Shown here piece after piece: positions 1-64,000 of a stretch of DNA of 64,000 bases (the stretch's first letter is position 1; every line of letters starts with the position of its first letter). This stretch comes from Megasphaera hutchinsoni. GTDB taxonomy: Bacteria > Bacillota > Negativicutes > Veillonellales > Megasphaeraceae. Under the pieces are notes generated by a model, which did no database searches, had not been told where the DNA came from, and was given only the letters and a program-made list of their open reading frames with translations. A program made the translations under genes and the position numbers. Location: positions 1 through 64,000 of the forward strand of contig NZ_KQ960953.1 in assembly GCF_001553405.1 (NCBI RefSeq), read 5' to 3'.

Positions 1-54
1 TAAAGCTTATTTAGTATATCTTACTTTTATTCTACTGTCAAGACATTTTTATGT

Positions 55-89
55 AAAATAAGTGAAGACTACATGCCTTCACTTATTTT
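55..89 (-). terminator. Intrinsic terminator of the symporter gene
   Basis: A 13-bp perfect inverted repeat (arms 55-67 and 77-89, 9-nt loop) starts directly after the stop codon at 91. The A-rich left arm becomes T-rich at the 3' side of the minus-strand transcript. Confidence 0.7.
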
Positions 90-90
90 A

Positions 91-1380
91 CTACTCTTCT
101 ATTAATTTTCCTTTTAAATCATGATCTGTCATTGCACAAACTACCGAATCAGACCATACATTTTCTGCGGTTTCAATCATATCGATAATAGTATAAATAG
201 GTAAAATAATACCCATAATACCTATCGGTGCTCCGACTGAAGACATTAATGATAACGTCAAAAAATAGCATCCCATCGGAACTCCTGCATTACCAATTGC
301 TGCGAAAACAGCAATAAACAACCACAAAATCATTATAGGCCAAGTAAGAACTACGCCCCCATTCTGTAACAAAAATAAAGATGTCACTAAAATAAATGCA
401 GCACATCCATTCATATTAATTGTCGTACAAATAGGTAAAACAAATCGAGATACTTCAGGATTTACATGCAAATTGTTTTCCGCTGAAGCTAATGTAACCG
501 GTAGAGTTCCCGCTGAACTCTTAGAAAATAAAGCAACGGCGATCGCTGGTAACATATTTTTAAATACATGAAAAGGATTTAAGCCTCGAGCAAGTAAATA
601 CAGCGGCAAAACAATGAAAAATTGTATCATATTTCCCATAATAATAACCAGCGTGTATTTCCCCAATGCGCCAACTAAAATACCGGCAGCGATTTGTGCA
701 GAAAGTTGAGCAGAAAAGGATAAAATCCCAAGCGGTAAAATCCATAACAATGCACGAATTAAAACAAATAAAACATCTTGTAATCCTAAAATAGCTTGTA
801 ATAATGCTTTTTGATGCTCATTTTTAGGCATGAACGCCAAGGCCAAGCCAATGGCTGCAGAAATAATCATAACAGAAAGTACATTACCATCTAAAAATGG
901 TTGTATGATATTATTAGGAATAACCGATAAAAAATGTTCATAATATGATACATTAACCAATTTTTCTGGCACACGTTCCACCCCTGCATGAACTAAATCT
1001 AAAGGTAGGTTTCCTGGTCTAATAAAAATAAATAAAATTAATCCGATGAAAGCAGAACAAACAGTTGTTAACAATGTATAAGTAACCGCGTGTGCAAAAA
1101 TACGGCCCGTATTTCGTTTACCACCTAAAGCTGCAAGGGTTGTAATCACTGCCAAAGATATGGTTGGCAAAGCAATAAACTGAAATAAACGAGTAAATAC
1201 GGTTGCAATAAAAGCAAAAATTTGATCTAATACACCATTTCCTAATGTTCCCAAAATACCACCGATAATCAAAGCAAGTATCCAAAGTGCTAACCGCTTA
1301 CCTTGATGATTTTTATAACTTTGGTGAATAATGTCTTTAGCTTGTTTATTTAGCGTAACATGTGGCTTTATATCTACCAT
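91..1380 (-). CDS. Dicarboxylate/amino acid:cation symporter (DAACS family)
   Basis: Inner-membrane secondary transporter of 429 aa, in the family that imports glutamate, aspartate, serine/threonine or C4-dicarboxylates with Na+ or H+. Family signatures are visible: the serine-rich reentrant segment (SSAGTLPVTLASAE) and the following FVLPICTTINMNG motif, where family members usually have TINMDG. Hydrophobic segments are spread through the whole chain, as expected for about eight helices plus hairpins. The ATG at 1380 has an AGGAGGG ribosome site just upstream. It is transcribed alone with its own hairpin terminator. The substrate cannot be read from sequence. A second, clearly different DAACS protein lies at 25786-27036. 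Confidence 0.85.
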   Translation of the reverse strand: MVDIKPHVTLNKQAKDIIHQSYKNHQGKRLALWILALIIGGILGTLGNGVLDQIFAFIATVFTRLFQFIALPTISLAVITTLAALGGKRNTGRIFAHAVTYTLLTTVCSAFIGLILFIFIRPGNLPLDLVHAGVERVPEKLVNVSYYEHFLSVIPNNIIQPFLDGNVLSVMIISAAIGLALAFMPKNEHQKALLQAILGLQDVLFVLIRALLWILPLGILSFSAQLSAQIAAGILVGALGKYTLVIIMGNMIQFFIVLPLYLLARGLNPFHVFKNMLPAIAVALFSKSSAGTLPVTLASAENNLHVNPEVSRFVLPICTTINMNGCAAFILVTSLFLLQNGGVVLTWPIMILWLFIAVFAAIGNAGVPMGCYFLTLSLMSSVGAPIGIMGIILPIYTIIDMIETAENVWSDSVVCAMTDHDLKGKLIEE

Positions 1381-1504
1381 AAAATCCCTCCTACTAAATA
1401 GTATTGTTTTATACCAATAATACCCAAAGAGAGAAGTTAACTTCTGTAAAACATAATTTTATTATGTGCTTTTTAGCATATAATTTATTGTAATAATTAT
1501 CACT

Positions 1505-1565
1505 TACTATATAGTATTTGCCTTGAGTATAGTGCTATACTACCACTCTCAATATCATATGTCAA
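1505..1565 (-). promoter_or_regulatory. Possible promoter/operator region for the symporter
   Basis: In the 289-nt gap upstream of the symporter, a TTGACA-like -35 (1560-1565, minus strand) is followed at about 17 nt by a TAGTAT-like -10. Two perfect short palindromes lie at 1505-1516 and 1527-1540 (GTATAGTGCTATAC), near the expected transcription start, and could be operators. No regulator is identified. The rest of the gap is AT-rich with no further signal. Confidence 0.35.
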
Positions 1566-1630
1566 CCGCATTATTTTGTACTTTTTAATACAATTAATTG
1601 TTGAAAAATTGACGATATGTTAACTTATAT

Positions 1631-1676
1631 AAAATAATAAAACTTGTAGCAAAAAAGCTACAAGTTTTATTATTTT
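1631..1676 (-). terminator. Intrinsic terminator of the nitroreductase gene
   Basis: A 20-bp inverted repeat (1631-1650 / 1657-1676, loop of six A) overlaps the last codons and stop of the nitroreductase gene. Confidence 0.75.
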
Positions 1677-2197
1677 ATATAAACAACTCTATTGGGTTTA
1701 CGCGGTATATCGCCCGGTACTCCTCCGTCGACATAGCCTAAAGCGCAATGTCCAATACCTTCATAATCCCCTTCTATCCCCCATTGTACCAATAACTGTT
1801 TTCCTTCTGCTGTATCAAAAACCTCTCTAGCACGATGAATCCAACAACTTCCCACACCCAATGCATGTGCTGCCAACATCAAATTTCCCATCACCAAACT
1901 TCCATCATATACCCCATTAGGAAACGTCCGATCTGCTAAAACTACCAATATAACAGGTGCTCCATAAAAAGGATCTATTCCTTCTGGTTTTCCCCATGCT
2001 TTTCTATTTAATTCTCTTAATTGCTGACATATGACTGAATTAGTTACAGAAACAATTTTAGTCGCTTGTCGATTCCGACTACTCGCAGCATATAATCCCG
2101 CCTGAATAATTTCTTCTAATTGTGCTTCTGGTACCATTTTATCAAGAAATTTTCGAATACTACGCCGTGTTTTCATTGCCTCCATTATGTTATTCAT
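1670..2197 (-). CDS. Nitroreductase family FMN flavoprotein
   Basis: A 175-aa member of the nitroreductase (NfsA/NfsB-like) fold, which uses FMN and NAD(P)H to reduce nitro compounds, quinones or flavin-like substrates. Visible are the N-terminal TRRSIRKF FMN-binding motif, an ASSRNRQ segment that also contacts FMN, and the C-terminal GHCALGYVDG region. It is a short form of the family. The ATG at 2197 follows an AAGGAG site. It lies downstream of the rplL terminator, so it probably has its own promoter or relies on read-through. The physiological substrate is unknown. Confidence 0.85.
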   Translation of the reverse strand: MNNIMEAMKTRRSIRKFLDKMVPEAQLEEIIQAGLYAASSRNRQATKIVSVTNSVICQQLRELNRKAWGKPEGIDPFYGAPVILVVLADRTFPNGVYDGSLVMGNLMLAAHALGVGSCWIHRAREVFDTAEGKQLLVQWGIEGDYEGIGHCALGYVDGGVPGDIPRKPNRVVYIK

Positions 2198-2251
2198 ATA
2201 ACCATACTCCTTTATGCTTATTATTTTTTATTATACCAAATTATAAATAAT

Positions 2252-2287
2252 AAAAAAAAGCCTCGACCTATAAATAGAACGAGGCTT
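2252..2287 (-). terminator. Intrinsic terminator after rplL
   Basis: Inverted repeat AAGCCTCG/CGAGGCTT (2258-2265 / 2280-2287) followed in the minus direction by eight T residues. It ends the rplJ-rplL transcript before the nitroreductase gene. Confidence 0.85.
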
Positions 2288-2297
2288 AAAAATAAAC

Positions 2298-2666
2298 TTA
2301 TTTTAATTCAACTGTAGCACCGGCTTCTTCAAGTTTAGCTTTCAAAGCTTCTGCATCAGCCTTTGCAGCACCTTCTTTTACAGGTTTAGGAGCACCGTCA
2401 ACTAATGCTTTAGCTTCTTTCAAGCCAAGTCCAGTAGCTTCACGAACTACTTTAATAACATTAATTTTCTTATCGCCAGCAGCAGCAAGAATTACATCAA
2501 ATTCGCTTTTTTCTTCACCAGCTGCACCACCAGCTGCAGGAGCAGCAGCTACAGCTACAGGAGCAGCAGCGGATACACCAAATTTTTCTTCCATATCTTT
2601 CACGAGTTCGGAAAGTTCTAATACAGTCATACTTTCAATGGCTTGCAAAATTTCTTCTTTAGTCAT
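2298..2666 (-). CDS. rplL: 50S ribosomal protein L7/L12
   Basis: The stalk protein that recruits translation GTPases to the ribosome; 122 aa from the ATG at 2666. An N-terminal dimerisation segment ([31 protein letters not shown]) is followed by an Ala/Gly/Pro-rich hinge (about residues 35-52) and the globular C-terminal domain ([33 protein letters not shown]). The upstream in-frame TTG at 2681 is rejected because the GGAGG site sits just upstream of the ATG, inside that extension. It is cotranscribed with rplJ. Confidence 0.97.
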
Positions 2667-2718
2667 TTTAAATTCCTCCAAATAAATATATTATGAATTA
2701 AATTCTAAGATACATACA

Positions 2719-3276
2719 TTATGCACTTTCTTGTTCAGCCTTCTTAGCCCGTACCGCTTCAAATGCATATACGGCATTACGAATATTGCCTTGCAATACA
2801 TTGACCAATCCAGAAATAGGTGCTTGCATACTGCCCACAATTTTTGCCAAGAGTTCTTCGCGACTTGGCAAATTAGCCAATGCGTCTACGGCTTTTGCAT
2901 CAACAACTTGACCGTCTGCAATCCCTACTTTTACCGTAATGGCTTCTGTTTTAGTTTCTTTAATAAATTCTTTAAGAATTTTAGCTGGTGCCACAACATC
3001 TTCCGTAGAATAAGCTAATGCTGTTGGTCCTTCTAAAAATTCACCTAATTTATCATAACCAACTTCATTGGCAGCAATACGAGTTAACGTATTTTTAATA
3101 ACCTTATATTCCACATTTCCAGCTAAAAATTTACGACGCAGTTTTGTGACTTCGGCTACCGTTAAACCTGTAAACCCAACTAAGACTGCTCCTTTTGCAG
3201 ATTGTAACTTTTCTTTCATATCTGCTACTACGGCCGCTTTTTCAGGTGAAACCTCATGTTTTGCATACATAGACAT
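2719..3276 (-). CDS. rplJ: 50S ribosomal protein L10
   Basis: A 185-aa stalk-base protein that binds 23S rRNA and carries the L7/L12 dimers. It has the typical start (SPEKAAVVADMKEKLQSAKGAVLVGFTGLTV) and C-terminal L7/L12-binding helix. The ATG at 3276 follows an AGGAGG site. The gene is preceded by a structured leader with its own terminator hairpin, so expression is probably autoregulated by the L10-L12 complex, as known for this operon. Confidence 0.97.
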   Translation of the reverse strand: MSMYAKHEVSPEKAAVVADMKEKLQSAKGAVLVGFTGLTVAEVTKLRRKFLAGNVEYKVIKNTLTRIAANEVGYDKLGEFLEGPTALAYSTEDVVAPAKILKEFIKETKTEAITVKVGIADGQVVDAKAVDALANLPSREELLAKIVGSMQAPISGLVNVLQGNIRNAVYAFEAVRAKKAEQESA

Positions 3277-3322
3277 ATTCTTTAATACACCTCCTCATTT
3301 TAGGATTTATATCATCTTAGCA

Positions 3323-3435
3323 CAAAAAAAGGCCTCATATAAGAGGCCAACTAGTACATCATTAATTAAAACACTAGTATCATAGCCTCAGATGGCGGAC
3401 TTTCGTCCATTATACATACCTTCAGTCTACAGCTA
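3323..3435 (-). promoter_or_regulatory. L10 leader with attenuator hairpin upstream of rplJ
   Basis: Between rplA and rplJ the minus strand holds complementary segments (GGACGAAAGTCC; two ACTAG arms at about 3350-3375) and then a GGCCTC/GAGGCC hairpin (3331-3348) followed by eight T (3323-3330). This matches the ribosomal-protein L10 leader arrangement of Firmicutes: an L10-binding fold followed by an intrinsic terminator before the rplJ ribosome site. Confidence 0.75.
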
Positions 3436-3444
3436 AGAGAGATA

Positions 3445-4161
3445 TTAATTTTCTTCCGCTTTAATAACGCCTTTTACGCTAAACGGATTAATTCGAACTC
3501 CCGGACTCATCGTAGAGCTCACCGTGATCGACTTAATATATTGTCCTTTAGCACCCGCGGGTTTTACTTTTACCAACGTATCTACTAAAGTGGTTAAGTT
3601 TTCAACCAATTTATTTACTTCAAATGATTTTTTACCAATGGGAGAATGAATATTGCCCGCTTTATCTGTACGGTATTCAACTTTACCAGCTTTACTTTCT
3701 GATACAGCTTTTGCTACGTCCATCGTAACAGTCCCCACTTTTGGATTCGGCATTAATCCTTTTGGACCTAACACCTTACCTAAGCGTCCTACTTTTCCCA
3801 TCATATTAGGGGTGGCAATAGCAACATCAAAATCTAACCAGCCGCCTTTAATTTTTTCAATTAAATCTTCTCCCCCAACAAAATCTGCACCTGCATCTTT
3901 TGCTTCTTTCTCTTTTTCCCCTTGAGCAAATACTAAAACAGATTTTGTTTTACCTACCCCATGGGGAAGAACCAAAGCACCACGGACCTGCTGATCCGCA
4001 TACTTGGGGTCTACATTTAAATTAACTGCTAATTCTACCGTTTCGTCAAATTTAGCAGTATCCATTTTTTTGATAATATCAATTGCTTCTGCCGGATCAT
4101 ATTGTTTATCTCTTTCAAACAATTTTACGGCTTCGGCATATTTTTTACCTACTTTAGCCAT
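3445..4161 (-). CDS. rplA: 50S ribosomal protein L1
   Basis: A 238-aa L1 stalk protein that binds 23S rRNA and, in many bacteria, its own operon mRNA. The sequence is full length, with the characteristic [15 protein letters not shown] motif at about residues 130-145. The ATG at 4161 has an AGGAGG site. It lies 55 nt downstream of rplK; the gap contains a GGGGAGGCCCC hairpin that could be part of translational control. Confidence 0.97.
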
Positions 4162-4216
4162 CTAAAATCCTCCTCTGTGGTTTAACGGGGGCCTCCCCTT
4201 CCACGCCAGCCTCTAC

Positions 4217-4642
4217 TTAGTCGACAACTTCAATTCCCATGCTACGTGCTGTACCTTCAATCAATTTCATAGCTTGATCCACGTCGTTAGCATTTAAATC
4301 GGGCATTTTTGTCGTTGCAATTTCGCGAACTTGATCGCGGCTAACTTTAGCGACTTTCTTTTTATTCGGTTCTCCCGATGCCTTTTCAATGCCAGCTGCT
4401 TTTTTCAAAAGAACAGCTGCAGGCGGAGTTTTCGTAATAAAAGTAAAAGAACGGTCATCATATACAGTTATTTCAACTGGAATGATATAACCAGCCTGTT
4501 TTGCTGTGCGTTCGTTAAATTCCTTTACAAACGCCATAATATTTACACCCGCTTGGCCTAATGCCGGACCAATCGGAGGTGCTGGAGTTGCTTTGCCTGC
4601 TTCACACTGAAGTTTTACCATTTTTGCTACTTTTTTTGCCAC
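4217..4642 (-). CDS. rplK: 50S ribosomal protein L11
   Basis: A 141-aa protein of the GTPase-associated centre. The diagnostic N-terminal proline-rich segment ([21 protein letters not shown]) and C-terminal RNA-binding domain are complete. The start is GTG (4642) after AGGAGG; the ATG at 4621 would remove the conserved MAKKV start. A short perfect palindrome, ACGAGAATATTCTCGT (4702-4717), lies in its leader after nusG. Confidence 0.97.
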
Positions 4643-4729
4643 GGTGTATTACACCTCCTTACATTACAAGATGTGGTAAGCGAATTTTCATTCTCCCACT
4701 CACGAGAATATTCTCGTATTAAGAAGTAT

Positions 4730-5269
4730 TTATTCCAGATTATTCTCAATTTGAGAATAATCGACTTCAACGGTTGTTTCACGACCAAACATATCAATGA
4801 GACCTTTAATGGTTCCCTTTTCTTCATTAATTTCTGTAACAGTCGCCACAAAATTTTCAAATGGACCAGATGTAATGCGTACTTGTTCTCCTATCTCAAC
4901 AGAAATCTGTACTTTAGGTTCCTCATCTACCCCTTGAGTTTTCAAAATATTTTTAACTTCCGCCTCATTCAAAGGTGTAGGCTTTGTTGCTGAGCCGACA
5001 AATCCTGTAACCCCGGGAGTATTACGAACAACATACCATGAACGATCATTGACTTCCATTTCTACAAGGACATAACCTGGAAATATTTTACGCTTAACAA
5101 TGCGTTTTTTTCCGTCCTTCATATCCACTTCATCTTCCATTGGTACTAAAATCCGATGTATTACATTTTCCATACCCATTGATTTTACTTTCCGTTCCAA
5201 TGTGGCCATAACCTTGTTTTCATAGCCGGAATACGTATGAATAACATACCATTTCATTTCATGTTCCAT
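4730..5269 (-). CDS. nusG: Transcription termination/antitermination protein NusG
   Basis: A 179-aa elongation factor with the NGN domain (MKWYVIHTYSGYENKV near the start) and a C-terminal KOW domain (about residues 125-179, QVRITSGPFENFVATV). It binds RNA polymerase and couples to Rho or ribosomal S10. The ATG at 5269 has AGGAGG nine nt upstream, just past the secE stop codon; the longer reading from 5293 would begin with TTG and is not supported. Confidence 0.96.
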   Translation of the reverse strand: MEHEMKWYVIHTYSGYENKVMATLERKVKSMGMENVIHRILVPMEDEVDMKDGKKRIVKRKIFPGYVLVEMEVNDRSWYVVRNTPGVTGFVGSATKPTPLNEAEVKNILKTQGVDEEPKVQISVEIGEQVRITSGPFENFVATVTEINEEKGTIKGLIDMFGRETTVEVDYSQIENNLE

Positions 5270-5282
5270 GCGTGCGAGCCTC

Positions 5283-5513
5283 CTATCCGACAATTAAACG
5301 GAGTATATTAAATATACGTGAAAACACTCCATCCGAGATGCCCATAACAGCCATTACAATCACTGTTGTTACTACTACCATAATAACGTAGTTAATCAAT
5401 TCTCGTCTTGTCGGCCAAATGACTCTTTTCATTTCCGCTTTTACGCCTTGAAAAAAAGAATTGTTTGGCTTTTTCTTATTCTTTTGTGCTGTTTTTTTAG
5501 CTACACTTGCCAT
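5283..5513 (-). CDS. secE: Preprotein translocase subunit SecE
   Basis: A 76-aa essential subunit of the SecYEG channel, of the short Firmicutes type with one transmembrane helix. Visible are a basic N-terminus, the conserved amphipathic segment FFQGVKAEMKRVIWPTRREL, and the single membrane helix. The ATG at 5513 is chosen over the upstream TTG at 5531. It lies between rpmG and nusG in the standard order. Confidence 0.94.
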   Translation of the reverse strand: MASVAKKTAQKNKKKPNNSFFQGVKAEMKRVIWPTRRELINYVIMVVVTTVIVMAVMGISDGVFSRIFNILRLIVG

Positions 5514-5550
5514 ATTCCCTCTCGCAATCAAATAAGCATAATAACCCTTA

Positions 5551-5700
5551 TTATTTTGTTTCTTTATGTAATGTTTCCTTTTTACAGAACGGGCAGTATT
5601 TTCTTAACTCTAAACGATCTGGATTGTTTTTCTTATTCTTGTTCGTTTGGTAGTTACGTTGTTTGCACTCTGTGCATGCCAATGTAATCGCTGTACGCAT
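5551..5700 (-). CDS. rpmG: 50S ribosomal protein L33
   Basis: A 49-aa protein beginning [17 protein letters not shown]. Four cysteines in two pairs (CTEC near residue 9 and CPFC near residue 36) make it the zinc-binding form of L33. The ATG at 5700 has a GAGGTG/AAGGA ribosome site. It heads the rpmG-secE-nusG-rplK-rplA block. Confidence 0.95.
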
Positions 5701-5760
5701 TCCTTACACCTCACTTAAAAATACTTACAAGCTTTCTTGCTTGTCTAAGACTGCTTTTAT

Positions 5761-5789
5761 AATTTATCACAAGCTATCAACAAAGTCAA
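5761..5789 (-). promoter_or_regulatory. Candidate promoter of the rpmG-secE-nusG operon
   Basis: On the minus strand TTGACT (5784-5789) and TAAATT (5761-5766) are separated by 17 nt, followed by a leader with an ACAAGC/GCTTGT hairpin before rpmG. The -35 is strong and the -10 moderate. Confidence 0.5.
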
Positions 5790-5807
5790 GCGAATGTATG
5801 CAACTTA

Positions 5808-5840
5808 AAAAAGCTAGGTTGCTTCACGTACCTAACTTAT
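5808..5840 (-). terminator. Probable terminator after the small ferredoxin gene
   Basis: Minus-strand AAG-TAGGT paired with ACCTA-CTT around a 10-nt loop, with one mismatch, followed by a run of T. It lies downstream of the ferredoxin stop codon. Confidence 0.55.
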
Positions 5841-5884
5841 TTTAAACATACCATTTTTTTCTTTCTCTGTCAACATGCTCTACA

Positions 5885-6070
5885 TCATTTTATAATAGCT
5901 CCAGTCGGACAACAACTGCGAGCATCTTCTAACAATTCCACCGTTGCTTCATCGTTCACAATATTTTGTATACATATATGTTTTGCTTCTGAATCATAAA
6001 AAAACACCATAGGAGCAATTTGCACACAATAATAACAAAGCACACACCTAGATGTAATCTTATACTCCAT
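5885..6070 (-). CDS. Small [4Fe-4S] ferredoxin
   Basis: A 61-aa soluble electron carrier. The cysteine pattern is CVLCYYC at residues 9-15 and a later CCPTGAI near the C-terminus, matching single-cluster ferredoxins (C-x2-C-x2-C plus a distal C-P). The second Cys of the distal CC is followed by proline and is the likely fourth ligand. The ATG at 6070 follows GAGGAAT. It is monocistronic, so its redox partner cannot be inferred. Confidence 0.85.
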   Translation of the reverse strand: MEYKITSRCVLCYYCVQIAPMVFFYDSEAKHICIQNIVNDEATVELLEDARSCCPTGAIIK

Positions 6071-6111
6071 ACCGATTCCTCATTTCTCCTTCAATGTTCC
6101 TTTGCAATGTA

Positions 6112-6140
6112 TTGACAAAACTAGTTTTAAATATTATACT
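6112..6140 (+). promoter_or_regulatory. Promoter of tRNA-Thr
   Basis: TTGACA (6112-6117) and TATACT (6135-6140) with exactly 17 nt between, 12 nt before the mature tRNA. This is a near-consensus housekeeping promoter. Confidence 0.85.
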
Positions 6141-6152
6141 AAACAAGTACTT

Positions 6153-6228
6153 GCCACTTTAGCTCAGCTGGTAGAGCATCTCATTCGTAATGAGAGGGTC
6201 GTTGGTTCAAATCCAATAAGTGGCTCCA
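6153..6228 (+). tRNA. tRNA-Thr (anticodon CGU)
   Basis: A 76-nt cloverleaf: acceptor GCCACTT pairs with AAGTGGC, the D arm contains AGCTCAGCTGGTAGAGC, and the anticodon stem TCTCA/TGAGA encloses loop TTCGTAA with anticodon CGT. The T loop is TTCAAAT and the 3' CCA is encoded. The gene reads ACG codons. Confidence 0.95.
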
Positions 6229-6258
6229 AAAACTCCTTTTATGAGGAGTTTTTTTTTT
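6229..6258 (+). terminator. Terminator of tRNA-Thr
   Basis: AAAACTCCT/AGGAGTTTT hairpin (6229-6237 / 6244-6252) immediately after CCA, followed by a run of T. Confidence 0.85.
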
Positions 6259-6262
6259 GAAT

Positions 6263-6302
6263 AAAATAAGTAGGAGAGCGTAGATGCTCTCCTACTTATT
6301 TT
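6263..6302 (-). terminator. Terminator of the RseC-like gene
   Basis: A 17-bp perfect inverted repeat (6263-6279 / 6286-6302) overlapping the stop codon of the minus-strand gene; T-rich on the minus-strand exit side. Confidence 0.75.
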
Positions 6303-6750
6303 ATATATCTTCTTCCATCCCATCATTTTCTTCTGATTCTAAAATCTTACAAATACAAGGTCTAGAATCTACCATAGCAGAAATATTTCGATCTACTAAC
6401 TTCCAAAATCCCATAGATACTAAAATGCCGATAATAGCTCCTCCTATCGCACAAAGAACCATATTATATCCTAATTCTATACCAATACCATAGCCACTAC
6501 CTACTCCCACAGCAATAAATAACAAAGGCAATATAAAACATAAAAAAGATCCATAAATTAAATGGCTATCTTCTACATGATACTGTATATTTTCGCCTTT
6601 TTGTGCACCAATTTTATTATGTGCTGTAATAACCACTCGTTCTGCACCAAAGCAAGACCCACACACTACATATACACTATCTTTATTCACTCTAACTTTA
6701 GCCAACCCATCTTCTAAAATTTCTTCTATAATTCCTTCTCCAACACGCAT
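6301..6750 (-). CDS. RseC/MucC family membrane protein (SoxR-reducing-system type)
   Basis: A 149-aa protein with a soluble N-terminal part carrying CGSC (about residues 30-33) and two hydrophobic helices (about 67-87 and 93-113), then a short acidic tail with CIC. This is the architecture of RseC/MucC proteins, linked in other bacteria to membrane electron transfer (Rnf-dependent SoxR reduction) and to sigma-E control; in anaerobes the role is not established. The ATG at 6750 follows AGGAGG. Single gene between tRNA-Thr and the divergent bio operon. Confidence 0.8.
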   Translation of the reverse strand: MRVGEGIIEEILEDGLAKVRVNKDSVYVVCGSCFGAERVVITAHNKIGAQKGENIQYHVEDSHLIYGSFLCFILPLLFIAVGVGSGYGIGIELGYNMVLCAIGGAIIGILVSMGFWKLVDRNISAMVDSRPCICKILESEENDGMEEDI

Positions 6751-6785
6751 ATTATCCTCCTAATCAAGTATCAAAATCGGTTATA

Positions 6786-6842
6786 TTGTTAACTTAGATT
6801 ATAGTAGTAAATGTTGACATATCTTTTTTTTATTCGTATACT
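6786..6842 (+). promoter_or_regulatory. bioY operon promoter with BirA-like operator
   Basis: TTGACA (6814-6819) and TATACT (6837-6842) are separated by 17 nt. The -35 lies inside the right half (GTTGACAT, 6813-6820) of an imperfect inverted repeat whose left half is TTGTTAAC (6786-6793), close to the TTGTTAAC...GTTAACAA biotin-repressor site of Firmicutes. Repressor binding would cover the -35. A minus-strand TATAAT (6798-6803) between the half-sites could serve the divergent RseC-like gene. Confidence 0.65.
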
Positions 6843-6886
6843 AATAGGCAGAAAAATCATACTTTCAAAAAAAGGAGTGTCTTTTA

Positions 6887-7453
6887 ATGAAAAACACATC
6901 AACAAACTCTTTATCAAATCCAAGATTACTAGTATTTATTGCTATCTTCACCGCGTTAATAGCTATCGGTGCTTTTATTCGTATTCCCGTTCCCATATGT
7001 CCATTTACACTTCAATTATTGTTTACTACATTAGCTGGACTATTATTGGGTAGCTATGGTGGTGGTCTTGCCGTAGGACTCTACATTATATTAGGTCTTT
7101 TCGGATTACCTATATTTACTGCCGGTGGTGGTCCTGCATACATCTTCCAACCTACCTTTGGTTATTTACTCAGCTTTATGCTTGGTTCAATTGCCATTGG
7201 TTATATGTCTAGGCGAATATCCCATTGGTCATTTATTAATTTATTTTTTATTAATATCGTAGGACTTTTAATTGTCTACGCTGGTGGAATGGTATATCTA
7301 TATGCTATAACTACCTTATATTTAGGCCAGGAAATGACACTGTGGTCATTATTTTTATACTGCTTTATTCTAGCCGTTCCTGGCGATATTTGCCTTTGTG
7401 CATTAGCTGCCCTAATTGCCAAAAAATTACATTTCAATAAGTTAATTTTATAA
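6887..7453 (+). CDS. bioY: Biotin transporter BioY (ECF substrate-binding subunit)
   Basis: A 188-aa integral membrane S component of an energy-coupling-factor transporter, which binds biotin and is powered by shared EcfA/EcfT subunits (not in this window). Six hydrophobic segments are visible, with BioY signatures IPVPICPFTLQ and GLFGLPIFTAGGGPAYIFQPTFGYL. The ATG at 6887 follows an AAAGGAG site. First gene of bioY-bioD-bioA behind a biotin-repressor-like operator, so uptake and synthesis are coregulated. Confidence 0.92.
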   Translation: MKNTSTNSLSNPRLLVFIAIFTALIAIGAFIRIPVPICPFTLQLLFTTLAGLLLGSYGGGLAVGLYIILGLFGLPIFTAGGGPAYIFQPTFGYLLSFMLGSIAIGYMSRRISHWSFINLFFINIVGLLIVYAGGMVYLYAITTLYLGQEMTLWSLFLYCFILAVPGDICLCALAALIAKKLHFNKLIL

Positions 7454-7466
7454 AAAGGAGTCTATT

Positions 7467-8141
7467 ATGTCTAATAGATTATTCATAACCGGAACAGGTA
7501 CTGATGTAGGAAAAACCTATATAACTGCCCTATTAATCAAAACACTTCGCCAAGCCAATTACAATGTTGGCTATTATAAAGCCGCTATTAGTGGTGCTAC
7601 GTCGCTATATGAAAGTGATGCAGGCTACGTAAACCGTATCGCTCAAATCAACGAACCCGAAAGTATGTTAGTTCCTTATCTTTTTCAACATGCAGTTTCT
7701 CCTCATTTAGCAAGTAAACTAGAAAACCGACCAATTGAAAAAGAGATAATTTTAACTGGCTGGCGGCAAGTATTATCTACCTATCCGTATGTAACCGTAG
7801 AAGGTAGTGGCGGAATTATTTGTCCTATTCGTCATGATTCTACTCAATCCTACTATTTAGCCGACATTATTCGTTGGCTGCATATCCCATCTATCATTGT
7901 TGGGCCTATTGGGCTAGGTTCTATCAACGCCTTTGTCTTAACTGCCCACTATATGAAATCTTATAATCTTCCTGTAAAAGGATTTATTGCCAACTATTAT
8001 CATGACACCTTGATGGAAAATGATAATATCGCACTCATACAAGAATTAACGCAATTACCGCTTATCGCCAAAGTTCCAGAAAATGCCCAATTACTTGATG
8101 CAGATATAACTAAACTAGCCGCCTTATACGAAGGAGTATAA
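7467..8141 (+). CDS. bioD: ATP-dependent dethiobiotin synthetase
   Basis: A 224-aa cytosolic enzyme converting 7,8-diaminopelargonate, CO2 and ATP to dethiobiotin, the next-to-last step in biotin synthesis. The Walker A loop GTGTDVGKT is at residues 9-17, and VEGSGGIICPI gives the family's (V/A)EGAGG-type motif. It starts 13 nt after bioY with AAAAGGAG and ends 2 nt before bioA. Confidence 0.93.
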   Translation: MSNRLFITGTGTDVGKTYITALLIKTLRQANYNVGYYKAAISGATSLYESDAGYVNRIAQINEPESMLVPYLFQHAVSPHLASKLENRPIEKEIILTGWRQVLSTYPYVTVEGSGGIICPIRHDSTQSYYLADIIRWLHIPSIIVGPIGLGSINAFVLTAHYMKSYNLPVKGFIANYYHDTLMENDNIALIQELTQLPLIAKVPENAQLLDADITKLAALYEGV

Positions 8142-8143
8142 CC

Positions 8144-9496
8144 ATGTTATCAACGAATTTAACAATGCTAGATAAGATGCACATTTGGCATCCAGCACAA
8201 CAAATGAAAGACGGAGAAGTCTTCCCCCCTATTATTATTGATCATGCCAAAGATTGCTATTTATATGACAATGAAGGTAAAGAATATATTGATATCATTA
8301 GTTCTTGGTGGTGTAATTTACTTGGTCATTGTCATCCTGAAATCAATGCAGCTATAAAAAAACAACTCGACACCTTGGAGCATGTTATTTTTTCTAATTT
8401 TTCCCATGAACCAGCAATACGACTTTGCCAAGCCTTATTACCACTTTTACCTGAAGGGTTAACTCGTTTTCAATTTTGTGATAACGGTTCCTCCGCCGTG
8501 GAATGCGCCTTAAAAATGGCTTTTCAATATCAATTACAAATTGGACAAACCCATCGAACAAAATATATGTGTCTAAATAGTGCCTACCACGGAGAAACCA
8601 TCGGTGCTTTATCCGTGGGTGCGATGGATTTATATGCCCGTTTATATAAGCCTCTATTAATGGAAAATATTCGCATTGACGGCTTAGACTGCTATCGATG
8701 TCCTTATCATAAAACACGCACGACTTGTCAATGTGAATGTTTTGAATATGCGGAACACGCATTTGATCTACACGGGCAAGACACGGTTGCCCTCATCGTT
8801 GAACCATTATTACAAGGTGCTGCCGGTATGCGGATGTATCCGCCTGCCTATTTAACAAAATTAAAAGAATTGTGTGCGGCCTATGGCGTATTATTAATTG
8901 ACGATGAAATTGCAGCGGGTTTCGGTCGAACGGGAACAATGTTTGCCATTGAACAAGCCCATGTAAGTCCCGATATATTATGTACTTCTAAAGGACTAAC
9001 GGGCGGTTATTTACCCATGGCTTTGACGATTACCTCCGAAAAAATATATCAATCATTCTATGCTGATTACAATAAGCACAAGGCATTTATGCATAGTCAC
9101 ACCTATGCTGGCAATCCACTAGCTTGTACCACGGCTGTAGAAGTATTAAAAATACTCAACCGCGATCAAGTAATAAAAAAATCAAGAGAGAAAGCACTTT
9201 ATTTACATACTTGCTTAAAAAATCGTCTAAAAGATCATCCCAATATAGGGGAAATACGTCATATAAATATGATTAACGCCATCGAATTAGTACAAGATAA
9301 AAAAACAAAAAAAGCTTTTAATTCCACGCGAAGGATCGGTTGGCATATCTTTAGAAATGCCATGAAAGACGGACTCGTTTTACGACCTATCGGCGATGTC
9401 TTATATTTTAATCCTCCCTTAATTATATCAAAAGAAACATTGCGTATTGCTGTCGAAAAATGTGCTACCGCTATAGAGTCAATCTTACCGTATTAA
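8144..9496 (+). CDS. bioA: Adenosylmethionine--8-amino-7-oxononanoate aminotransferase
   Basis: A 450-aa PLP enzyme making 7,8-diaminopelargonate from KAPA. The class-III aminotransferase features are present: SSWWCNLLGHCHPEI near the substrate site, LIDDEIAAGFGRTGTMFA, and the PLP lysine K283 in TSKGLTGGYLP. It is unusual in carrying five cysteines between residues 183 and 199 (C-x2-C-x8-C-x-C-x-C), resembling a metal-binding insertion. bioF and bioB are not in the window, so the pathway must be completed elsewhere. Its stop overlaps the convergent neighbour's stop. Confidence 0.92.
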   Translation: MLSTNLTMLDKMHIWHPAQQMKDGEVFPPIIIDHAKDCYLYDNEGKEYIDIISSWWCNLLGHCHPEINAAIKKQLDTLEHVIFSNFSHEPAIRLCQALLPLLPEGLTRFQFCDNGSSAVECALKMAFQYQLQIGQTHRTKYMCLNSAYHGETIGALSVGAMDLYARLYKPLLMENIRIDGLDCYRCPYHKTRTTCQCECFEYAEHAFDLHGQDTVALIVEPLLQGAAGMRMYPPAYLTKLKELCAAYGVLLIDDEIAAGFGRTGTMFAIEQAHVSPDILCTSKGLTGGYLPMALTITSEKIYQSFYADYNKHKAFMHSHTYAGNPLACTTAVEVLKILNRDQVIKKSREKALYLHTCLKNRLKDHPNIGEIRHINMINAIELVQDKKTKKAFNSTRRIGWHIFRNAMKDGLVLRPIGDVLYFNPPLIISKETLRIAVEKCATAIESILPY

Positions 9497-9777
9497 CCCT
9501 TTTTTGACACTTTATCTAATGCAGCTTTTACAAATGCCTTAATTTCATCATATGTTTGTCCTGGCTGAGCTTCATATAATTTTTCCTGTTCCCAATACAT
9601 AACAGGTACATACGTATAAACATACCCTGTAACCATTTCAGGTTCTTGCATTTCTTCATGCCATTCCACCATAATATCACGATACTCATCATATTCATTT
9701 TTTAACTCTTGTAATGCTTCCTTAGCCTTTTTGCAATAAGGACAGTCCGTTAAATAAAATGCCATAATTTTTTTCAT
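9493..9777 (-). CDS. Glutaredoxin/thioredoxin-like protein
   Basis: A 94-aa protein with a thioredoxin-fold start and a redox motif CPYC at about residues 12-15 (AFYLTDCPYCKKAKEAL), followed by a YVPVMYW segment at the cis-proline position. CPYC is the glutaredoxin-type dithiol. The ATG at 9777 is chosen because AAGGAG lies 6 nt upstream, inside the longer reading. Its stop codon overlaps bioA's by 3 nt on the opposite strand. The partner substrate is unknown. Confidence 0.82.
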   Translation of the reverse strand: MKKIMAFYLTDCPYCKKAKEALQELKNEYDEYRDIMVEWHEEMQEPEMVTGYVYTYVPVMYWEQEKLYEAQPGQTYDEIKAFVKAALDKVSKKG

Positions 9778-9798
9778 ATTGTTCTCCTTATACATCAA

Positions 9799-9832
9799 CT
9801 GGTCATGATTACATCATGACCAGCTTTTTTTT
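9799..9832 (+). terminator. Plus-strand terminator beyond bioA
   Basis: An 11-bp perfect hairpin CTGGTCATGAT/ATCATGACCAG (9799-9809 / 9813-9823) is followed by C and eight T on the plus strand. It lies just upstream of the minus-strand glutaredoxin-like start, so bio transcripts ending here would be antisense to that whole gene. Confidence 0.75.
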
Positions 9833-9870
9833 ATTATACATTTAATTATAAATATCTTTTATTATTCTAC

Positions 9871-9899
9871 ATTATAAAATACTATACCAATGTAGTCAA
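9871..9899 (-). promoter_or_regulatory. Promoter of the glutaredoxin-like gene
   Basis: Minus-strand TTGACT (9894-9899) and TATAAT (9871-9876) with a 17-nt spacer. The transcript would have a leader of roughly 90 nt that includes the 9799-9823 hairpin. Confidence 0.8.
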
Positions 9900-9975
9900 G
9901 ATATGCTGATAAAAAAGAAAGAGCAATTTAACCTTTCCCTATCAAGTTACTTTATCATACGGTTGATTTATCCCA

Positions 9976-10929
9976 TTACTGCACTTCATCGGCACGTTTT
10001 AAAAATCCCTTGATAATCTCACACGTGTGTACAAACGCTTCTTGTTCTTCCGCTGTCAAAGGTATTTCAAGTACTTTTTCAATCCCATTTTTTCCTACTA
10101 TACAAGGAACCCCAACAGCAACATCAATTTGTCCATACTCTCCTTTTAATGCCACCGAACAAGGATGCATTCTTTTTTGATCACCAAAAATATCCGCCAC
10201 TAATTGATTGACTACATTAGCAATCCCAAACTCAGTGCATCCTTTATTTTCAACTTCCATATCGCCAGCCCAACGAACTTCTTCTTGAATAGTCTGTTTA
10301 TCCAAAACATCTTCAGAAAACGCATCTTTGTGAATATGCAAAATAGGGGTGTTGCGTAAATATACATGCGACCACACAATAAATCCCGAGTTTCCGTGTT
10401 CACCCATACAAAATCCATTGATATCCCGTCGATTAATACCCGTACGTCTGGATAATACCCGTAATAAACGATATGTTTCTAACCCTGTACCAGTACAAAA
10501 ACAACGTTTTCTATCCCATCCCATTTTTCGTCGGATATATTCACAAATAATATCGGCGGGATTAGAAATACTAATCATGATACCTTTAAACTGTATGCTT
10601 TTCAAATGTTTAATAATATCATTAGCCATACGAATAGAATCATCAAATAAATCCAATCTATTTTCACCAGCACGACGACTACGCCCAAATGCCAGAATCA
10701 AAATATCCGCATCCTCTATATCTTGATAAGTACCTGCCGCAATAGAAACAGAATAACCACACAAAGCTCCACTTAAGCAATCATCTATATCCATTGCTTG
10801 TGCGACAGCTTTTTCTTTTACGCAATCCAATAAAACAATCTCATTTGCTGTTCCTGCTTGAGCTAAACTCAAAGCAACATGAGATCCTACATGACCAGCT
10901 CCAATTACAGCAACTTTTCTTTTTTGCAT
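9976..10929 (-). CDS. NAD-dependent lactate/malate dehydrogenase family protein
   Basis: A 317-aa 2-hydroxyacid dehydrogenase. The Rossmann motif GAGHVGSHVA is near the N-terminus, with Asp at the end of the second strand (VLLDC). The catalytic His lies in GEHGNS. In the substrate-specificity loop (AFGRSRRAGENRLDL) the position equivalent to Gln102 of lactate dehydrogenase aligns with Arg, favouring malate or a bulky 2-oxo acid. The usual catalytic-relay Asp of LDT(A)R appears as Glu (GTGLETYR). The ATG at 10929 follows AGGTGG. It lies downstream of cysteine desulfidase, which makes pyruvate. Substrate uncertain. Confidence 0.8.
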   Translation of the reverse strand: MQKRKVAVIGAGHVGSHVALSLAQAGTANEIVLLDCVKEKAVAQAMDIDDCLSGALCGYSVSIAAGTYQDIEDADILILAFGRSRRAGENRLDLFDDSIRMANDIIKHLKSIQFKGIMISISNPADIICEYIRRKMGWDRKRCFCTGTGLETYRLLRVLSRRTGINRRDINGFCMGEHGNSGFIVWSHVYLRNTPILHIHKDAFSEDVLDKQTIQEEVRWAGDMEVENKGCTEFGIANVVNQLVADIFGDQKRMHPCSVALKGEYGQIDVAVGVPCIVGKNGIEKVLEIPLTAEEQEAFVHTCEIIKGFLKRADEVQ

Positions 10930-10971
10930 AATATCCACCTCACCATCTCCGTTATGCTTATTGCTATGTAT

Positions 10972-10980
10972 ATTATACCA
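10972..10980 (-). promoter_or_regulatory. Possible extended -10 promoter of the dehydrogenase gene
   Basis: Minus-strand TGGTATAAT (an extended -10) lies about 43 nt upstream of the ATG; no good -35 is seen. Confidence 0.4.
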
Positions 10981-11014
10981 CCTGTATCCTATACATACAG
11001 CCTATATAGTATGC

Positions 11015-12322
11015 CTACACTTTCATTTTATTTTTATTTAACATGATATGTAGAATTTCTTCATCCGTTTGCTTCATACCAGAAGTAGCCAATATACCTA
11101 TATTACGAATGCATTCATCCACATCAAACGCCACTACCCCATCATGCCCACTGACACGGATCCCTTCCATCGCTAACAGCACCGCTTTAAATGCGGCCGC
11201 ACTCGCCGAGGCGACTTTCATAGAACAACTATTTGCTGCACCATCACAAATCATGCCAGATAAGTCCCCCGTCATATTACAGATCGCATTACAAATAACC
11301 GAACGTTCATGTTTTTTAGAAAGTAGCCAGGCCATACCAACGGCTGCACCTATACAAGCCGTCATCGCTGCACAAAGTGCCGATAACTTAGGCAAAAACG
11401 CATGAGCATAAATAGCCGTAGCATGAGATAAAACCATAGCACGCAACCGCTCTTCCGTAGTGGCGTGTACATAATCAGCCACCACAACAACAGGCATCGT
11501 AGCAGAAATTCCTTGATTTCCCGAACCAGAATTGGTCATCGCCGGTAACTTGGCTCCACCCATTCTAGCATCGGAAGCACCTACCGTACGGATAATAACA
11601 TTTGATTGTAAATCCGTTCCCATAAGACCACTTTGTTGCTGCTTCATTAAGGTTGCACCAATTTGCAATCCATATTTTCCGGCCAGACCTACCTGTGAAA
11701 GTGTTTCATTCATATCACCCGCTTCAGCTATAAATTGAATCGCTTCTATCGGCACCTGTTCTGCAAAATCAATAATCTTATTTATCGTCAATGACTGTAA
11801 AAATGCCTCTTTATTTTCCTTGTCATTCGTATCATCTGCTGATTTTTGAAATAAAACATTCCCGTCTTTTTCTATATATATAACATTTGTGTGCCTATCA
11901 GAAATACAAACTTTGACGCAATGTGCTTTCCCTATAAGAACCGCTTCTGCATATAACACATAAGGCACATCATAGGCGATATCTACAGAAACCAATTGCT
12001 GTTCAACCATATCTATAGCTTTATTCACATGATCTTGTGTAATGCCTTCTAAAACCTGTAAATCAGCATTAGGATTTCCCCCTAATGCCCCTACTGCCGC
12101 AGCAATATATAACCCTGGTCGACCCGTACCAGGCACCATCACCCCCATTCCATTCTTCATTAAATTAGGTGATACTCTTGCTTGTATACGTACTACCGGT
12201 TCTTGTAACTTACTAGCTGCCACTGCTGCAGCAAATGCTAACGACACAGGTTCCGTACATCCCGTAGCTGGAACTACCTCATCATGCAATATATCAATTA
12301 TTTTTTCCCAATCCTTTTTCAT
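11015..12322 (-). CDS. L-cysteine desulfidase (CdsB/CyuA, UPF0597 family)
   Basis: A 435-aa cytosolic Fe-S enzyme; family members degrade L-cysteine to pyruvate, ammonia and sulfide. Typical features are the N-terminal EVVPATGCTEPVSLAFAAA, the NSGSGNQGISATMPV segment, and C-terminal cysteines in GMICDGAANSCSMKV. These cysteines are candidate [4Fe-4S] ligands. The ATG at 12322 has an AGAGG site at proper spacing; two upstream starts (GTG 12331, ATG 12328) are less well placed. It follows the YheO-like regulator by 25 nt, which probably controls it. Confidence 0.87.
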   Translation of the reverse strand: MKKDWEKIIDILHDEVVPATGCTEPVSLAFAAAVAASKLQEPVVRIQARVSPNLMKNGMGVMVPGTGRPGLYIAAAVGALGGNPNADLQVLEGITQDHVNKAIDMVEQQLVSVDIAYDVPYVLYAEAVLIGKAHCVKVCISDRHTNVIYIEKDGNVLFQKSADDTNDKENKEAFLQSLTINKIIDFAEQVPIEAIQFIAEAGDMNETLSQVGLAGKYGLQIGATLMKQQQSGLMGTDLQSNVIIRTVGASDARMGGAKLPAMTNSGSGNQGISATMPVVVVADYVHATTEERLRAMVLSHATAIYAHAFLPKLSALCAAMTACIGAAVGMAWLLSKKHERSVICNAICNMTGDLSGMICDGAANSCSMKVASASAAAFKAVLLAMEGIRVSGHDGVVAFDVDECIRNIGILATSGMKQTDEEILHIMLNKNKMKV

Positions 12323-12347
12323 CCTCATCACCTCTTATGCCCCTATA

Positions 12348-12992
12348 TTACCGTATCTGTTGTAAATATCTATAAATGGTCGGTTCTGATACAGATAAAT
12401 GCCGTGCTAAAGCACTAATTCCCCCTTTTAATAAAAATAAACCATCATGATTTAATTGCTTTGTAATTTTAATCCGTTCCCCCACAGATAATCGCTTTGC
12501 CTCTATTTCATAAGGTGCTAATCGTTTCATAATCATAGCATCTATTACACTTTGTGCATCCGTATTAAAATTTTCACACGCTCGACTTTGTTTTTCCATA
12601 AAATCTACAGCTAAAGGACCTAATACCAACTTATCTAATACATCTCTTATATCTAAATAATTCTGAATATCATAATTTAGACATAATACTCCGATGACCT
12701 GTCCTTTCGCATTCCGCAAAAAATAAGATGACGATCTAAATTTTCGACCCGTTTTACTTTGACTCCAATAATTAACTACCCAGTTTTCATGCTTCGTAAC
12801 CTCATTTTTTAATAATTTTAACGTAAAATCCGTTAACGGTCCCCCTACTTGTCTACCACTAACATGACCATTTGCAATAGCTACAATCGAATGTTCTAAA
12901 TTCGTCACATCATGCAAAACAACTTCACATTGTTTACCTAACGCATTACCTAAAAAATGCACTAACGGAATATATTCTGTAATAGATTTCAT
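12348..12992 (-). CDS. YheO/DauR-like PAS-HTH transcriptional regulator
   Basis: A 214-aa regulator. The N-terminal half is a PAS-like YheO domain (LGNALGKQCEVVLHDVTNLEHSIVAIANGHVSGR, later GVLCLNYD). The C-terminal HTH (about residues 170-214) ends GGISALARHLSVSEPTIYRYLQ. DauR-type members control amino-acid catabolism. Its position directly upstream of cysteine desulfidase suggests it senses cysteine or a related amino acid; that is inference. Confidence 0.82.
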   Translation of the reverse strand: MKSITEYIPLVHFLGNALGKQCEVVLHDVTNLEHSIVAIANGHVSGRQVGGPLTDFTLKLLKNEVTKHENWVVNYWSQSKTGRKFRSSSYFLRNAKGQVIGVLCLNYDIQNYLDIRDVLDKLVLGPLAVDFMEKQSRACENFNTDAQSVIDAMIMKRLAPYEIEAKRLSVGERIKITKQLNHDGLFLLKGGISALARHLSVSEPTIYRYLQQIR

Positions 12993-13029
12993 CGCACCTT
13001 ACCTCTTTATTATGATAATAAAATTTTAT

Positions 13030-13070
13030 CACTAAAAAAATGACGCCGTCAAGACAACGTCATTTTATTT
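13030..13070 (-). terminator. Terminator of the hydF operon
   Basis: Inverted repeat AAAATGACG/CGTCATTTT (13037-13045 / 13058-13066) just after the hydF stop, followed on the minus strand by a T run. It ends the 12-gene nitrogenase-like/hyp/hydF operon. Confidence 0.75.
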
Positions 13071-13086
13071 TTTATAAAAATCATCT

Positions 13087-14289
13087 TTATTTTATTAATT
13101 TTTGCAATTCAGGAAAAACACTTAAGCTTCTGCCTAAAATACCTTTCATATAAGCAATTGCTGTGCCATAATTTGTAATGAATACACCTTGTCGAGTTGC
13201 TTTTTCCATGCGATGTTGCAATTCCCTACTATTCAGCATACACCCGCCACAATGAATAATTACATCATACTGATCTAAGCAAGACGGAAATTCATTTCCC
13301 GAAGAAGTATGGATATGTAATTTTTTTCCCGTAAACTCTGCTATCCACCGCGGTAATTTTACCGTACCAATATCATCGCATTGACGATGATGTGTACAAC
13401 CTTCCGAAATTAACACATTATCACCATTTTGAAGATGACGAATCTTTTCTACGCCACGAATAGCCGTTTCCAAAAAACCTTTATGTCTAGCCATAAGAAT
13501 GGAAAAAGAAGTCATAGGAATATCTACCGGTGTTACTTGTGCGACTAATGAAAATACTTGACTATCAGTAATCACCATATCTACTTTATATTGCAATTTT
13601 TTTAACGTGGCTTCTAACATCACATCTTGTACGACCAACACGGTACACTGTGCATCTAATAATTCTCTAATCGTTTGTTGTTGCGGTAAAATTAACCGTC
13701 CCTTAGGTGCGGCCGTATCAATGGGAACCACCAAAAGAATAAATTGTCCGACCGTTACGATATCCTTCACAATAGGATAGTCTTCTTCTTTAGGCTTCAA
13801 TTGAATAAGCCTTTGTTTTACTTCTTCTACACCTTCCCGTGTAACCGCACTTACATACACCGCCTTATCATCGCCATGCTTCTGATAAGAAATCACTTTA
13901 TCAGCTTTATTGTATACCAATAGATAAGGAATATTTTTTTTATGAATAAGCTCAATCAACTTTTTTTCTAAATCCGTCATGCCGAGCGTAGCATCTACCA
14001 CCACCACCGCTATATCCGTTTGATGAAGTACCGCTTCGGTTCGCTCTATTCGTTTTTTTCCCAATACACCAACATCGTCAAACCCCGGTGTATCAATTAA
14101 CATTACTGGACCTAACGGTAAAATTTCCATCGCTTTCTTCACTGGATCCGTCGTCGTCCCTTTTACAGCGGAAACAATAGAAACAGTTTGCCCTGTAATA
14201 GCATTGACTAAACTTGACTTTCCCGCATTTCGTCGCCCAAAAAAACCAATATGAATACGTTCTCCCGACGGCGTTTCATTCATTCCCAT
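13087..14289 (-). CDS. hydF: [FeFe]-hydrogenase H-cluster maturation GTPase HydF
   Basis: A 400-aa scaffold that in known systems assembles the 2Fe subcluster and delivers it to HydA. The GTPase domain has GRRNAGKS (18-25), DTPGFDD, and NKAD. The C-terminal cluster domain has the HydF signature C298-x-H300 ... H346-C347-x2-C350. It is full length. The start (ATG 14289, or 14283) overlaps the preceding nitrogenase-like gene by 14 nt, so the two are translationally linked. Its usual partners HydE and HydG are not in this window; instead it ends an operon of nitrogenase-like and Hyp proteins. Confidence 0.95.
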   Translation of the reverse strand: MGMNETPSGERIHIGFFGRRNAGKSSLVNAITGQTVSIVSAVKGTTTDPVKKAMEILPLGPVMLIDTPGFDDVGVLGKKRIERTEAVLHQTDIAVVVVDATLGMTDLEKKLIELIHKKNIPYLLVYNKADKVISYQKHGDDKAVYVSAVTREGVEEVKQRLIQLKPKEEDYPIVKDIVTVGQFILLVVPIDTAAPKGRLILPQQQTIRELLDAQCTVLVVQDVMLEATLKKLQYKVDMVITDSQVFSLVAQVTPVDIPMTSFSILMARHKGFLETAIRGVEKIRHLQNGDNVLISEGCTHHRQCDDIGTVKLPRWIAEFTGKKLHIHTSSGNEFPSCLDQYDVIIHCGGCMLNSRELQHRMEKATRQGVFITNYGTAIAYMKGILGRSLSVFPELQKLIK

Positions 14290-15496
14290 GTCTATTCACA
14301 CTTTCTATATAAGTCGCAAAAAAATCATTAAACGCTTTCATTAAATTAGGTATGTCATCTTGATACATACGACCTGAAAAAGCCTCATGACCTAAGGGTA
14401 CAAACGTAGCAGATGACGGTATAATCGCTTTATATAATGGGTCTGCAATAATCATTTTATACGACTGTAATCGTTCCATCAATTCCCCTTCTGAAGTAAT
14501 CTGCCAATCCGTTTCAAGAAGCGTTCCTTTTGCTGGTGTAACGGGACAAAATACATCCATATGTTGACCCGTGCATTGCTCCCAAGCAGCAGCAATAGAT
14601 GTAGCATATACACTTTCACCAAGAATTACATGCTCACCCTTTTTTTTTGCTCTTATCTCTACTAATGGATATTGTACACGCTTCGTTTCTATTGCCTTAT
14701 AAATCGCTTTTTCTAACACCGACTGTATCGGATATAAAGGAATGCCTACAACATACGGTTGGGCAAAACGTTGCTGCAATATCTTTGCAGCCCTTTCCCC
14801 TCCATATGAAACAACTAAATTTACATCAGCCATGGCAGAACCTATAATTTCTTCATAAACACTTCCCATGGACCAAATAGATGTCACGACTAATCCCATC
14901 CTCGTTAAACAGCGTCGAAGTGCCTTTTCACTACCATTAAGGGCAAAATCAAGCGGTGTCATACCAATTATATTAATCTTGTTACCTTGTCCTGTGCTAG
15001 CAAAAGAAGGCTGCCACGAACAACAAGTAGATGGCGTTTTGGGTGCCGTAACTAATCGTTCCGCAATCATCGCATATGCCCATGAGATACCTTTTTCATA
15101 CGTATTCATGCTATTCGTTGTTGCCCAAAATACTGGTACCTGTGCTTTTTCTTCAATAAGCTTTGCCATTCCCTTAAAATCCGTTCCCATCATTAACGGT
15201 ACAGGCGTACATAACAACGTAATAAATCGTGGTTTATATGTATCCGCCGCTTGTAAAACATCTTGAATCATTTTCTCTTCATTGCCTAAAACCGCATCTT
15301 TTTCAGTCAGTCCCGTAATAAAAATTAAACTATCTGAATGATACCAACGTGGTTCATCATGTGTTGTATACGTAGAATTACACCCAGAAGGATCATGAAT
15401 AACCGTCATTCCACCCAATTCAAACAACGCCGAACAGACCCCAAACGTATCTGCCGAATAAGTCGAAACACGACTTACGACTTCTTTCATTGACAT
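14276..15496 (-). CDS. Nitrogenase component 1-like protein, module 2, second subunit
   Basis: A 406-aa member of the nitrogenase component-1 oxidoreductase superfamily (NifD/NifK/NifE/NifN, Bch and Cfb relatives). From the start at 15496 it has a Cys in HDPSGC (C39) where NifD/K have a P-cluster ligand, then DEPRW (47-51), then LLCTPVPLMMGTD (C96). It is paralogous to the 22224-23255 protein, which shares DEPRW and TPVP-x3-GTD. It lacks clear FeMo-cofactor ligands. The ATG at 15496 is favoured by GGGGGTG; the ATG at 15490 forms an ATGA overlap with the previous stop. Substrate unknown; context points to metallocofactor assembly. Confidence 0.75.
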   Translation of the reverse strand: MSMKEVVSRVSTYSADTFGVCSALFELGGMTVIHDPSGCNSTYTTHDEPRWYHSDSLIFITGLTEKDAVLGNEEKMIQDVLQAADTYKPRFITLLCTPVPLMMGTDFKGMAKLIEEKAQVPVFWATTNSMNTYEKGISWAYAMIAERLVTAPKTPSTCCSWQPSFASTGQGNKINIIGMTPLDFALNGSEKALRRCLTRMGLVVTSIWSMGSVYEEIIGSAMADVNLVVSYGGERAAKILQQRFAQPYVVGIPLYPIQSVLEKAIYKAIETKRVQYPLVEIRAKKKGEHVILGESVYATSIAAAWEQCTGQHMDVFCPVTPAKGTLLETDWQITSEGELMERLQSYKMIIADPLYKAIIPSSATFVPLGHEAFSGRMYQDDIPNLMKAFNDFFATYIESVNRHGNE

Positions 15497-16824
15497 AATG
15501 TACACCCCCACCCTTTATGTTGAATAACCTCTTCCGCTCGCTGTTCCTGACGAACTGCTTCAGATAATTTTTTCGCTAATTCAATAATACCTGCAAAATC
15601 TCGTAAGCCGCCACCTTCTACAATGTTCACAAAATGACTAGTTCCTGTATAATAAGCCGCCTTTTGCCCAATAGCTATATATTCCGATTGACCTTTTTCC
15701 ACCTGCCCTTTCATATTCACATGCCGAACTGAGTAAATCATGACATCTGGATAATGCATCTGTAAAAACGAAACATCGGCCGCTTCATCAGCACTGGCTA
15801 CATCACAATATATACGGTCTACCAAAAAACCATGTTTTAACAACAACCTAGCTAAAGAAAATGGTCTACTTACAGCCGTAAAATCAATGGCAATAGGTCT
15901 ATCTTGCACCACTTGTAATGCCCCTAACAAGGCTGCATCACATTGTTTTTTTTCTTGCTCATACGCAGGACATGGAATGTGAAGTTGCATTGCTACTTGT
16001 TGTAAATGCTGTTCTATTTCCTCATAATTCCACGAATTAGAAATATATAGTTGTGCTTGTCCTAATCGTTGTTCTAAGGCATCCAACGCTACATGAGCTA
16101 ATGGTTCTTGCCCAATATTTAATATACTAGACCCCATTTTTTGATATTCATCATACGTTTTACATGTCGGCAATTGATACACATGATATCCATTTTGTTG
16201 TAACAACTCATATAATTGACAAGTGTTCAGAATAGGTAAATTGCTACCAATTATATTAATCGCCAAGGGATCTTTTTGTTGTGGTTCAATTAAACTATAA
16301 ATTTGCCTTCGTGTACGCATTTCCGCTGTTAATTTTGAATTACGCCGAATGGGATCCATCCAACAAAGAACAAATTTTGTTTCTTTATATAAGGTTGTTA
16401 GTTGTTTACATATTCCTCGTAAATCGCATCCCATAAAATGATGCACACACGAAGGATATAAAAAACAAGCGGTCGGCATACTTGGTAAGCGTGCTAAGAT
16501 TTCTCCAATACCACGAATAATAACATCTTCCATCGTACCATCGAATAATTGTTTTTCTTCTATAACAATAGAAGAAAAACGTGATAAAGCCCCCATTTCT
16601 GCAGCTGTCAATACAACCCCACGCAAACATCCTAATGCACAAATATAAATTTGATGTGATCCAGGCACTAACATATTCGTATGCACAATATTCCATGTAC
16701 CTCTTGCGGGCGGTGAATATTGCAACCCATCATAAAAAAAAGTAGGAAAAGATGCGTCTTTTATAGGAAGAACAAAGCAATTTTTTTGCTTTTTTTCTGT
16801 TTCTTGAACATGTACTAACATCAT
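15487..16824 (-). CDS. Nitrogenase component 1-like protein, module 2, first subunit
   Basis: A 445-aa component-1-like protein. The N-terminal cysteines C62 and C66 (YICALGCLRG), then C120, C126, C133 and C139 (CFLYPSCVHHFMGCDLRGIC), sit where NifD/E-type proteins bind their Fe-S cluster. It ends in a distinctive GWGCTLCQ tail with a C-x2-C pair (441, 444) that the module-1 homologue lacks. The start ATG (16824) lies one base after the NifH-like stop with a GAGGTG site. It probably pairs with the 14276-15496 protein as a heteromeric reductase fed by the adjacent NifH-like protein. Function not recognised. Confidence 0.75.
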   Translation of the reverse strand: MMLVHVQETEKKQKNCFVLPIKDASFPTFFYDGLQYSPPARGTWNIVHTNMLVPGSHQIYICALGCLRGVVLTAAEMGALSRFSSIVIEEKQLFDGTMEDVIIRGIGEILARLPSMPTACFLYPSCVHHFMGCDLRGICKQLTTLYKETKFVLCWMDPIRRNSKLTAEMRTRRQIYSLIEPQQKDPLAINIIGSNLPILNTCQLYELLQQNGYHVYQLPTCKTYDEYQKMGSSILNIGQEPLAHVALDALEQRLGQAQLYISNSWNYEEIEQHLQQVAMQLHIPCPAYEQEKKQCDAALLGALQVVQDRPIAIDFTAVSRPFSLARLLLKHGFLVDRIYCDVASADEAADVSFLQMHYPDVMIYSVRHVNMKGQVEKGQSEYIAIGQKAAYYTGTSHFVNIVEGGGLRDFAGIIELAKKLSEAVRQEQRAEEVIQHKGWGCTLCQ

Positions 16825-16825
16825 C

Positions 16826-17581
16826 TCACCTCAACGCATCTTTATATATTGCCTGAGCTAACACACGATATTCTTGTGCCATCTTACTTTCAGGAAATGC
16901 TTCAACAACTGTTTTTTTTAATTCTTCGGCTTTCGTTACGGTTTCACTGCGATCTAATATACCCAAAATAGGTGCTTGTATTTCCTGTGCTAATTCATTA
17001 ACCTTTCTTTCTTCGTGATGTACATTGCGTTTATTTAAAATAAGGCCACCTAATCGAGCATACCCACGATCACGAAAACTATGTATGGCCATAGCAATAT
17101 TAGCGGCTGCATAGATAGCCATATTTTCCCCAGACGTAACAATATAAACTGTATCAGCATAACCATTACGCATAGGCATAGAAAATCCACCACATACAAC
17201 ATCACCTAATACATCATAAAAAACTACATCTGGTTGATAAACATCATACGCACCTTGTTCTTCTAACATCTCTAATGCGGCAATAATCCCTCTACCTGCA
17301 CAGCCTGTTCCAGGTATAGGTCCCCCCGCTTCTACACAAACAATATCTTTATACCCTAAAGTAACCATTTTTTCTAATGGTACATCATCTTCATATTCAC
17401 GAATTAAGTCAAGTACTGTTGATATTTTTCCCTTTCCATGTAACGTAGATGTCGAATCAGCTTTTGGATCACAACCAATTTGCATAACTTTTAATCCCAT
17501 ATCGGCTAACGTTGCGGACATATTACAAACCGTTGTCGATTTGCCAATCCCACCTTTACCATAAATGGCTATTTTTCTCAT
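16826..17581 (-). CDS. NifH-like ATP-dependent reductase, module 2
   Basis: A 251-aa homodimeric Fe-protein homologue that would hydrolyse ATP and pass electrons to its component-1 partner. The P-loop GKGGIGKST is at 8-16, switch I DPKADST at 38-44, and both bridging [4Fe-4S] ligands are present: C94 (GTGCAGRGI) and C130 ([10 protein letters not shown]). All residues needed for an active Fe protein appear intact. The start at 17581 lies 30 nt after hypE. It is similar to, but distinct from, the module-1 NifH-like protein at 24560-25327. The dedicated role is unknown; true NifH is unlikely because no nifDK, E, N or B is here. Confidence 0.88.
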
Positions 17582-17611
17582 ATAATATACTCCATATCTA
17601 TACCCCAGCCC

Positions 17612-18616
17612 TTAACATATGCGAGGTAATAATTCCCCCCGCGGTGGAGGTAACATCGTTTTCGTACCAATTTCTGTTTCCATCACAACATGGCCTACCA
17701 ATTCATCTGTTACGCGTCCAATAATAGCCGTTTCTTCACCATGTGGCGAATGACGTAACGTATCTAGAACCTTCATTGCTTGTTCTTCTGGAACAATAAT
17801 CACCATACGCCCTTCACAAGCCAAATATAACGGCTCTAAACCTAATAAACCACAAACACCACGAACAGAAGGATGAACAGGAATTGCTGTACTTTTCAAA
17901 CAAATACCTACTTGGCTTTGTGCAGCAATTTCATATAATACTGTACCCACACCACCGCGAGTGGCATCTCGAATGACGTGAATATCCCTTGTTGCTTTTA
18001 GCATATTGTCTACTAACGACCATAATGGTGCACAATCACTAGTAATTTCTGCATCAATACCAAATTTATTTCGTGCTAACAATATCGTACATCCATGGCG
18101 ACCGATATCACCAGTAACCATAATCACATCACCTGGTTTTGCTTTTGTCCCCGAAAGGGATAATCCTGGTGTCACTTTACCTATTCCCGTCGTCGTAATA
18201 AATAATTTATCAACCTGTCCCTTACCCGCAACTTTCGTATCACCTGCAACAATCAAAACCCCTACTTCTTTTGCTGTATCTTCCATAGAGGTAACATACC
18301 GCTTTAAATCCTCAACAGGCAATCCTTCCTCAATAACCATAGCACAAGATAAATACATTGGTTTAGCTCCCATACAAGCTAAGTCATTGACCGTACCACA
18401 AATACTTAATTTTCCTATATTTCCACCAGCAAAATCTGGGGGGGAAACAATAAAACCATCGGTCGAAAAAGCTAACTTTTCCCCTGGAATAGGTAGTATA
18501 GCTGCATCATCTCCTGTAAATAAGGGATTATAAAAATGTGCCTTAAAAACGCTTTCAATTAACTCACTTGTATGCTTTCCACCTGCTCCATGTGCCAAGG
18601 TAATAAATTTTTCCAT
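17612..18616 (-). CDS. hypE: Hydrogenase maturation protein HypE
   Basis: A 334-aa PurM-like ATPase that dehydrates the carbamoyl group placed on its C-terminal cysteine by HypF, giving the thiocyanate that becomes the CN ligand. Visible are HGAGGKHTSELI at the start, the FTGDDAAILPIPG ATP-binding region, GGNIGKLSICGTVNDLACMGA, and an intact C-terminal PRIC whose cysteine is the carbamoylation site. The ATG at 18616 follows GGAGG; the longer reading starts inside hypD. It is 2 nt from hypD. Confidence 0.95.
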   Translation of the reverse strand: MEKFITLAHGAGGKHTSELIESVFKAHFYNPLFTGDDAAILPIPGEKLAFSTDGFIVSPPDFAGGNIGKLSICGTVNDLACMGAKPMYLSCAMVIEEGLPVEDLKRYVTSMEDTAKEVGVLIVAGDTKVAGKGQVDKLFITTTGIGKVTPGLSLSGTKAKPGDVIMVTGDIGRHGCTILLARNKFGIDAEITSDCAPLWSLVDNMLKATRDIHVIRDATRGGVGTVLYEIAAQSQVGICLKSTAIPVHPSVRGVCGLLGLEPLYLACEGRMVIIVPEEQAMKVLDTLRHSPHGEETAIIGRVTDELVGHVVMETEIGTKTMLPPPRGELLPRIC

Positions 18617-18618
18617 AA

Positions 18619-19668
18619 TTATATTCCTCCATATTGATAATATGCTGAACATGCACCTTCTTGCGAAACCATACATGCACCAATCGGATGATCCGGTGTA
18701 CACCCTTTACCAAAAACACTACATTGCGGTGGTCTACATTTTCCCTGCAATACGTCACCACAGCGACACAACGGATTAACTTTTCCTTTTAACGTAGGAA
18801 TTTCATATTTTTTACGAGCATCATATAAAGCAAATACGGGGCGTAACATCAAACCCGAAAGGGGAATAACCCCTAATCCACGCCATTCTGAATCACATGG
18901 CTCCATCACTTCAGCCATTAATTTCTTACCTTCAATACTTCCTTCACGTGTAACCACACGCGGATAACAATTAACAAAAAATGGAGTCCCCTTGGGATAC
19001 TTTGCTAAAATAACGGCAAAAGCCGTCATTAACTCTTTACTCGTAAAACCAGCTACAACTCCAGATACCCCTCGTTTCACTAATGCTTCCGCATACTCCG
19101 TACCCATAATAGCATCAACATGTCCTGGATATAAAAATACATCAGCACTTCCCTGTAACGAATTATAAGCCATCGGCATAGTCTTATTTGCCGTTAATAA
19201 GGAAAAATTATTTATATGTTTTGCGAAAGCTTGTTTAACAGCTAAACAAGACGCCGGTGTAGTCGTTTCAAAGCCTACGGCTAAAAAAACAACCTCTTTA
19301 TCAGGATTTGCTAAAGCATAATCATAAGCATCAATCGGAGAATAGACAATTTGAATATCCGCCCCTTTACTCCGTGCATCGGCCAAACTCATATGCGTAC
19401 CTGGTACACGCAATAAATCGCCAAATGTACATACAACTACATTCTTCTCTAAAGCTAACCAAAGTGCTTCATCTACATATTCAATCGGAGTCACGCAAAC
19501 GGGGCACCCTGGTCCTGAAATAAGTTCAACTTGCGGTGGTAAAATTTGTCTAATTCCTAACTTAAATATTTCATGCGTATGTGTTCCACAGACCTCCATA
19601 ATACGAATAGGCGGTCCATCATAGCCCTGAATAATTTCCAAAGCCGTTCTTTTTTTTTGCCCATCCAT
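18619..19668 (-). CDS. hypD: Hydrogenase maturation protein HypD
   Basis: A 349-aa Fe-S protein that with HypC forms the scaffold where Fe receives CN and CO. Conserved motifs are present: EVCGTHTHEIF, GPGCPVCVTP, GFETTTPA, and the C-terminal [4Fe-4S] region CRCGDVLQGKCRPPQC...CTP...GACMVSQEGACSAYY. The ATG at 19668 follows GGAGG. It begins 1 nt after the hypC stop, the usual hypC-hypD coupling. Confidence 0.95.
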   Translation of the reverse strand: MDGQKKRTALEIIQGYDGPPIRIMEVCGTHTHEIFKLGIRQILPPQVELISGPGCPVCVTPIEYVDEALWLALEKNVVVCTFGDLLRVPGTHMSLADARSKGADIQIVYSPIDAYDYALANPDKEVVFLAVGFETTTPASCLAVKQAFAKHINNFSLLTANKTMPMAYNSLQGSADVFLYPGHVDAIMGTEYAEALVKRGVSGVVAGFTSKELMTAFAVILAKYPKGTPFFVNCYPRVVTREGSIEGKKLMAEVMEPCDSEWRGLGVIPLSGLMLRPVFALYDARKKYEIPTLKGKVNPLCRCGDVLQGKCRPPQCSVFGKGCTPDHPIGACMVSQEGACSAYYQYGGI

Positions 19669-19669
19669 C

Positions 19670-19876
19670 TTACAAATCCTCCAAAATATCGTCCGTTTCA
19701 TCCGTTTCATTATTCGTAATTTTAGCAATAGCCATGCCAGCATGCACCATGACATAATCGCCCGGATCTAAACTGGAAATTAATGCTGCTGAAATTTCCC
19801 GCTTTACCCCCGAAGCATCTACTAAAGCCATTCCATTTTTTATATTAATAACACGTGCTGGTAATCCTACACACAT
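19670..19876 (-). CDS. hypC: Hydrogenase maturation chaperone HypC
   Basis: A 68-aa HypC/HybG-type protein beginning MCVGLPARV; the Cys after Met is the iron-binding residue that carries Fe(CN)2CO with HypD and hands it to the target apoprotein. It has a short beta-barrel with DPGDYVMVHAGMAIAKI and an acidic tail. The ATG at 19876 follows AGGAGGG. In [NiFe] systems HypC recognises the large subunit; no such subunit is encoded here. Confidence 0.95.
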   Translation of the reverse strand: MCVGLPARVINIKNGMALVDASGVKREISAALISSLDPGDYVMVHAGMAIAKITNNETDETDDILEDL

Positions 19877-19928
19877 ACTATCCCTCCTAATTTATCGACA
19901 TACATTTTCCTAATTATAAATAAATTAT

Positions 19929-22220
19929 TTAATCATGATACATTGCATATACCGCTTGTCCTAATGCTAAGCCACCATCATTCGGTGGAACTAAACTATG
20001 TTTTAATACCAAAAATCCTTCTTCTACTAAAATTTGTTCGCACAATTTTAATAGTAATGTATTTTGAAATACCCCACCCGTAAGAACGACCGTCTGTAAC
20101 TTTGTTTCCTGTCTTGCAGCTAAACATGCACCTCCTACTAATCGGGCAATATATACATGAAATTCAAAGGCTAACTGTTCTGCCGCAACGCCTTCCCCTA
20201 TTTTTCGAATCAAATAAGTAATAAAAGAATTAACATCTAATATCCGCTGAGATTGACAAACTTTAGGTAATAACGGTTTTACAGCCTCTAACGGATGTTT
20301 TCTTTCCCATCTCATTGCGGCAAATTGTAACTTCATCGCCCCTTCTCCTTCAAACGTAGATATACGACAATATCCCAGTATCGCACTAACCGCATCAAAA
20401 ATACGTCCCATGCTAGTAGAAATAATACTATTAATTCCTTGATCTGCTAAAAACAATTGCGCATTTAACGCGTTATCATCTCCTTTCGTTAATCGCCATA
20501 AAATATCTCGTATCTCCTTACGCTTTTCTTGCCCGTATAAACTATCTAATATGCTAACAGCTATCCGCCATCCTTCCTTAGAGGCGATATCTCCCCCCCT
20601 ATGCCAAAAAGGAGATATAAAAGCAAATCGTGAAAACCGATGTACATCACAAAGTAAAATTTCACCACCCCAAATAGTTCCATCTCCCCCATAGCCAGTA
20701 CCATCAAAAGAAACGCCAATGACATTATCGGTATACCCATTTTCCGCCATACAAGAAAGAACATGGGCATAATGATGTTGTACCGATATCACCGGAATAC
20801 CTAACGTTTCTGCTACGGCTCGCGAATTATAGTTAGGATGTAAATCACAAGCAACTACTTGAGGCTTCGCTTCTAAAAGAGTCGTTAATCTCTGAACAGA
20901 TTCTTTTAAAACGGTCATCGTTCTAGTATCGCTCATATCCCCTATATATGGAGATAAGTAATATAAATTATATTTTCCTATACAAAAACAATTTTTTAAC
21001 TCGCCCCCAATCGCGAGCACTTCTTTATTTTTGCGTTTTCCCAGAAAAAAAGGCAATGGTGCATATCCCCGCGATCGACGGATCATATAAGGCTTATCAT
21101 CATACCAATCCATTACCGAATCGTCAGCCCTCAACCTAATATGTCGATCATGAGATAAAACTAATTCACACAATCCTTGCACTTCCGTACGAATATCCTC
21201 ATCCGTTCTACAAATAGGTGCCCCTGATTGATTGGCACTTGTCATAACCAATATATCAGGCATAGTTAACCCATCATCATATGTAAACAACAACAAATGT
21301 AACGGCGTATAAGGAAGCATTACTCCCACCTTGGGATTATCGGGAGCGATAGATGGGGCTATTTTTGAATTTTCTTTCTTTTCTAATAATATAATTGGCT
21401 TTTGATGTCCATCTAAGGTTTCTTGAACCGATAATGGAACGACACATTCTCTCATAGCAACAGCAAGGTTTTTCATCATAACCGCAAAAGGTTTAACTGG
21501 TCTATGTTTCACTTTACGTAACAAAGACACCGCCTGTTCATTCGTACCATCACAGCAAAAATGAAATCCTCCCAATCCTTTTACCGCGATAATTTTTCCA
21601 GCACAAATAGCTCGTCGTGCTGCTCGTATAGCGTCTTTATTTTTTTCTTGCCTATCCAATATATATACTTGAGGGCCACAATTAGGACAGCAAACTGGTT
21701 GGGCATCATAACGACGACTATGAGAATCAACATATTCAGCTGCACACTCATGACACATAGGAAAATCATTCATACTCGTTCGTTCTCTATCATATGGCAT
21801 GCCCTCTAAAATCGTTAAACGTGGCCCGCAAGCCGTACAATTAATAAAAGGATGTAAATATCTTCTATTCGATGGATCAAATAATTCTTTTTGACAAGTA
21901 AGACAGGTAGCAATATCAGGAGAAACAAAAATATCTCCTTCTTTCCGTTCACTTTCAACAATTGAAAAACAAGTATATGCAGAAACATCTATCGTTTCTA
22001 CTTTAACCTGCAAAATAGACGAACGAGCTGGTGCTTTGTCTTTAAGGTCTTTTAAAAATTGTTTTTTAGCAAATTCATTTCCTTGAATTAATATTTCTAC
22101 GTAAGACCCTTTGTTACAAACTGTCCCTTTTAACTGATATTTCATCGCGATGCGACTAACAAAAGGACGAAAACCAACGCCTTGAACAATTCCAACCACA
22201 CATACTCGCTCCGTTTTCAT
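19929..22220 (-). CDS. hypF: Carbamoyltransferase HypF
   Basis: A 763-aa enzyme converting carbamoyl phosphate and ATP into carbamoyl-adenylate and transferring the carbamoyl group to HypE, the source of CN ligands. Domains in order: acylphosphatase (1-90, GIVQGVGFRPFV), two zinc-finger modules (about 105-185, CLTCQ...CTACGP and CHEC...CCPNCGP), YrdC-like (about 195-385), and Kae1-like carbamoyltransferase (about 400-763, VQHHYAHVLSCM, GVSFDGTGYGGDGTIWGGE). It is complete. The start (ATG 22220) is 3 nt after the upstream nitrogenase-like gene, showing one transcript. Confidence 0.96.
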   Translation of the reverse strand: MKTERVCVVGIVQGVGFRPFVSRIAMKYQLKGTVCNKGSYVEILIQGNEFAKKQFLKDLKDKAPARSSILQVKVETIDVSAYTCFSIVESERKEGDIFVSPDIATCLTCQKELFDPSNRRYLHPFINCTACGPRLTILEGMPYDRERTSMNDFPMCHECAAEYVDSHSRRYDAQPVCCPNCGPQVYILDRQEKNKDAIRAARRAICAGKIIAVKGLGGFHFCCDGTNEQAVSLLRKVKHRPVKPFAVMMKNLAVAMRECVVPLSVQETLDGHQKPIILLEKKENSKIAPSIAPDNPKVGVMLPYTPLHLLLFTYDDGLTMPDILVMTSANQSGAPICRTDEDIRTEVQGLCELVLSHDRHIRLRADDSVMDWYDDKPYMIRRSRGYAPLPFFLGKRKNKEVLAIGGELKNCFCIGKYNLYYLSPYIGDMSDTRTMTVLKESVQRLTTLLEAKPQVVACDLHPNYNSRAVAETLGIPVISVQHHYAHVLSCMAENGYTDNVIGVSFDGTGYGGDGTIWGGEILLCDVHRFSRFAFISPFWHRGGDIASKEGWRIAVSILDSLYGQEKRKEIRDILWRLTKGDDNALNAQLFLADQGINSIISTSMGRIFDAVSAILGYCRISTFEGEGAMKLQFAAMRWERKHPLEAVKPLLPKVCQSQRILDVNSFITYLIRKIGEGVAAEQLAFEFHVYIARLVGGACLAARQETKLQTVVLTGGVFQNTLLLKLCEQILVEEGFLVLKHSLVPPNDGGLALGQAVYAMYHD

Positions 22221-22223
22221 CCT

Positions 22224-23255
22224 TTACTCCCTTCCCGAAACAGCAAAATGAGGATAATCAATATAAACACCTGTAAAATGCGGGATAGCTCGTTTAAAAT
22301 AAATATCACCAATAATTACATCAAATGAGCCCTCCTGTACTAACTGACAAAAATCATCTTCTTCTTTAAGATAAATATGAGGAAATGACAACAACTCTTT
22401 TTTTGCCATAAACCAAGAAGCCGTTATAACCTGCTTTGCACCTAAGGCACGTACTTTTTTTGCCATATCCAAAGCCGCTACTTGCTGATGTACAATCAAA
22501 ACAGATTTATCTTGCAATACTATATCATTAGTAAGAAGATTATCATTACCAAAATACCGACATTCATAAGGAATCCCAAATATCTTATACACATACTGTG
22601 CTGCTTCTAAGCCGGCTGGAGATATAACTATATTCTTCGTTACCGCACCGGCCTGCCGATAATCATCTAAACAATCAAATAATACTACTTTATCAACCGC
22701 ATCTTTTTGTAATATATCTACTATTTTATTTCCATCCATAGGATGCATAAATTCTAACGGAATCGCTCCCCATACACCCACCATGTTTTTTTTTGGTACA
22801 GCTAAAGGTTCAATGAATTGTGAACAAACGGCTTTATATGCTGCTTCCATTCCTTTATCATATAACCCCATACCCGTTGTATCGACTGTAATAACGGGAA
22901 TAGATACCTTCTTCGCAATCATTCTTTTTAAAGCTTGATAATCCGTACCAATAACCGATGGTACAGGTGTCCCAACAATAGCAATAAAAGCAGCTTGCAC
23001 ATGATCTACGGCTTGACATATTTTCGCTACCAATCGATCATCTCGTCCCATAATAGCATCCATATCACGAAGACCCGCACTAAATACCGCACTTTTGCGA
23101 CCACTAAACCATCTCGGCTCATCAAAACCACAAATATTGCCAGCACATCCTCCTGCATCACAAATCACAACAATGCCTTGTAATCCATAAAAAACAGAGG
23201 CCGCCCCCGATTGGTCAGGAGCAAAGGGCGAGATATATTTCCATAATCCTTTCAT
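22224..23255 (-). CDS. Nitrogenase component 1-like protein, module 1, second subunit
   Basis: A 343-aa component-1-like protein, shorter than NifD/K (about 450-500 aa). Cysteines C32, C37 and C42 (ICDAGGCAGNICGFDEPRW) lie in the N-terminal cluster-binding region, followed by GTPVPSVIGTD (95-105). DEPRW and TPVP-x3-GTD are shared with the module-2 protein at 14276-15496. In this protein Gly replaces the Cys that precedes TPVP in its paralogue. The ATG at 23255 overlaps the upstream stop as ATGA, indicating translational coupling and likely a stoichiometric pair. Function unknown. Confidence 0.75.
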   Translation of the reverse strand: MKGLWKYISPFAPDQSGAASVFYGLQGIVVICDAGGCAGNICGFDEPRWFSGRKSAVFSAGLRDMDAIMGRDDRLVAKICQAVDHVQAAFIAIVGTPVPSVIGTDYQALKRMIAKKVSIPVITVDTTGMGLYDKGMEAAYKAVCSQFIEPLAVPKKNMVGVWGAIPLEFMHPMDGNKIVDILQKDAVDKVVLFDCLDDYRQAGAVTKNIVISPAGLEAAQYVYKIFGIPYECRYFGNDNLLTNDIVLQDKSVLIVHQQVAALDMAKKVRALGAKQVITASWFMAKKELLSFPHIYLKEEDDFCQLVQEGSFDVIIGDIYFKRAIPHFTGVYIDYPHFAVSGRE

Positions 23256-24556
23256 GCTATATTCCTTTCTCTAAGGGAAAATTGTATTCTTTTTAATAAA
23301 GAAATCACCCCAGCATACCCAAAGGGCTGGATATCTTCGTCCCAATGTACATGCACTGCATGTGGATGATAATAGGAACAATCTTTACCTATCGTTACAT
23401 CAATATGTTCATGTCCATCCTCATAATAAATCATGCTAGGTGATAAATTAGAATACACTTTTGTAAGCGGTGTAAGCTCTGTTAAATGCCGGATATATAC
23501 ATAATCATTTTCTGAAATGTTAGCAAAAATTTCTTTTACCGCAAAACCATATTTAGTAAGTGCTAATGCCATTTCATAAGCATTGCCATTTTGCATTTCC
23601 CCAATCGAAACACGAATACCAGCACAACGTTGTTTTATTTCAGAAACAATTTCCTTTGCTTGTTCCCACCAAGCGGTGTCTTCGACAGAAACTCCCAATG
23701 TACGTCCCAAAGCCTGATACTGTGTATGTATTTTAGCGACTTGATACAAACGAGTTAATTCAATACTAGGAATGCCTAATCGTTCCTGCATATCCTGTGC
23801 CGCTAACCGAGCTTCGGGATGTAAAATAATATTAAAATTAGCTTGAGATAAGGTTTTATATGAATCATAATCCTTGCAACGAGCTAACTCATGAATAGTA
23901 TGAATTCCCATATTTTTTAATAATTCATATAGTTCACAATCGTCCTGTAAAGGTGAAAAATAACCAATTAAATTTACAGTTCTTCTATTTCTCGTTTGTT
24001 TTTCCAACAATGAATATACGGCACGCCGTACATCTACCATAGGCGGTTTACGACCTTCTCGCGTCAATGCATACATATAGCAAGGAACAACAGGCACCCC
24101 TATTTTTTGCGTCGCTTTTTTACATACCTGTTCCATGTCGGTTCCCAATAATGCATCGACACAGGTCATACAAACCATAACAACAGATGGACAGACCGTT
24201 TGAGTTGCTAATATTTCTTCTATCGCACTTGCTATCTTCCGCAAATGTCTACCTGTTACAATATCTGTTTCATCCATTTGATAATAAAAGAACCGCTCAC
24301 TATATCCACCCATTTCACTCAATATTGTCGTATTACGGCCACAGCATCCTGGCCCAATCAACAACATAATCGAACCCGGTATAGCTAATCCTGCACGTTT
24401 CACGCCAAAGCCTTGTGCTCCTGGCGAATTAAAAGCCAATGCAGCTGGCGAATTATATATTAAATGTGATGAAGAAATAAGTTCCTTTGGAATATTCGCA
24501 CTCCCTAACTGTGCTAATTCTTCAATGGTTATACTATATGGTATTAATGGTTTCAT
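23252..24556 (-). CDS. Nitrogenase component 1-like protein, module 1, first subunit
   Basis: A 434-aa component-1-like protein. LLIGPGCCGRNTT (C71, C72) resembles the first cluster-ligand motif of NifD/NifE, and VCMTCVDALLGTDMEQVC (C129, C132, C145) matches the second ligand region. No convincing FeMo-co Cys/His pair is seen in the C-terminal half, though HPHAVHVHWDED is His-rich near the end. The start is 3 nt after the NifH-like stop. With the 22224-23255 protein it probably makes a heteromeric partner of the module-1 NifH-like protein. Confidence 0.75.
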   Translation of the reverse strand: MKPLIPYSITIEELAQLGSANIPKELISSSHLIYNSPAALAFNSPGAQGFGVKRAGLAIPGSIMLLIGPGCCGRNTTILSEMGGYSERFFYYQMDETDIVTGRHLRKIASAIEEILATQTVCPSVVMVCMTCVDALLGTDMEQVCKKATQKIGVPVVPCYMYALTREGRKPPMVDVRRAVYSLLEKQTRNRRTVNLIGYFSPLQDDCELYELLKNMGIHTIHELARCKDYDSYKTLSQANFNIILHPEARLAAQDMQERLGIPSIELTRLYQVAKIHTQYQALGRTLGVSVEDTAWWEQAKEIVSEIKQRCAGIRVSIGEMQNGNAYEMALALTKYGFAVKEIFANISENDYVYIRHLTELTPLTKVYSNLSPSMIYYEDGHEHIDVTIGKDCSYYHPHAVHVHWDEDIQPFGYAGVISLLKRIQFSLRERNIA

Positions 24557-24559
24557 ATC

Positions 24560-25327
24560 TTACCCTTTCCTTACACTATCATTACTACTTAATAACGTTG
24601 CTAAGGCAATAAACTTTTGACTGATCATAAGATTGACATCTACTTCAATCACAGTTTTTCCCTGTTCTTCAGCATGATTGATATCATCACTACGCGGAAT
24701 ATCTGCAACAATCGGAACCTCAATTTGTGAAGCAAAAGCGTTCACCTTTTTTTCTTCATCTGGCACGTTACGCCGATTTAAAACAATTCCTCGTACGCTC
24801 GCATAACTACGATCAGCAAAATTTTTAACTGCCATCGCAATATTATTTGCAGCATATAAAGCCATTTTCTCTCCCGATGTAACAATCAATACATCATCAG
24901 CATATCCTTCACGAATCGGTGCTGCAAAACCGCCACAAACTACGTCCCCTAATACGTCATATAAAACAATATCTGGCTTATATATTTCAAATAAACCTAA
25001 ATCTTCTAATAAATCAAACGTAGCAATAATACCTCTTCCAGCACAACCTAAACCAGGTGTAGGTCCCCCTGTTTCAATACATAAAATATTTGCATATCCT
25101 TTACAAGAGATATCTTCTAATGATTGTGGATCTTCATCGTGAACACGCATATATTGCATTACCGATTCCAATGGCTTTCCACCCAATAAATTAAAGGTAG
25201 AATCAGCTTTAGGATCACAACCAATTTGAATTACTTTCATACCTTTATACGCAAAAGCCGCCGACAAATTACTCGTAATCGTTGATTTGCCTATGCCGCC
25301 TTTACCATACACAGCAATTTTTAACAT
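24560..25327 (-). CDS. NifH-like ATP-dependent reductase, module 1
   Basis: A 255-aa Fe-protein homologue with P-loop GKGGIGKST (8-16), DPKADST (38-44), and the two cluster ligands C95 (GLGCAGRGI) and C131 ([10 protein letters not shown]). It would be an ATP-driven electron donor to the two downstream component-1-like proteins. The ATG at 25327 follows GGGAGG, 11 nt after the TM1266-type gene. The arrangement H-component1-component1 repeats at 17581-14276, so the operon has two complete modules. Confidence 0.88.
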
Positions 25328-25338
25328 ACATCCTCCCT

Positions 25339-25587
25339 TTAAGGCATAGGCGGATAAATTGTTTTCGTACTTACATCTGGAAGCATACCTAATTTTCCCG
25401 ATAATGCACTAATGATATTCTGCGGTGCATCAACAATAATACTAATCACATGCACACCTCTCTCATGATAAGGAATGCCCATCCGTCCAACAATATATTC
25501 TCCATACTCATGTAAAATTTCATTTAATTTTTCCGTAATATTACGCTTACCTACAATAATACCAATTAATGCTAGTCTAGTATCCAT
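25339..25587 (-). CDS. TM1266-type iron-only hydrogenase system putative regulator
   Basis: An 82-aa ACT/ferredoxin-like fold protein starting [16 protein letters not shown] and ending [17 protein letters not shown], matching the small TM1266 family that is found beside [FeFe]-hydrogenase maturation genes and resembles the NikR C-terminal ligand-binding domain. The ATG at 25587 follows GGAGG; the longer reading runs into the leader terminator. It is the first gene of the 12-gene operon and strengthens the link to [FeFe]-hydrogenase biogenesis. Its molecular role is not established. Confidence 0.85.
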
Positions 25588-25600
25588 CAAATATACCTCC

Positions 25601-25656
25601 AAAAAAAAGACTCCATGCGAAAGCACAGAGCCTAGTATATGTTTAAGTGCTTTCGC
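25601..25656 (-). promoter_or_regulatory. Terminator/antiterminator pair in the operon leader (candidate riboswitch)
   Basis: On the minus strand a 10-bp stem (5' arm 25632-25623, loop TTTC, 3' arm 25618-25609, three G-U pairs) is followed by eight T (25608-25601), an intrinsic terminator directly before the ribosome site. A perfect 10-bp inverted repeat GCGAAAGCAC/GTGCTTTCGC (25617-25626 / 25647-25656) would pair across the terminator loop and parts of both arms, so the two folds exclude each other. About 90 nt of leader lies upstream as possible aptamer. I do not recognise a known riboswitch class. Confidence 0.65.
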
Positions 25657-25750
25657 CTTGCTTGTGCAGACAACTCTTTACAAGTAAGAACAAATGCGTA
25701 AATATAAAGCTTTTCGTCAGAAACTTCTTATGAATCGCTTATTTGTATAT

Positions 25751-25779
25751 AGTATAACAGATTTAATCAATAATGACTA
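25751..25779 (-). promoter_or_regulatory. Candidate promoter of the nitrogenase-like/hyp/hydF operon
   Basis: Minus-strand TATACT (25751-25756) with a weak TAGTCA -35 (25774-25779) at 17 nt, giving a leader of about 155 nt before the first gene. Confidence 0.45.
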
Positions 25780-25785
25780 TATTTT

Positions 25786-27036
25786 TTATCTTTTTTCTGC
25801 CAAAAATAAATGATACCTCTCCTTGAATTTTTGACTATTCATATCTCCTTCCCAACAAGCAACTACCATCGTTGCCATGCAATTGCCACTAACATTACAA
25901 ATCGTACGAATCATGTCTAACAAACGATCAATCCCTAATAAAATAGCTACTCCTTCAGTTGGTAAATTAAAAGCTACGGCCGTAGCGGCTACAACAATAA
26001 TACCTGCTCCAGGAACTCCAGCAATCCCTTTCGTGGAAAGCATTAAAGTCAACATCACCAAAATTTGTTGTTCCATCGGCATGTGAATACCATATAATTG
26101 AGCAATAAATAAAATACATGCGGAACTATATAAAGTAGATCCATCTAAGTTGAAAGAATATCCCGTAGGCATAACAAAGGTAACAATATTTTTAGGCACG
26201 CCTAATTCTTCAAGGCGTTGCATCGCTCCTGGTAATGCCGCTTCGCTACTAGCAGTTGAAAAAGCTAATAACAAAATGTCTTTCAACGCTTTTAATAAAC
26301 AAAAGAAGTTAATCCGAGTAAAAGCACTCGCCACTAAAGCAATAATACAAATAAAAATAAGCGTTGCAATTGCAACAGAAAGAATCAGCTTGCCTAAAGG
26401 AATTAACATCTCAATACCATAACTACCTACTGTATAAGCAATCATAGCAAATACACCAATCGGTGCTAAATGCATCACATAACTAGTAACTTTAAACATG
26501 GTTTCAGCAATGCAACGACAAGCATTAACGATGCTCTCTCCATCTTTACCAATATGGGCTACACCTACACCAAAGAAACACGAAAATAAAATAATTTGCA
26601 ACATATCTTGCCGAGCTGCCGCATCAATGATATTCGTAGGTATAATATGTACCACATAATCTACTAAATTAATACTATGTTGACTTGCAGTAGCAACTTT
26701 ATCAGCGTCTCCCGCTGCTGCTGTAATATGTACCCCTACACCAGGTTCAGCTACATTCATAACGATCAAGCCAATAGCCAGTGCGATAGTCGTAGCAAAT
26801 TCAAACCAAATAATTGATTTTCCTCCTAAACGACCTAATTTTTTAAAATCACCCGTTCCAGCAATCCCCATAACTAACGTACTAAAAATCAATGGTACAA
26901 CAATCATTTTAATTAATCTTAAAAAAGCATCACCAAATGGTTTTAATTTATCTCCCACATCAGGAAATAAATATCCAACAATAGCACCTAGAATAAGACC
27001 TATTAAAATTTGTGTACTTAACCCTAATTTTTTCAC
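25786..27036 (-). CDS. Dicarboxylate/amino acid:cation symporter (GltP/DctA type)
   Basis: A 416-aa DAACS transporter of the inner membrane. Motifs: STASSEAALPGAMQRLEELGV (first reentrant loop, serine-rich) and FVMPTGYSFNLDGSTLY (conserved NLDG-type motif), closer to canonical GltP/DctA than the 91-1380 paralogue. The start is GTG at 27036, behind AAGGAAG; no ATG is available near it. Likely substrates are glutamate, aspartate, succinate or fumarate; not resolvable from sequence. Its 3' end abuts the promoter of the hyp/hydF operon. Confidence 0.87.
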   Translation of the reverse strand: MKKLGLSTQILIGLILGAIVGYLFPDVGDKLKPFGDAFLRLIKMIVVPLIFSTLVMGIAGTGDFKKLGRLGGKSIIWFEFATTIALAIGLIVMNVAEPGVGVHITAAAGDADKVATASQHSINLVDYVVHIIPTNIIDAAARQDMLQIILFSCFFGVGVAHIGKDGESIVNACRCIAETMFKVTSYVMHLAPIGVFAMIAYTVGSYGIEMLIPLGKLILSVAIATLIFICIIALVASAFTRINFFCLLKALKDILLLAFSTASSEAALPGAMQRLEELGVPKNIVTFVMPTGYSFNLDGSTLYSSACILFIAQLYGIHMPMEQQILVMLTLMLSTKGIAGVPGAGIIVVAATAVAFNLPTEGVAILLGIDRLLDMIRTICNVSGNCMATMVVACWEGDMNSQKFKERYHLFLAEKR

Positions 27037-27181
27037 AATAACAAAAACTTCCTTTCAAAATAATATGTCTATCTTAAAATCACAAAATTATTATACGATA
27101 GTATATGGTATACTTCAAATTTAATATAACCGTATTTTTTAATTAAATTTTAAAAGATTTAACTTATCTCACTATGCACTA

Positions 27182-28345
27182 CTAATACCACTCATTAATA
27201 AAACAATGCTCTACGGGAAATAACCTATCTAACAATAAAATAGCCTCATCATTTCCATGTATTTTTTCATTATATGCTAACGCTTTCGCCGAAACCGTGC
27301 CAAAAATTAACATTCCTAACGCACCTACTGACATTTCTACAGTCGGCGTATCCTCTGTTCGTTTTACATGTCCTTGTCCATGGTTAACCTGTAACTTCCA
27401 ATTACCACCATTCCATGCTACCAACGGATCTTTTATGTGAAAAATAATTTCTCCTGTCCATTCAGCGGGATAAGGAATCATTTCTAATACTCCCTTCACA
27501 TCTACAATACGACAGGTCATAAAAGGAATAGTTTGATGTCCCTTTTTCCCATCAGAATAAAATCGGTATGATTGATCATGCAACCCTTCATTCCATTGCA
27601 AAATTTCCCCTTGAGAACGATGATTATACATATAATGAAGCAAACCTTTTTTTCCTTGAAAAGATGTATATATAAACTCACCGCACTGAATCATAGGTGT
27701 ATTAATACGATAAAAAGCATAACTAATAGGCATTTTATCCATAAAGCAAGCAACAATATATCCTTCTGCCAATTGTGCCGCAATATGACTGCGCCAAGAA
27801 ACTTCATCCCGTATAGCATATCCTGACAATCCTTGCGTATACTGCTCATATACGGACGCTAAATAACGCCACTGTTCAGGAGAAGAAATGAATGCATATT
27901 GAAGAGAGTCCGGAACTTTTACACATAATGATCCCACATTTCTCGTTTCTTGCCACTGGTGACAATATAATTCATACCCATACATCTGATAAAAACCTGC
28001 ATTAGACGGCATCAAAATCTGAACATATTCTTGTTTCTTTCTCATTTCCTCTAACGTAGCCTGCAATAATTGTTTTCCTACGCCCTGTGAACGTGCCGCT
28101 GGATGTGTAGCTAACCCTACAACATATGATGTATTCACTTGTATTCCCCGCAGAACCAAGCGATACGGGTTTAAATGGGTTACACAACACATGACTCCGT
28201 TTTCTTCTCCAATCAATACCTGCTCAGGTCGATAATAATGCGTAAAATACCAGCGAAAAAAAGGATCTTCTCGAGGTTCAAAGCAATATGCCCATAAATT
28301 CTCAACTTGATTTTTATCTGCTAATGTAGATATACGAAAATTCAT
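27182..28345 (-). CDS. Eis-like GNAT N-acetyltransferase with SCP2-type C-terminal domain
   Basis: A 387-aa protein of the enhanced-intracellular-survival (Eis) family. The N-terminal GNAT domain has the acetyl-CoA motif VVGLATHPAARSQGVGKQLL (about residues 74-93), a middle GNAT-like domain follows, and the C-terminal sterol-carrier-like part ends ILLLDRLFPVEHCFINEWY. The conserved C-terminal carboxylate seen in Eis enzymes is present as Tyr-COOH. The acetylated substrate (small amines, aminoglycosides or proteins in relatives) is unknown. Last gene of a five-gene run. Confidence 0.82.
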   Translation of the reverse strand: MNFRISTLADKNQVENLWAYCFEPREDPFFRWYFTHYYRPEQVLIGEENGVMCCVTHLNPYRLVLRGIQVNTSYVVGLATHPAARSQGVGKQLLQATLEEMRKKQEYVQILMPSNAGFYQMYGYELYCHQWQETRNVGSLCVKVPDSLQYAFISSPEQWRYLASVYEQYTQGLSGYAIRDEVSWRSHIAAQLAEGYIVACFMDKMPISYAFYRINTPMIQCGEFIYTSFQGKKGLLHYMYNHRSQGEILQWNEGLHDQSYRFYSDGKKGHQTIPFMTCRIVDVKGVLEMIPYPAEWTGEIIFHIKDPLVAWNGGNWKLQVNHGQGHVKRTEDTPTVEMSVGALGMLIFGTVSAKALAYNEKIHGNDEAILLLDRLFPVEHCFINEWY

Positions 28346-28376
28346 ATCATCCTCTCCTTACAGCCATTCATGCCTC

Positions 28377-29285
28377 TTACGTATTACGCAAAGTCACTTC
28401 AAATTTTTCTACAAAATGACAGGGATTATAAGATTCTTTTGAATGTCGTAACCCCGGAATACCCATATCTTCCTCTCGATTAATATATGTAGTATGGCTC
28501 CATGCATGTACTACAAATTCATGATTAATTGCCTGATATAAACCTCGAATTGTAGGATCACTTTTCTCGAAATGAATAATAGCTGTATCTTCATTCATCA
28601 TTTCACCAATAGAAAAAGCAACAATACGATTAAAAATACGAATAGCTCCACCCGTAACGCCCAATTCATTCCAATGTTTAAAAACCATTTCAATCGCTTG
28701 TCTTTCTCCTGCCAGATCTTCTGCATCGTCTTTATCTTGATGCTGCTTATACCAATTCATTTCCGCTGCTAAACATTCTTCAAAAAGCTCATCCGTAATA
28801 GAAACATATTCCCATTTACCAATATATTCATTACGAAAATGATTTAAATTATTTTTCTTTTGTCTGTATTTTTTTCCAGATAAATTAATTAAATTTTGTG
28901 TCAAATAAACGTATTCATAGTTATCACGATCAGGCGTAAAAACATAACAATCTGGACAGCATTCATATATTCGTTGTGCTGTTTTAGGCGTAACCCCTTT
29001 TAACAAAAAAGGATAATCATGTTCTTTAAACCATTTTTGCATGCGTTCCATCCCTTTTGCAAAATCACTATCTCTACGAGTAAACGGAGGAATCCAAAAC
29101 TGTTTATTTCCCCGACCAGACCGAATATATAAAATATTATTTTCCTCTGCCCATTGTATTTGATAAGGTTTTTGCCATGCGAATAAGGTCATAAATGTAG
29201 CATCTGCCTGCTCATATCTCCTTTGATGAAAATATGAATCTAAAATAATTTTATCCTCTATCCCAATTTCTTTAAACTGTATAAT
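28377..29285 (-). CDS. DUF2156/LPG-synthase C-terminal domain protein with a non-canonical start
   Basis: A GNAT-fold protein of the DUF2156 family (related to the aminoacyl-transferase domain of MprF); function unknown. The first in-frame ATG is at 29192, but the frame is open and family-like upstream: FKEIGIEDKIILDSYFHQRRY precedes it and matches the usual N-terminus. AAGGAGG at 29293-29299 lies 7 nt before ATT (29283-29285) and 10 nt before ATA (29280-29282); no ATG, GTG or TTG occurs between. I therefore place the start at 29285 (302 aa) as AUU, with AUA the alternative. The C-terminal region includes GLRHSKESYNPCHFVEKFEV, typical of the family. Confidence 0.78.
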   Translation of the reverse strand: MIQFKEIGIEDKIILDSYFHQRRYEQADATFMTLFAWQKPYQIQWAEENNILYIRSGRGNKQFWIPPFTRRDSDFAKGMERMQKWFKEHDYPFLLKGVTPKTAQRIYECCPDCYVFTPDRDNYEYVYLTQNLINLSGKKYRQKKNNLNHFRNEYIGKWEYVSITDELFEECLAAEMNWYKQHQDKDDAEDLAGERQAIEMVFKHWNELGVTGGAIRIFNRIVAFSIGEMMNEDTAIIHFEKSDPTIRGLYQAINHEFVVHAWSHTTYINREEDMGIPGLRHSKESYNPCHFVEKFEVTLRNT

Positions 29286-29310
29286 AATAATTCCTCCTTA
29301 ATGCGAATGA

Positions 29311-29916
29311 TTATCCCTTTGAAACATAGGGATTACCTTGAATAAAAAAACGCCAAGGAAAATACTTTCCTTTTTCAGCATACGAAATATTGACACGCTT
29401 TCCCTTTACAATGCGTATCATTTCCTTGTTAGTCGGTGTAGCAATAAATAAAGGAGCTTTCCATAATGGAATACTATTTTCTTTTATCGTAATATTCATT
29501 GCTGTGCAAAGTTTTCCTGGACCATTAGAAATACGTTTGTCTGGTATAGACAACTTTCGATTTGCCAACATATATTCCTTTCCCTGAATGGGTTCAATAG
29601 CACGAATTAATACTGCTTGAGCATCATCTTTAAGGCTCGTCACAACATTAAAACAATGATACATGCCATATATCAAATATACATAACTGATACCACCATT
29701 TTGAAACATTGGCTCATTTCTATTCGTCCGTTTTCTCCAGGCATGAGAAGCATCATCTATCTTCCCCCGATAACTCCCCCCATATGCTTCTGTTTCTACA
29801 ATTTTACCAATATATTCTACTTCAGATGTACGATGAATTAAATACATACCTAATAATTTTTGAGCAACATTTGTTGCCTTATCTTGAAAATCGGTATACT
29901 TCCACGGTATATACAT
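29311..29916 (-). CDS. DNA-3-methyladenine glycosylase (MPG/AAG family)
   Basis: A 201-aa base-excision-repair enzyme that removes alkylated and deaminated purines. Visible are the catalytic/binding segment VETEAYGG...DDASHAWRKRTNRNEPMF, YVYLIYGMYHCFNVVT, and the ISNGPGKLCTAMNI motif. Length is normal for the family. The ATG overlaps the IclR stop as TAATG (shared A at 29916), so translation is coupled. Confidence 0.9.
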   Translation of the reverse strand: MYIPWKYTDFQDKATNVAQKLLGMYLIHRTSEVEYIGKIVETEAYGGSYRGKIDDASHAWRKRTNRNEPMFQNGGISYVYLIYGMYHCFNVVTSLKDDAQAVLIRAIEPIQGKEYMLANRKLSIPDKRISNGPGKLCTAMNITIKENSIPLWKAPLFIATPTNKEMIRIVKGKRVNISYAEKGKYFPWRFFIQGNPYVSKG

Positions 29917-30668
29917 TATATGCCTCGCTGATGACCTAATAAATGAGATAATTCTCCTGCATATTGATTTAACGCAAATAACATTTTTTGGCGTACGGAC
30001 TCATAAAAACGCATCGTTGGACCAGCAATAGTTAAAGCTGCGGCAATAGTGCTATTAAAATTGAAAACGGGAACAGAAATAGCAAATAGTCCGTGTTCAC
30101 TTTCATCCTGTGTAACAGCATAACCATTATGCCGTATAACATTTAAATCAGCTAATGTTACCACACCATAATCTTCACAAATACGTTGTTGTACCTCTTC
30201 TGTCGACCAAGCTAATAATACTTTACCTGCCGCCCCTTTGTATATAGGTAGAGACTCTCCCGCCGGAATAACTCGTCGTAATGAACGAGAACTTTCAACA
30301 AAATCCAAGCAAATACGACTATCTCCTTCAGCTACATAAATACTAGCTGTTTCATTAAAATCTTGTTGTAACCTGTATAAATAAGGTCTTGCTAATGTTA
30401 CAATATTTTCTGTCCAATGTGACGAATACCCTAAAGCTAATGCTTTAGGGCCTAATTTATATTTTCGATAGATTGGATCTCGTTGTAAATACTGCCGCCG
30501 TTCTAATGTACTTACAATACGAAATGTCGTTGATATATTTAACTTTGCTCTATTAGCAATAGCATTAAGACTCATTTCTTTATTACATTCTAAAAAAATA
30601 TCTAACACATCTAAGCTTTTTTCTAACGATTTTAATAAAACCATTGAATGTGATGCTATATCTCGCAC
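29916..30668 (-). CDS. IclR family transcriptional regulator
   Basis: A 250-aa regulator: N-terminal winged HTH (LDVLDIFLECNKEMSLNAIANRAKLNISTTFRIVSTLERRQYLQRD) and a C-terminal IclR effector-binding domain (ARPYLYRLQQDFNETASIYVAEGDSRICLD; GAAGKVLLAW). A GTG at 30668, 6 nt after AAGGAG, is the likely start; the longer reading runs into the upstream gene. It lies 22 nt after the adaptor lipoprotein gene. Target and ligand unknown. Confidence 0.88.
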   Translation of the reverse strand: MRDIASHSMVLLKSLEKSLDVLDIFLECNKEMSLNAIANRAKLNISTTFRIVSTLERRQYLQRDPIYRKYKLGPKALALGYSSHWTENIVTLARPYLYRLQQDFNETASIYVAEGDSRICLDFVESSRSLRRVIPAGESLPIYKGAAGKVLLAWSTEEVQQRICEDYGVVTLADLNVIRHNGYAVTQDESEHGLFAISVPVFNFNSTIAAALTIAGPTMRFYESVRQKMLFALNQYAGELSHLLGHQRGI

Positions 30669-30690
30669 TATACTCTCCTTTCCATGCCAA

Positions 30691-31770
30691 CTATGTAATA
30701 CGCATTCCAATCTGTAATGTAGCAGATGGATTAACCACAATAGTATCGCCTTTTTTTAAACCAGATAAAATAATAACACGGCCACCTATACCCTCTCCCG
30801 TTAATACAGAGCGAACATCAACAATACCTTTTTTATTTACAATATATACAAAATCTCCGCTATCTTTAGTACGAATAGCCATTTTAGGAACTGTAATTTG
30901 AGGCGTTAATTGATTGGTTATCAACTTAATTTTACATACTTCTCCCGAACGAAAAATTTGCTTACTATTATTACATAAAATTTTACCTACAAAAAGTCCT
31001 GTCAACGGATCCTTGGCAGCTGATATATAAGTCAATTTTCCCTCTTCCATCATTCCTATATCAGATATTATATGAATTGTTAAATTACCTGTTTGCTGTG
31101 CTTTTCTTAATACACTTATGTATTGTTCAGGTATAGCTACACTTACTAATAATGGAGAAGTCTGTTGAACCATAGCTAGCACTTGCCCTGCAACAGCCAT
31201 CGTTGGATTTTTAGCAACCATAGTAATACATCCACTAACAGGTGCTATAATCGTAGCATTTTGAACCATAAACTGAGCATTTTTCATCGCTTCTTGTAAT
31301 GCCGTAGAGGTAGATGATGTCGTTACATTAGATGTTTTCATATGCTGTGTCAACGAATCATATTCTACTCGCGAAATAATACCTTCTTTATATAAACGAT
31401 ACCATTTATCTTGTTCTTCTTTTTCTTTTATCGTTACTTTATGAGCTGCTACTAATTGTTGTGATGTGCCCATTTGCTGAGATAAAGCTAACTGCTTCTT
31501 ATAAGATGTATCGTCCACTTTAACGATACATTCTCCTTGTTTCACCAATTGACCTTTTATTAACGGTTTAGTCACTATCTTTCCTGATATATTAGGTATA
31601 ATATTGATACTTACTAAAGGTGATATATGTCCCTCTAATGTTACCACTGCAGGTTGATTGGAAACAGAAATCTTTTCAACCTGCATTTTTCCATTCGTAT
31701 GACATCCCGTTATTCCAATAACAATAGAAACTATGATAACTATACAACTTATCCATTTTTTACCTAGCAC
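30691..31770 (-). CDS. RND/HlyD-type periplasmic adaptor lipoprotein
   Basis: A 359-aa membrane-fusion protein. The N-terminal signal ends in a lipobox (GITGC, Cys at about 23). A first barrel-sandwich half (GHISPLVSINIIPNISGKIVTKPLIKGQLVKQGECIVKVD) is followed by a coiled-coil hairpin (about 90-150) and the second half (ATIIAPVSGCITMVAKNPTMAVAGQVLAMV). The start is GTG at 31770 with GGAG 7 nt upstream. Such adaptors join an inner-membrane pump to an outer-membrane channel, implying a diderm envelope, but no pump or channel gene is adjacent. Confidence 0.85.
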   Translation of the reverse strand: MLGKKWISCIVIIVSIVIGITGCHTNGKMQVEKISVSNQPAVVTLEGHISPLVSINIIPNISGKIVTKPLIKGQLVKQGECIVKVDDTSYKKQLALSQQMGTSQQLVAAHKVTIKEKEEQDKWYRLYKEGIISRVEYDSLTQHMKTSNVTTSSTSTALQEAMKNAQFMVQNATIIAPVSGCITMVAKNPTMAVAGQVLAMVQQTSPLLVSVAIPEQYISVLRKAQQTGNLTIHIISDIGMMEEGKLTYISAAKDPLTGLFVGKILCNNSKQIFRSGEVCKIKLITNQLTPQITVPKMAIRTKDSGDFVYIVNKKGIVDVRSVLTGEGIGGRVIILSGLKKGDTIVVNPSATLQIGMRIT

Positions 31771-31786
31771 AATATCACTCCGCTAT

Positions 31787-32035
31787 CTATTGTAAAAACG
31801 TATAATACAATGTCAACAATATAGTTCCGGGAAATCCTAAAATACCTATAATGATTCCCGTAACAGCTGTAATAGGAACAGTTGCTAAGCCAATTATAGA
31901 ACCATAGGTATTAATAACATATAACACAACAATTCCCATAATAATATGCATAGTCAATTTACGCAATGGCATTAAAAATATTTTATTAATAATAAATAAA
32001 ATAATTATACCCCCTATAATCCATCCATACTGCAT
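31787..32035 (-). CDS. BofA family membrane protein
   Basis: An 82-aa, almost wholly hydrophobic protein with three predicted helices and a C-terminal GILGFPGTILL motif typical of the pro-sigma-K processing inhibitor BofA family. It sits directly after recR, as in many Firmicutes. BofA acts in sporulation in Bacillus, but homologues persist in non-sporulating lineages and no sporulation gene is seen here. The start is ambiguous: ATG 32035 or GTG 32047 overlapping recR. Confidence 0.75.
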   Translation of the reverse strand: MQYGWIIGGIIILFIINKIFLMPLRKLTMHIIMGIVVLYVINTYGSIIGLATVPITAVTGIIIGILGFPGTILLTLYYTFLQ

Positions 32036-32043
32036 TATTATTC

Positions 32044-32634
32044 TCACATCTCCTGTCGATTTTCTACGGCACCAGCTAAGGTCACTTCATCGGCATATTC
32101 AATATCGCCCCCCATAGGAATACCGCGAGCAATTCTTGTTACTTTTATACCTGCTGTTTTTAATAATCTTGCTAAATATAACGCAGTTGCTTCGCCTTCT
32201 ACATCCGGATCCGTTGCAAGTATTACTTCTTTAATATCCGTATTCCCTAACCGTTGCAATAATTCTTTAATGCGCAAATCATCAACACTCACGCCATCAA
32301 GCGGAGATAAAGCTCCCTGTAAAACATGATATAAACCATGATAATTACCACTACGTTCGATAGCCAACACATCTTGTGTTGTTTCAACCACACAAATAAT
32401 AGTATGATCTCTTTTTACATCACTACAAATAGGACAAGGATCTTGATCAGACAAATTAAAACACTGGGAACAAAAACACATACTTGCCTTCGCTTGTTGC
32501 AACGCACTAATAAATTCATCAACCTTTTCATTCGGTTCCTGCACAATATAATAAGCTAATTTACGTGCTGTTTTTACACCAATTCCAGGTAAACGACGAA
32601 ATTGTTCGGTTAATCGTTCTAATGAATGATCCAT
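32044..32634 (-). CDS. recR: Recombination mediator RecR
   Basis: A 196-aa protein of the RecFOR pathway. The helix-hairpin-helix region (LPGIGVKTARKLAYYI), a four-cysteine zinc finger (CFCSQCFNLSDQDPCPIC), and a Toprim domain (IICVVETTQDVLAIE) are present in order. Its ATG shares an A with the YbaB stop (TAATG), so translation is coupled in dnaX-ybaB-recR-bofA. Confidence 0.95.
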   Translation of the reverse strand: MDHSLERLTEQFRRLPGIGVKTARKLAYYIVQEPNEKVDEFISALQQAKASMCFCSQCFNLSDQDPCPICSDVKRDHTIICVVETTQDVLAIERSGNYHGLYHVLQGALSPLDGVSVDDLRIKELLQRLGNTDIKEVILATDPDVEGEATALYLARLLKTAGIKVTRIARGIPMGGDIEYADEVTLAGAVENRQEM

Positions 32635-32951
32635 TAAAAGAGCCCCGGAATATTCATGCCACCAGTAATTTTTCCCATTTCTTTTGCTGTTAATTCATCT
32701 ATTTTTCGATTTGCCTCATTTACTGCAGCTAAAAATAAATCTTCTAACATTTCCATATCGTCTTCAACTGAAATATTTTTATCAATATGAACAGCTTCAA
32801 GCATTTTTTCTCCATTCATAACAACAACCAATGCACCACCACCAACAGTCACTTCGACCGTACGTTTTTTTAAATCTTCTTGTAATTTTTGCATTTCTTT
32901 TTGCATTTTTTGTACTTTTTTCATCATACCTTGCATATTTCCACCAAACAT
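32634..32951 (-). CDS. YbaB/EbfC family nucleoid-associated protein
   Basis: A 105-aa DNA-binding protein with a Met/Lys-rich helical N-terminus (QGMMKKVQKMQKEMQKLQEDL) and the GKITGGMNIPGLF C-terminus of the family. Dimeric and conserved between dnaX and recR in most bacteria. The ATG at 32951 follows GGAGG. Confidence 0.93.
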   Translation of the reverse strand: MFGGNMQGMMKKVQKMQKEMQKLQEDLKKRTVEVTVGGGALVVVMNGEKMLEAVHIDKNISVEDDMEMLEDLFLAAVNEANRKIDELTAKEMGKITGGMNIPGLF

Positions 32952-32962
32952 ATTATTTCCTC

Positions 32963-34930
32963 CTATTCATGCTCGCCTTTATAAGGATCTTCTTCTATAT
33001 ATATATTACATTCTCCTAACCTTTTGAGCAATGGTTCGACAACACTCTTTTCTTTTAAATTCATTTTTTTTACATCGTTCACTTGTGCATCAAGCACTGT
33101 ATTCGTTTCAGTATTATCCATATGCACATGAGTTGCCGATACTACTGCTGCAAGCGTTTCTTTCTTTTGATGAAAAACTTCTTTTTTTTGTACATTATCA
33201 TTATTTTTTTTTAATAAAGCGGTACTTTTTTTCTCCCATGCTTTTATTTGAGAATCACTATCTAAATAAACCTGTACATAACATGTACCTTGTAAAATAG
33301 AACCAAAGGCCTCTTCTAGCATCTTCCGAGCATTCTCTTCTTTAAGTAAATTAAAACCAAAACTAAATTTATCATTCAAACTTATCACAATCGTATTTTT
33401 TTCTATGCATACGATTTTTCCCTGTCCAAAAGCATAAGCAATTCTCTTCTTTTTTTTATCATTTAAATACCTTAATACCTGTTGAAAAATTTCTTCGTAT
33501 TCTATAGAAGAATATAATTTTTCTTTCTTTTCAGATGTAGTTTTATTGGTTATATTCCCCGTAGAAACCACTTTTTCTGATAAAACTACTGCTTCTTTTG
33601 CTTCTTTTGTGCGTGCTTCTTTTATATTGTCTTGACTACATGGTACATCTATCTCAGAAGCAACTGTATAATCCTCTTCATAATCATCAATTTCATCCTT
33701 ATCTTCAGGTATATTTGAAGTTACAGAGGTTATAATCGGTTTATTTTTTATTAATGTATCGACCTTTGTTTGTAATTGTAATACCATGTTTTCTAATTGA
33801 TTTACCTGCAAAGCTAAGGCACTATCACTTATATTGGTATTCTTATTTTCTCCTTGTGCCGCCATTAATAAACCCATTTCTACAATAACTCTCGGCATAG
33901 GCGATGTTTTAACTTGTAACAGGGTTTCTTGTAGTACTTTTAATATATAAAACAATCGTTCCGATGTTATTGATTGTGCTTGTTTTTCTAATTCTTGCAT
34001 TTGTTCGGCATAATCTGCCATGACGTCTGATGTAGCATGAACTTGCATAAACATTAATGCCCGAATATGTTCAATAAAACTAGACAGGATAATATATGGC
34101 TCTTTTCCTAAATGAATAATGTGATCTATTTGTTTTATAATTTCTTTACCCTGATTATGAAATATAGCCGTACTTAAAGAAAAAATCCACTCTTTTCCCA
34201 ATAATCCTAAAACTTGTCGGACCATATTATCATCAATATATTGTGTACCATTTCCCACACATTGATCTAACATGCTCAACGCATCTCGCATACCTCCTTC
34301 AGCTTGTACAGCCAAAAGCCTTGCCGCTTCAACAGTTAAAGATATATTTTCTTCTTTAGCAATATATAATAACCGAGACATAATATCGTCACTAGAAATA
34401 CGATGGAACTCATACCGCTGACACCTAGATAAAATAGTAATCGGAATACGTTCCGGCTCCGTTGTTGCTAAAATAAAAATAACATGACTTGGTGGCTCTT
34501 CCAATGTTTTTAATAATGCATTAAAAGCTTCAATCGTAAGCATATGTACTTCATCAATAATGTATATTTTTTTTCTACCTTCTGCAGGTAAAAATTTTAT
34601 CGTTTCACGTAAGGTACGAATATCTTCAATACTACGATTAGAAGCTGCATCAATTTCTACTACATCTAATGAATCTCCCTCTATAATTTGAGTACAAATA
34701 GAACAAGTGTTACAGGGATTTCCATTTTGTTCATGTTCACAATTAATAGCTCTTGCAAATATTTTAGCCATACTTGTTTTTCCTGTACCACGAGGGCCTG
34801 AAAACAAATAAGCATGGGCAATCTTATCTAAGCAAATAGCTTTTTGCAATATTTCTGTTACTTGTTTTTGTCCTACTACATCGGAAAAACTTTTAGGACG
34901 CCATTTACGATATAACGCAATATAAGCCAT
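32963..34930 (-). CDS. dnaX: DNA polymerase III subunit gamma/tau
   Basis: A 655-aa clamp-loader ATPase. The P-loop GPRGTGKTS is near residue 45, zinc-finger cysteines lie in CEHEQNGNPCNTCSIC, the DEVHML Walker B motif follows, and SRCQRYEF is sensor-like. The long C-terminal tau-like part (after about residue 360) is Lys/Glu/Ser-rich and low in complexity. No obvious slippery heptamer was identified by eye. It follows the SRP RNA terminator and starts the dnaX-ybaB-recR-bofA operon. Confidence 0.95.
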   Translation of the reverse strand: MAYIALYRKWRPKSFSDVVGQKQVTEILQKAICLDKIAHAYLFSGPRGTGKTSMAKIFARAINCEHEQNGNPCNTCSICTQIIEGDSLDVVEIDAASNRSIEDIRTLRETIKFLPAEGRKKIYIIDEVHMLTIEAFNALLKTLEEPPSHVIFILATTEPERIPITILSRCQRYEFHRISSDDIMSRLLYIAKEENISLTVEAARLLAVQAEGGMRDALSMLDQCVGNGTQYIDDNMVRQVLGLLGKEWIFSLSTAIFHNQGKEIIKQIDHIIHLGKEPYIILSSFIEHIRALMFMQVHATSDVMADYAEQMQELEKQAQSITSERLFYILKVLQETLLQVKTSPMPRVIVEMGLLMAAQGENKNTNISDSALALQVNQLENMVLQLQTKVDTLIKNKPIITSVTSNIPEDKDEIDDYEEDYTVASEIDVPCSQDNIKEARTKEAKEAVVLSEKVVSTGNITNKTTSEKKEKLYSSIEYEEIFQQVLRYLNDKKKKRIAYAFGQGKIVCIEKNTIVISLNDKFSFGFNLLKEENARKMLEEAFGSILQGTCYVQVYLDSDSQIKAWEKKSTALLKKNNDNVQKKEVFHQKKETLAAVVSATHVHMDNTETNTVLDAQVNDVKKMNLKEKSVVEPLLKRLGECNIYIEEDPYKGEHE

Positions 34931-34951
34931 AAGATACCTCTCATAATATAC

Positions 34952-34974
34952 AAAAAAAGCAGCTACCGCTGCTT
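34952..34974 (-). terminator. Terminator of the SRP RNA
   Basis: Minus-strand AAGCAGC/GCTGCTT with a 4-nt loop followed by a T run, located between the SRP RNA and dnaX. Confidence 0.8.
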
Positions 34975-34985
34975 CACTCTATTTT

Positions 34986-35128
34986 AAAAGTACTCGTGTA
35001 TGATAATTCGCCAGGTTTCCCCATGGCACATAAAAATAACTATTTATCGCTGCTTCTTCTCAGACCTGACGAGGTTCATAGGTTTTCATTGCATAGGCCC
35101 CAACGAATTACCATACATCAGTACTTTT
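34986..35128 (-). ncRNA. ffs: Signal recognition particle RNA (small bacterial type)
   Basis: The minus strand has the universally conserved domain IV signal, CAGGTCTGAGAAGAAGCAGC (around 35049-35068), with a GNRA-type loop and the AGCAG asymmetric loop. The two ends pair over about 20 nt (GTACTGATGTATGG... with ...CATACACGAGTAC), closing one long hairpin as in 4.5S RNA. Location next to dnaX is standard. The exact 5' end is estimated from pairing. Confidence 0.85.
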
Positions 35129-35160
35129 ATTAATAAGCTATATTATTATAGCTTATTAAT
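35129..35160 (-). repeat. 14-bp perfect inverted repeat upstream of the SRP RNA
   Basis: Arms ATTAATAAGCTATA and its complement flank a 4-nt centre. It lies immediately upstream of the SRP RNA 5' end and includes TATAAT-like sequence on the minus strand. It may be promoter/operator DNA rather than a transcribed hairpin. Confidence 0.5.
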
Positions 35161-35176
35161 AAATATTTAGCAAGGG

Positions 35177-35217
35177 AAAAGGCATAATCGTAAACAACCT
35201 TACCAATTATGCCTTTT
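35177..35217 (-). terminator. Terminator of dapF
   Basis: A 12-bp repeat AAAAGGCATAAT/ATTATGCCTTTT (35177-35188 / 35206-35217) right after the dapF stop, T-rich on exit. Confidence 0.75.
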
Positions 35218-35221
35218 TATT

Positions 35222-36058
35222 TTATTCTTTCCATTCCCCTACAAACGAAACAGCCGCCGGTCCCGTCATATAAACATTTCCATCGTCTTCATTATATTCT
35301 ATATGTAAGGTGCCTAAATACAATTGGACATCAACACTTCTCCCTGTAAATCCATTTAAATAGGATCCAACGGCACAAGCACAAGATCCCGTTCCACACG
35401 CCAAAGTAGCACCAGCACCGCGTTCCCATGTATGAACTTTAATCGTATGATCGTCTATCACTTGAACAAAATTCATATTGGTCTTTTTAGGAAAAACAGG
35501 ATTAGTTTCAAATTTTGGTCCAAGTGTAAGTAAATCAACTTTTTCTACATCTTTTACATATGTCATTGTATGTGGAACACCCATTAAAATACTCGTAATA
35601 TAATAAGTGTCACCATCAATAATTAATGGTTCGTTAACGACTTTTCCTTCTGGTCCATTCATAGGAATTTGTTCCCGTTCCATATAAGGTTTTCCCATAT
35701 TAATAGTAACTAAGCTAACCTTACCATCTTCCCCGACAATAACTTTTGGTTTCATAATACCAGCTAATGTTTCTACGGTAAACTCTTTTTTGCTAATAAA
35801 GCCATTGTCATATACATACTTAGCAAAACAACGAATACCATTACCACACATTTCAGCTTCACTACCATCCGCATTAATAATACGCATACGTATATCTGCT
35901 ACATTACTAGGCACAATAACGATAATGCCATCTGCACCTATACCAGTATGCCGATCACACAACGTAATAGCTACTTGTGAAAAATCCTTATTCATTCCAT
36001 TTTTATCTTCAAAAAAAACAAAATCATTTCCTAAACCATGCATTTTCACAAATTTCAT
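35222..36058 (-). CDS. dapF: Diaminopimelate epimerase
   Basis: A 278-aa PLP-independent epimerase converting LL- to meso-diaminopimelate for lysine and peptidoglycan. Both catalytic cysteines are visible in their motifs, MCGNGIRC and ACGTGSCA, in the two pseudo-symmetric halves. It starts MKFVKMHGLGNDFV as usual. Single gene with its own terminator; no other dap genes nearby. Confidence 0.96.
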   Translation of the reverse strand: MKFVKMHGLGNDFVFFEDKNGMNKDFSQVAITLCDRHTGIGADGIIVIVPSNVADIRMRIINADGSEAEMCGNGIRCFAKYVYDNGFISKKEFTVETLAGIMKPKVIVGEDGKVSLVTINMGKPYMEREQIPMNGPEGKVVNEPLIIDGDTYYITSILMGVPHTMTYVKDVEKVDLLTLGPKFETNPVFPKKTNMNFVQVIDDHTIKVHTWERGAGATLACGTGSCACAVGSYLNGFTGRSVDVQLYLGTLHIEYNEDDGNVYMTGPAAVSFVGEWKE

Positions 36059-36132
36059 AAATCTTCCTCCTTTACTACTTACATTATACTTAATTTTATA
36101 GAAACTAGAAAATAATATATGAAAATATTTTG

Positions 36133-38430
36133 TTATTCTATGTTTAATTTTCTCTTCTTATTAAAGTTAATTAAACAACCATCACATATAATATCCCGTT
36201 CCATATCTGTAAGCGTTTCCATATATAATGTAATTTCGTATATTTGTTCTCCTAAAACATATGCTTTACATTCCCTTCGCCCTTCCATTACATATTGACG
36301 AATATAAGGAATAAAAATATAATCACCCACATCAAACATAGGTATATCCTTCATTTGTAAAGGTAACATGCCCCAATTAATAACATTAGAGCGATATCTT
36401 TTGGTTGCATATTCTTGACAAATATTCGCACCCCCACCTAACACACGTTGACAACTAGCCGCTTGTTCTCTCGCAGATCCATCACCAGGCTTAACACAAT
36501 AAATCAAACTTGCTATGCTTGTATTATTCCAATTTGCCTTACCTTCAATTGTATTTATTTTTTTGCCTATTTCAATTAATGTGCTATCTGTATATGCTAA
36601 CATCTCATTTTCTTGACGGCGTGTTTTTTCTAATGCTGCCACGGCCTTAGCTCGTGATACATAAAGTGGCTCTCTTCTTGATAACGTAAATTCTGCTAAT
36701 CCTAACGGATTAGAACGATAAGAAGATGTTTCTCCAGAGGGAATTAATTCATCTGTAGTAGTAACAGCATCCATAATTTTTGCACAAACGTTTAACACTA
36801 AATGTTCCGATAAAGGCGGTAATATTGGCCAATCTTTTATATTCGGCCCATAAATCAAAGGACTTTCTATTTTTTTCTTACCAAATCCCTCATACACACG
36901 TTTTTCATAAGACGTATTATCATATGCGTAAGAAGTTTCTACATAATCATCAAAATAGCCTTCTGCCGATGTTAAAAAGCCACCATTTCTAGCCGTTGCC
37001 GCAATAGAACGAGCATCCATTAAAGCAACTGCTGAAAATTGTCCATTTCCTGGTTTAGAGCCTTCACGATTTGGAAAATTACGAGTCGTATGCCGAATAC
37101 TAAACGCATTATTTGCTGGCGTATCGCCTGCACCAAAACAAGGTCCACAAAAGGCCGTTTTCACAACCGAACCGGCCGCCATTAGTGAACTTACACAACC
37201 ATTACGAATTAAATCCATATATACAGGTTGTGAAGACGGGTAAACTTCTAAGGAAAAAAGATCATTTCCACAATTAGCATCCTTTAACACATGTGTAGCC
37301 GCTACAATATTACCATAATTTCCACCAGCACACCCGGCTATAACACCTTGTTGTACATAAAAGCGACCATTTTTTAATTTATCTGTCAACGAATAGTCAA
37401 CATTAATCCCTATGCGTTCTTCTATTTCTTTCTCAACAGTACGTAAAATATCGCTAGCATGTTGTATAAATTCATCAATTGTATATACATTACTCGGATG
37501 CATAGGCAAAGCAATCATCGGCTTTATCGTAGATAAATCAATCTCAATAAAACCATCATAATACGCAATTTCACGTGGCTCTAATTTTACATACGCTTCT
37601 TTTCGTCCATGTAACGCTAAATACTCTTCCGTATCTTCATCCGTTTGCCAAATAGATGTAAGACAAGCTGTTTCTGTCGTCATAACATCAATACTATTAC
37701 GAAAATCTGTATTCATATATTGAATTCCTGGACCAATAAATTCCATTACTTTATTTTTTACATATCCCTTTTTAAAAACAGCACCAATAATAGCTAACGC
37801 AATATCATGCGGGCCTACCTCAGGTGAGGGTTTACCAGTTACATATACTCCAATAACTTCTGGATAAGCTATATCATATGTATCCAATAATAATTGTTTA
37901 ACTAGTTCACCGCCTCCTTCACCAATCGCCATGGTTCCTAACGCACCATAACGCGTATGGCTATCTGAACCTAAGATCATTTTTCCACAACCTGCCATTC
38001 GTTCACGCATATATTGATGAATAACGGCAATATGAGGTGGTACAAAAATACCACCATATTTTTTTGCAGCAGATAACCCAAAAACATGATCATCTTCATT
38101 AATCGTACCACCCACAGCACATAATGAGTTATGACAATTTGTTAATACATACGGTACCGGAAATGATTCCATCCCTGAAGCTTTTGCCGTTTGAATAATC
38201 CCCACATAGGTAATATCATGTGAAGCCATCGCATCAAACCGAATGCGTAACGCATTTTTATCAGTTCCCATGTTATGTTTTTGCAAAATTCCATAAGAAA
38301 TAGTTCCTTTTTTTGCTCGTTTTCGCATTATTATTTTTTCTTCTCGCCCATATTTTTTTTCATATATTTCTTTTTCTATCCATTTTTTTCCTTGCAATAC
38401 ATATACACCATCATCATGCAATATAATCAT
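36133..38430 (-). CDS. Aconitase family hydratase (probable aconitate hydratase)
   Basis: A 765-aa [4Fe-4S] hydro-lyase. The cluster cysteines are recognisable as TETACLTS (near 265) and TAFCGPCFG (C-x2-C, near 430), with [14 protein letters not shown] and [23 protein letters not shown] as further family motifs, and a C-terminal swivel domain. It is divergent from citrate synthase and isocitrate dehydrogenase, which supports the citrate-to-isocitrate reaction. The ATG at 38430 follows AAGGTG. It is somewhat unlike AcnA/AcnB and resembles the group often annotated only as hydratase, hence moderate certainty on substrate. Confidence 0.85.
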
Positions 38431-38445
38431 ATAAAATCACCTTTT

Positions 38446-38500
38446 TATTATTATTTTCTTATTATAAAAAATAATATATTATTATTTTCTTATTATAAAA
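38446..38500. repeat. Two 24-bp direct repeats in the aconitase/citrate synthase divergent promoter region
   Basis: Identical 24-bp AT-rich units occupy 38446-38469 and 38477-38500, offset by 31 bp (about three helical turns). Each contains TTATTATA, i.e. a minus-strand TATAAT-like element. They could be paired operators or duplicated promoters for the aconitase gene. The flanking DNA to 38616 is extremely AT-rich and contains a plus-strand TATAAT near 38571. Confidence 0.6.
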
Positions 38501-38622
38501 TAAAATGATATTTTATTACATATAATATCATATAATTCAAAAATAATCACTTTTTTTTTTATTTTTATGATATAATATACTATAATTACAATTTTCAAAT
38601 CATCAATAAGAGAGGTATGGCT

Positions 38623-39969
38623 ATGATTGATAATAATATTTGCTTAGCTCAATTTTATGGGAAATCACAAAATTACACAAAAATCTCCCGTACTTTATAT
38701 AATAAGTATAATGTAAAACGAGGATTACGCAATGAAGATCATACAGGCGTCCTCGTTGGTTTAACTCGTATAGCCGATGTTATCGGTTACACTCGTGATG
38801 ATACAGGCAACAAAATAAATTGTAATGGCGTTCTTTATTATCGTGGTATAGATATTAATGAATTAGTAACAAACGATATATACCAAAAATATTTATATGA
38901 ACAAGCGTCTTTTTTGCTATTATTTGGGTATTTACCCACAACTAAAGAACTCGACGATTTCTGTTCTATCTTACAAAAAAATTACGAATTACCTCATGAG
39001 TTTTTAGAAATGAACTTACTTCGCTTGCCGGGAAAACATTTAATGAACAAACTGCAACATGCTTTGTTAACACTTTATAATTATGATAGCGATCCTGATA
39101 ATACAGAAGTATATCCTACATTGCAAAAAGGACTTAACATTATGGGTAAATTACCCTCTATTGCAGTATATGCATATATGTCGAAAATGCATTACTATCA
39201 TCGCAAAAGTCTTATTATTCATTATCCCCGAGCAGATTATTCTACCGCAGAAAATATTTTATCTATTCTCAGACCACAGTCAACATTCACACCACAAGAA
39301 TCACGATTACTTGATTTACTCTTATTTCTACATGCCGATCACGGTGGCGGTACCAATTCTACATTTACCAATGTAGTCGTTTCTTCTACAAACACCGATT
39401 TATATTCCAGTATGGCTGCATCTATCGGTGCCTTAAAGGGCTCTCGTCATGGTGGTGCTAATATAAAAGTATCCCTTATGATGGAAGAAATTATAAAAAC
39501 GCTTGGCTTACATGCTTCAGAAAAAGAAATAAAAAAAATAATTGAGAAAATAATAAATCATGAATTTTTTGATAACCAAGGATTGATATACGGCTTTGGT
39601 CATGCTGTATATACCTTAACTGATCCACGAGCAGAACTCATTAAAATGTATTGCCAACAATTATCAAAAGAACGTACAGAAGTAAAAGAATTATTTGATT
39701 TTTATGTACGATTTGAAAAATTAGCTAAATCATTTTTATCCGAAAGAAATCAAACCGCGGTCTGCACAAATGTTGATTTTTACAGTGGGTTTGCTTATCA
39801 ATTACTAGGTATACCACGTGATTTATATACACCATTATTTGTTATTAGCCGTTTTGTAGGCTGGTTAGCCCATAATATAGAACATAAATTATACGATAAC
39901 CGTATTGTCCGACCCGCTACAAAATATGTAGGCAATACAGAATCATATATACCTTGGGAGGAAAGATAA
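38623..39969 (+). CDS. Citrate synthase
   Basis: A 448-aa Si-type citrate synthase that condenses oxaloacetate and acetyl-CoA. Catalytic-region motifs are present: LFLHADHGGGTNSTF (first His), SRHGGANIKV (second His), and YGFGHAVYTLTDPRAELI. The ATG at 38623 is preferred because AGAGG lies 7 nt upstream; the ATG at 38617 is too close. First gene of an operon with isocitrate dehydrogenase, opposite aconitase. Confidence 0.9.
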   Translation: MIDNNICLAQFYGKSQNYTKISRTLYNKYNVKRGLRNEDHTGVLVGLTRIADVIGYTRDDTGNKINCNGVLYYRGIDINELVTNDIYQKYLYEQASFLLLFGYLPTTKELDDFCSILQKNYELPHEFLEMNLLRLPGKHLMNKLQHALLTLYNYDSDPDNTEVYPTLQKGLNIMGKLPSIAVYAYMSKMHYYHRKSLIIHYPRADYSTAENILSILRPQSTFTPQESRLLDLLLFLHADHGGGTNSTFTNVVVSSTNTDLYSSMAASIGALKGSRHGGANIKVSLMMEEIIKTLGLHASEKEIKKIIEKIINHEFFDNQGLIYGFGHAVYTLTDPRAELIKMYCQQLSKERTEVKELFDFYVRFEKLAKSFLSERNQTAVCTNVDFYSGFAYQLLGIPRDLYTPLFVISRFVGWLAHNIEHKLYDNRIVRPATKYVGNTESYIPWEER

Positions 39970-40973
39970 TGAAACCAATTACCGTATTTAGAGGAGATGG
40001 CATTGGTCCTGAAATTACCGATGCCGTACTAACTATTTTAAACGAAGTAAAAGCTCCTTTTACTTATGAAATATTTGAAGTGGGTGAAAAGGAATATCAT
40101 TCCCATGGTGCTCTAATTCCACCACAAGCTTTTGCATCCTTTGAAAAAACAAAACTATTATTAAAAGCACCTATTACTACTCCTATTGGCTGTGGATTTC
40201 GCTCCTTAAATGTACTATTACGTGAAAAATACAATCTGTTTGCTAATATTCGTCCCGCTAAAAGTACCCCAGCTATCAAAACACCTTTTTCTCATGTTGA
40301 TATCATTACATTTAGAGAAAATACAGAAGATTTATATATTGGCGTAGAATATAATATGGATGCCGATACAATTCATGCAATAAAAAAAATAACAAAAAAA
40401 GCTTGTTTGCGAATTATAAACGCGGCCTATCAATATGCACAAAAGCATCAAAGAAAAAAAATAACCTGTGTTCATAAAGCAAATATTTTAAAAAAGAGTG
40501 ACGGTTTATTTTTAGAATGTTTTAATACAATAGCTAAAGAATATCCCCATATCCAAAGTGATACCAAAATTATAGATAATCTCTGTATGCAATTAGTAAT
40601 GAAACCAGACGAATTCGATATATTAGTCATGCCTAATTTATATGGTGATATTGTATCTGACCTCACTAGTGGTTTAATCGGTGGTCTAGGGTTACTTCCT
40701 TCAATGAATATTGGTGATGATTATGCTTTATTTGAAGCTGTACATGGTAGTGCTCCGGATATTGCAGGAAAACATATTGCTAATCCAACTGCTCTTTTAT
40801 TATCAGCTTGTTTATTATTAGACCATACAAACCATAATGACATAGCAGAACAAATTCGTACAGCGATTCAACATGTACTAAAAAATACGACTATTCGTAC
40901 ACCTGATATCGGTGGCACAGCAACAACAGAAGAATATACACAAGCCATTATAAGGGCATTGGCTCATAACTAA
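39969..40973 (+). CDS. Isocitrate dehydrogenase (NAD-type, IDH/IMDH family)
   Basis: A 334-aa beta-decarboxylating dehydrogenase converting isocitrate to 2-oxoglutarate. Motifs: FRGDGIGPEIT at the start, RSLNVLLREKYNLFANIRP (isocitrate binding), FRENTEDLYIGVE, a catalytic Lys in HKANILK, and LYGDIVSDLTSGLIGGLG. It is the short, NAD-using-type length. Its ATG overlaps the citrate synthase stop as TAATG. With aconitase it completes a route to 2-oxoglutarate, likely for glutamate synthesis. Confidence 0.88.
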   Translation: MKPITVFRGDGIGPEITDAVLTILNEVKAPFTYEIFEVGEKEYHSHGALIPPQAFASFEKTKLLLKAPITTPIGCGFRSLNVLLREKYNLFANIRPAKSTPAIKTPFSHVDIITFRENTEDLYIGVEYNMDADTIHAIKKITKKACLRIINAAYQYAQKHQRKKITCVHKANILKKSDGLFLECFNTIAKEYPHIQSDTKIIDNLCMQLVMKPDEFDILVMPNLYGDIVSDLTSGLIGGLGLLPSMNIGDDYALFEAVHGSAPDIAGKHIANPTALLLSACLLLDHTNHNDIAEQIRTAIQHVLKNTTIRTPDIGGTATTEEYTQAIIRALAHN

Positions 40974-41010
40974 AAACTAGGTTGTTCTCTAAGAGAACAA
41001 CCTAGTTTTT
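40972..41010. terminator. Bidirectional terminator between isocitrate dehydrogenase and methyltransferase genes
   Basis: An 18-bp perfect hairpin (40972-40989 / 40993-41010) with A- and T-rich outer ends overlaps the stop codons of both convergent genes. Confidence 0.85.
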
Positions 41011-41805
41011 AGTAGAATATTCATAAATGCCTAATCGATTATTCATCATATACATAATAGGTGCGAATAACTTCCAATACCATGGCCCTATTGCTAATAA
41101 TTTCGGTGTAAAAGAAATAAGATCTACTTGTTTTAAGTGTGGAACTAATTCAACTAATTCTTTTCCCGTTTGTGATCCCCAAGTAAAAGGGATATCCATA
41201 TTTTTACACATATCGTGAATATTTTCTTTATGCACTAAATATTTTGAAAGTAAATCAATATGAATTGTATATGATGAAAAAGCACTTTGTAAAATACGAA
41301 ATAATGCTAGTATTTCATCAATATGAAAATACATAAAAACACCTTCACTCATGCACAAAATAGGTTTATTCTTATTTTTTACTTCATATACCCAATCAGA
41401 ATCTAATAAAGACCTCCCAATATTATGAATTCGTTCATGAGGAGAAAAATACCTCTCTCTTAATTGTATTACTTCTGGAAAATCAACATTGTACCATTCT
41501 ATCTTCCCTTGATCGATACGATAAAATCGACTATCTAATCCTGCTCCTAAAGAGATAACAATACTATTAGGATATTTCATTAAAAATTTTTTAGCTTCCC
41601 TATCCATCACAGTGGCTCTTGCTAAAATACCATAATAAGATTTTTTCTTTCCCTTAAAAATACTAAAATCATATTTTTCTCGTAAAGAATAATAAATATC
41701 TATCGCCTTCATGTCACCCAAAATAGGATTATCTTGCATAGCATCTTGTGCACGAACATATAAAGGAATCAATAATGTAGAACTAACACCTGCTAATGTA
41801 TCCAT
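41002..41805 (-). CDS. Class I SAM-dependent methyltransferase (leucine carboxyl methyltransferase-like)
   Basis: A 267-aa protein of the LCMT/PPM-like methyltransferase group. It has a SAM-binding VISLGAGLDSRFYRID motif, followed by WYNVDFPEVIQLRERYF and MSEGVFMYF. Related bacterial enzymes are annotated as O-methyltransferases of polyketide or other small molecules; substrate unknown. The ATG at 41805 follows GGAGG; the longer reading is rejected. Confidence 0.8.
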   Translation of the reverse strand: MDTLAGVSSTLLIPLYVRAQDAMQDNPILGDMKAIDIYYSLREKYDFSIFKGKKKSYYGILARATVMDREAKKFLMKYPNSIVISLGAGLDSRFYRIDQGKIEWYNVDFPEVIQLRERYFSPHERIHNIGRSLLDSDWVYEVKNKNKPILCMSEGVFMYFHIDEILALFRILQSAFSSYTIHIDLLSKYLVHKENIHDMCKNMDIPFTWGSQTGKELVELVPHLKQVDLISFTPKLLAIGPWYWKLFAPIMYMMNNRLGIYEYSTKN

Positions 41806-41830
41806 ATATCTTCTCCTCCGGCTAATCACA

Positions 41831-41868
41831 AAAATAGAGAATAATGTAAATACATTATTCTCTATTTT
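41831..41868 (-). terminator. Terminator of the dps gene
   Basis: An 18-bp perfect inverted repeat with a 2-nt loop (41831-41848 / 41851-41868), T-rich on the minus exit side. Confidence 0.75.
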
Positions 41869-41893
41869 ATATTATAATTTATCTTGTACTGTA

Positions 41894-42331
41894 TTATTCT
41901 TGTGACTGATGTAACATCCAAATAGATTTACTATATTCACCAATATAATTATCTGCCATAGCAGAAACTTCATAAACATTATTTTCATCAGCAAGTGCTT
42001 TAATATCGCTAATTTCTTTTTTCATAAACGTAAAATCTTCAATTAAAGATTTAATAATAACAGCACCTGATACTTTTTTATTTTCAGCTTCTTTTAAAGT
42101 AGCTACTTTTAAATAATCTGCCATCGTTCCTAATGGTTGACCTTGTAATTTTAAAATTTCTTCAGCTATAACATCAATACTATCATTAATATGATCATAA
42201 TATTCTTCTAATTTAGCATGTAAAACAAAAAATTCAGGTCCTTTTACATTCCAATGATAATTTTGTAACTTACGATGTAATACAGCCAAATTAGACATAT
42301 ACATGTTTAATTTTTCAATCAATTTTTCCAT
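41894..42331 (-). CDS. dps: Dps family ferritin-like protein
   Basis: A 145-aa four-helix protein that forms a 12-mer, oxidises and stores iron and limits Fenton damage. The interfacial ferroxidase motif NYHWNVKGPEFFVLHAKLEE followed by YYDHINDSIDVIAE carries the conserved His, Asp and Glu residues. The basic DNA-binding tail is absent. The ATG at 42331 follows GAGGAGG. Likely induced by peroxide or iron signals. Confidence 0.92.
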   Translation of the reverse strand: MEKLIEKLNMYMSNLAVLHRKLQNYHWNVKGPEFFVLHAKLEEYYDHINDSIDVIAEEILKLQGQPLGTMADYLKVATLKEAENKKVSGAVIIKSLIEDFTFMKKEISDIKALADENNVYEVSAMADNYIGEYSKSIWMLHQSQE

Positions 42332-42381
42332 TACTATTACCTCCTCAAAAAAACTATCTCACATTTAAATCGAAAATGATT

Positions 42382-42400
42382 TTTACTATTAATAGTTTAC
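42382..42400. promoter_or_regulatory. Palindromic candidate operator upstream of dps
   Basis: TTTACTATTAATAGTTTA with an exact 12-bp core (ACTATTAATAGT, 42385-42396) lies about 55 nt upstream of the dps start, where a PerR/Fur-type site would be expected; the match to those consensus boxes is only partial. Confidence 0.4.
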
Positions 42401-42437
42401 CATATTCTTCTTTATTTGTAAACATATTTATAATTCA

Positions 42438-43775
42438 CTATGATTTTTTTGTAACTAATACCTTATCTACTCGCAAATGATCCATATCTATAACTTCAAA
42501 AGTAAATCCACGCCAACTATAACAATCTGTTTCAATAGGAATTCTTCCTAATCCATAAATAATAAAACCTGCTATCGTTTTATATAAATCATCATCTTCT
42601 TCTGGCAATAAATCCATGATATGAAAATAATCTTTAAACTCTTCAATCGTTACCATGCCATCAATAAGCCATTCATTATCATTTCTTTGTATAATTTTAT
42701 TTGCCTCTTCTTTCTTTTCTTCTTCCCCTGCTGGCATAATACCTACCAATTCTTCTAAAATGTCATGTAACGTGATAATACCAGTAAAATTACCATATTC
42801 ATCTAATACTATACCAGCATGCACACTATGCTCTCTAAAGGAACTTAAGACATTTATGATATTCATTGATTCGGGTATATAAATAGGCTTATATAAACAT
42901 TGTTGTAATAAATGCTGAATAGATATACTATGCTTATTTTGGATTAATTCATAATACGTTTTAAATACTTGTTTAATTGAAATCATACCGTAAAATTCAT
43001 CTAACGAACCCTTACCAACGGGTAAATTACTGTGTGTAAAAGACATCATTTCTTTCATAATAGTATTATCATCATCATCCAAATCTAACCATTCTATTTG
43101 CATTTTATTCGTCATAATATCACTAGCATCCATATCAGATAAACGAAAAACACGATCGATCAAGACTGATTCTTCTTTAGCAAATGAACCTAATTTAGCC
43201 CCTTGTTCTAATAAAATTTTAATTTCTTCTTCTGTTACGGGTCTAGCAGTTGTCGTTGATATCCCAAATAGTTTTGTAAAAAACTGAGTAGATATAGCTA
43301 AAAACCAAATAATAGGCGTACAGAGTAAAGAAAAATACAACATAGGACGAGCTAATATACAAGCGATTTTCTCCGGTTTATCAATGGCTATGCGTTTAGG
43401 TACGATTTCTCCCAAAATAATAGATAAATAAGTAATACTTCCAATAATAGCCACTAACGAAATAATATGGGCATACATATTAATGAAAGGAATTTGTGCT
43501 ACATACATAGATAACGGTTTAACTAATTCTGTTCCACCATATACACCTGTCAATAACGCAATAACAGTAATACCGAATTGTACCATTGAAAACATTTTAT
43601 TCGGATTTTCTTGTAATTTTAAAACAATTGCTGCAGCTGAATTGCCATTCTCCGCCATCGTTTCTAATTTTGTCTTTCGACAACTAACAATAGCCATTTC
43701 TAACAAGGAAAATATACCATTGGCTATAATTAAAATTAAAATAACTAAAATTTGTTTTCCTAATGAAACTTCCAT
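42438..43775 (-). CDS. CNNM/CorC-type membrane protein (hemolysin family, CBS domains)
   Basis: A 445-aa protein with an N-terminal DUF21 transmembrane domain (four helices, to about residue 185), two CBS domains (about 205-340, including SDIMTNKMQIEWL-type and HDILEELVG segments), and a C-terminal CorC_HlyC domain. The family is tied to Mg2+/Co2+ export or homeostasis. Single gene between dps and gyrB. Confidence 0.88.
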   Translation of the reverse strand: MEVSLGKQILVILILIIANGIFSLLEMAIVSCRKTKLETMAENGNSAAAIVLKLQENPNKMFSMVQFGITVIALLTGVYGGTELVKPLSMYVAQIPFINMYAHIISLVAIIGSITYLSIILGEIVPKRIAIDKPEKIACILARPMLYFSLLCTPIIWFLAISTQFFTKLFGISTTTARPVTEEEIKILLEQGAKLGSFAKEESVLIDRVFRLSDMDASDIMTNKMQIEWLDLDDDDNTIMKEMMSFTHSNLPVGKGSLDEFYGMISIKQVFKTYYELIQNKHSISIQHLLQQCLYKPIYIPESMNIINVLSSFREHSVHAGIVLDEYGNFTGIITLHDILEELVGIMPAGEEEKKEEANKIIQRNDNEWLIDGMVTIEEFKDYFHIMDLLPEEDDDLYKTIAGFIIYGLGRIPIETDCYSWRGFTFEVIDMDHLRVDKVLVTKKS

Positions 43776-43793
43776 TATCGATCCTTTCTTATA

Positions 43794-43831
43794 AAAAACC
43801 CCCAGCCGTAATTACGGTATAGGGGGATTTT
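43794..43831 (-). terminator. Terminator of the gyrB end of the dnaA operon
   Basis: A long hairpin: outer AAAATCCCCC/GGGGGTTTTTT and inner CCGTAATTACGG on the minus strand, directly after the gyrB stop. Confidence 0.85.
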
Positions 43832-43847
43832 CTATACAATCATACAT

Positions 43848-45785
<1,938 letters not shown>

Positions 45786-45829
45786 CTACACTATTAACAC
45801 TTAATTATACATATTCTTATCTTAGCTAG

Positions 45830-46090
45830 TCAAATAGGACGCTTTAAAAGTTTAAATAACTGATTATATCTATGAATAATTGTTTTTAAGGTTAAAGGTG
45901 ATCCATAAATATAATTATCAGTTAATATATAAGAACGTATTTTTGTATCTGTACCATCTTCTACAAAAATAAAAGGTCTATAATATTTTTGTAATGAATT
46001 TGTTTTTTCTATGCGTTTCGGATTTGTTTTAAAAAAAGCAACAATATTATGGATATCAACCATATAATTACCACCAATATGTAAATACAT
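45830..46090 (-). CDS. remB: RemB family protein (extracellular matrix regulator, DUF370)
   Basis: An 86-aa protein beginning MYLHIGGNYMVDIHNIVAFF, with the late ILTDNYIYGSPLTLKTIIHR typical of YaaB/RemB. In Bacillus it affects biofilm-matrix gene expression; here its role is unknown. It occupies the standard recF-remB-gyrB position, 3 nt after the DUF721 gene. Confidence 0.85.
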   Translation of the reverse strand: MYLHIGGNYMVDIHNIVAFFKTNPKRIEKTNSLQKYYRPFIFVEDGTDTKIRSYILTDNYIYGSPLTLKTIIHRYNQLFKLLKRPI

Positions 46091-46093
46091 ATC

Positions 46094-46996
46094 TTACCTC
46101 TTTTTTTTATTTTTATTATTTCTCATATGATATTTTTTAGTAAGTCTTTCAATAAATTCATCCGTTATTTCATAAGGCTTTGATTGAGTAATAAATAAAG
46201 CAAGCATCATATTATCTTCAAGTGTATCCACATTTAAATAAATTTTCTCCATATAATGATAAATACAATCTCGTCTAACTTCCCTATATAATTCAATATA
46301 ATTTTCACAACCTTTAGGAATATGTCCTTGCTCAACAAATTCTTCTAATGATAACCAAGGCATAAGTTGTAAACATTGTCGTATTTCGCGTTTATATTCA
46401 CTTCTTTTTTTTAATTGACAAAGTAAACATATTTTTTCTTTATTTTCTAACCAATTACCACAAATAGGACATGTTTTTTTTCCTTCTTGTAATAATACCT
46501 GTTTCTTTTTTTCTTGTAAAACAAGAATATTACGCCATTGTCTTCGTAAGGGAGATATAATAGTTTCTGTATCTTTTTTTATTTTAGCTATGGTTTGTGA
46601 AGATAAAACATAATCTTTGATAGATGAATCATATTCCATTTTTTTATCTTCTTCTACTGGTTGTATTGTTGAAGAAGATATATTTTTTTTTATCCCACTT
46701 CTTTTAAAACATAGATCATAAACAAATGTACCGCCTAAAAAATCATTAATTTTAAAAATTAATGATTTTTTTTGAATAAATAAATGTTGCATCCATACTG
46801 AATTTAAAACCCCGATATACAAAATCGATTTATTATAATGTTGGACATATGAAAAAGATGCTATTTTCTCCCCTACAACTTGTGCCCATTCTGTTTTTAA
46901 CTTCATTATTTTTAATGGAATATCTAATTTATACTCTTTTAACAGTTTTGGTAATAAGTCACCAATTGGTTTTAACTCATTCTGCTTTTTCTCCAT
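46094..46996 (-). CDS. DUF721/DciA-like protein with C-terminal zinc ribbon
   Basis: A 300-aa protein. Residues 1-95 match the DUF721 (DciA) domain, which in other bacteria loads the replicative helicase (LKTEWAQVVGEKIASFSYVQHYNKSILYIGVLNSVWMQHL). After a charged linker comes a four-cysteine module CPICGNWLENKEKICLLC (about 175-192) and a helical tail with Lys-rich end. Most DciA proteins are about 100-170 aa, so this is an extended form. It overlaps recF by 20 nt. Confidence 0.8.
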   Translation of the reverse strand: MEKKQNELKPIGDLLPKLLKEYKLDIPLKIMKLKTEWAQVVGEKIASFSYVQHYNKSILYIGVLNSVWMQHLFIQKKSLIFKINDFLGGTFVYDLCFKRSGIKKNISSSTIQPVEEDKKMEYDSSIKDYVLSSQTIAKIKKDTETIISPLRRQWRNILVLQEKKKQVLLQEGKKTCPICGNWLENKEKICLLCQLKKRSEYKREIRQCLQLMPWLSLEEFVEQGHIPKGCENYIELYREVRRDCIYHYMEKIYLNVDTLEDNMMLALFITQSKPYEITDEFIERLTKKYHMRNNKNKKKR

Positions 46997-48095
46997 AATG
47001 CAAAACCCTTCCTTGGTGTATACCTAAATAATAACAATCAGACATAGATGAAAATAAAAAGGGATCCGTAGTTGTAATAAATGTTTGGATGCGATTTCGC
47101 ACAAATTTAATTAAAGCTAGTCTACGTTGTTCATCTAATTCGCTCATTACATCATCTAATAATAAAATAGGATATTCTCCTGTTTCTGATTTTATAAATT
47201 CTAATTCAGATAACTTTAATGATAATATAGCAGTTCTTTGTTGTCCTTGAGAAGCATATTTTTTAGCTTCCTGTCCATTAATATGAACGATAAAATCATC
47301 TCTATGCGGACCTATAGATGTATACGTTTTATATATATCCTCTTTTACATTCGCCTTTAATGCCTCATAATACCATTTAGCATATAATATATCTGCTTCT
47401 TGAGCTTCTTTTGTTAATACATAAGGTTGATAATATACTAAATGAATACTTTCTTTTTTCGTCAACCGATGTTGAATCATTCCAGCTAATACATTAATTT
47501 TATAAATTACTTCTTTTCTTTTTCTAACAAGCTTTGCTGCTAATATCGCTAATTGTTTATCCCATTCCTCTAAAGATATATGTTTGCCACTTTTTAATTC
47601 TTTTAAAATAAAATTTCGTTGACTTAGTACCCTATTATATTGTAATAAATCCTTGTAATAAACAGCATTTGCTTGCGATATTTCCATATCAATAAAATGT
47701 CTTCTTAACGAAGGAGTTCCTTTGATTAATTGCAAATCATCAGGTGAAAATAATACTTCATTGACAAAGCCAAAAAAATCTTTTGATGAATATTTTGTAT
47801 TATTAATCCATAATTCTTTTTTTTGTACTCGTGAAAGAATAATTTTTACTTCTTGTTCTACATCATTACGAATACAATGTACAATAATAGATCCACTTAT
47901 TTGATGCCAATTAATTAAATCTTGATCATGTATCCCTTTATATGACTTACTCGTTCCGATCATATATAGAGCTTCTAATAAATTCGTTTTTCCTTGTCCA
48001 TTTTTTCCATACAATACATGAATCATTTTAGGAAATTCTATATTTACTTGTTCGTAATTACGGAAATTAAGCAAACGTATAGATTTTATAATCAT
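46977..48095 (-). CDS. recF: DNA replication and repair protein RecF
   Basis: A 372-aa SMC-like ATPase. Walker A GKNGQGKTNLLEAL is at about residues 30-43, the ABC-type signature is ASQGQQRTAILSLKLSELEF, and Walker B is PILLLDDVMSELD. Its start overlaps the yaaA stop (ATGA). Confidence 0.96.
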   Translation of the reverse strand: MIIKSIRLLNFRNYEQVNIEFPKMIHVLYGKNGQGKTNLLEALYMIGTSKSYKGIHDQDLINWHQISGSIIVHCIRNDVEQEVKIILSRVQKKELWINNTKYSSKDFFGFVNEVLFSPDDLQLIKGTPSLRRHFIDMEISQANAVYYKDLLQYNRVLSQRNFILKELKSGKHISLEEWDKQLAILAAKLVRKRKEVIYKINVLAGMIQHRLTKKESIHLVYYQPYVLTKEAQEADILYAKWYYEALKANVKEDIYKTYTSIGPHRDDFIVHINGQEAKKYASQGQQRTAILSLKLSELEFIKSETGEYPILLLDDVMSELDEQRRLALIKFVRNRIQTFITTTDPFLFSSMSDCYYLGIHQGRVLHYGEKAE

Positions 48096-48313
48096 ATTTC
48101 AGACCTTAATACTTTCCATGTACCTATATTTTTTATAGTAACAATATCACCATGATACAATTTTTTTCTTTTTACTAAGCAAATTTCATTATTCACTAAA
48201 ATACGTTTTTCTTCTATAAAAAAACGTATATCTCCACCATTAGCAGTAATATTAGCCCATTTTAAAAATTGATCTAATTGTATATACGCTGTATGTATAG
48301 TAATTGTTTTCAT
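48092..48313 (-). CDS. yaaA: S4-domain RNA-binding protein (YaaA type)
   Basis: A 73-aa protein formed by a single S4-like fold: QLDQFLKWANITANGGDIRFFIEEKRILVNNEICLVKRKKLYHGD. Found between dnaN and recF in Firmicutes and proposed to act in ribosome assembly. The ATG follows the dnaN stop without a gap (TAAATG) and overlaps recF. Confidence 0.9.
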   Translation of the reverse strand: MKTITIHTAYIQLDQFLKWANITANGGDIRFFIEEKRILVNNEICLVKRKKLYHGDIVTIKNIGTWKVLRSEI

Positions 48314-49429
48314 TTATTTATTCCTCATTGGTGTTACAACAAATAAACAATCTGTTTTATCTTGATCCGTTACTAACATGGGGCTATTATTTTTTACTTT
48401 TAAAGAAATTTTATCTTGGCGACAATGTTTTAAAATATCAATTATATATTTACCATTAAAAGAGATGGTTAAATCTTCGCCTGTCATTGTACATGGAACC
48501 ACGTCTTCAACAATACCATATTCAGGATGTTGACTCATTAATTTAATTTTTTGATTAGAAAAAGTAAAATTAATTACATTATATTGTGCATCTTTAGCTA
48601 CAACTGAAGTACGTTCGACAGCACCTGTAAAGATATCTCTATCTACGATAATTTCACTTTGAAAATCTGTAGGAATAACGCGTTCATAATTAGGAAAATT
48701 TCCTTCAATTAACTGTGTTTTAATATATACATTACCAAAACGAACAGCTACATAATTACGAATAGCTGTAATAGTTACAATTTCAGGTATATCAACGGGT
48801 AATTGTCTTGAAATTTCTGCTAATAATTTACTCGGAATAACTACTTGTAATGGTGTTTCAATTGGTGTTTCAAGTAATGCTTTTTTTATGGCTAATCGGT
48901 GTGTATCTGTTGCTACCATAGAAATATTCGTATCATGTATATCTAAATAAGCTCCCATAAAAATAGCTTTAGACATATCAGTAGCACAAGAAAAAGTAGT
49001 ACTATCAATCAAATCTTTTAAAATTAAACTATTTGTTTCCAATTGAGTATAGCCTAAATCTACGATTTCAACAGCATTAAAATCACTTGCATTCATAGTG
49101 GCACATTCAAATTTTAAATTACCACCAGTAATTATTAATTTTGAATCGGTATCTTTTTTTATAAAAGTAATATCATCATTTGATATTTTACGAATTAATT
49201 CAATTAAATATGGATTAGCAACAAATGTTTCTCCTTCTTCTTCGATAATACCAGGAATAATTGTTTTTATACCCATAGCATAATCATTTGCTTGTATTTC
49301 AATTTGATTATTAACAGCTTTAATGAAGATACCATATTCTGTGTTCATATTATTATTTTTATTTTGAGCAATTTTGGATACAACTTGCAATCCTTTGTTT
49401 AGATCATTTTTTTTTAAATGTAATTTCAT
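48314..49429 (-). CDS. dnaN: DNA polymerase III beta sliding clamp
   Basis: A 371-aa clamp of three repeated domains. The end of domain 3 holds VVTPMRNK, the family's VMPMR(L)-type C-terminus that contacts partners. Full length; the ATG at 49429 follows GGGGAT. It is 225 nt downstream of dnaA, the gap holding DnaA boxes. Confidence 0.96.
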   Translation of the reverse strand: MKLHLKKNDLNKGLQVVSKIAQNKNNNMNTEYGIFIKAVNNQIEIQANDYAMGIKTIIPGIIEEEGETFVANPYLIELIRKISNDDITFIKKDTDSKLIITGGNLKFECATMNASDFNAVEIVDLGYTQLETNSLILKDLIDSTTFSCATDMSKAIFMGAYLDIHDTNISMVATDTHRLAIKKALLETPIETPLQVVIPSKLLAEISRQLPVDIPEIVTITAIRNYVAVRFGNVYIKTQLIEGNFPNYERVIPTDFQSEIIVDRDIFTGAVERTSVVAKDAQYNVINFTFSNQKIKLMSQHPEYGIVEDVVPCTMTGEDLTISFNGKYIIDILKHCRQDKISLKVKNNSPMLVTDQDKTDCLFVVTPMRNK

Positions 49430-49512
49430 AAGATTATCCCCTTTTTTATGATGAATATTTTTTTAATTAATTTATTATAAGATCGTATTCTTAATAATAG
49501 ATATTGTGAAAT

Positions 49513-49667
49513 TGTGGATATGTGTATAGATAAAGCTATTTTACACTATCCACATATGTGTATAATCAGTGGATAATTAAATTTAAATTATCCACATTTC
49601 CACTGTTTTTCGGAATATATTAAAATATCACAAACCATCCACAAAAATATATACCTAGTTATCCACT
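49513..49667. other. oriC part 1: DnaA-box cluster between dnaA and dnaN
   Basis: Perfect TTATCCACA-type boxes occur at 49588-49596 and (as TTATACACA, minus) 49557-49565. One-mismatch boxes lie at 49513-49521, 49521-49529, 49546-49554, 49568-49576 and 49659-49667. Density and position match the second cluster of bipartite Firmicutes origins. Confidence 0.75.
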
Positions 49668-51151
49668 TGTTTGATTGTATTAATTAATTTATCAATGCTA
49701 TTTTTAAATCGTTCGTCTGCTATATATTTAGTATTAATTTTTGTACATGCATGCATAACGGTTGTATGATCGCGCCCACCAAAACATGTACCGATATATG
49801 GATATGTATTTTCTGTTAATTCGCGGCATAAATACATTGCTATTTGTCGTGGTAAAGCAATATCTTTCGTCTTTTTTTTGCCCATAATATCTTTATAATT
49901 AATATTATAAAATTTACATACTACATTAATGATTTCTTCTATGGAAATATATTTTTTAGTTGTTTTATTTTGAATCAAATATCGTAATGCTCGTTGCGTT
50001 AACGATAAGGTAATTGATGTATGTTCAGTAGATGCTAAATCACGAATATTATTAAAAGCACCACTTAATTCACGAATATTTTCACTTACATTAGAAGCAA
50101 TATAATTGATTGCGTCATTATCAATGGAAAGATTATATTTATCTGCCCATGTTTTTAAAATAGCTGTACGTGTTTCTAAATCAGGGGGATCAATCCATGC
50201 GACGGATCCGCTTTGGAAACGACTTCTTAATCGTTCTTCCATTCGTTCTATATCTAAAGGAGGCCGATCACTGGTTAAGACAATTTGTTTTTTATCTTGC
50301 TGTAATTTATTAAAGGTATGAAAAAATTCTTCTTTTGAGCTATCTTTATCACCTCGACCTAAAAACTGAATATCATCTACTAATAAGACATCAATATTTC
50401 TATATTGTTGTCGAAAGCTTTCTGTATTTTTATCTTGAATACATTTAATAAATTCGTTTACAAAGTCTTCACTAGTAATGCTACGTAAACGCATATGTGG
50501 AAATTTTTTTAAAATACTATGACCAATGGCATGCATTAAATGGGTTTTGCCTAAACCGCTAGCACCGTAAATATATAAAGGATTAAATTCTTTTCGTCCA
50601 GGTGCTTCAGCAACTGCTAATGCTTTGGCAAAAGCAATACGATTACTATTACCGACAATGAAAGAATCAAAGGTATAGGTTGTATCTAATTGATTTTCTG
50701 TTGATGGAATCGATATATTTTTTGCTTCTTTTATTGATAATGATGGCGTTTCCTTTTTTTTCTCCGATGTCGAGAGGGTCATATTTACAGGTACTAATTC
50801 AAAATCAGTATGGGTTTCTTTTACCTGTTTTGGTATAGGTTGAAGGTCAGATTTGTCTATTGTTTTAGAAGGAGTAGTTGTATCTATAGATTCTTTTGCA
50901 CTACAAATTAATTTTACCGTTGTAGGTACACCTGTGACGGAAAATGCTGCTTTTTTTAAGTCGTCTAAATAATTATTAGAAAGATAGGAACACAAAAATT
51001 TTTGTGAAGTATCTAAGATAAGTATATTGTTTTCATATGAATAAGGAATAATAGAAGATTCAATCCATATTGTGTATAAATTAGGTGGAATTGTTTCTTT
51101 TAATTTATTTAACATTCCAATCCATAAAGTCGTTACATCTAATTCAGTCAT
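49655..51151 (-). CDS. dnaA: Chromosomal replication initiator DnaA
   Basis: A 498-aa initiator. Domain I (1-90) is followed by a longer low-complexity domain II (about 90-165). The AAA+ domain has GASGLGKTHLMHAIGH (P-loop) and VLLVDDIQFLGRGD. The C-terminal DNA-binding domain contains the signature FGGRDHTTVMHAC. The ATG at 51151 has a modest AGGATG site. The gene is flanked by DnaA boxes, consistent with autoregulation. Confidence 0.97.
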   Translation of the reverse strand: MTELDVTTLWIGMLNKLKETIPPNLYTIWIESSIIPYSYENNILILDTSQKFLCSYLSNNYLDDLKKAAFSVTGVPTTVKLICSAKESIDTTTPSKTIDKSDLQPIPKQVKETHTDFELVPVNMTLSTSEKKKETPSLSIKEAKNISIPSTENQLDTTYTFDSFIVGNSNRIAFAKALAVAEAPGRKEFNPLYIYGASGLGKTHLMHAIGHSILKKFPHMRLRSITSEDFVNEFIKCIQDKNTESFRQQYRNIDVLLVDDIQFLGRGDKDSSKEEFFHTFNKLQQDKKQIVLTSDRPPLDIERMEERLRSRFQSGSVAWIDPPDLETRTAILKTWADKYNLSIDNDAINYIASNVSENIRELSGAFNNIRDLASTEHTSITLSLTQRALRYLIQNKTTKKYISIEEIINVVCKFYNINYKDIMGKKKTKDIALPRQIAMYLCRELTENTYPYIGTCFGGRDHTTVMHACTKINTKYIADERFKNSIDKLINTIKQVDN

Positions 51152-51180
51152 GTCTATTCATCCTATCTATGTGTAATAAA

Positions 51181-51475
51181 AAAAAAGTGGATATATTGTG
51201 CATAATTTAATATATAAAAAAGTCAGCGTCTTAATATTATACGCTATAGTTACTATTTTGAGGGTAAATAATAAAAGCGGATAACGTGTGGATAAAATGT
51301 GCGTGGTTAAAGATAAAAAAATCGTTAAGTGGATAAATTATTTATAAGTATTGTGCATAGATGAGAAAAAAAGTAATAAGTCCGGTTATATACATAGCGT
51401 TTCGATAAAACAACTTATCCACAAAATGTGAATAAGTTGTTGATAAGTTGTTCATCTATCCACATTTTACAATAA
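51181..51475. other. oriC part 2: DnaA-box cluster between dnaA and rpmH
   Basis: This covers most of the 479-nt gap between dnaA and rpmH. Perfect boxes: TTATGCACA-type at 51197-51205 (minus), TTATCCACA at 51287-51295 (minus) and 51415-51423 (plus). One-mismatch boxes lie at 51329-51337, 51352-51360, 51428-51436 and 51466-51474. Very AT-rich stretches (around 51205-51240 and 51475-51545) are candidates for the unwinding element. The divergent dnaA and rpmH promoters must also lie here. Confidence 0.75.
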
Positions 51476-51630
51476 AATTATTATTTTAAGCAACTACATT
51501 TAAAAATAAATTGTTCTTTTTTTTATAAGAGAATATAAAATAATTGACAGTAGTATATTTTTTCAATATAATTATGCTGTTATGGTGTAAATTCATATTG
51601 CCTATATATGTAATAAAGGAGGTGTCTCTT

Positions 51631-51765
51631 GTGAAACAAACATATCAGCCAAATACATTGTGGAGAAAGAAAACGCATGGTTTTCGTGAACGTATGAAAA
51701 CGAAAGGCGGACGCATGGTATTAAAAAGACGCCGTTTAAAAGGACGTAAAAAACTCTCTGCTTAA
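51631..51765 (+). CDS. rpmH: 50S ribosomal protein L34
   Basis: A 44-aa, strongly basic protein: [20 protein letters not shown] followed by [23 protein letters not shown]. It starts with GTG at 51631 after an AAAGGAGGTG site. First gene on the right side of the origin. Confidence 0.96.
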
Positions 51766-51779
51766 TTATTTTTAGGAAG

Positions 51780-51812
51780 GAACAGAAAGGTCCAGTGTGG
51801 ATTTTTCTGTTC
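51780..51812 (+). other. Hairpin between rpmH and rnpA
   Basis: A 9-bp perfect stem GAACAGAAA/TTTCTGTTC encloses a 15-nt loop containing short complementary GGTCC/GGAT segments. It lacks a clean T run, so it may be a processing or partial-termination signal. Confidence 0.4.
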
Positions 51813-51837
51813 TTCTGATATTTTTGGGATTTGATAT

Positions 51838-52197
51838 ATGTATGAATTAATAAAAGCAAAAAGGTTACGTAAAAATAAAGAGTATCAATTCGTATATCGT
51901 CGAGGGAAATCATATGTAAGTCGGTTGGTGGTGTTATATGTTTTACGACGTTCTTCTAAACAACCGACACGAATAGGCTTTGTAACAGGAAAAAAAATCG
52001 GGTGTGCTGTAGAAAGAAATCGTTGCCGCCGATTAATGAAAGAAGTATATCGCTTACATCAGTATGAATTGCCTTCTGGATTTGATCTCATATTAATAGG
52101 TCGCAGTGCCTTGAAACATGCTAATTATATACAAGCAGAACAATATATTATAAAATTATTATATATAGCTAACGTGATAGATAATAAAAAATTATGA
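51838..52197 (+). CDS. rnpA: Ribonuclease P protein component
   Basis: A 119-aa RNA-binding subunit of RNase P, which matures tRNA 5' ends. The signature [22 protein letters not shown] gives the conserved RNR motif. The start ATG at 51838 has only a weak GGGAT site. Its stop overlaps yidD (ATGA). Confidence 0.95.
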
Positions 52198-52403
52198 AAA
52201 AAACAGCAATTTTTTTAATTCGTTTTTATCAACAATGGATATCTCCTTTACATAGACCGTGTTGTCGATTCATGCCCACTTGTTCAGCATATGCGATAGA
52301 AGCAATACAAAAATATGGTTTGGGAAAAGGGTTGTATTTATCCATTCGTCGAATTTTGAAGTGTCATCCCTTTCATAAAGGAGGGTATGATCCAGTACCA
52401 TAA
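52194..52403 (+). CDS. yidD: Membrane protein insertion efficiency factor YidD
   Basis: A 69-aa protein with the family pattern [30 protein letters not shown] and C-terminal [13 protein letters not shown]. Helps YidC-dependent membrane insertion. Coupled to rnpA by an ATGA overlap. Confidence 0.94.
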
Positions 52404-52454
52404 CATATTGTCATACATTGATAGGACGATTATAACTGACAGGAGTTGACAGAA

Positions 52455-53126
52455 TTGTTTGAACATCTTATAAGCCCATTGACATATATTATGACAACGT
52501 TTTTAACCTACTGTTATACGGTAACACAACATGCAGGTTATCCAAGTTACGGTATTGCTATTATTATGTTAACGGTAATTATTAAGTTAATTTTATCTCC
52601 GTTAACGGCTAAGCAAATAAAATCTATGCAAGGAATGCAAGTTATTCAACCTAAAATTAAGGAGTTACAAAAGAAATATAAGGGTAATCAGAAAAAATTA
52701 CAAGAAGAAATGAGAAAGTTATATAAAGAAACGGGTGTTAATCCTCTTTCAGGCTGTTTACCTATTATTATTCAAATGCCTTTTTTAATTTCTATTTTTT
52801 ATGCATTGCGTACATATCCGTATGACCCAGCTTTTGAAAGCTTTTTGTGGTTATCTAGCTTAGGTGCACCAGATCCGACCCATGTATTACCTGTATTATC
52901 AGCAGTATCTACGTTTTTAATTCAAAAACAAATGACTGGGGTACAGGCTAATGAAGGTGAAGGACAAGGATCACAGCAAAAGATTATGCAAATTGTGATG
53001 CCTTTATTTATTGGTTGGATTAGTTGGCGTTTTCCTAGTGGCTTAGTTATTTATTGGGTATTATCGAATGTTTTTCAGTGGGCTCAACAAATGATCATGT
53101 TTCGCAATACGAGTAAAGGAGAATAA
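52455..53126 (+). CDS. yidC: Membrane protein insertase YidC (Oxa1 family)
   Basis: A 223-aa short YidC without the large periplasmic domain and without a lipobox. Five hydrophobic segments, with SPLTAKQIKSMQGMQ, QEEMRKLYKETGVNPLSGCLPIIIQMPFLISIFYAL and WRFPSGLVIYWVLSN as landmarks. The best start is a TTG at 52455, 9 nt after AGGAG; the in-frame TTG at 52446 directly abuts the site. No nearby ATG fits. Confidence 0.93.
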   Translation: MFEHLISPLTYIMTTFLTYCYTVTQHAGYPSYGIAIIMLTVIIKLILSPLTAKQIKSMQGMQVIQPKIKELQKKYKGNQKKLQEEMRKLYKETGVNPLSGCLPIIIQMPFLISIFYALRTYPYDPAFESFLWLSSLGAPDPTHVLPVLSAVSTFLIQKQMTGVQANEGEGQGSQQKIMQIVMPLFIGWISWRFPSGLVIYWVLSNVFQWAQQMIMFRNTSKGE

Positions 53127-53128
53127 AC

Positions 53129-53854
53129 ATGAGAAGCGTGGAAGGAACGGGAAAAACGATTGACGATGCAATTCGTTCAGGGTTAGTTCATTTGGGATTA
53201 ATTCAAGATGAAGTTGATATAGAAATTTTAGAAGAGCCTAAAAGCGGTTTTTTAGGTTTTGGTAGTAAATTAGCACGGGTACGATTAACGGAAAAAGCGA
53301 GTGTTAACGTACAAACAACTGTTTGTGATGAAATGGAAGACGTTTCTACGATAGCAGAGGAACCATTAGAGGAAAAATCTGTTAAGGAACATCTTTTTAC
53401 ACAAGAAGAAGCAGCAACTAAAGCGAAACAATTTGTATACTCCATTTTAAAAAATATGGGGGTATCGGTCATGATAGAAAAAATGATTAAATCGGATAAA
53501 ATTATTTTATCTTTGCATGGTCAAAATTTAGGATTTTTAATAGGAAAACACGGACAAACGTTAGATGCATTGCAGTATTTAACTAATTTGACGACGAATC
53601 AGGGACAAACGGAACGTCATTTTATTATGTTAGATATAGAAAATTATCGTAGCAAAAGAGAAGATACATTGCGAAAATTGGCATTTCGATTAGCCAAAAA
53701 AGTGCGCTTAGAAAAAGAAAAAATTGTTTTAGAGCCAATGAACGGGTATGAACGAAAAATTATTCATTTAGCATTACAACATGAAATGAATGTACGTACG
53801 GATAGTGAAGGACAAGAGCCGTATCGTCATGTGGTCATTCATTATGAGTTATAA
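53129..53854 (+). CDS. jag: Jag/KhpB RNA-binding protein (SpoIIIJ-associated)
   Basis: A 241-aa protein: Jag N-terminal domain (VEGTGKTIDDAIRSGLVHLG; EILEEPKSGFLGFGSK), an acidic linker, a KH domain (ILSLHGQNLGFLIGKHGQTLDALQYLTN), and an R3H domain (MNGYERKIIHLALQHEMNVRTDSEGQEPYRHVVIH). Widely conserved after yidC. Confidence 0.93.
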   Translation: MRSVEGTGKTIDDAIRSGLVHLGLIQDEVDIEILEEPKSGFLGFGSKLARVRLTEKASVNVQTTVCDEMEDVSTIAEEPLEEKSVKEHLFTQEEAATKAKQFVYSILKNMGVSVMIEKMIKSDKIILSLHGQNLGFLIGKHGQTLDALQYLTNLTTNQGQTERHFIMLDIENYRSKREDTLRKLAFRLAKKVRLEKEKIVLEPMNGYERKIIHLALQHEMNVRTDSEGQEPYRHVVIHYEL

Positions 53855-53855
53855 A

Positions 53856-53884
53856 AAAAACCGGTGCTATGCACCGGTTTTTTT
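53856..53884 (+). terminator. Terminator after jag
   Basis: CCGGTGC/GCACCGG stem (53861-53867 / 53871-53877) with A before and T after it, lying between jag and mnmE. Confidence 0.85.
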
Positions 53885-53899
53885 GAAAGGAGTTCATGC

Positions 53900-55279
53900 A
53901 TGATAGAAATTAATGAAACAATAGCGGCCATTGTTACACCTTTAGGAGAAAGCGGCGTGGGGGTTATTCGGATTAGTGGTCCTGAGGCTTTTTCTGTTGG
54001 GGATGCTATTTTTCAAAGTAATGTAGCCACCCCATTAAAAATGCGGCAAGATCGTAGTATTCAATACGGACATATTGTACATACAGATGGTACGATAATC
54101 GATGAAGTGTTATTATTACTAATGCAAGGGCCTCATTCGTATACGGCAGAAGATGTGGTGGAAATACAATGCCATGGAAATCGTTATGTGTTACAACATA
54201 TACTAAATCTTGTTTTAGCAAATGGGGCTCGGTTAGCACGGCCGGGTGAATTTACGCAACGGGCATTTTTGCATGGACGTATAGATTTAGTCCAAGCAGA
54301 AGCGGTTATGGATATTATTCAAGCTAAAAGTTCACGTGGCTTAACGTGTGCAGAAGAACAATTAGAAGGGCGATTATCAAAAACTATCCAAGAGGTAAGA
54401 GTAGCATTAACGGATTTTATTACACGGCTTGAAGTCATGGTAGATTATCCTGAAGAAGATTTAGAAGAGATAGAAGTAAAAGATATTTCTGCTGCATTGC
54501 AGAATATACAAGTACTATTAGCGGAAATGTTGAAAAAATCGCAAACGGGGAAATGTATTCGTGATGGTATTTTAGTAGCTATTAATGGTGTTCCGAATGT
54601 AGGAAAATCAAGTTTGCTTAACTGTTTATTAGAGGAAGAGCGAGCTATTGTTACGGATGTACCAGGCACGACACGAGATGTTATTGAAGAATGGATTACT
54701 ATTCAAGGGATTCCTGTTTGTTTGGTAGATACAGCGGGTATTAGACAAACGGAGGATAAAGTAGAACAAATCGGTGTTTTAAAAGCACAAGCTTATATGG
54801 ATAAAGCGGATATTATTTTAATTGTGCTAGATAGTTCGCGTTCTTTGAGTCATGAGGAAAGAGATTTATTAATGCAGCAACAACAAAAGCCTTGCGTTGT
54901 TATACTAAATAAAACTGATTTAGCGCCCGTGATTGAAGCAGATGATATAGCTGTATATGGATTACCTATTATTTCTATTTCTGCTGGTCAGGGAACAGGT
55001 ATAAGCGAATTAAAACAGGCAATTCTTGACATGATTATGGATGCGGGGTTACAAGGAGAGCGTAGTGTTTTATTGGCGAATACACGTCATATTGATTTAA
55101 CAAGGCAAGCCAAATTATCTATAGACAGAGCGTTAGAAACGGTTCATGCAGGCTTACCGCTTGATCTAGCTATTATTGATATTCGAGCTGCTTGGGAGGC
55201 CCTAGGAGCTATTACAGGTCAAACTGTAGGAGAAGATATTATAACTGAAATATTTAGTAGATTTTGTTTAGGAAAATAA
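53900..55279 (+). CDS. mnmE: tRNA uridine-5-carboxymethylaminomethyl GTPase MnmE
   Basis: A 459-aa enzyme that with MnmG modifies U34 of tRNAs. An N-terminal tetrahydrofolate-binding domain (ETIAAIVTPLGESGVGVIRISG) is followed by a helical domain with an inserted G domain (GVPNVGKSSLLN; DVPGTTRD; DTAGIR; NKTD) and ends in the diagnostic FCLGK with the catalytic Cys. The ATG at 53900 follows AAAGGAG; the longer reading includes the jag terminator. Confidence 0.96.
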   Translation: MIEINETIAAIVTPLGESGVGVIRISGPEAFSVGDAIFQSNVATPLKMRQDRSIQYGHIVHTDGTIIDEVLLLLMQGPHSYTAEDVVEIQCHGNRYVLQHILNLVLANGARLARPGEFTQRAFLHGRIDLVQAEAVMDIIQAKSSRGLTCAEEQLEGRLSKTIQEVRVALTDFITRLEVMVDYPEEDLEEIEVKDISAALQNIQVLLAEMLKKSQTGKCIRDGILVAINGVPNVGKSSLLNCLLEEERAIVTDVPGTTRDVIEEWITIQGIPVCLVDTAGIRQTEDKVEQIGVLKAQAYMDKADIILIVLDSSRSLSHEERDLLMQQQQKPCVVILNKTDLAPVIEADDIAVYGLPIISISAGQGTGISELKQAILDMIMDAGLQGERSVLLANTRHIDLTRQAKLSIDRALETVHAGLPLDLAIIDIRAAWEALGAITGQTVGEDIITEIFSRFCLGK

Positions 55280-55295
55280 AGGAGGCTTACAAACT

Positions 55296-57185
55296 ATGTT
55301 TGTAGTCGATTCATATGATGTAATTGTTATAGGTGCTGGGCATGCGGGGTGTGAAGCGGCATTAGCGTCTGCTCGGTTAGGAGCACGAACATTAATTGCC
55401 ACGTTAAATTTGGATAATATTGCGTTAATGCCTTGTAATCCTGCTGTTGGGGGGCCAGGAAAAAGTCATTTAGTGCGTGAAATTGATGCACTTGGTGGAG
55501 AAATGGCAATTAATACGGATAAAACTTGTATACAAATGCGTATGTTGAATACAGGTAAAGGACCAGCTGTATATTCGTTACGTGCACAATCAGATAAAAA
55601 GTTATATCAAATGATGATGACCAAAAGATTAGAAGATCAAGATCATTTAGATGTAAAACAGCTTATGATAACGGAGCTATTATATGAAAATAATCGTATT
55701 ACTGGCGTGGTTACCGAATTAGGGGAAATATATAAAGCTTGTTGTGTTATTTTAGCAACGGGGACCTATTTAAAAGGAAAAATTTTAATTGGGGATTGTT
55801 CATATGCTAGTGGTCCTATGGGGCAACGATCGGCCGACCAATTGTCTACTTCTTTACGTAAAATGGGGATTCGATTAATGCGATTTAAAACGGGAACTCC
55901 TGCACGTGTAGATAGAAGAACATTGCGGACGAAAGAAATGGATATACAAGAAGGGGATCTCGATGGACATGCTTTTTCGTTTTTATCTATGCGGAAAAAT
56001 CGAAATTCGGATCACTGTTGGCTTACTTTTACAAATGAAGAAACACATCGGATTATACGTGAAAATTTGCATCGGGCACCGACTTGCAATGGTGCTGTAA
56101 CGGGGATTGGACCGAGATATTGTCCGTCGATTGAATCTAAAATACAGCGATTTGCTGATAAAAAAAGGCATCAATTGTTTATTGAGCCTGAAGGAGCTTT
56201 AACAAACGAAATGTATATTCAAGGCATGAGTACTAGTTTGCCTGTAGATGTACAATATGCTTTTTTAAAGACTATTCCAGGATTAGAAGACGTTAAAATC
56301 ATGCGGCCTGCTTATGCAATTGAATATGATTGTTTGGATCCGTTGCAATTAGATTCAACGTTAGCCGTTTTAGGAAAAAAAGGATTGTATTCAGCGGGGC
56401 AAGCAAATGGTACGAGTGGATATGAAGAAGCGGCGGCACAGGGATTGATGGCAGGAATTAATGCGGCTTTATATGTACAAGGAAGGGAACCATTTGTTTT
56501 AACACGTGCAGAAGCGTATATTGGGGTTTTAATTGATGATTTGGTTACTAAGGGGACGCAAGAACCCTATCGAATGATGACGAGTCGGGCAGAATATCGT
56601 CTGTTATTACGACAAGATAATGCGGATTTACGGTTAACGCAAAAAGGATATGATTTAGGATTAGTTACGGAAGAACGTTATACCTTATTTAAACAGAAAA
56701 AGCAGGCTTTAGAAATGGGGATTAACGTGTTAAAAGAAACGGTCATTACGCCGACTGCAGATAGTCAATCTAAATTAGTTCAAATAGGTACCGCTCCGAT
56801 TAAAACGGGAACAACGGCTTATGATTTATTGCGCCGCACAGATGTTACGTATGCGTCGTTGCAATCTATTTTTTCTTTACCTACTGTATCTGTAGAAGTA
56901 ATGGAAGAAATTGAAATCATGGTGAAGTATGAGGGATATATAGAACGACAGCAAGAACTGGTTAAAAAATTAAATAAATTAGAACAAAAATTAATGCCAA
57001 CGGATGTAAAGTATGAAAGCATTGATACGGTATCGGTTGAAGGTAGACAAAAGTTAGCTCAAATTCGTCCTCGTTCATTAGGACAGGCTGCACGAATTTC
57101 TGGAGTATCGCCGGCAGATATTACGGCTTTATTAATTTATTTGGAACAACATCAACGGGAGAGAAAAGAATATGTTTCAAAATGA
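55296..57185 (+). CDS. mnmG: tRNA uridine-5-carboxymethylaminomethyl modification enzyme MnmG
   Basis: A 629-aa FAD enzyme. The dinucleotide motif VIGAGHAGCEAALASARLG is near the start; MPCNPAVGGPGKSHLVREIDALGG and YCPSIESKIQRF are family hallmarks, and the C-terminal MnmE-binding helical domain is intact. It overlaps rsmG by 14 nt. Confidence 0.96.
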   Translation: MFVVDSYDVIVIGAGHAGCEAALASARLGARTLIATLNLDNIALMPCNPAVGGPGKSHLVREIDALGGEMAINTDKTCIQMRMLNTGKGPAVYSLRAQSDKKLYQMMMTKRLEDQDHLDVKQLMITELLYENNRITGVVTELGEIYKACCVILATGTYLKGKILIGDCSYASGPMGQRSADQLSTSLRKMGIRLMRFKTGTPARVDRRTLRTKEMDIQEGDLDGHAFSFLSMRKNRNSDHCWLTFTNEETHRIIRENLHRAPTCNGAVTGIGPRYCPSIESKIQRFADKKRHQLFIEPEGALTNEMYIQGMSTSLPVDVQYAFLKTIPGLEDVKIMRPAYAIEYDCLDPLQLDSTLAVLGKKGLYSAGQANGTSGYEEAAAQGLMAGINAALYVQGREPFVLTRAEAYIGVLIDDLVTKGTQEPYRMMTSRAEYRLLLRQDNADLRLTQKGYDLGLVTEERYTLFKQKKQALEMGINVLKETVITPTADSQSKLVQIGTAPIKTGTTAYDLLRRTDVTYASLQSIFSLPTVSVEVMEEIEIMVKYEGYIERQQELVKKLNKLEQKLMPTDVKYESIDTVSVEGRQKLAQIRPRSLGQAARISGVSPADITALLIYLEQHQRERKEYVSK

Positions 57186-57885
57186 GCTTAAGAAAGCGAT
57201 GCAAGCTATAGGCATTTCACTTACGGAGAAACAAATCACACAATATACATTGTTTTTTGAGGCGTTGGTAGAAACGAATAAAGTGATGAATTTAACTGCT
57301 TTGACATCGTCTATGGATGTGGCATGGAAGCATATTGCAGATAGTTTATCTTGTTATGATGAACGGTATTTTTTAGGTCACAAAAAAGTGTTAGATCTTG
57401 GTAGTGGCGCGGGGTTTCCTGGAGTGCCTTTGTTTATATATAATCCTGATTTGGAGATTACTTTTTTTGATTCTTTGCAAAAAAGGCTGTATTTTATCGA
57501 ATCGGTCATTCAGCGGTTGAGTGAACAGCAATTAACGTATTTGCATGGACGAGCAGAAGATATGGCCCATCAGGAAGGGTATCGTGAAGCGTTTGATATA
57601 GTTACTAGTCGGGCTGTGGCACGGTTGCCTATATTGGCAGAATGGTGTTTACCTTATGTAAAAAAGGGTGGCTATATGATAGCACTTAAAGGTGCTCAAT
57701 ATGAAGCAGAAATCAAAGAAGCACAAAAGGCGATTGAGATTTTAGGTGGAATGATTGAGGAGGTACGCCCTGTGCAATTGGGCCAGTTTGCTGATAAGCG
57801 TGCTATTATTTATATTCGCAAAATAGCATCAGCACCAAAAAAATATCCTCGTAAGCCTAAGGTAGCAGCAAAGAATCCATTGTAA
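57172..57885 (+). CDS. rsmG: 16S rRNA (guanine527-N7)-methyltransferase RsmG
   Basis: A 237-aa SAM-dependent enzyme with VLDLGSGAGFPGVPL (motif I) and FDIVTSRAVARLPILAEW. The start ATG at 57172 has GGGAGAG upstream, within mnmG. The C-terminus is basic (KKYPRKPKVAAKNPL). Confidence 0.95.
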   Translation: MFQNELKKAMQAIGISLTEKQITQYTLFFEALVETNKVMNLTALTSSMDVAWKHIADSLSCYDERYFLGHKKVLDLGSGAGFPGVPLFIYNPDLEITFFDSLQKRLYFIESVIQRLSEQQLTYLHGRAEDMAHQEGYREAFDIVTSRAVARLPILAEWCLPYVKKGGYMIALKGAQYEAEIKEAQKAIEILGGMIEEVRPVQLGQFADKRAIIYIRKIASAPKKYPRKPKVAAKNPL

Positions 57886-57937
57886 GGTAGGGATACATGT
57901 ATAGTTATATACGATTTATTTTCGCAGAAGGAGTAGT

Positions 57938-58804
57938 ATGAATATCATAAAAGAAACTCGATTAGGAGTAAAAACATATGGCAAAGCAATTTACCCAACT
58001 AAGGATGCTATATTGGTGTTAAGTTTTGGAACGACCTATGAACATACTAAAAAAGTAACGATTGATTCTATTGTGCAAGATATTCAGCATCGATATGCTG
58101 ATACAAAAGTGGTACTTGCGTTTTCTTCACGAATTATTGTTAAGCGGTTAAGACAAAAAGGAATTGATATTCTTTCTCCTGAAGAAGCGTTAGACCAATT
58201 ACAAGCGGAAGGTTATACGCGAGTGGTGATGGTGTCGTTAGATATTATTCCCGGTATTGAATATACTTATAAAATGGCTTTATTAGAAGCATATAAGCAG
58301 GCGTTTACACAGATTACTTTAAGTACTCCGTTGTTATATTGGATGGGACAGTCAGCATGTCGTGATGACGTAAAATTATTTATTGAAGCATTGGGAAGTC
58401 AATTTTTATCGTATTCGGATAAAACAGCCATTTTACTTATGGCACATGGTACGAATCACCCTGCTAATGCCTATTATGCGGTGATACAGGCGAAATTAGA
58501 TGAATTAACAAATCGACCTGTATTTATTTATTCCATAGAAGGATGGCCGGAGTTGCAAGATATTATCCCGAAATTAGTAAAACTGAAAATTACCGATATA
58601 GCTTTAATGCCGATGATGTTGGTTGCGGGCGATCATGCACATAATGATATGGCTGGTGAGAATGAAGGGTCGCATTTACACTTATTAAAAGCAGCAGGAT
58701 TTACGGTTCATACATATATGCATGGCTTAGGAGAAAATGCAGCGATTCGTAAATTGTTTGTAGAGCATACGGTAGAAGCGGTAAAAGATGGGGGAGAGAT
58801 ATAA
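57938..58804 (+). CDS. cbiK: Anaerobic sirohydrochlorin cobaltochelatase CbiK
   Basis: A 288-aa class II chelatase that inserts Co2+ (possibly also Fe or Ni) into sirohydrochlorin. Metal-binding histidines are visible: H170 in LLMAHGTNH and H233/H235 in VAGDHAHNDMAG. No signal peptide, so cytosolic. Cobalamin or siroheme genes are not adjacent; it stands alone between rsmG and proS. The ATG at 57938 follows AGAAGGAG. Confidence 0.88.
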   Translation: MNIIKETRLGVKTYGKAIYPTKDAILVLSFGTTYEHTKKVTIDSIVQDIQHRYADTKVVLAFSSRIIVKRLRQKGIDILSPEEALDQLQAEGYTRVVMVSLDIIPGIEYTYKMALLEAYKQAFTQITLSTPLLYWMGQSACRDDVKLFIEALGSQFLSYSDKTAILLMAHGTNHPANAYYAVIQAKLDELTNRPVFIYSIEGWPELQDIIPKLVKLKITDIALMPMMLVAGDHAHNDMAGENEGSHLHLLKAAGFTVHTYMHGLGENAAIRKLFVEHTVEAVKDGGEI

Positions 58805-58882
58805 AACCATAGTTAAAATATTTTCTTGGGTAGTAATTGACGTATTATAGGTTGTCGTTATAAAATGACAAGAGATTATATT

Positions 58883-58917
58883 AACTGCGGTGTTGGTGGA
58901 CAAGACCGCAGTTTTCT
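58883..58917 (+). terminator. Probable terminator between cbiK and proS
   Basis: AACTGCGGT/ACCGCAGTT stem (58883-58891 / 58905-58913) followed by a short T-rich stretch. Confidence 0.5.
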
Positions 58918-58961
58918 ATGTGTTTATTATTGGTAATCCCGATATTCAAGGAGGTTTTTGT

Positions 58962-60689
58962 ATGTTAGCATCAAAATTATATTGTCCTACATTACGAAAT
59001 GATCCGGTAGAAGCGGATATAGTTAGTCATAAATATATGTTAAAGGCTGGCATGATTCGTAAAAATGCATCGGGTTTTTATTCTTTTTTACCTCTTGCAC
59101 GGCGTTCTATTTTAAAAATAGAACAAATTATACGTGAGGAAATGAATAAAACGGGAGCGCAGGAAATTATGATGCCGATTGTCCAACCCGCAGAAATTTG
59201 GCAAGAATCTGGTCGCTGGGATGTATATGGTAAAGAAATGTTTAAATTAGTGGATCGCCACGGAAAAGAACATTGTTTAGCACCGACACATGAAGAATTG
59301 ATTACGACATTGGTACGTAATGAATTACGGTCATATAAACAATTGCCTATTAACTTATATCAAATTCAAAATAAATATCGGGATGAAATTCGGCCGCGGT
59401 TTGGCTTGATGAGAAGTCGTGAATTTGTGATGAAGGATGCTTATTCTTTTGATATGGATGAAGAAGGATTAGCACTTACTTATCAAGATATGTATAATGC
59501 GTATAGCCGTATTTTTACTCGTTGCGGATTGCAATATAGTATTGTTTTGGCTGATTCTGGACAAATCGGCGGAAAATATAGCCATGAATTTATGGCATTA
59601 GCTCAATCAGGGGAAGCAGAAGTGGTGTCTTGTACGCACTGTGAGTATGCTGCCGATATTGAACAGGCAGAACCAAAGACTTTAACTATGGACGTAGAAC
59701 CAATGGTAGAACTTAGTAAATTTGCGACGCCGCATTGCTCAACGATTGAAGAGTTAGTTAAGGTTGCAGCTGTTCCTATTGAAAAAACAATTAAAGCTGT
59801 CGCCTTTGATATAGACGGAGTATTGGCTTTGTGTATGGTCCGGGGCGATCATGATGTAAATGATGTGGCGGTACAGCGTATTGTGGGGGGCAATGATGTT
59901 ACGACAGCAAGTGCCGAATTACTTAAGCAACATGGATTAGTGCCAGGATATATGAGTCCTATTGGAGCTAATAAAACAGATGAGTCTTTTGTCATATTGG
60001 TAGATCCTACCGTAATGCAAATATATAATGGGGTGGCTGGAGCGAATGAAGAAGGCTATCACTATCGTTATGTCACTCCGCAACGAGATTTTACGGACGT
60101 TCGCGTTGAAACGATTCGTTTTATGACGGAACAGGATCAATGTCCGCTTTGTAATGCACCCATTCAACGGGCTCATGGTATTGAAGTAGGACAAGTATTT
60201 CAGTTAGGAACAAAATATTCCGAAGCGTTACAAGCTACTTTTTTAGATAAAACCGGCAAGGCCAAACCATTTGTGATGGGGTGTTATGGCATTGGGGTAA
60301 CGCGTACATTGGCAGCATCTATTGAACAGTATCATGATGAAAATGGAATTATTTGGCCAGTTGCTATTGCACCTTATGAAGGTGTAATATTACCTTTAAA
60401 TATGAAAGATGAATCGATGGTAACGATTGCTCAAAATCTTTATGCACAATTAATGGTAGATAACGATGAATTTGTGTTAGATGATCGCAATGAAAGAGCT
60501 GGTGTTAAGTTTAAGGATGCCGATCTTATAGGTTATCCTATACAAGTAATAGTAGGTAAAGATGCGGTACAACAGGGAAATATAGAAATTAAAATTCGGC
60601 GAACTGGTGAAAAATATGTTGTACCTATTAATGAGGCAGCTAGTCAGGTTCAGAATAAGTTAAAAGAATTACGTCAATTGCACCAATAA
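58962..60689 (+). CDS. proS: Prolyl-tRNA synthetase (bacterial type)
   Basis: A 575-aa class II synthetase. Motif 1 region KNASGFYSFLPLARRSI and motif 2 YQIQNKYRDEIRPRFGLMRSREFVMKDAYSFD are present, followed by the inserted editing domain (about 225-400), motif 3 VMGCYGIGVTRTLAA, and the anticodon-binding domain. The ATG at 58962 follows AAGGAGG; the upstream TTG-start reading is rejected. Confidence 0.96.
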   Translation: MLASKLYCPTLRNDPVEADIVSHKYMLKAGMIRKNASGFYSFLPLARRSILKIEQIIREEMNKTGAQEIMMPIVQPAEIWQESGRWDVYGKEMFKLVDRHGKEHCLAPTHEELITTLVRNELRSYKQLPINLYQIQNKYRDEIRPRFGLMRSREFVMKDAYSFDMDEEGLALTYQDMYNAYSRIFTRCGLQYSIVLADSGQIGGKYSHEFMALAQSGEAEVVSCTHCEYAADIEQAEPKTLTMDVEPMVELSKFATPHCSTIEELVKVAAVPIEKTIKAVAFDIDGVLALCMVRGDHDVNDVAVQRIVGGNDVTTASAELLKQHGLVPGYMSPIGANKTDESFVILVDPTVMQIYNGVAGANEEGYHYRYVTPQRDFTDVRVETIRFMTEQDQCPLCNAPIQRAHGIEVGQVFQLGTKYSEALQATFLDKTGKAKPFVMGCYGIGVTRTLAASIEQYHDENGIIWPVAIAPYEGVILPLNMKDESMVTIAQNLYAQLMVDNDEFVLDDRNERAGVKFKDADLIGYPIQVIVGKDAVQQGNIEIKIRRTGEKYVVPINEAASQVQNKLKELRQLHQ

Positions 60690-60720
60690 TAGGGAAACAT
60701 AACAGGGAGGCATAGAACCC

Positions 60721-60759
60721 AAAGAGGTCATCAAGAAAATGGGGATGACCTCTTTTTTT
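60721..60759 (+). terminator. Terminator of proS
   Basis: A 12-bp stem AAAGAGGTCATC/GATGACCTCTTT (60721-60732 / 60744-60755) with T run. Confidence 0.9.
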
Positions 60760-60924
60760 GACGGCAAGTAATCTTATGACCGCAGTACTTAGATAGTGAT
60801 AGTATATTTTTAGTATTAGCGATGAGAGCAAAAGAGATGCTACGTGAAGTAAATCACTATTGATATGGTGGTAGTAAATATGCTATTATACAAATAAGGC
60901 AAAAGATAGCATCACATAAGTGAG

Positions 60925-61094
60925 TTATACTTTAAAAAAGATATGCTATGATACGGCAATGAATTTTATATAGATATGTTTTACTGCTTGGATCATAAGG
61001 ACTGAGACAGGAAGTTATCCACGGTAGGGGAGTCTTATTTGAGGAACCTGGTGTCGTTGACCTTTTTGGCTTGGGCTAAAAAGGTTTTTCTTTT
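60925..61094 (+). ncRNA. Structured leader or small RNA upstream of panC
   Basis: An extended -10 (TGCTATGAT, 60944-60952) with a weak TTATAC -35 predicts a start near 60959. The roughly 135-nt RNA ends in an 11-bp terminator ACCTTTTTGGC/GCTAAAAAGGT (61060-61070 / 61075-61085) plus T-rich tail, just before the panC ribosome site. The terminator's left arm can alternatively pair with AAGG at 60997-61000 within a GACAGG...CCTGGTGTC fold, as in attenuators. The 60760-60920 stretch before it shows no gene. Confidence 0.5.
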
Positions 61095-61120
61095 GCCAAA
61101 ATATCATAAAGGGGTGTATT

Positions 61121-61969
61121 ATGCAATTATTTAGTACGGTTCAAGAGATGCACGAATATAGTAGAAAACAACGGGCATTAGGAAAGTCGATTGGCTTAGT
61201 TCCAACGATGGGATGTTTACATGAGGGACATTTGACTTTAATGAAAGAAGCGAAAAAAAATTGTGATGTGGTTATTGCATCAGTATTTGTTAATCCTATA
61301 CAATTTGGGCCTAATGAAGATTATGATGCTTATCCGCGTCAAATTGAGCGTGACGCATCAGCCTTGGAACAAGTTGGAGTGGACGCTTTGTTTTGTCCAT
61401 CGGTCAAGGAAATGTATCCTAAAGGATACCATACATATATTGAAGTAGAAAACGAGTTCACAAATAAATTGTGCGGTGCAAAGAGACCCGGCCATTTTCG
61501 TGGGGTTGCAACTGTGGTGACAAAGCTGATGAATATTACCGCAGCTGAACATGCTTTTTTTGGACAAAAAGATGCACAACAAGTGGTTGTATTATCGCGT
61601 GTTGTGGCTGATTTAAATTTGCCAATTCAGATTCATATGGTACCTATTGTACGTGAACCTAGTGGTTTAGCTTATAGTTCTCGCAATACCTATTTATCGA
61701 GTATAGAAAAAAAGCAAGCACTGATTCTTTCTCAAAGTTTACAAAAAGCTAAAACAGCATATTTAGCTGGGGAACGGAATAGAGGATGTTTGATAAAAGT
61801 AGTAACAGAAACATTGGCACAAGAAAAAATGGCTGTTGTTGATTATGTTCAAGTATATACGTTTCCTGAGTTGGAAGAATTTTCTTCTTATACGGGAAAA
61901 ATTATTATTGCTATTGCTGTGTATATTGGTAAAACTAGATTGATCGATAATATTATATTGGGGGAATAA
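61121..61969 (+). CDS. panC: Pantothenate synthetase
   Basis: A 282-aa ATP-dependent ligase joining pantoate and beta-alanine. It has the HIGH-like PTMGCLHEGHLTLM, VNPIQFGPNEDYDAYPR, GHFRGVATVV, FGQKDAQQ, and REPSGLAYSSRN motifs. The ATG at 61121 follows AAAGGGG. It is 3 nt from panD, forming a pantothenate operon lacking panB here. Confidence 0.96.
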   Translation: MQLFSTVQEMHEYSRKQRALGKSIGLVPTMGCLHEGHLTLMKEAKKNCDVVIASVFVNPIQFGPNEDYDAYPRQIERDASALEQVGVDALFCPSVKEMYPKGYHTYIEVENEFTNKLCGAKRPGHFRGVATVVTKLMNITAAEHAFFGQKDAQQVVVLSRVVADLNLPIQIHMVPIVREPSGLAYSSRNTYLSSIEKKQALILSQSLQKAKTAYLAGERNRGCLIKVVTETLAQEKMAVVDYVQVYTFPELEEFSSYTGKIIIAIAVYIGKTRLIDNIILGE

Positions 61970-61972
61970 AAG

Positions 61973-62356
61973 ATGTATTTGCATATGTTAAAGTCGAAAA
62001 TTCATTGTGCTACGGTTACAGAAGCTAATTTACAATATGTGGGAAGTATTACTATCGATGAAGCCTTAATGGAAGCAGCACATATTTTGCCTAATGAACG
62101 GGTACAGATTACTAATAATAATAATGGTGCTCGGTTAGAAACGTATGTTATTCCAGGAAAACGAAATTCTGGAGTTATTTGTTTAAATGGTGCGGCGGCA
62201 CGTTGTGTTCAAGTAAATGATGTTGTTATCATTATGGGGTATGCATGGATGGATGAAACCGAAGCGAAACAGCATAAACCAACAGTGTTGTTATTAAATA
62301 AGGATAATACTATTCGGGAGGATAGTTATGTAGAGTCCCATGGGCATATAGAATAA
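61973..62356 (+). CDS. panD: Aspartate 1-decarboxylase precursor
   Basis: A 127-aa pyruvoyl enzyme making beta-alanine from aspartate. The self-cleavage site is G24-S25 in YVGSITID; the start [16 protein letters not shown] and [12 protein letters not shown] are conserved. Supplies the panC substrate. The following terminator contains a parS site. Confidence 0.96.
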
Positions 62357-62372
62357 TTAAAGAATATATGTT

Positions 62373-62415
62373 AAGAAGACTAATGTTTCACGTGAAACAT
62401 TAGTCTTCTTTTTTT
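62373..62415 (+). terminator. panD terminator containing a parS site
   Basis: A 38-nt perfect palindrome (62373-62410) followed by T residues. Its core 62384-62399 is TGTTTCACGTGAAACA, identical to the consensus Spo0J/ParB-binding parS sequence. Confidence 0.85.
62384..62399. other. parS: parS site 1
   Basis: TGTTTCACGTGAAACA, an exact match to the consensus chromosomal parS. It lies about 11 kb from oriC, where parS sites cluster. ParB spreading from it would load SMC and segregate the origin. Confidence 0.92.
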
Positions 62416-62431
62416 GAGGAAGGCTATATAA

Positions 62432-62467
62432 AATGCCACCTTGTTTCACGTGAAACAAGGTGGCATT
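62432..62467 (-). terminator. 36-bp palindrome (copper ATPase terminator) containing parS
   Basis: A perfect 36-bp palindrome centred on the second parS. On the minus strand it is followed by TTTTATAT, so it likely ends the copper ATPase transcript. Confidence 0.75.
62442..62457. other. parS: parS site 2
   Basis: A second exact TGTTTCACGTGAAACA, 58 bp centre-to-centre from site 1. Confidence 0.92.
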
Positions 62468-62506
62468 GTGATAGATGAATCAAGAAGATGGCACTAGATA
62501 AGGAGT

Positions 62507-64000
62507 TTATAATTTATGCTCTGTATTAAAATGGCGAAGGCGCAAGGCATTCAATACGACACAAATACTACTGCAACTCATAGCAGCAGCGGCAATCATT
62601 GGATTTAATTTTATTCCACATAATGGATATAATAGGCCAGCAGCTAAAGGAATCCCAATGATGTTATAAATAAATGCCCAAAATAAATTTTCCTTTATAT
62701 TGCGTAAAACGCATTTGCTTAAACGAATAACGTTGACGGCATCATTTAAGTCATTTTTTATCAAGATGGCATCGGCACTGTCCATGGCAATATCTGTGCC
62801 GGCACTAAGGGCTATTCCGAGATCGGCTCTAGCTAGTGCTGGGGCGTCATTAATTCCATCTCCTATCATTGCTACTACATGTCCTTCCGATTGTAATTTA
62901 GCAATGTGTGTTTCTTTATCTTGCGGGAGTACTTCGGCTATGACACGGGGGATTTTTAATTGTTTTTTTAGGGCATTTGCTGTTCGTTGATTATCACCTG
63001 TAAGCATAATTATTGATAATCCAAGCTTTTTTAATGCATTGATAGCTGATTCACTAGTTTGTTTAGGGGGATCGGCAACTGCAATGATACCGAGTATTTG
63101 TGTGGCGGAGGCAAAGATCAAAGGCGTTTTTCCTTCGTCCGATAATTGATGTATTTTTGGTAATATAGATGTTAAATCAAGGTGTTTTTCTTGTAGTAAT
63201 GTTGTATTGCCAGCGTAATATATTCTGTCTTGAATGGTGGCTTCTATTCCCTTACCAAAAATCGCTTTCATCGTATCTACAGTTGTAGGTGTGATCTTAT
63301 GGTGTTTGCCATAAGATCTGATGGCTTCGCCTAAAGGATGTTCACTGCCTATTTCCATTCCTACGGCCAAGGATAATAGTCGGTTTTGGTCTAGTGAGTA
63401 AGGGAGAATATCTGTTATAGTTGGAGTACCGGTTGTGATAGTTCCTGTTTTATCTAAGACGATAGTATCAACGTGATGGGCAATTTCTAAAGCTTCGCCT
63501 GATTTTATTAGTATTCCCGACTCTGCTCCTTTGCCCATACCTACCATAATCGCAACAGGTGTGGCTAAGCCTAAGGCACAAGGGCAAGAAATGACAAGAA
63601 TGGAAATGCCTATTGAAAAAGAAAATTCTATGGTCGCATCCATTATAAAATACCAAGCAGCGGTAGCTATAAGGGCGATACCGATGACGATAGGAACAAA
63701 ATAAAAGGCGATGGTATCGGCTATTTTGGCAATAGGCGCTTTACTGGTAGTTGCTGCATCCATTAATTGAATAATTTGTTGTAATGTGGTATCAGTACCG
63801 ACTCGTTGAGCTGTTACATGGATAGTGCCGGTTTTGTTTAACGTAGCTGATGTGACCGTATCTCCTACTTGCTTTTCGACAGGCATACTTTCTCCTGTTA
63901 GTGCTGATTCGTCTATTGTTGTGATTCCTTGTTGAATAATTCCATCTGCGGGAATTCGTTCACCTGGTTTTATTTGCAAGAGATCGCCTACCTGCAATTT
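62507..64000 (-). CDS. Copper-translocating P1B-type ATPase (5' end beyond window)
   Basis: The last 498 residues of a heavy-metal P-type ATPase; the N-terminus and any metal-binding domains lie outside the right edge. Visible in order: actuator TGES, the metal-site CPC in SCPCALGLATP (a Cu+ signature), the phosphorylation site DKTGT, SEHPLGEAI (HP locus), GDGINDAPAL, and final-helix residues NPMIAAAAMSCSSICVVLNALRL, the Cu+-type M-x2-S(S) pattern. The apparent start near 63997 is only an internal leucine codon. Likely exports copper. Confidence 0.9.
   Translation of the reverse strand, partial: KLQVGDLLQIKPGERIPADGIIQQGITTIDESALTGESMPVEKQVGDTVTSATLNKTGTIHVTAQRVGTDTTLQQIIQLMDAATTSKAPIAKIADTIAFYFVPIVIGIALIATAAWYFIMDATIEFSFSIGISILVISCPCALGLATPVAIMVGMGKGAESGILIKSGEALEIAHHVDTIVLDKTGTITTGTPTITDILPYSLDQNRLLSLAVGMEIGSEHPLGEAIRSYGKHHKITPTTVDTMKAIFGKGIEATIQDRIYYAGNTTLLQEKHLDLTSILPKIHQLSDEGKTPLIFASATQILGIIAVADPPKQTSESAINALKKLGLSIIMLTGDNQRTANALKKQLKIPRVIAEVLPQDKETHIAKLQSEGHVVAMIGDGINDAPALARADLGIALSAGTDIAMDSADAILIKNDLNDAVNVIRLSKCVLRNIKENLFWAFIYNIIGIPLAAGLLYPLCGIKLNPMIAAAAMSCSSICVVLNALRLRHFNTEHKL

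Follow-up and report, generated by a model that had tools for sequence, protein, structure and literature searches.

A two-hairpin leader RNA, putatively a riboswitch-type attenuator, before H-cluster maturation genes in Megasphaera and other Bacillota

To our knowledge, little is known about how cells control the synthesis of the [FeFe]-hydrogenase H-cluster. In the window analysed here, a stretch of 64,000 nucleotides from Megasphaera hutchinsoni (contig NZ_KQ960953.1, positions 1 to 64,000), a minus-strand leader with a terminator (eight T) and a perfect 10-bp competing stem precedes a TM1266-nflHDK-hypFCDE-nflHDK-hydF operon, and the question is whether this leader acts as a switch and, if so, what it would respond to. 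Our preferred reading, held with some reserve, is that the leader is probably a transcription attenuator belonging to a new RNA class, which controls H-cluster assembly as an OFF switch and is putatively a riboswitch. The RNA class, its fold, the terminator, the competing pairing and the genes controlled are computational results; the switching polarity and the effector are what we infer from them. A compact RNA on maturation genes in many Bacillota would offer a direct handle on the control of H-cluster synthesis, and its ligand would reveal the metabolite that cells treat as the signal of cofactor supply.

Layout of the leader

The elements of the leader and of the operon behind it are listed in Table 1. 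The terminator stem, AGGCTCTGTGC-TTTC-GCATGGAGTCT (25633-25608, minus strand), runs into eight T (25608-25601), and upstream of it GCGAAAGCAC is perfectly complementary to GTGCTTTCGC, which spans the terminator loop together with the top of the 5' arm before it and the first two bases of the 3' arm behind it. A sequence-only reading had described just this arrangement, a terminator stem with eight T and a perfect 10-bp alternative stem overlapping its loop and both arms, in a leader of about 155 nt; as the true TM1266 start is the ATG at 25587, behind the GGAGG, the length comes to about 157 nt. Transcription is expected to start at about 25744, judging from the promoter-like site, and the interval noted in that reading, 25601-25744, ends about 2 nt inside the conserved RNA.

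Table 1. Features of the leader and the operon in the window
Feature	Position	Strand	Basis or remark
Promoter-like site	25751-25779	-	sigma-70-like; TAGTCA, 17 nt, TG-extended TATACT; 9/12 consensus matches
Conserved two-hairpin RNA (putative aptamer domain)	25650-25746	-	covariance model matches
P1 hairpin	25707-25740	-	fold and alignments; helices 1-3 85-96% paired
P2 hairpin	25654-25692	-	fold, alignments and base conservation
Antiterminator 5' strand (GCGAAAGCAC)	25647-25656	-	first 3 nt = 3' base of P2
Antiterminator 3' strand (GTGCTTTCGC)	25617-25626	-	overlaps terminator 5' arm, loop and start of 3' arm
Intrinsic terminator, 11-bp hairpin and eight T	25601-25633	-	folding and terminator scan
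Ribosome-binding site GGAGG	25596-25600	-	sequence
TM1266-family gene, first in operon	25339-25587	-	PF21699 E=1.5e-32; TIGR03959 over its cut-off
Rest of operon: nflH, nflD, nflK, hypF, hypC, hypD, hypE, second nflHDK-like set, hydF	13087-25327	-	
hypC	19670-19876	-	assigned by MCxGxP start only

Terminator-like sites are enriched in the scanned region (three versus 0.4+/-0.6 in shuffles), and the 65-nt terminator segment folds with z=-3.2. The whole 165-nt leader reaches only a weak z=-1.6; thermodynamics alone is thus no proof, and the argument was built on comparative analysis. A search of the organism's own genome with the leader DNA yielded no second copy, only short chance matches.

Fold, covariation and spread of the RNA

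Orthologues of NflH are present in 16 of 17 genomes of the Megasphaera family, and the leaders before TM1266 in NflH-bearing relatives share a clear core; the gene further upstream varies. The minimum-energy folds of leaders in the closer group mostly show the same two hairpins. P1 consists of a basal stem, a 2x2 internal loop, a 4-bp second stem, an NA/GA internal loop and a 3-bp stem (AAG...CU) with its loop. The base of P2 is formed by CGU..GCG followed by CU/AG, with CGU.CU pairing to AAGGCG, and above it lie a variable stem, a 2x2 internal loop (AA/GC or GA/GA) and a 3-bp stem (GG...CC) with its loop. Conservation is highest at AG/CU in P1 and at CGUnCU/AAGGCG in P2, the P2 3' strand AAGGCG being the best conserved stretch; the unpaired bases are only moderately conserved by the standard of a riboswitch aptamer, which counts against the preferred reading. 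AAG..CUG elements are alike in the two hairpins.

Covariation in homologous leaders, set beforehand as one test of the attenuator, proved strong. In an alignment of eight leaders made from sequence only (A2), 93% of cells are paired and 11 of 25 pairs have changed on both sides, with a covariation score of 0.311 versus 0.165+/-0.021 in shuffles and at most 0.170 when the structure was slid. With 60 sequences aligned, both sides have changed in 22/25 pairs (10 of the 11 in P1 helices 1-3), there are 290 such cells versus 86+/-13 in shuffles, and the score is 0.531, versus 0.203 shuffled and at most 0.143 in slid controls. This larger alignment was fitted to the covariance model and is biased in its favour; that bias touches neither the A2 result nor the blind genomic positions described below. 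MAFFT alone misaligned P2 in diverged members.

Covariance models were built in three rounds, R1 and R2 from Megasphaera-family sequences only, followed by R3. R1 missed or underscored those members that had diverged most, and it also produced weak spurious matches (L022 plus strand, L010 minus strand, a ribosomal-protein region in L051, L055 and L056), which is why it was iterated to R2 and R3 and gene context was required. The RNA of the window scores 97.6 bits with R1 and 84.7 bits with R3, but its sequence is in the training sets, so that independent support comes from the R2 scan of the class, from R2 in TM1266 loci and from a scan of the phylum. Across 380 genomes of the class, R2 found matches in four genomes of another family; in the three of these loci whose genes were read, the RNA lies directly before TM1266, which is followed by hydG (Propionispira arboris, G338) or an amidohydrolase gene. 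When R2 was run on 80 TM1266 loci drawn from many different Clostridia, all 24 matches at E<1 fell on the sense strand just upstream of TM1266. With R3 the same loci gave 37 matches at E<=0.1, every one in sense orientation, 65-188 nt ahead of TM1266, and none elsewhere in their 831 kb, which serves as an empirical false-positive control. About half of the sampled TM1266 loci have no match, a point that speaks against the preferred reading. The phylum scan, over 398 genomes, added ten matches. Eight of them precede TM1266 together with hydG or hydE, another stands immediately ahead of hydE-hydF (L186), and the last is at the end of a contig. By covariance search and gene context, the same RNA occurs beyond the Megasphaera family in other Negativicutes and in Clostridia, and its reading as an undescribed class before H-cluster maturation genes across many Bacillota (Firmicutes) is well supported.

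The sequence-only reading could not match the leader to a known class, and Rfam 15 gives no match at the leader either in a search of the whole window at gathering threshold or in one of the leader at E<=10; nor did the leader RNA of homologous loci match at E<=5. A description of such an RNA was not found in the literature searched. Elsewhere in the window, Rfam identifies a pan motif (RF01749, 60903-61014, plus strand; 41 bits, gathering score 36.2) and an ordinary bacterial large signal recognition particle RNA (RF01854, 34972-35175, minus strand; 91.4 bits).

Competing pairing, proposed switch and alternative readings

Most homologous leaders have a promoter-like site 4-14 nt ahead of P1 (mean score 9.25 versus 7.74 in shuffles), and transcription should therefore begin in front of the RNA. 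A strict scan places a terminator behind the RNA in 66 of 74 leaders, and several of the rest show one on visual inspection. Complementarity to the P2 3' strand lies in the 5' arm and loop of this terminator, as GCCTT to AAGGC in many leaders and as GTGCTTTCGC to GCGAAAGCAC in the group of the window. The duplex of the P2 3' strand with the terminator arm and loop has an energy of -12.4 kcal/mol for cognate partners, versus -11.0 for swapped and -9.1 for shuffled ones; none of 20,000 permutations was as good (z about -5), and in a dereplicated set cognate and swapped duplexes stand at -12.7 and -11.0. Judged by these pairing energies, a mutually exclusive antiterminator is conserved through base changes. 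Together with the covariation of homologous leaders, this supports the attenuator layout, of riboswitch or protein type, proposed from the sequence, and the attenuator itself is well supported. In the window, the computed end states are 1.4 kcal/mol apart (terminator -37.2, antiterminator -35.8), and in the nascent RNA, before the terminator 3' arm is made, the antiterminator is preferred. In one relative (G005, L013:205-600), an insertion of about 130 nt separates the conserved RNA from a different terminator, and attenuation there may be altered. As to a possible leader-peptide attenuator, a short frame behind a Shine-Dalgarno-like stretch occurs in 39/74 leaders, a pattern that also matches the conserved AAGG of P2.

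In the proposed model, the nascent leader RNA would fold into P1 and P2. As long as P2 is unstable, its 3' strand (AAGGCG and the following bases) would pair with the terminator 5' arm and loop, blocking the terminator, and the operon would be read. An effector that stabilises P1-P2 would keep this strand in P2, the terminator would form, and transcription would end before the ribosome-binding site. Because the P2 3' strand has two uses, an effector stabilising P2 should cause termination, and it is from this double use that we infer the polarity. A small molecule from the H-cluster pathway is the most likely effector, in which case the RNA would be a riboswitch; candidates are products and intermediates, for example an Fe-CO/CN-cysteine synthon or a dithiolate precursor, or else a signal reflecting the iron, sulfur or CO status. 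As far as sequence comparison can tell, the leader is likely a candidate riboswitch.

The same attenuator might instead be worked by an RNA-binding protein, with TM1266 as first candidate in an autogenous control involving a bound cofactor or metal, a reading that we consider possible but rather doubtful. TM1266 is a small protein of NikR/ACT-like type whose gene directly follows the RNA, and this holds in nearly all loci, including that of a lone TM1266 paralogue in G015; even G674, with the RNA before hydE, still encodes TM1266, behind a second RNA copy, and two alike hairpins would suit a dimeric protein. However, the RNA also stands before hydE-hydF and before an ABC transporter with no TM1266 adjoining, domain profile searches recognised no RNA-binding domain in TM1266, and the one relative of solved structure that sequence searching turned up, 2nzc, is a hypothetical protein. 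The opposite polarity, in which an effector would favour the antiterminator (an ON switch), gains from the closeness of the two free energies given above but seems unlikely, since the P2 3' strand is common to P2 and the antiterminator, and stabilising P2 should favour the terminator. That the hairpin is simply the terminator of the dicarboxylate symporter gene (gltP) lying upstream, with a complementary repeat arising by chance, is scarcely credible and is refuted by the comparative data: the symporter gene does end at 25786 on the same strand as the leader, but the upstream gene differs among relatives while the RNA stays with TM1266, a promoter-like site lies between the symporter gene and the RNA, and neither the covariation nor the co-evolution of the terminator fits this origin.

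It is also very improbable that the leader represents a known class, namely a T-box, an ANTAR dual-hairpin target or a drifted Rfam riboswitch, given the lack of an Rfam match. A T-box was rejected because the conserved T-box bulge sequence occurs in 0/74 leaders. The targets of ANTAR antiterminators (EutV, NasR, AmiR) come closest in outline, as they likewise have two small tandem hairpins before a terminator that competes with the region of the second hairpin, and are defined by two hexaloops, each with A as its first and G as its fourth base (PMC3369931); such hexaloops are found in both hairpins of 0/60 sequences, which led us to reject this class too, and P2 of the present RNA competes with the antiterminator and should promote termination. 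With OFF riboswitches of the TPP, purine and SAM-I type, the preferred attenuator shares a folded conserved leader with a promoter just upstream, the competition between antiterminator and terminator, and the control of a biosynthetic operon and a transporter. It differs from them in that its fold and conserved bases match no Rfam family and in having two separate hairpins rather than one multi-helix aptamer closed by a P1 stem. Like the orphan riboswitch candidates from comparative genomics, it combines a leader supported by covariation with coherent downstream genes and no known ligand; unlike them, it is absent from Rfam 15.

Regulon and candidate effector

The neighbours of the RNA are nearly always TM1266, hydE, hydG, hydF, the nfl/hyp cluster or an NMT1/SsuA-type ABC transporter; for a new riboswitch candidate, so narrow a range of targets is unusual. 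One genome (G007) without HydA also lacks NflH, TM1266 and the RNA. The gene set controlled and this co-absence fit the sensing of a compound of the H-cluster pathway. In two separate lineages (G004 and G674) the RNA precedes NMT1/SsuA-type ABC transporters, as expected if it senses a pathway metabolite; in G674, one copy precedes hydE, and a weaker second copy precedes TM1266, which is encoded elsewhere in that genome, together with a binding protein and a permease. That this is a new, widespread Bacillota riboswitch class, sensing a unique H-cluster metabolite or organometallic intermediate (or free CO, cyanide or iron) and feeding back on hydE/hydG/hydF, the nfl and Hyp cluster and an importer, is quite conceivable, and we put it forward tentatively.

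One regulon would join hydE/hydG/hydF, the nitrogenase-like and HypFCDE cluster and the ABC transporter, which makes both the transporter substrate and a HydG-free route testable. Several further TM1266 loci also carry the transporter, and in unrelated bacteria it is associated with the RNA or with TM1266/hydE/hydF operons (L057:6961-9426, minus strand; L196:1-1468, minus strand; L143:7310-9750), lying in L143 between hydE and hydF in a genome in which HydG was not found. Its substrate may belong to H-cluster synthesis. The notion that the transporter always replaces HydG was rejected, as HydG is present in G674, G764 and G767.

Genomes of the Megasphaera family encode the [FeFe]-hydrogenase HydA as well as HydE and HydF, but none of their proteins passes the HydG cut-off; in a sister family, HydG scores about 850 bits or more. 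The operon of the window (13087-25587, minus strand), with HydF, HypFCDE and two nitrogenase-like HDK sets, may provide a way of making the Fe-CO/CN part of the H-cluster without HydG, which the nitrogenase-like and Hyp genes would then replace in Megasphaera. At a TM1266 locus of an Intestinimonas sp. MAG (L109), hydE is followed by a NifH-like gene and HydG was not found in the assembly; the nitrogenase-like association is therefore not limited to Negativicutes. In G015 (L050:173-600), the lone TM1266 paralogue behind the RNA is more diverged; no maturation gene follows it, and the next gene is phosphatase-like.
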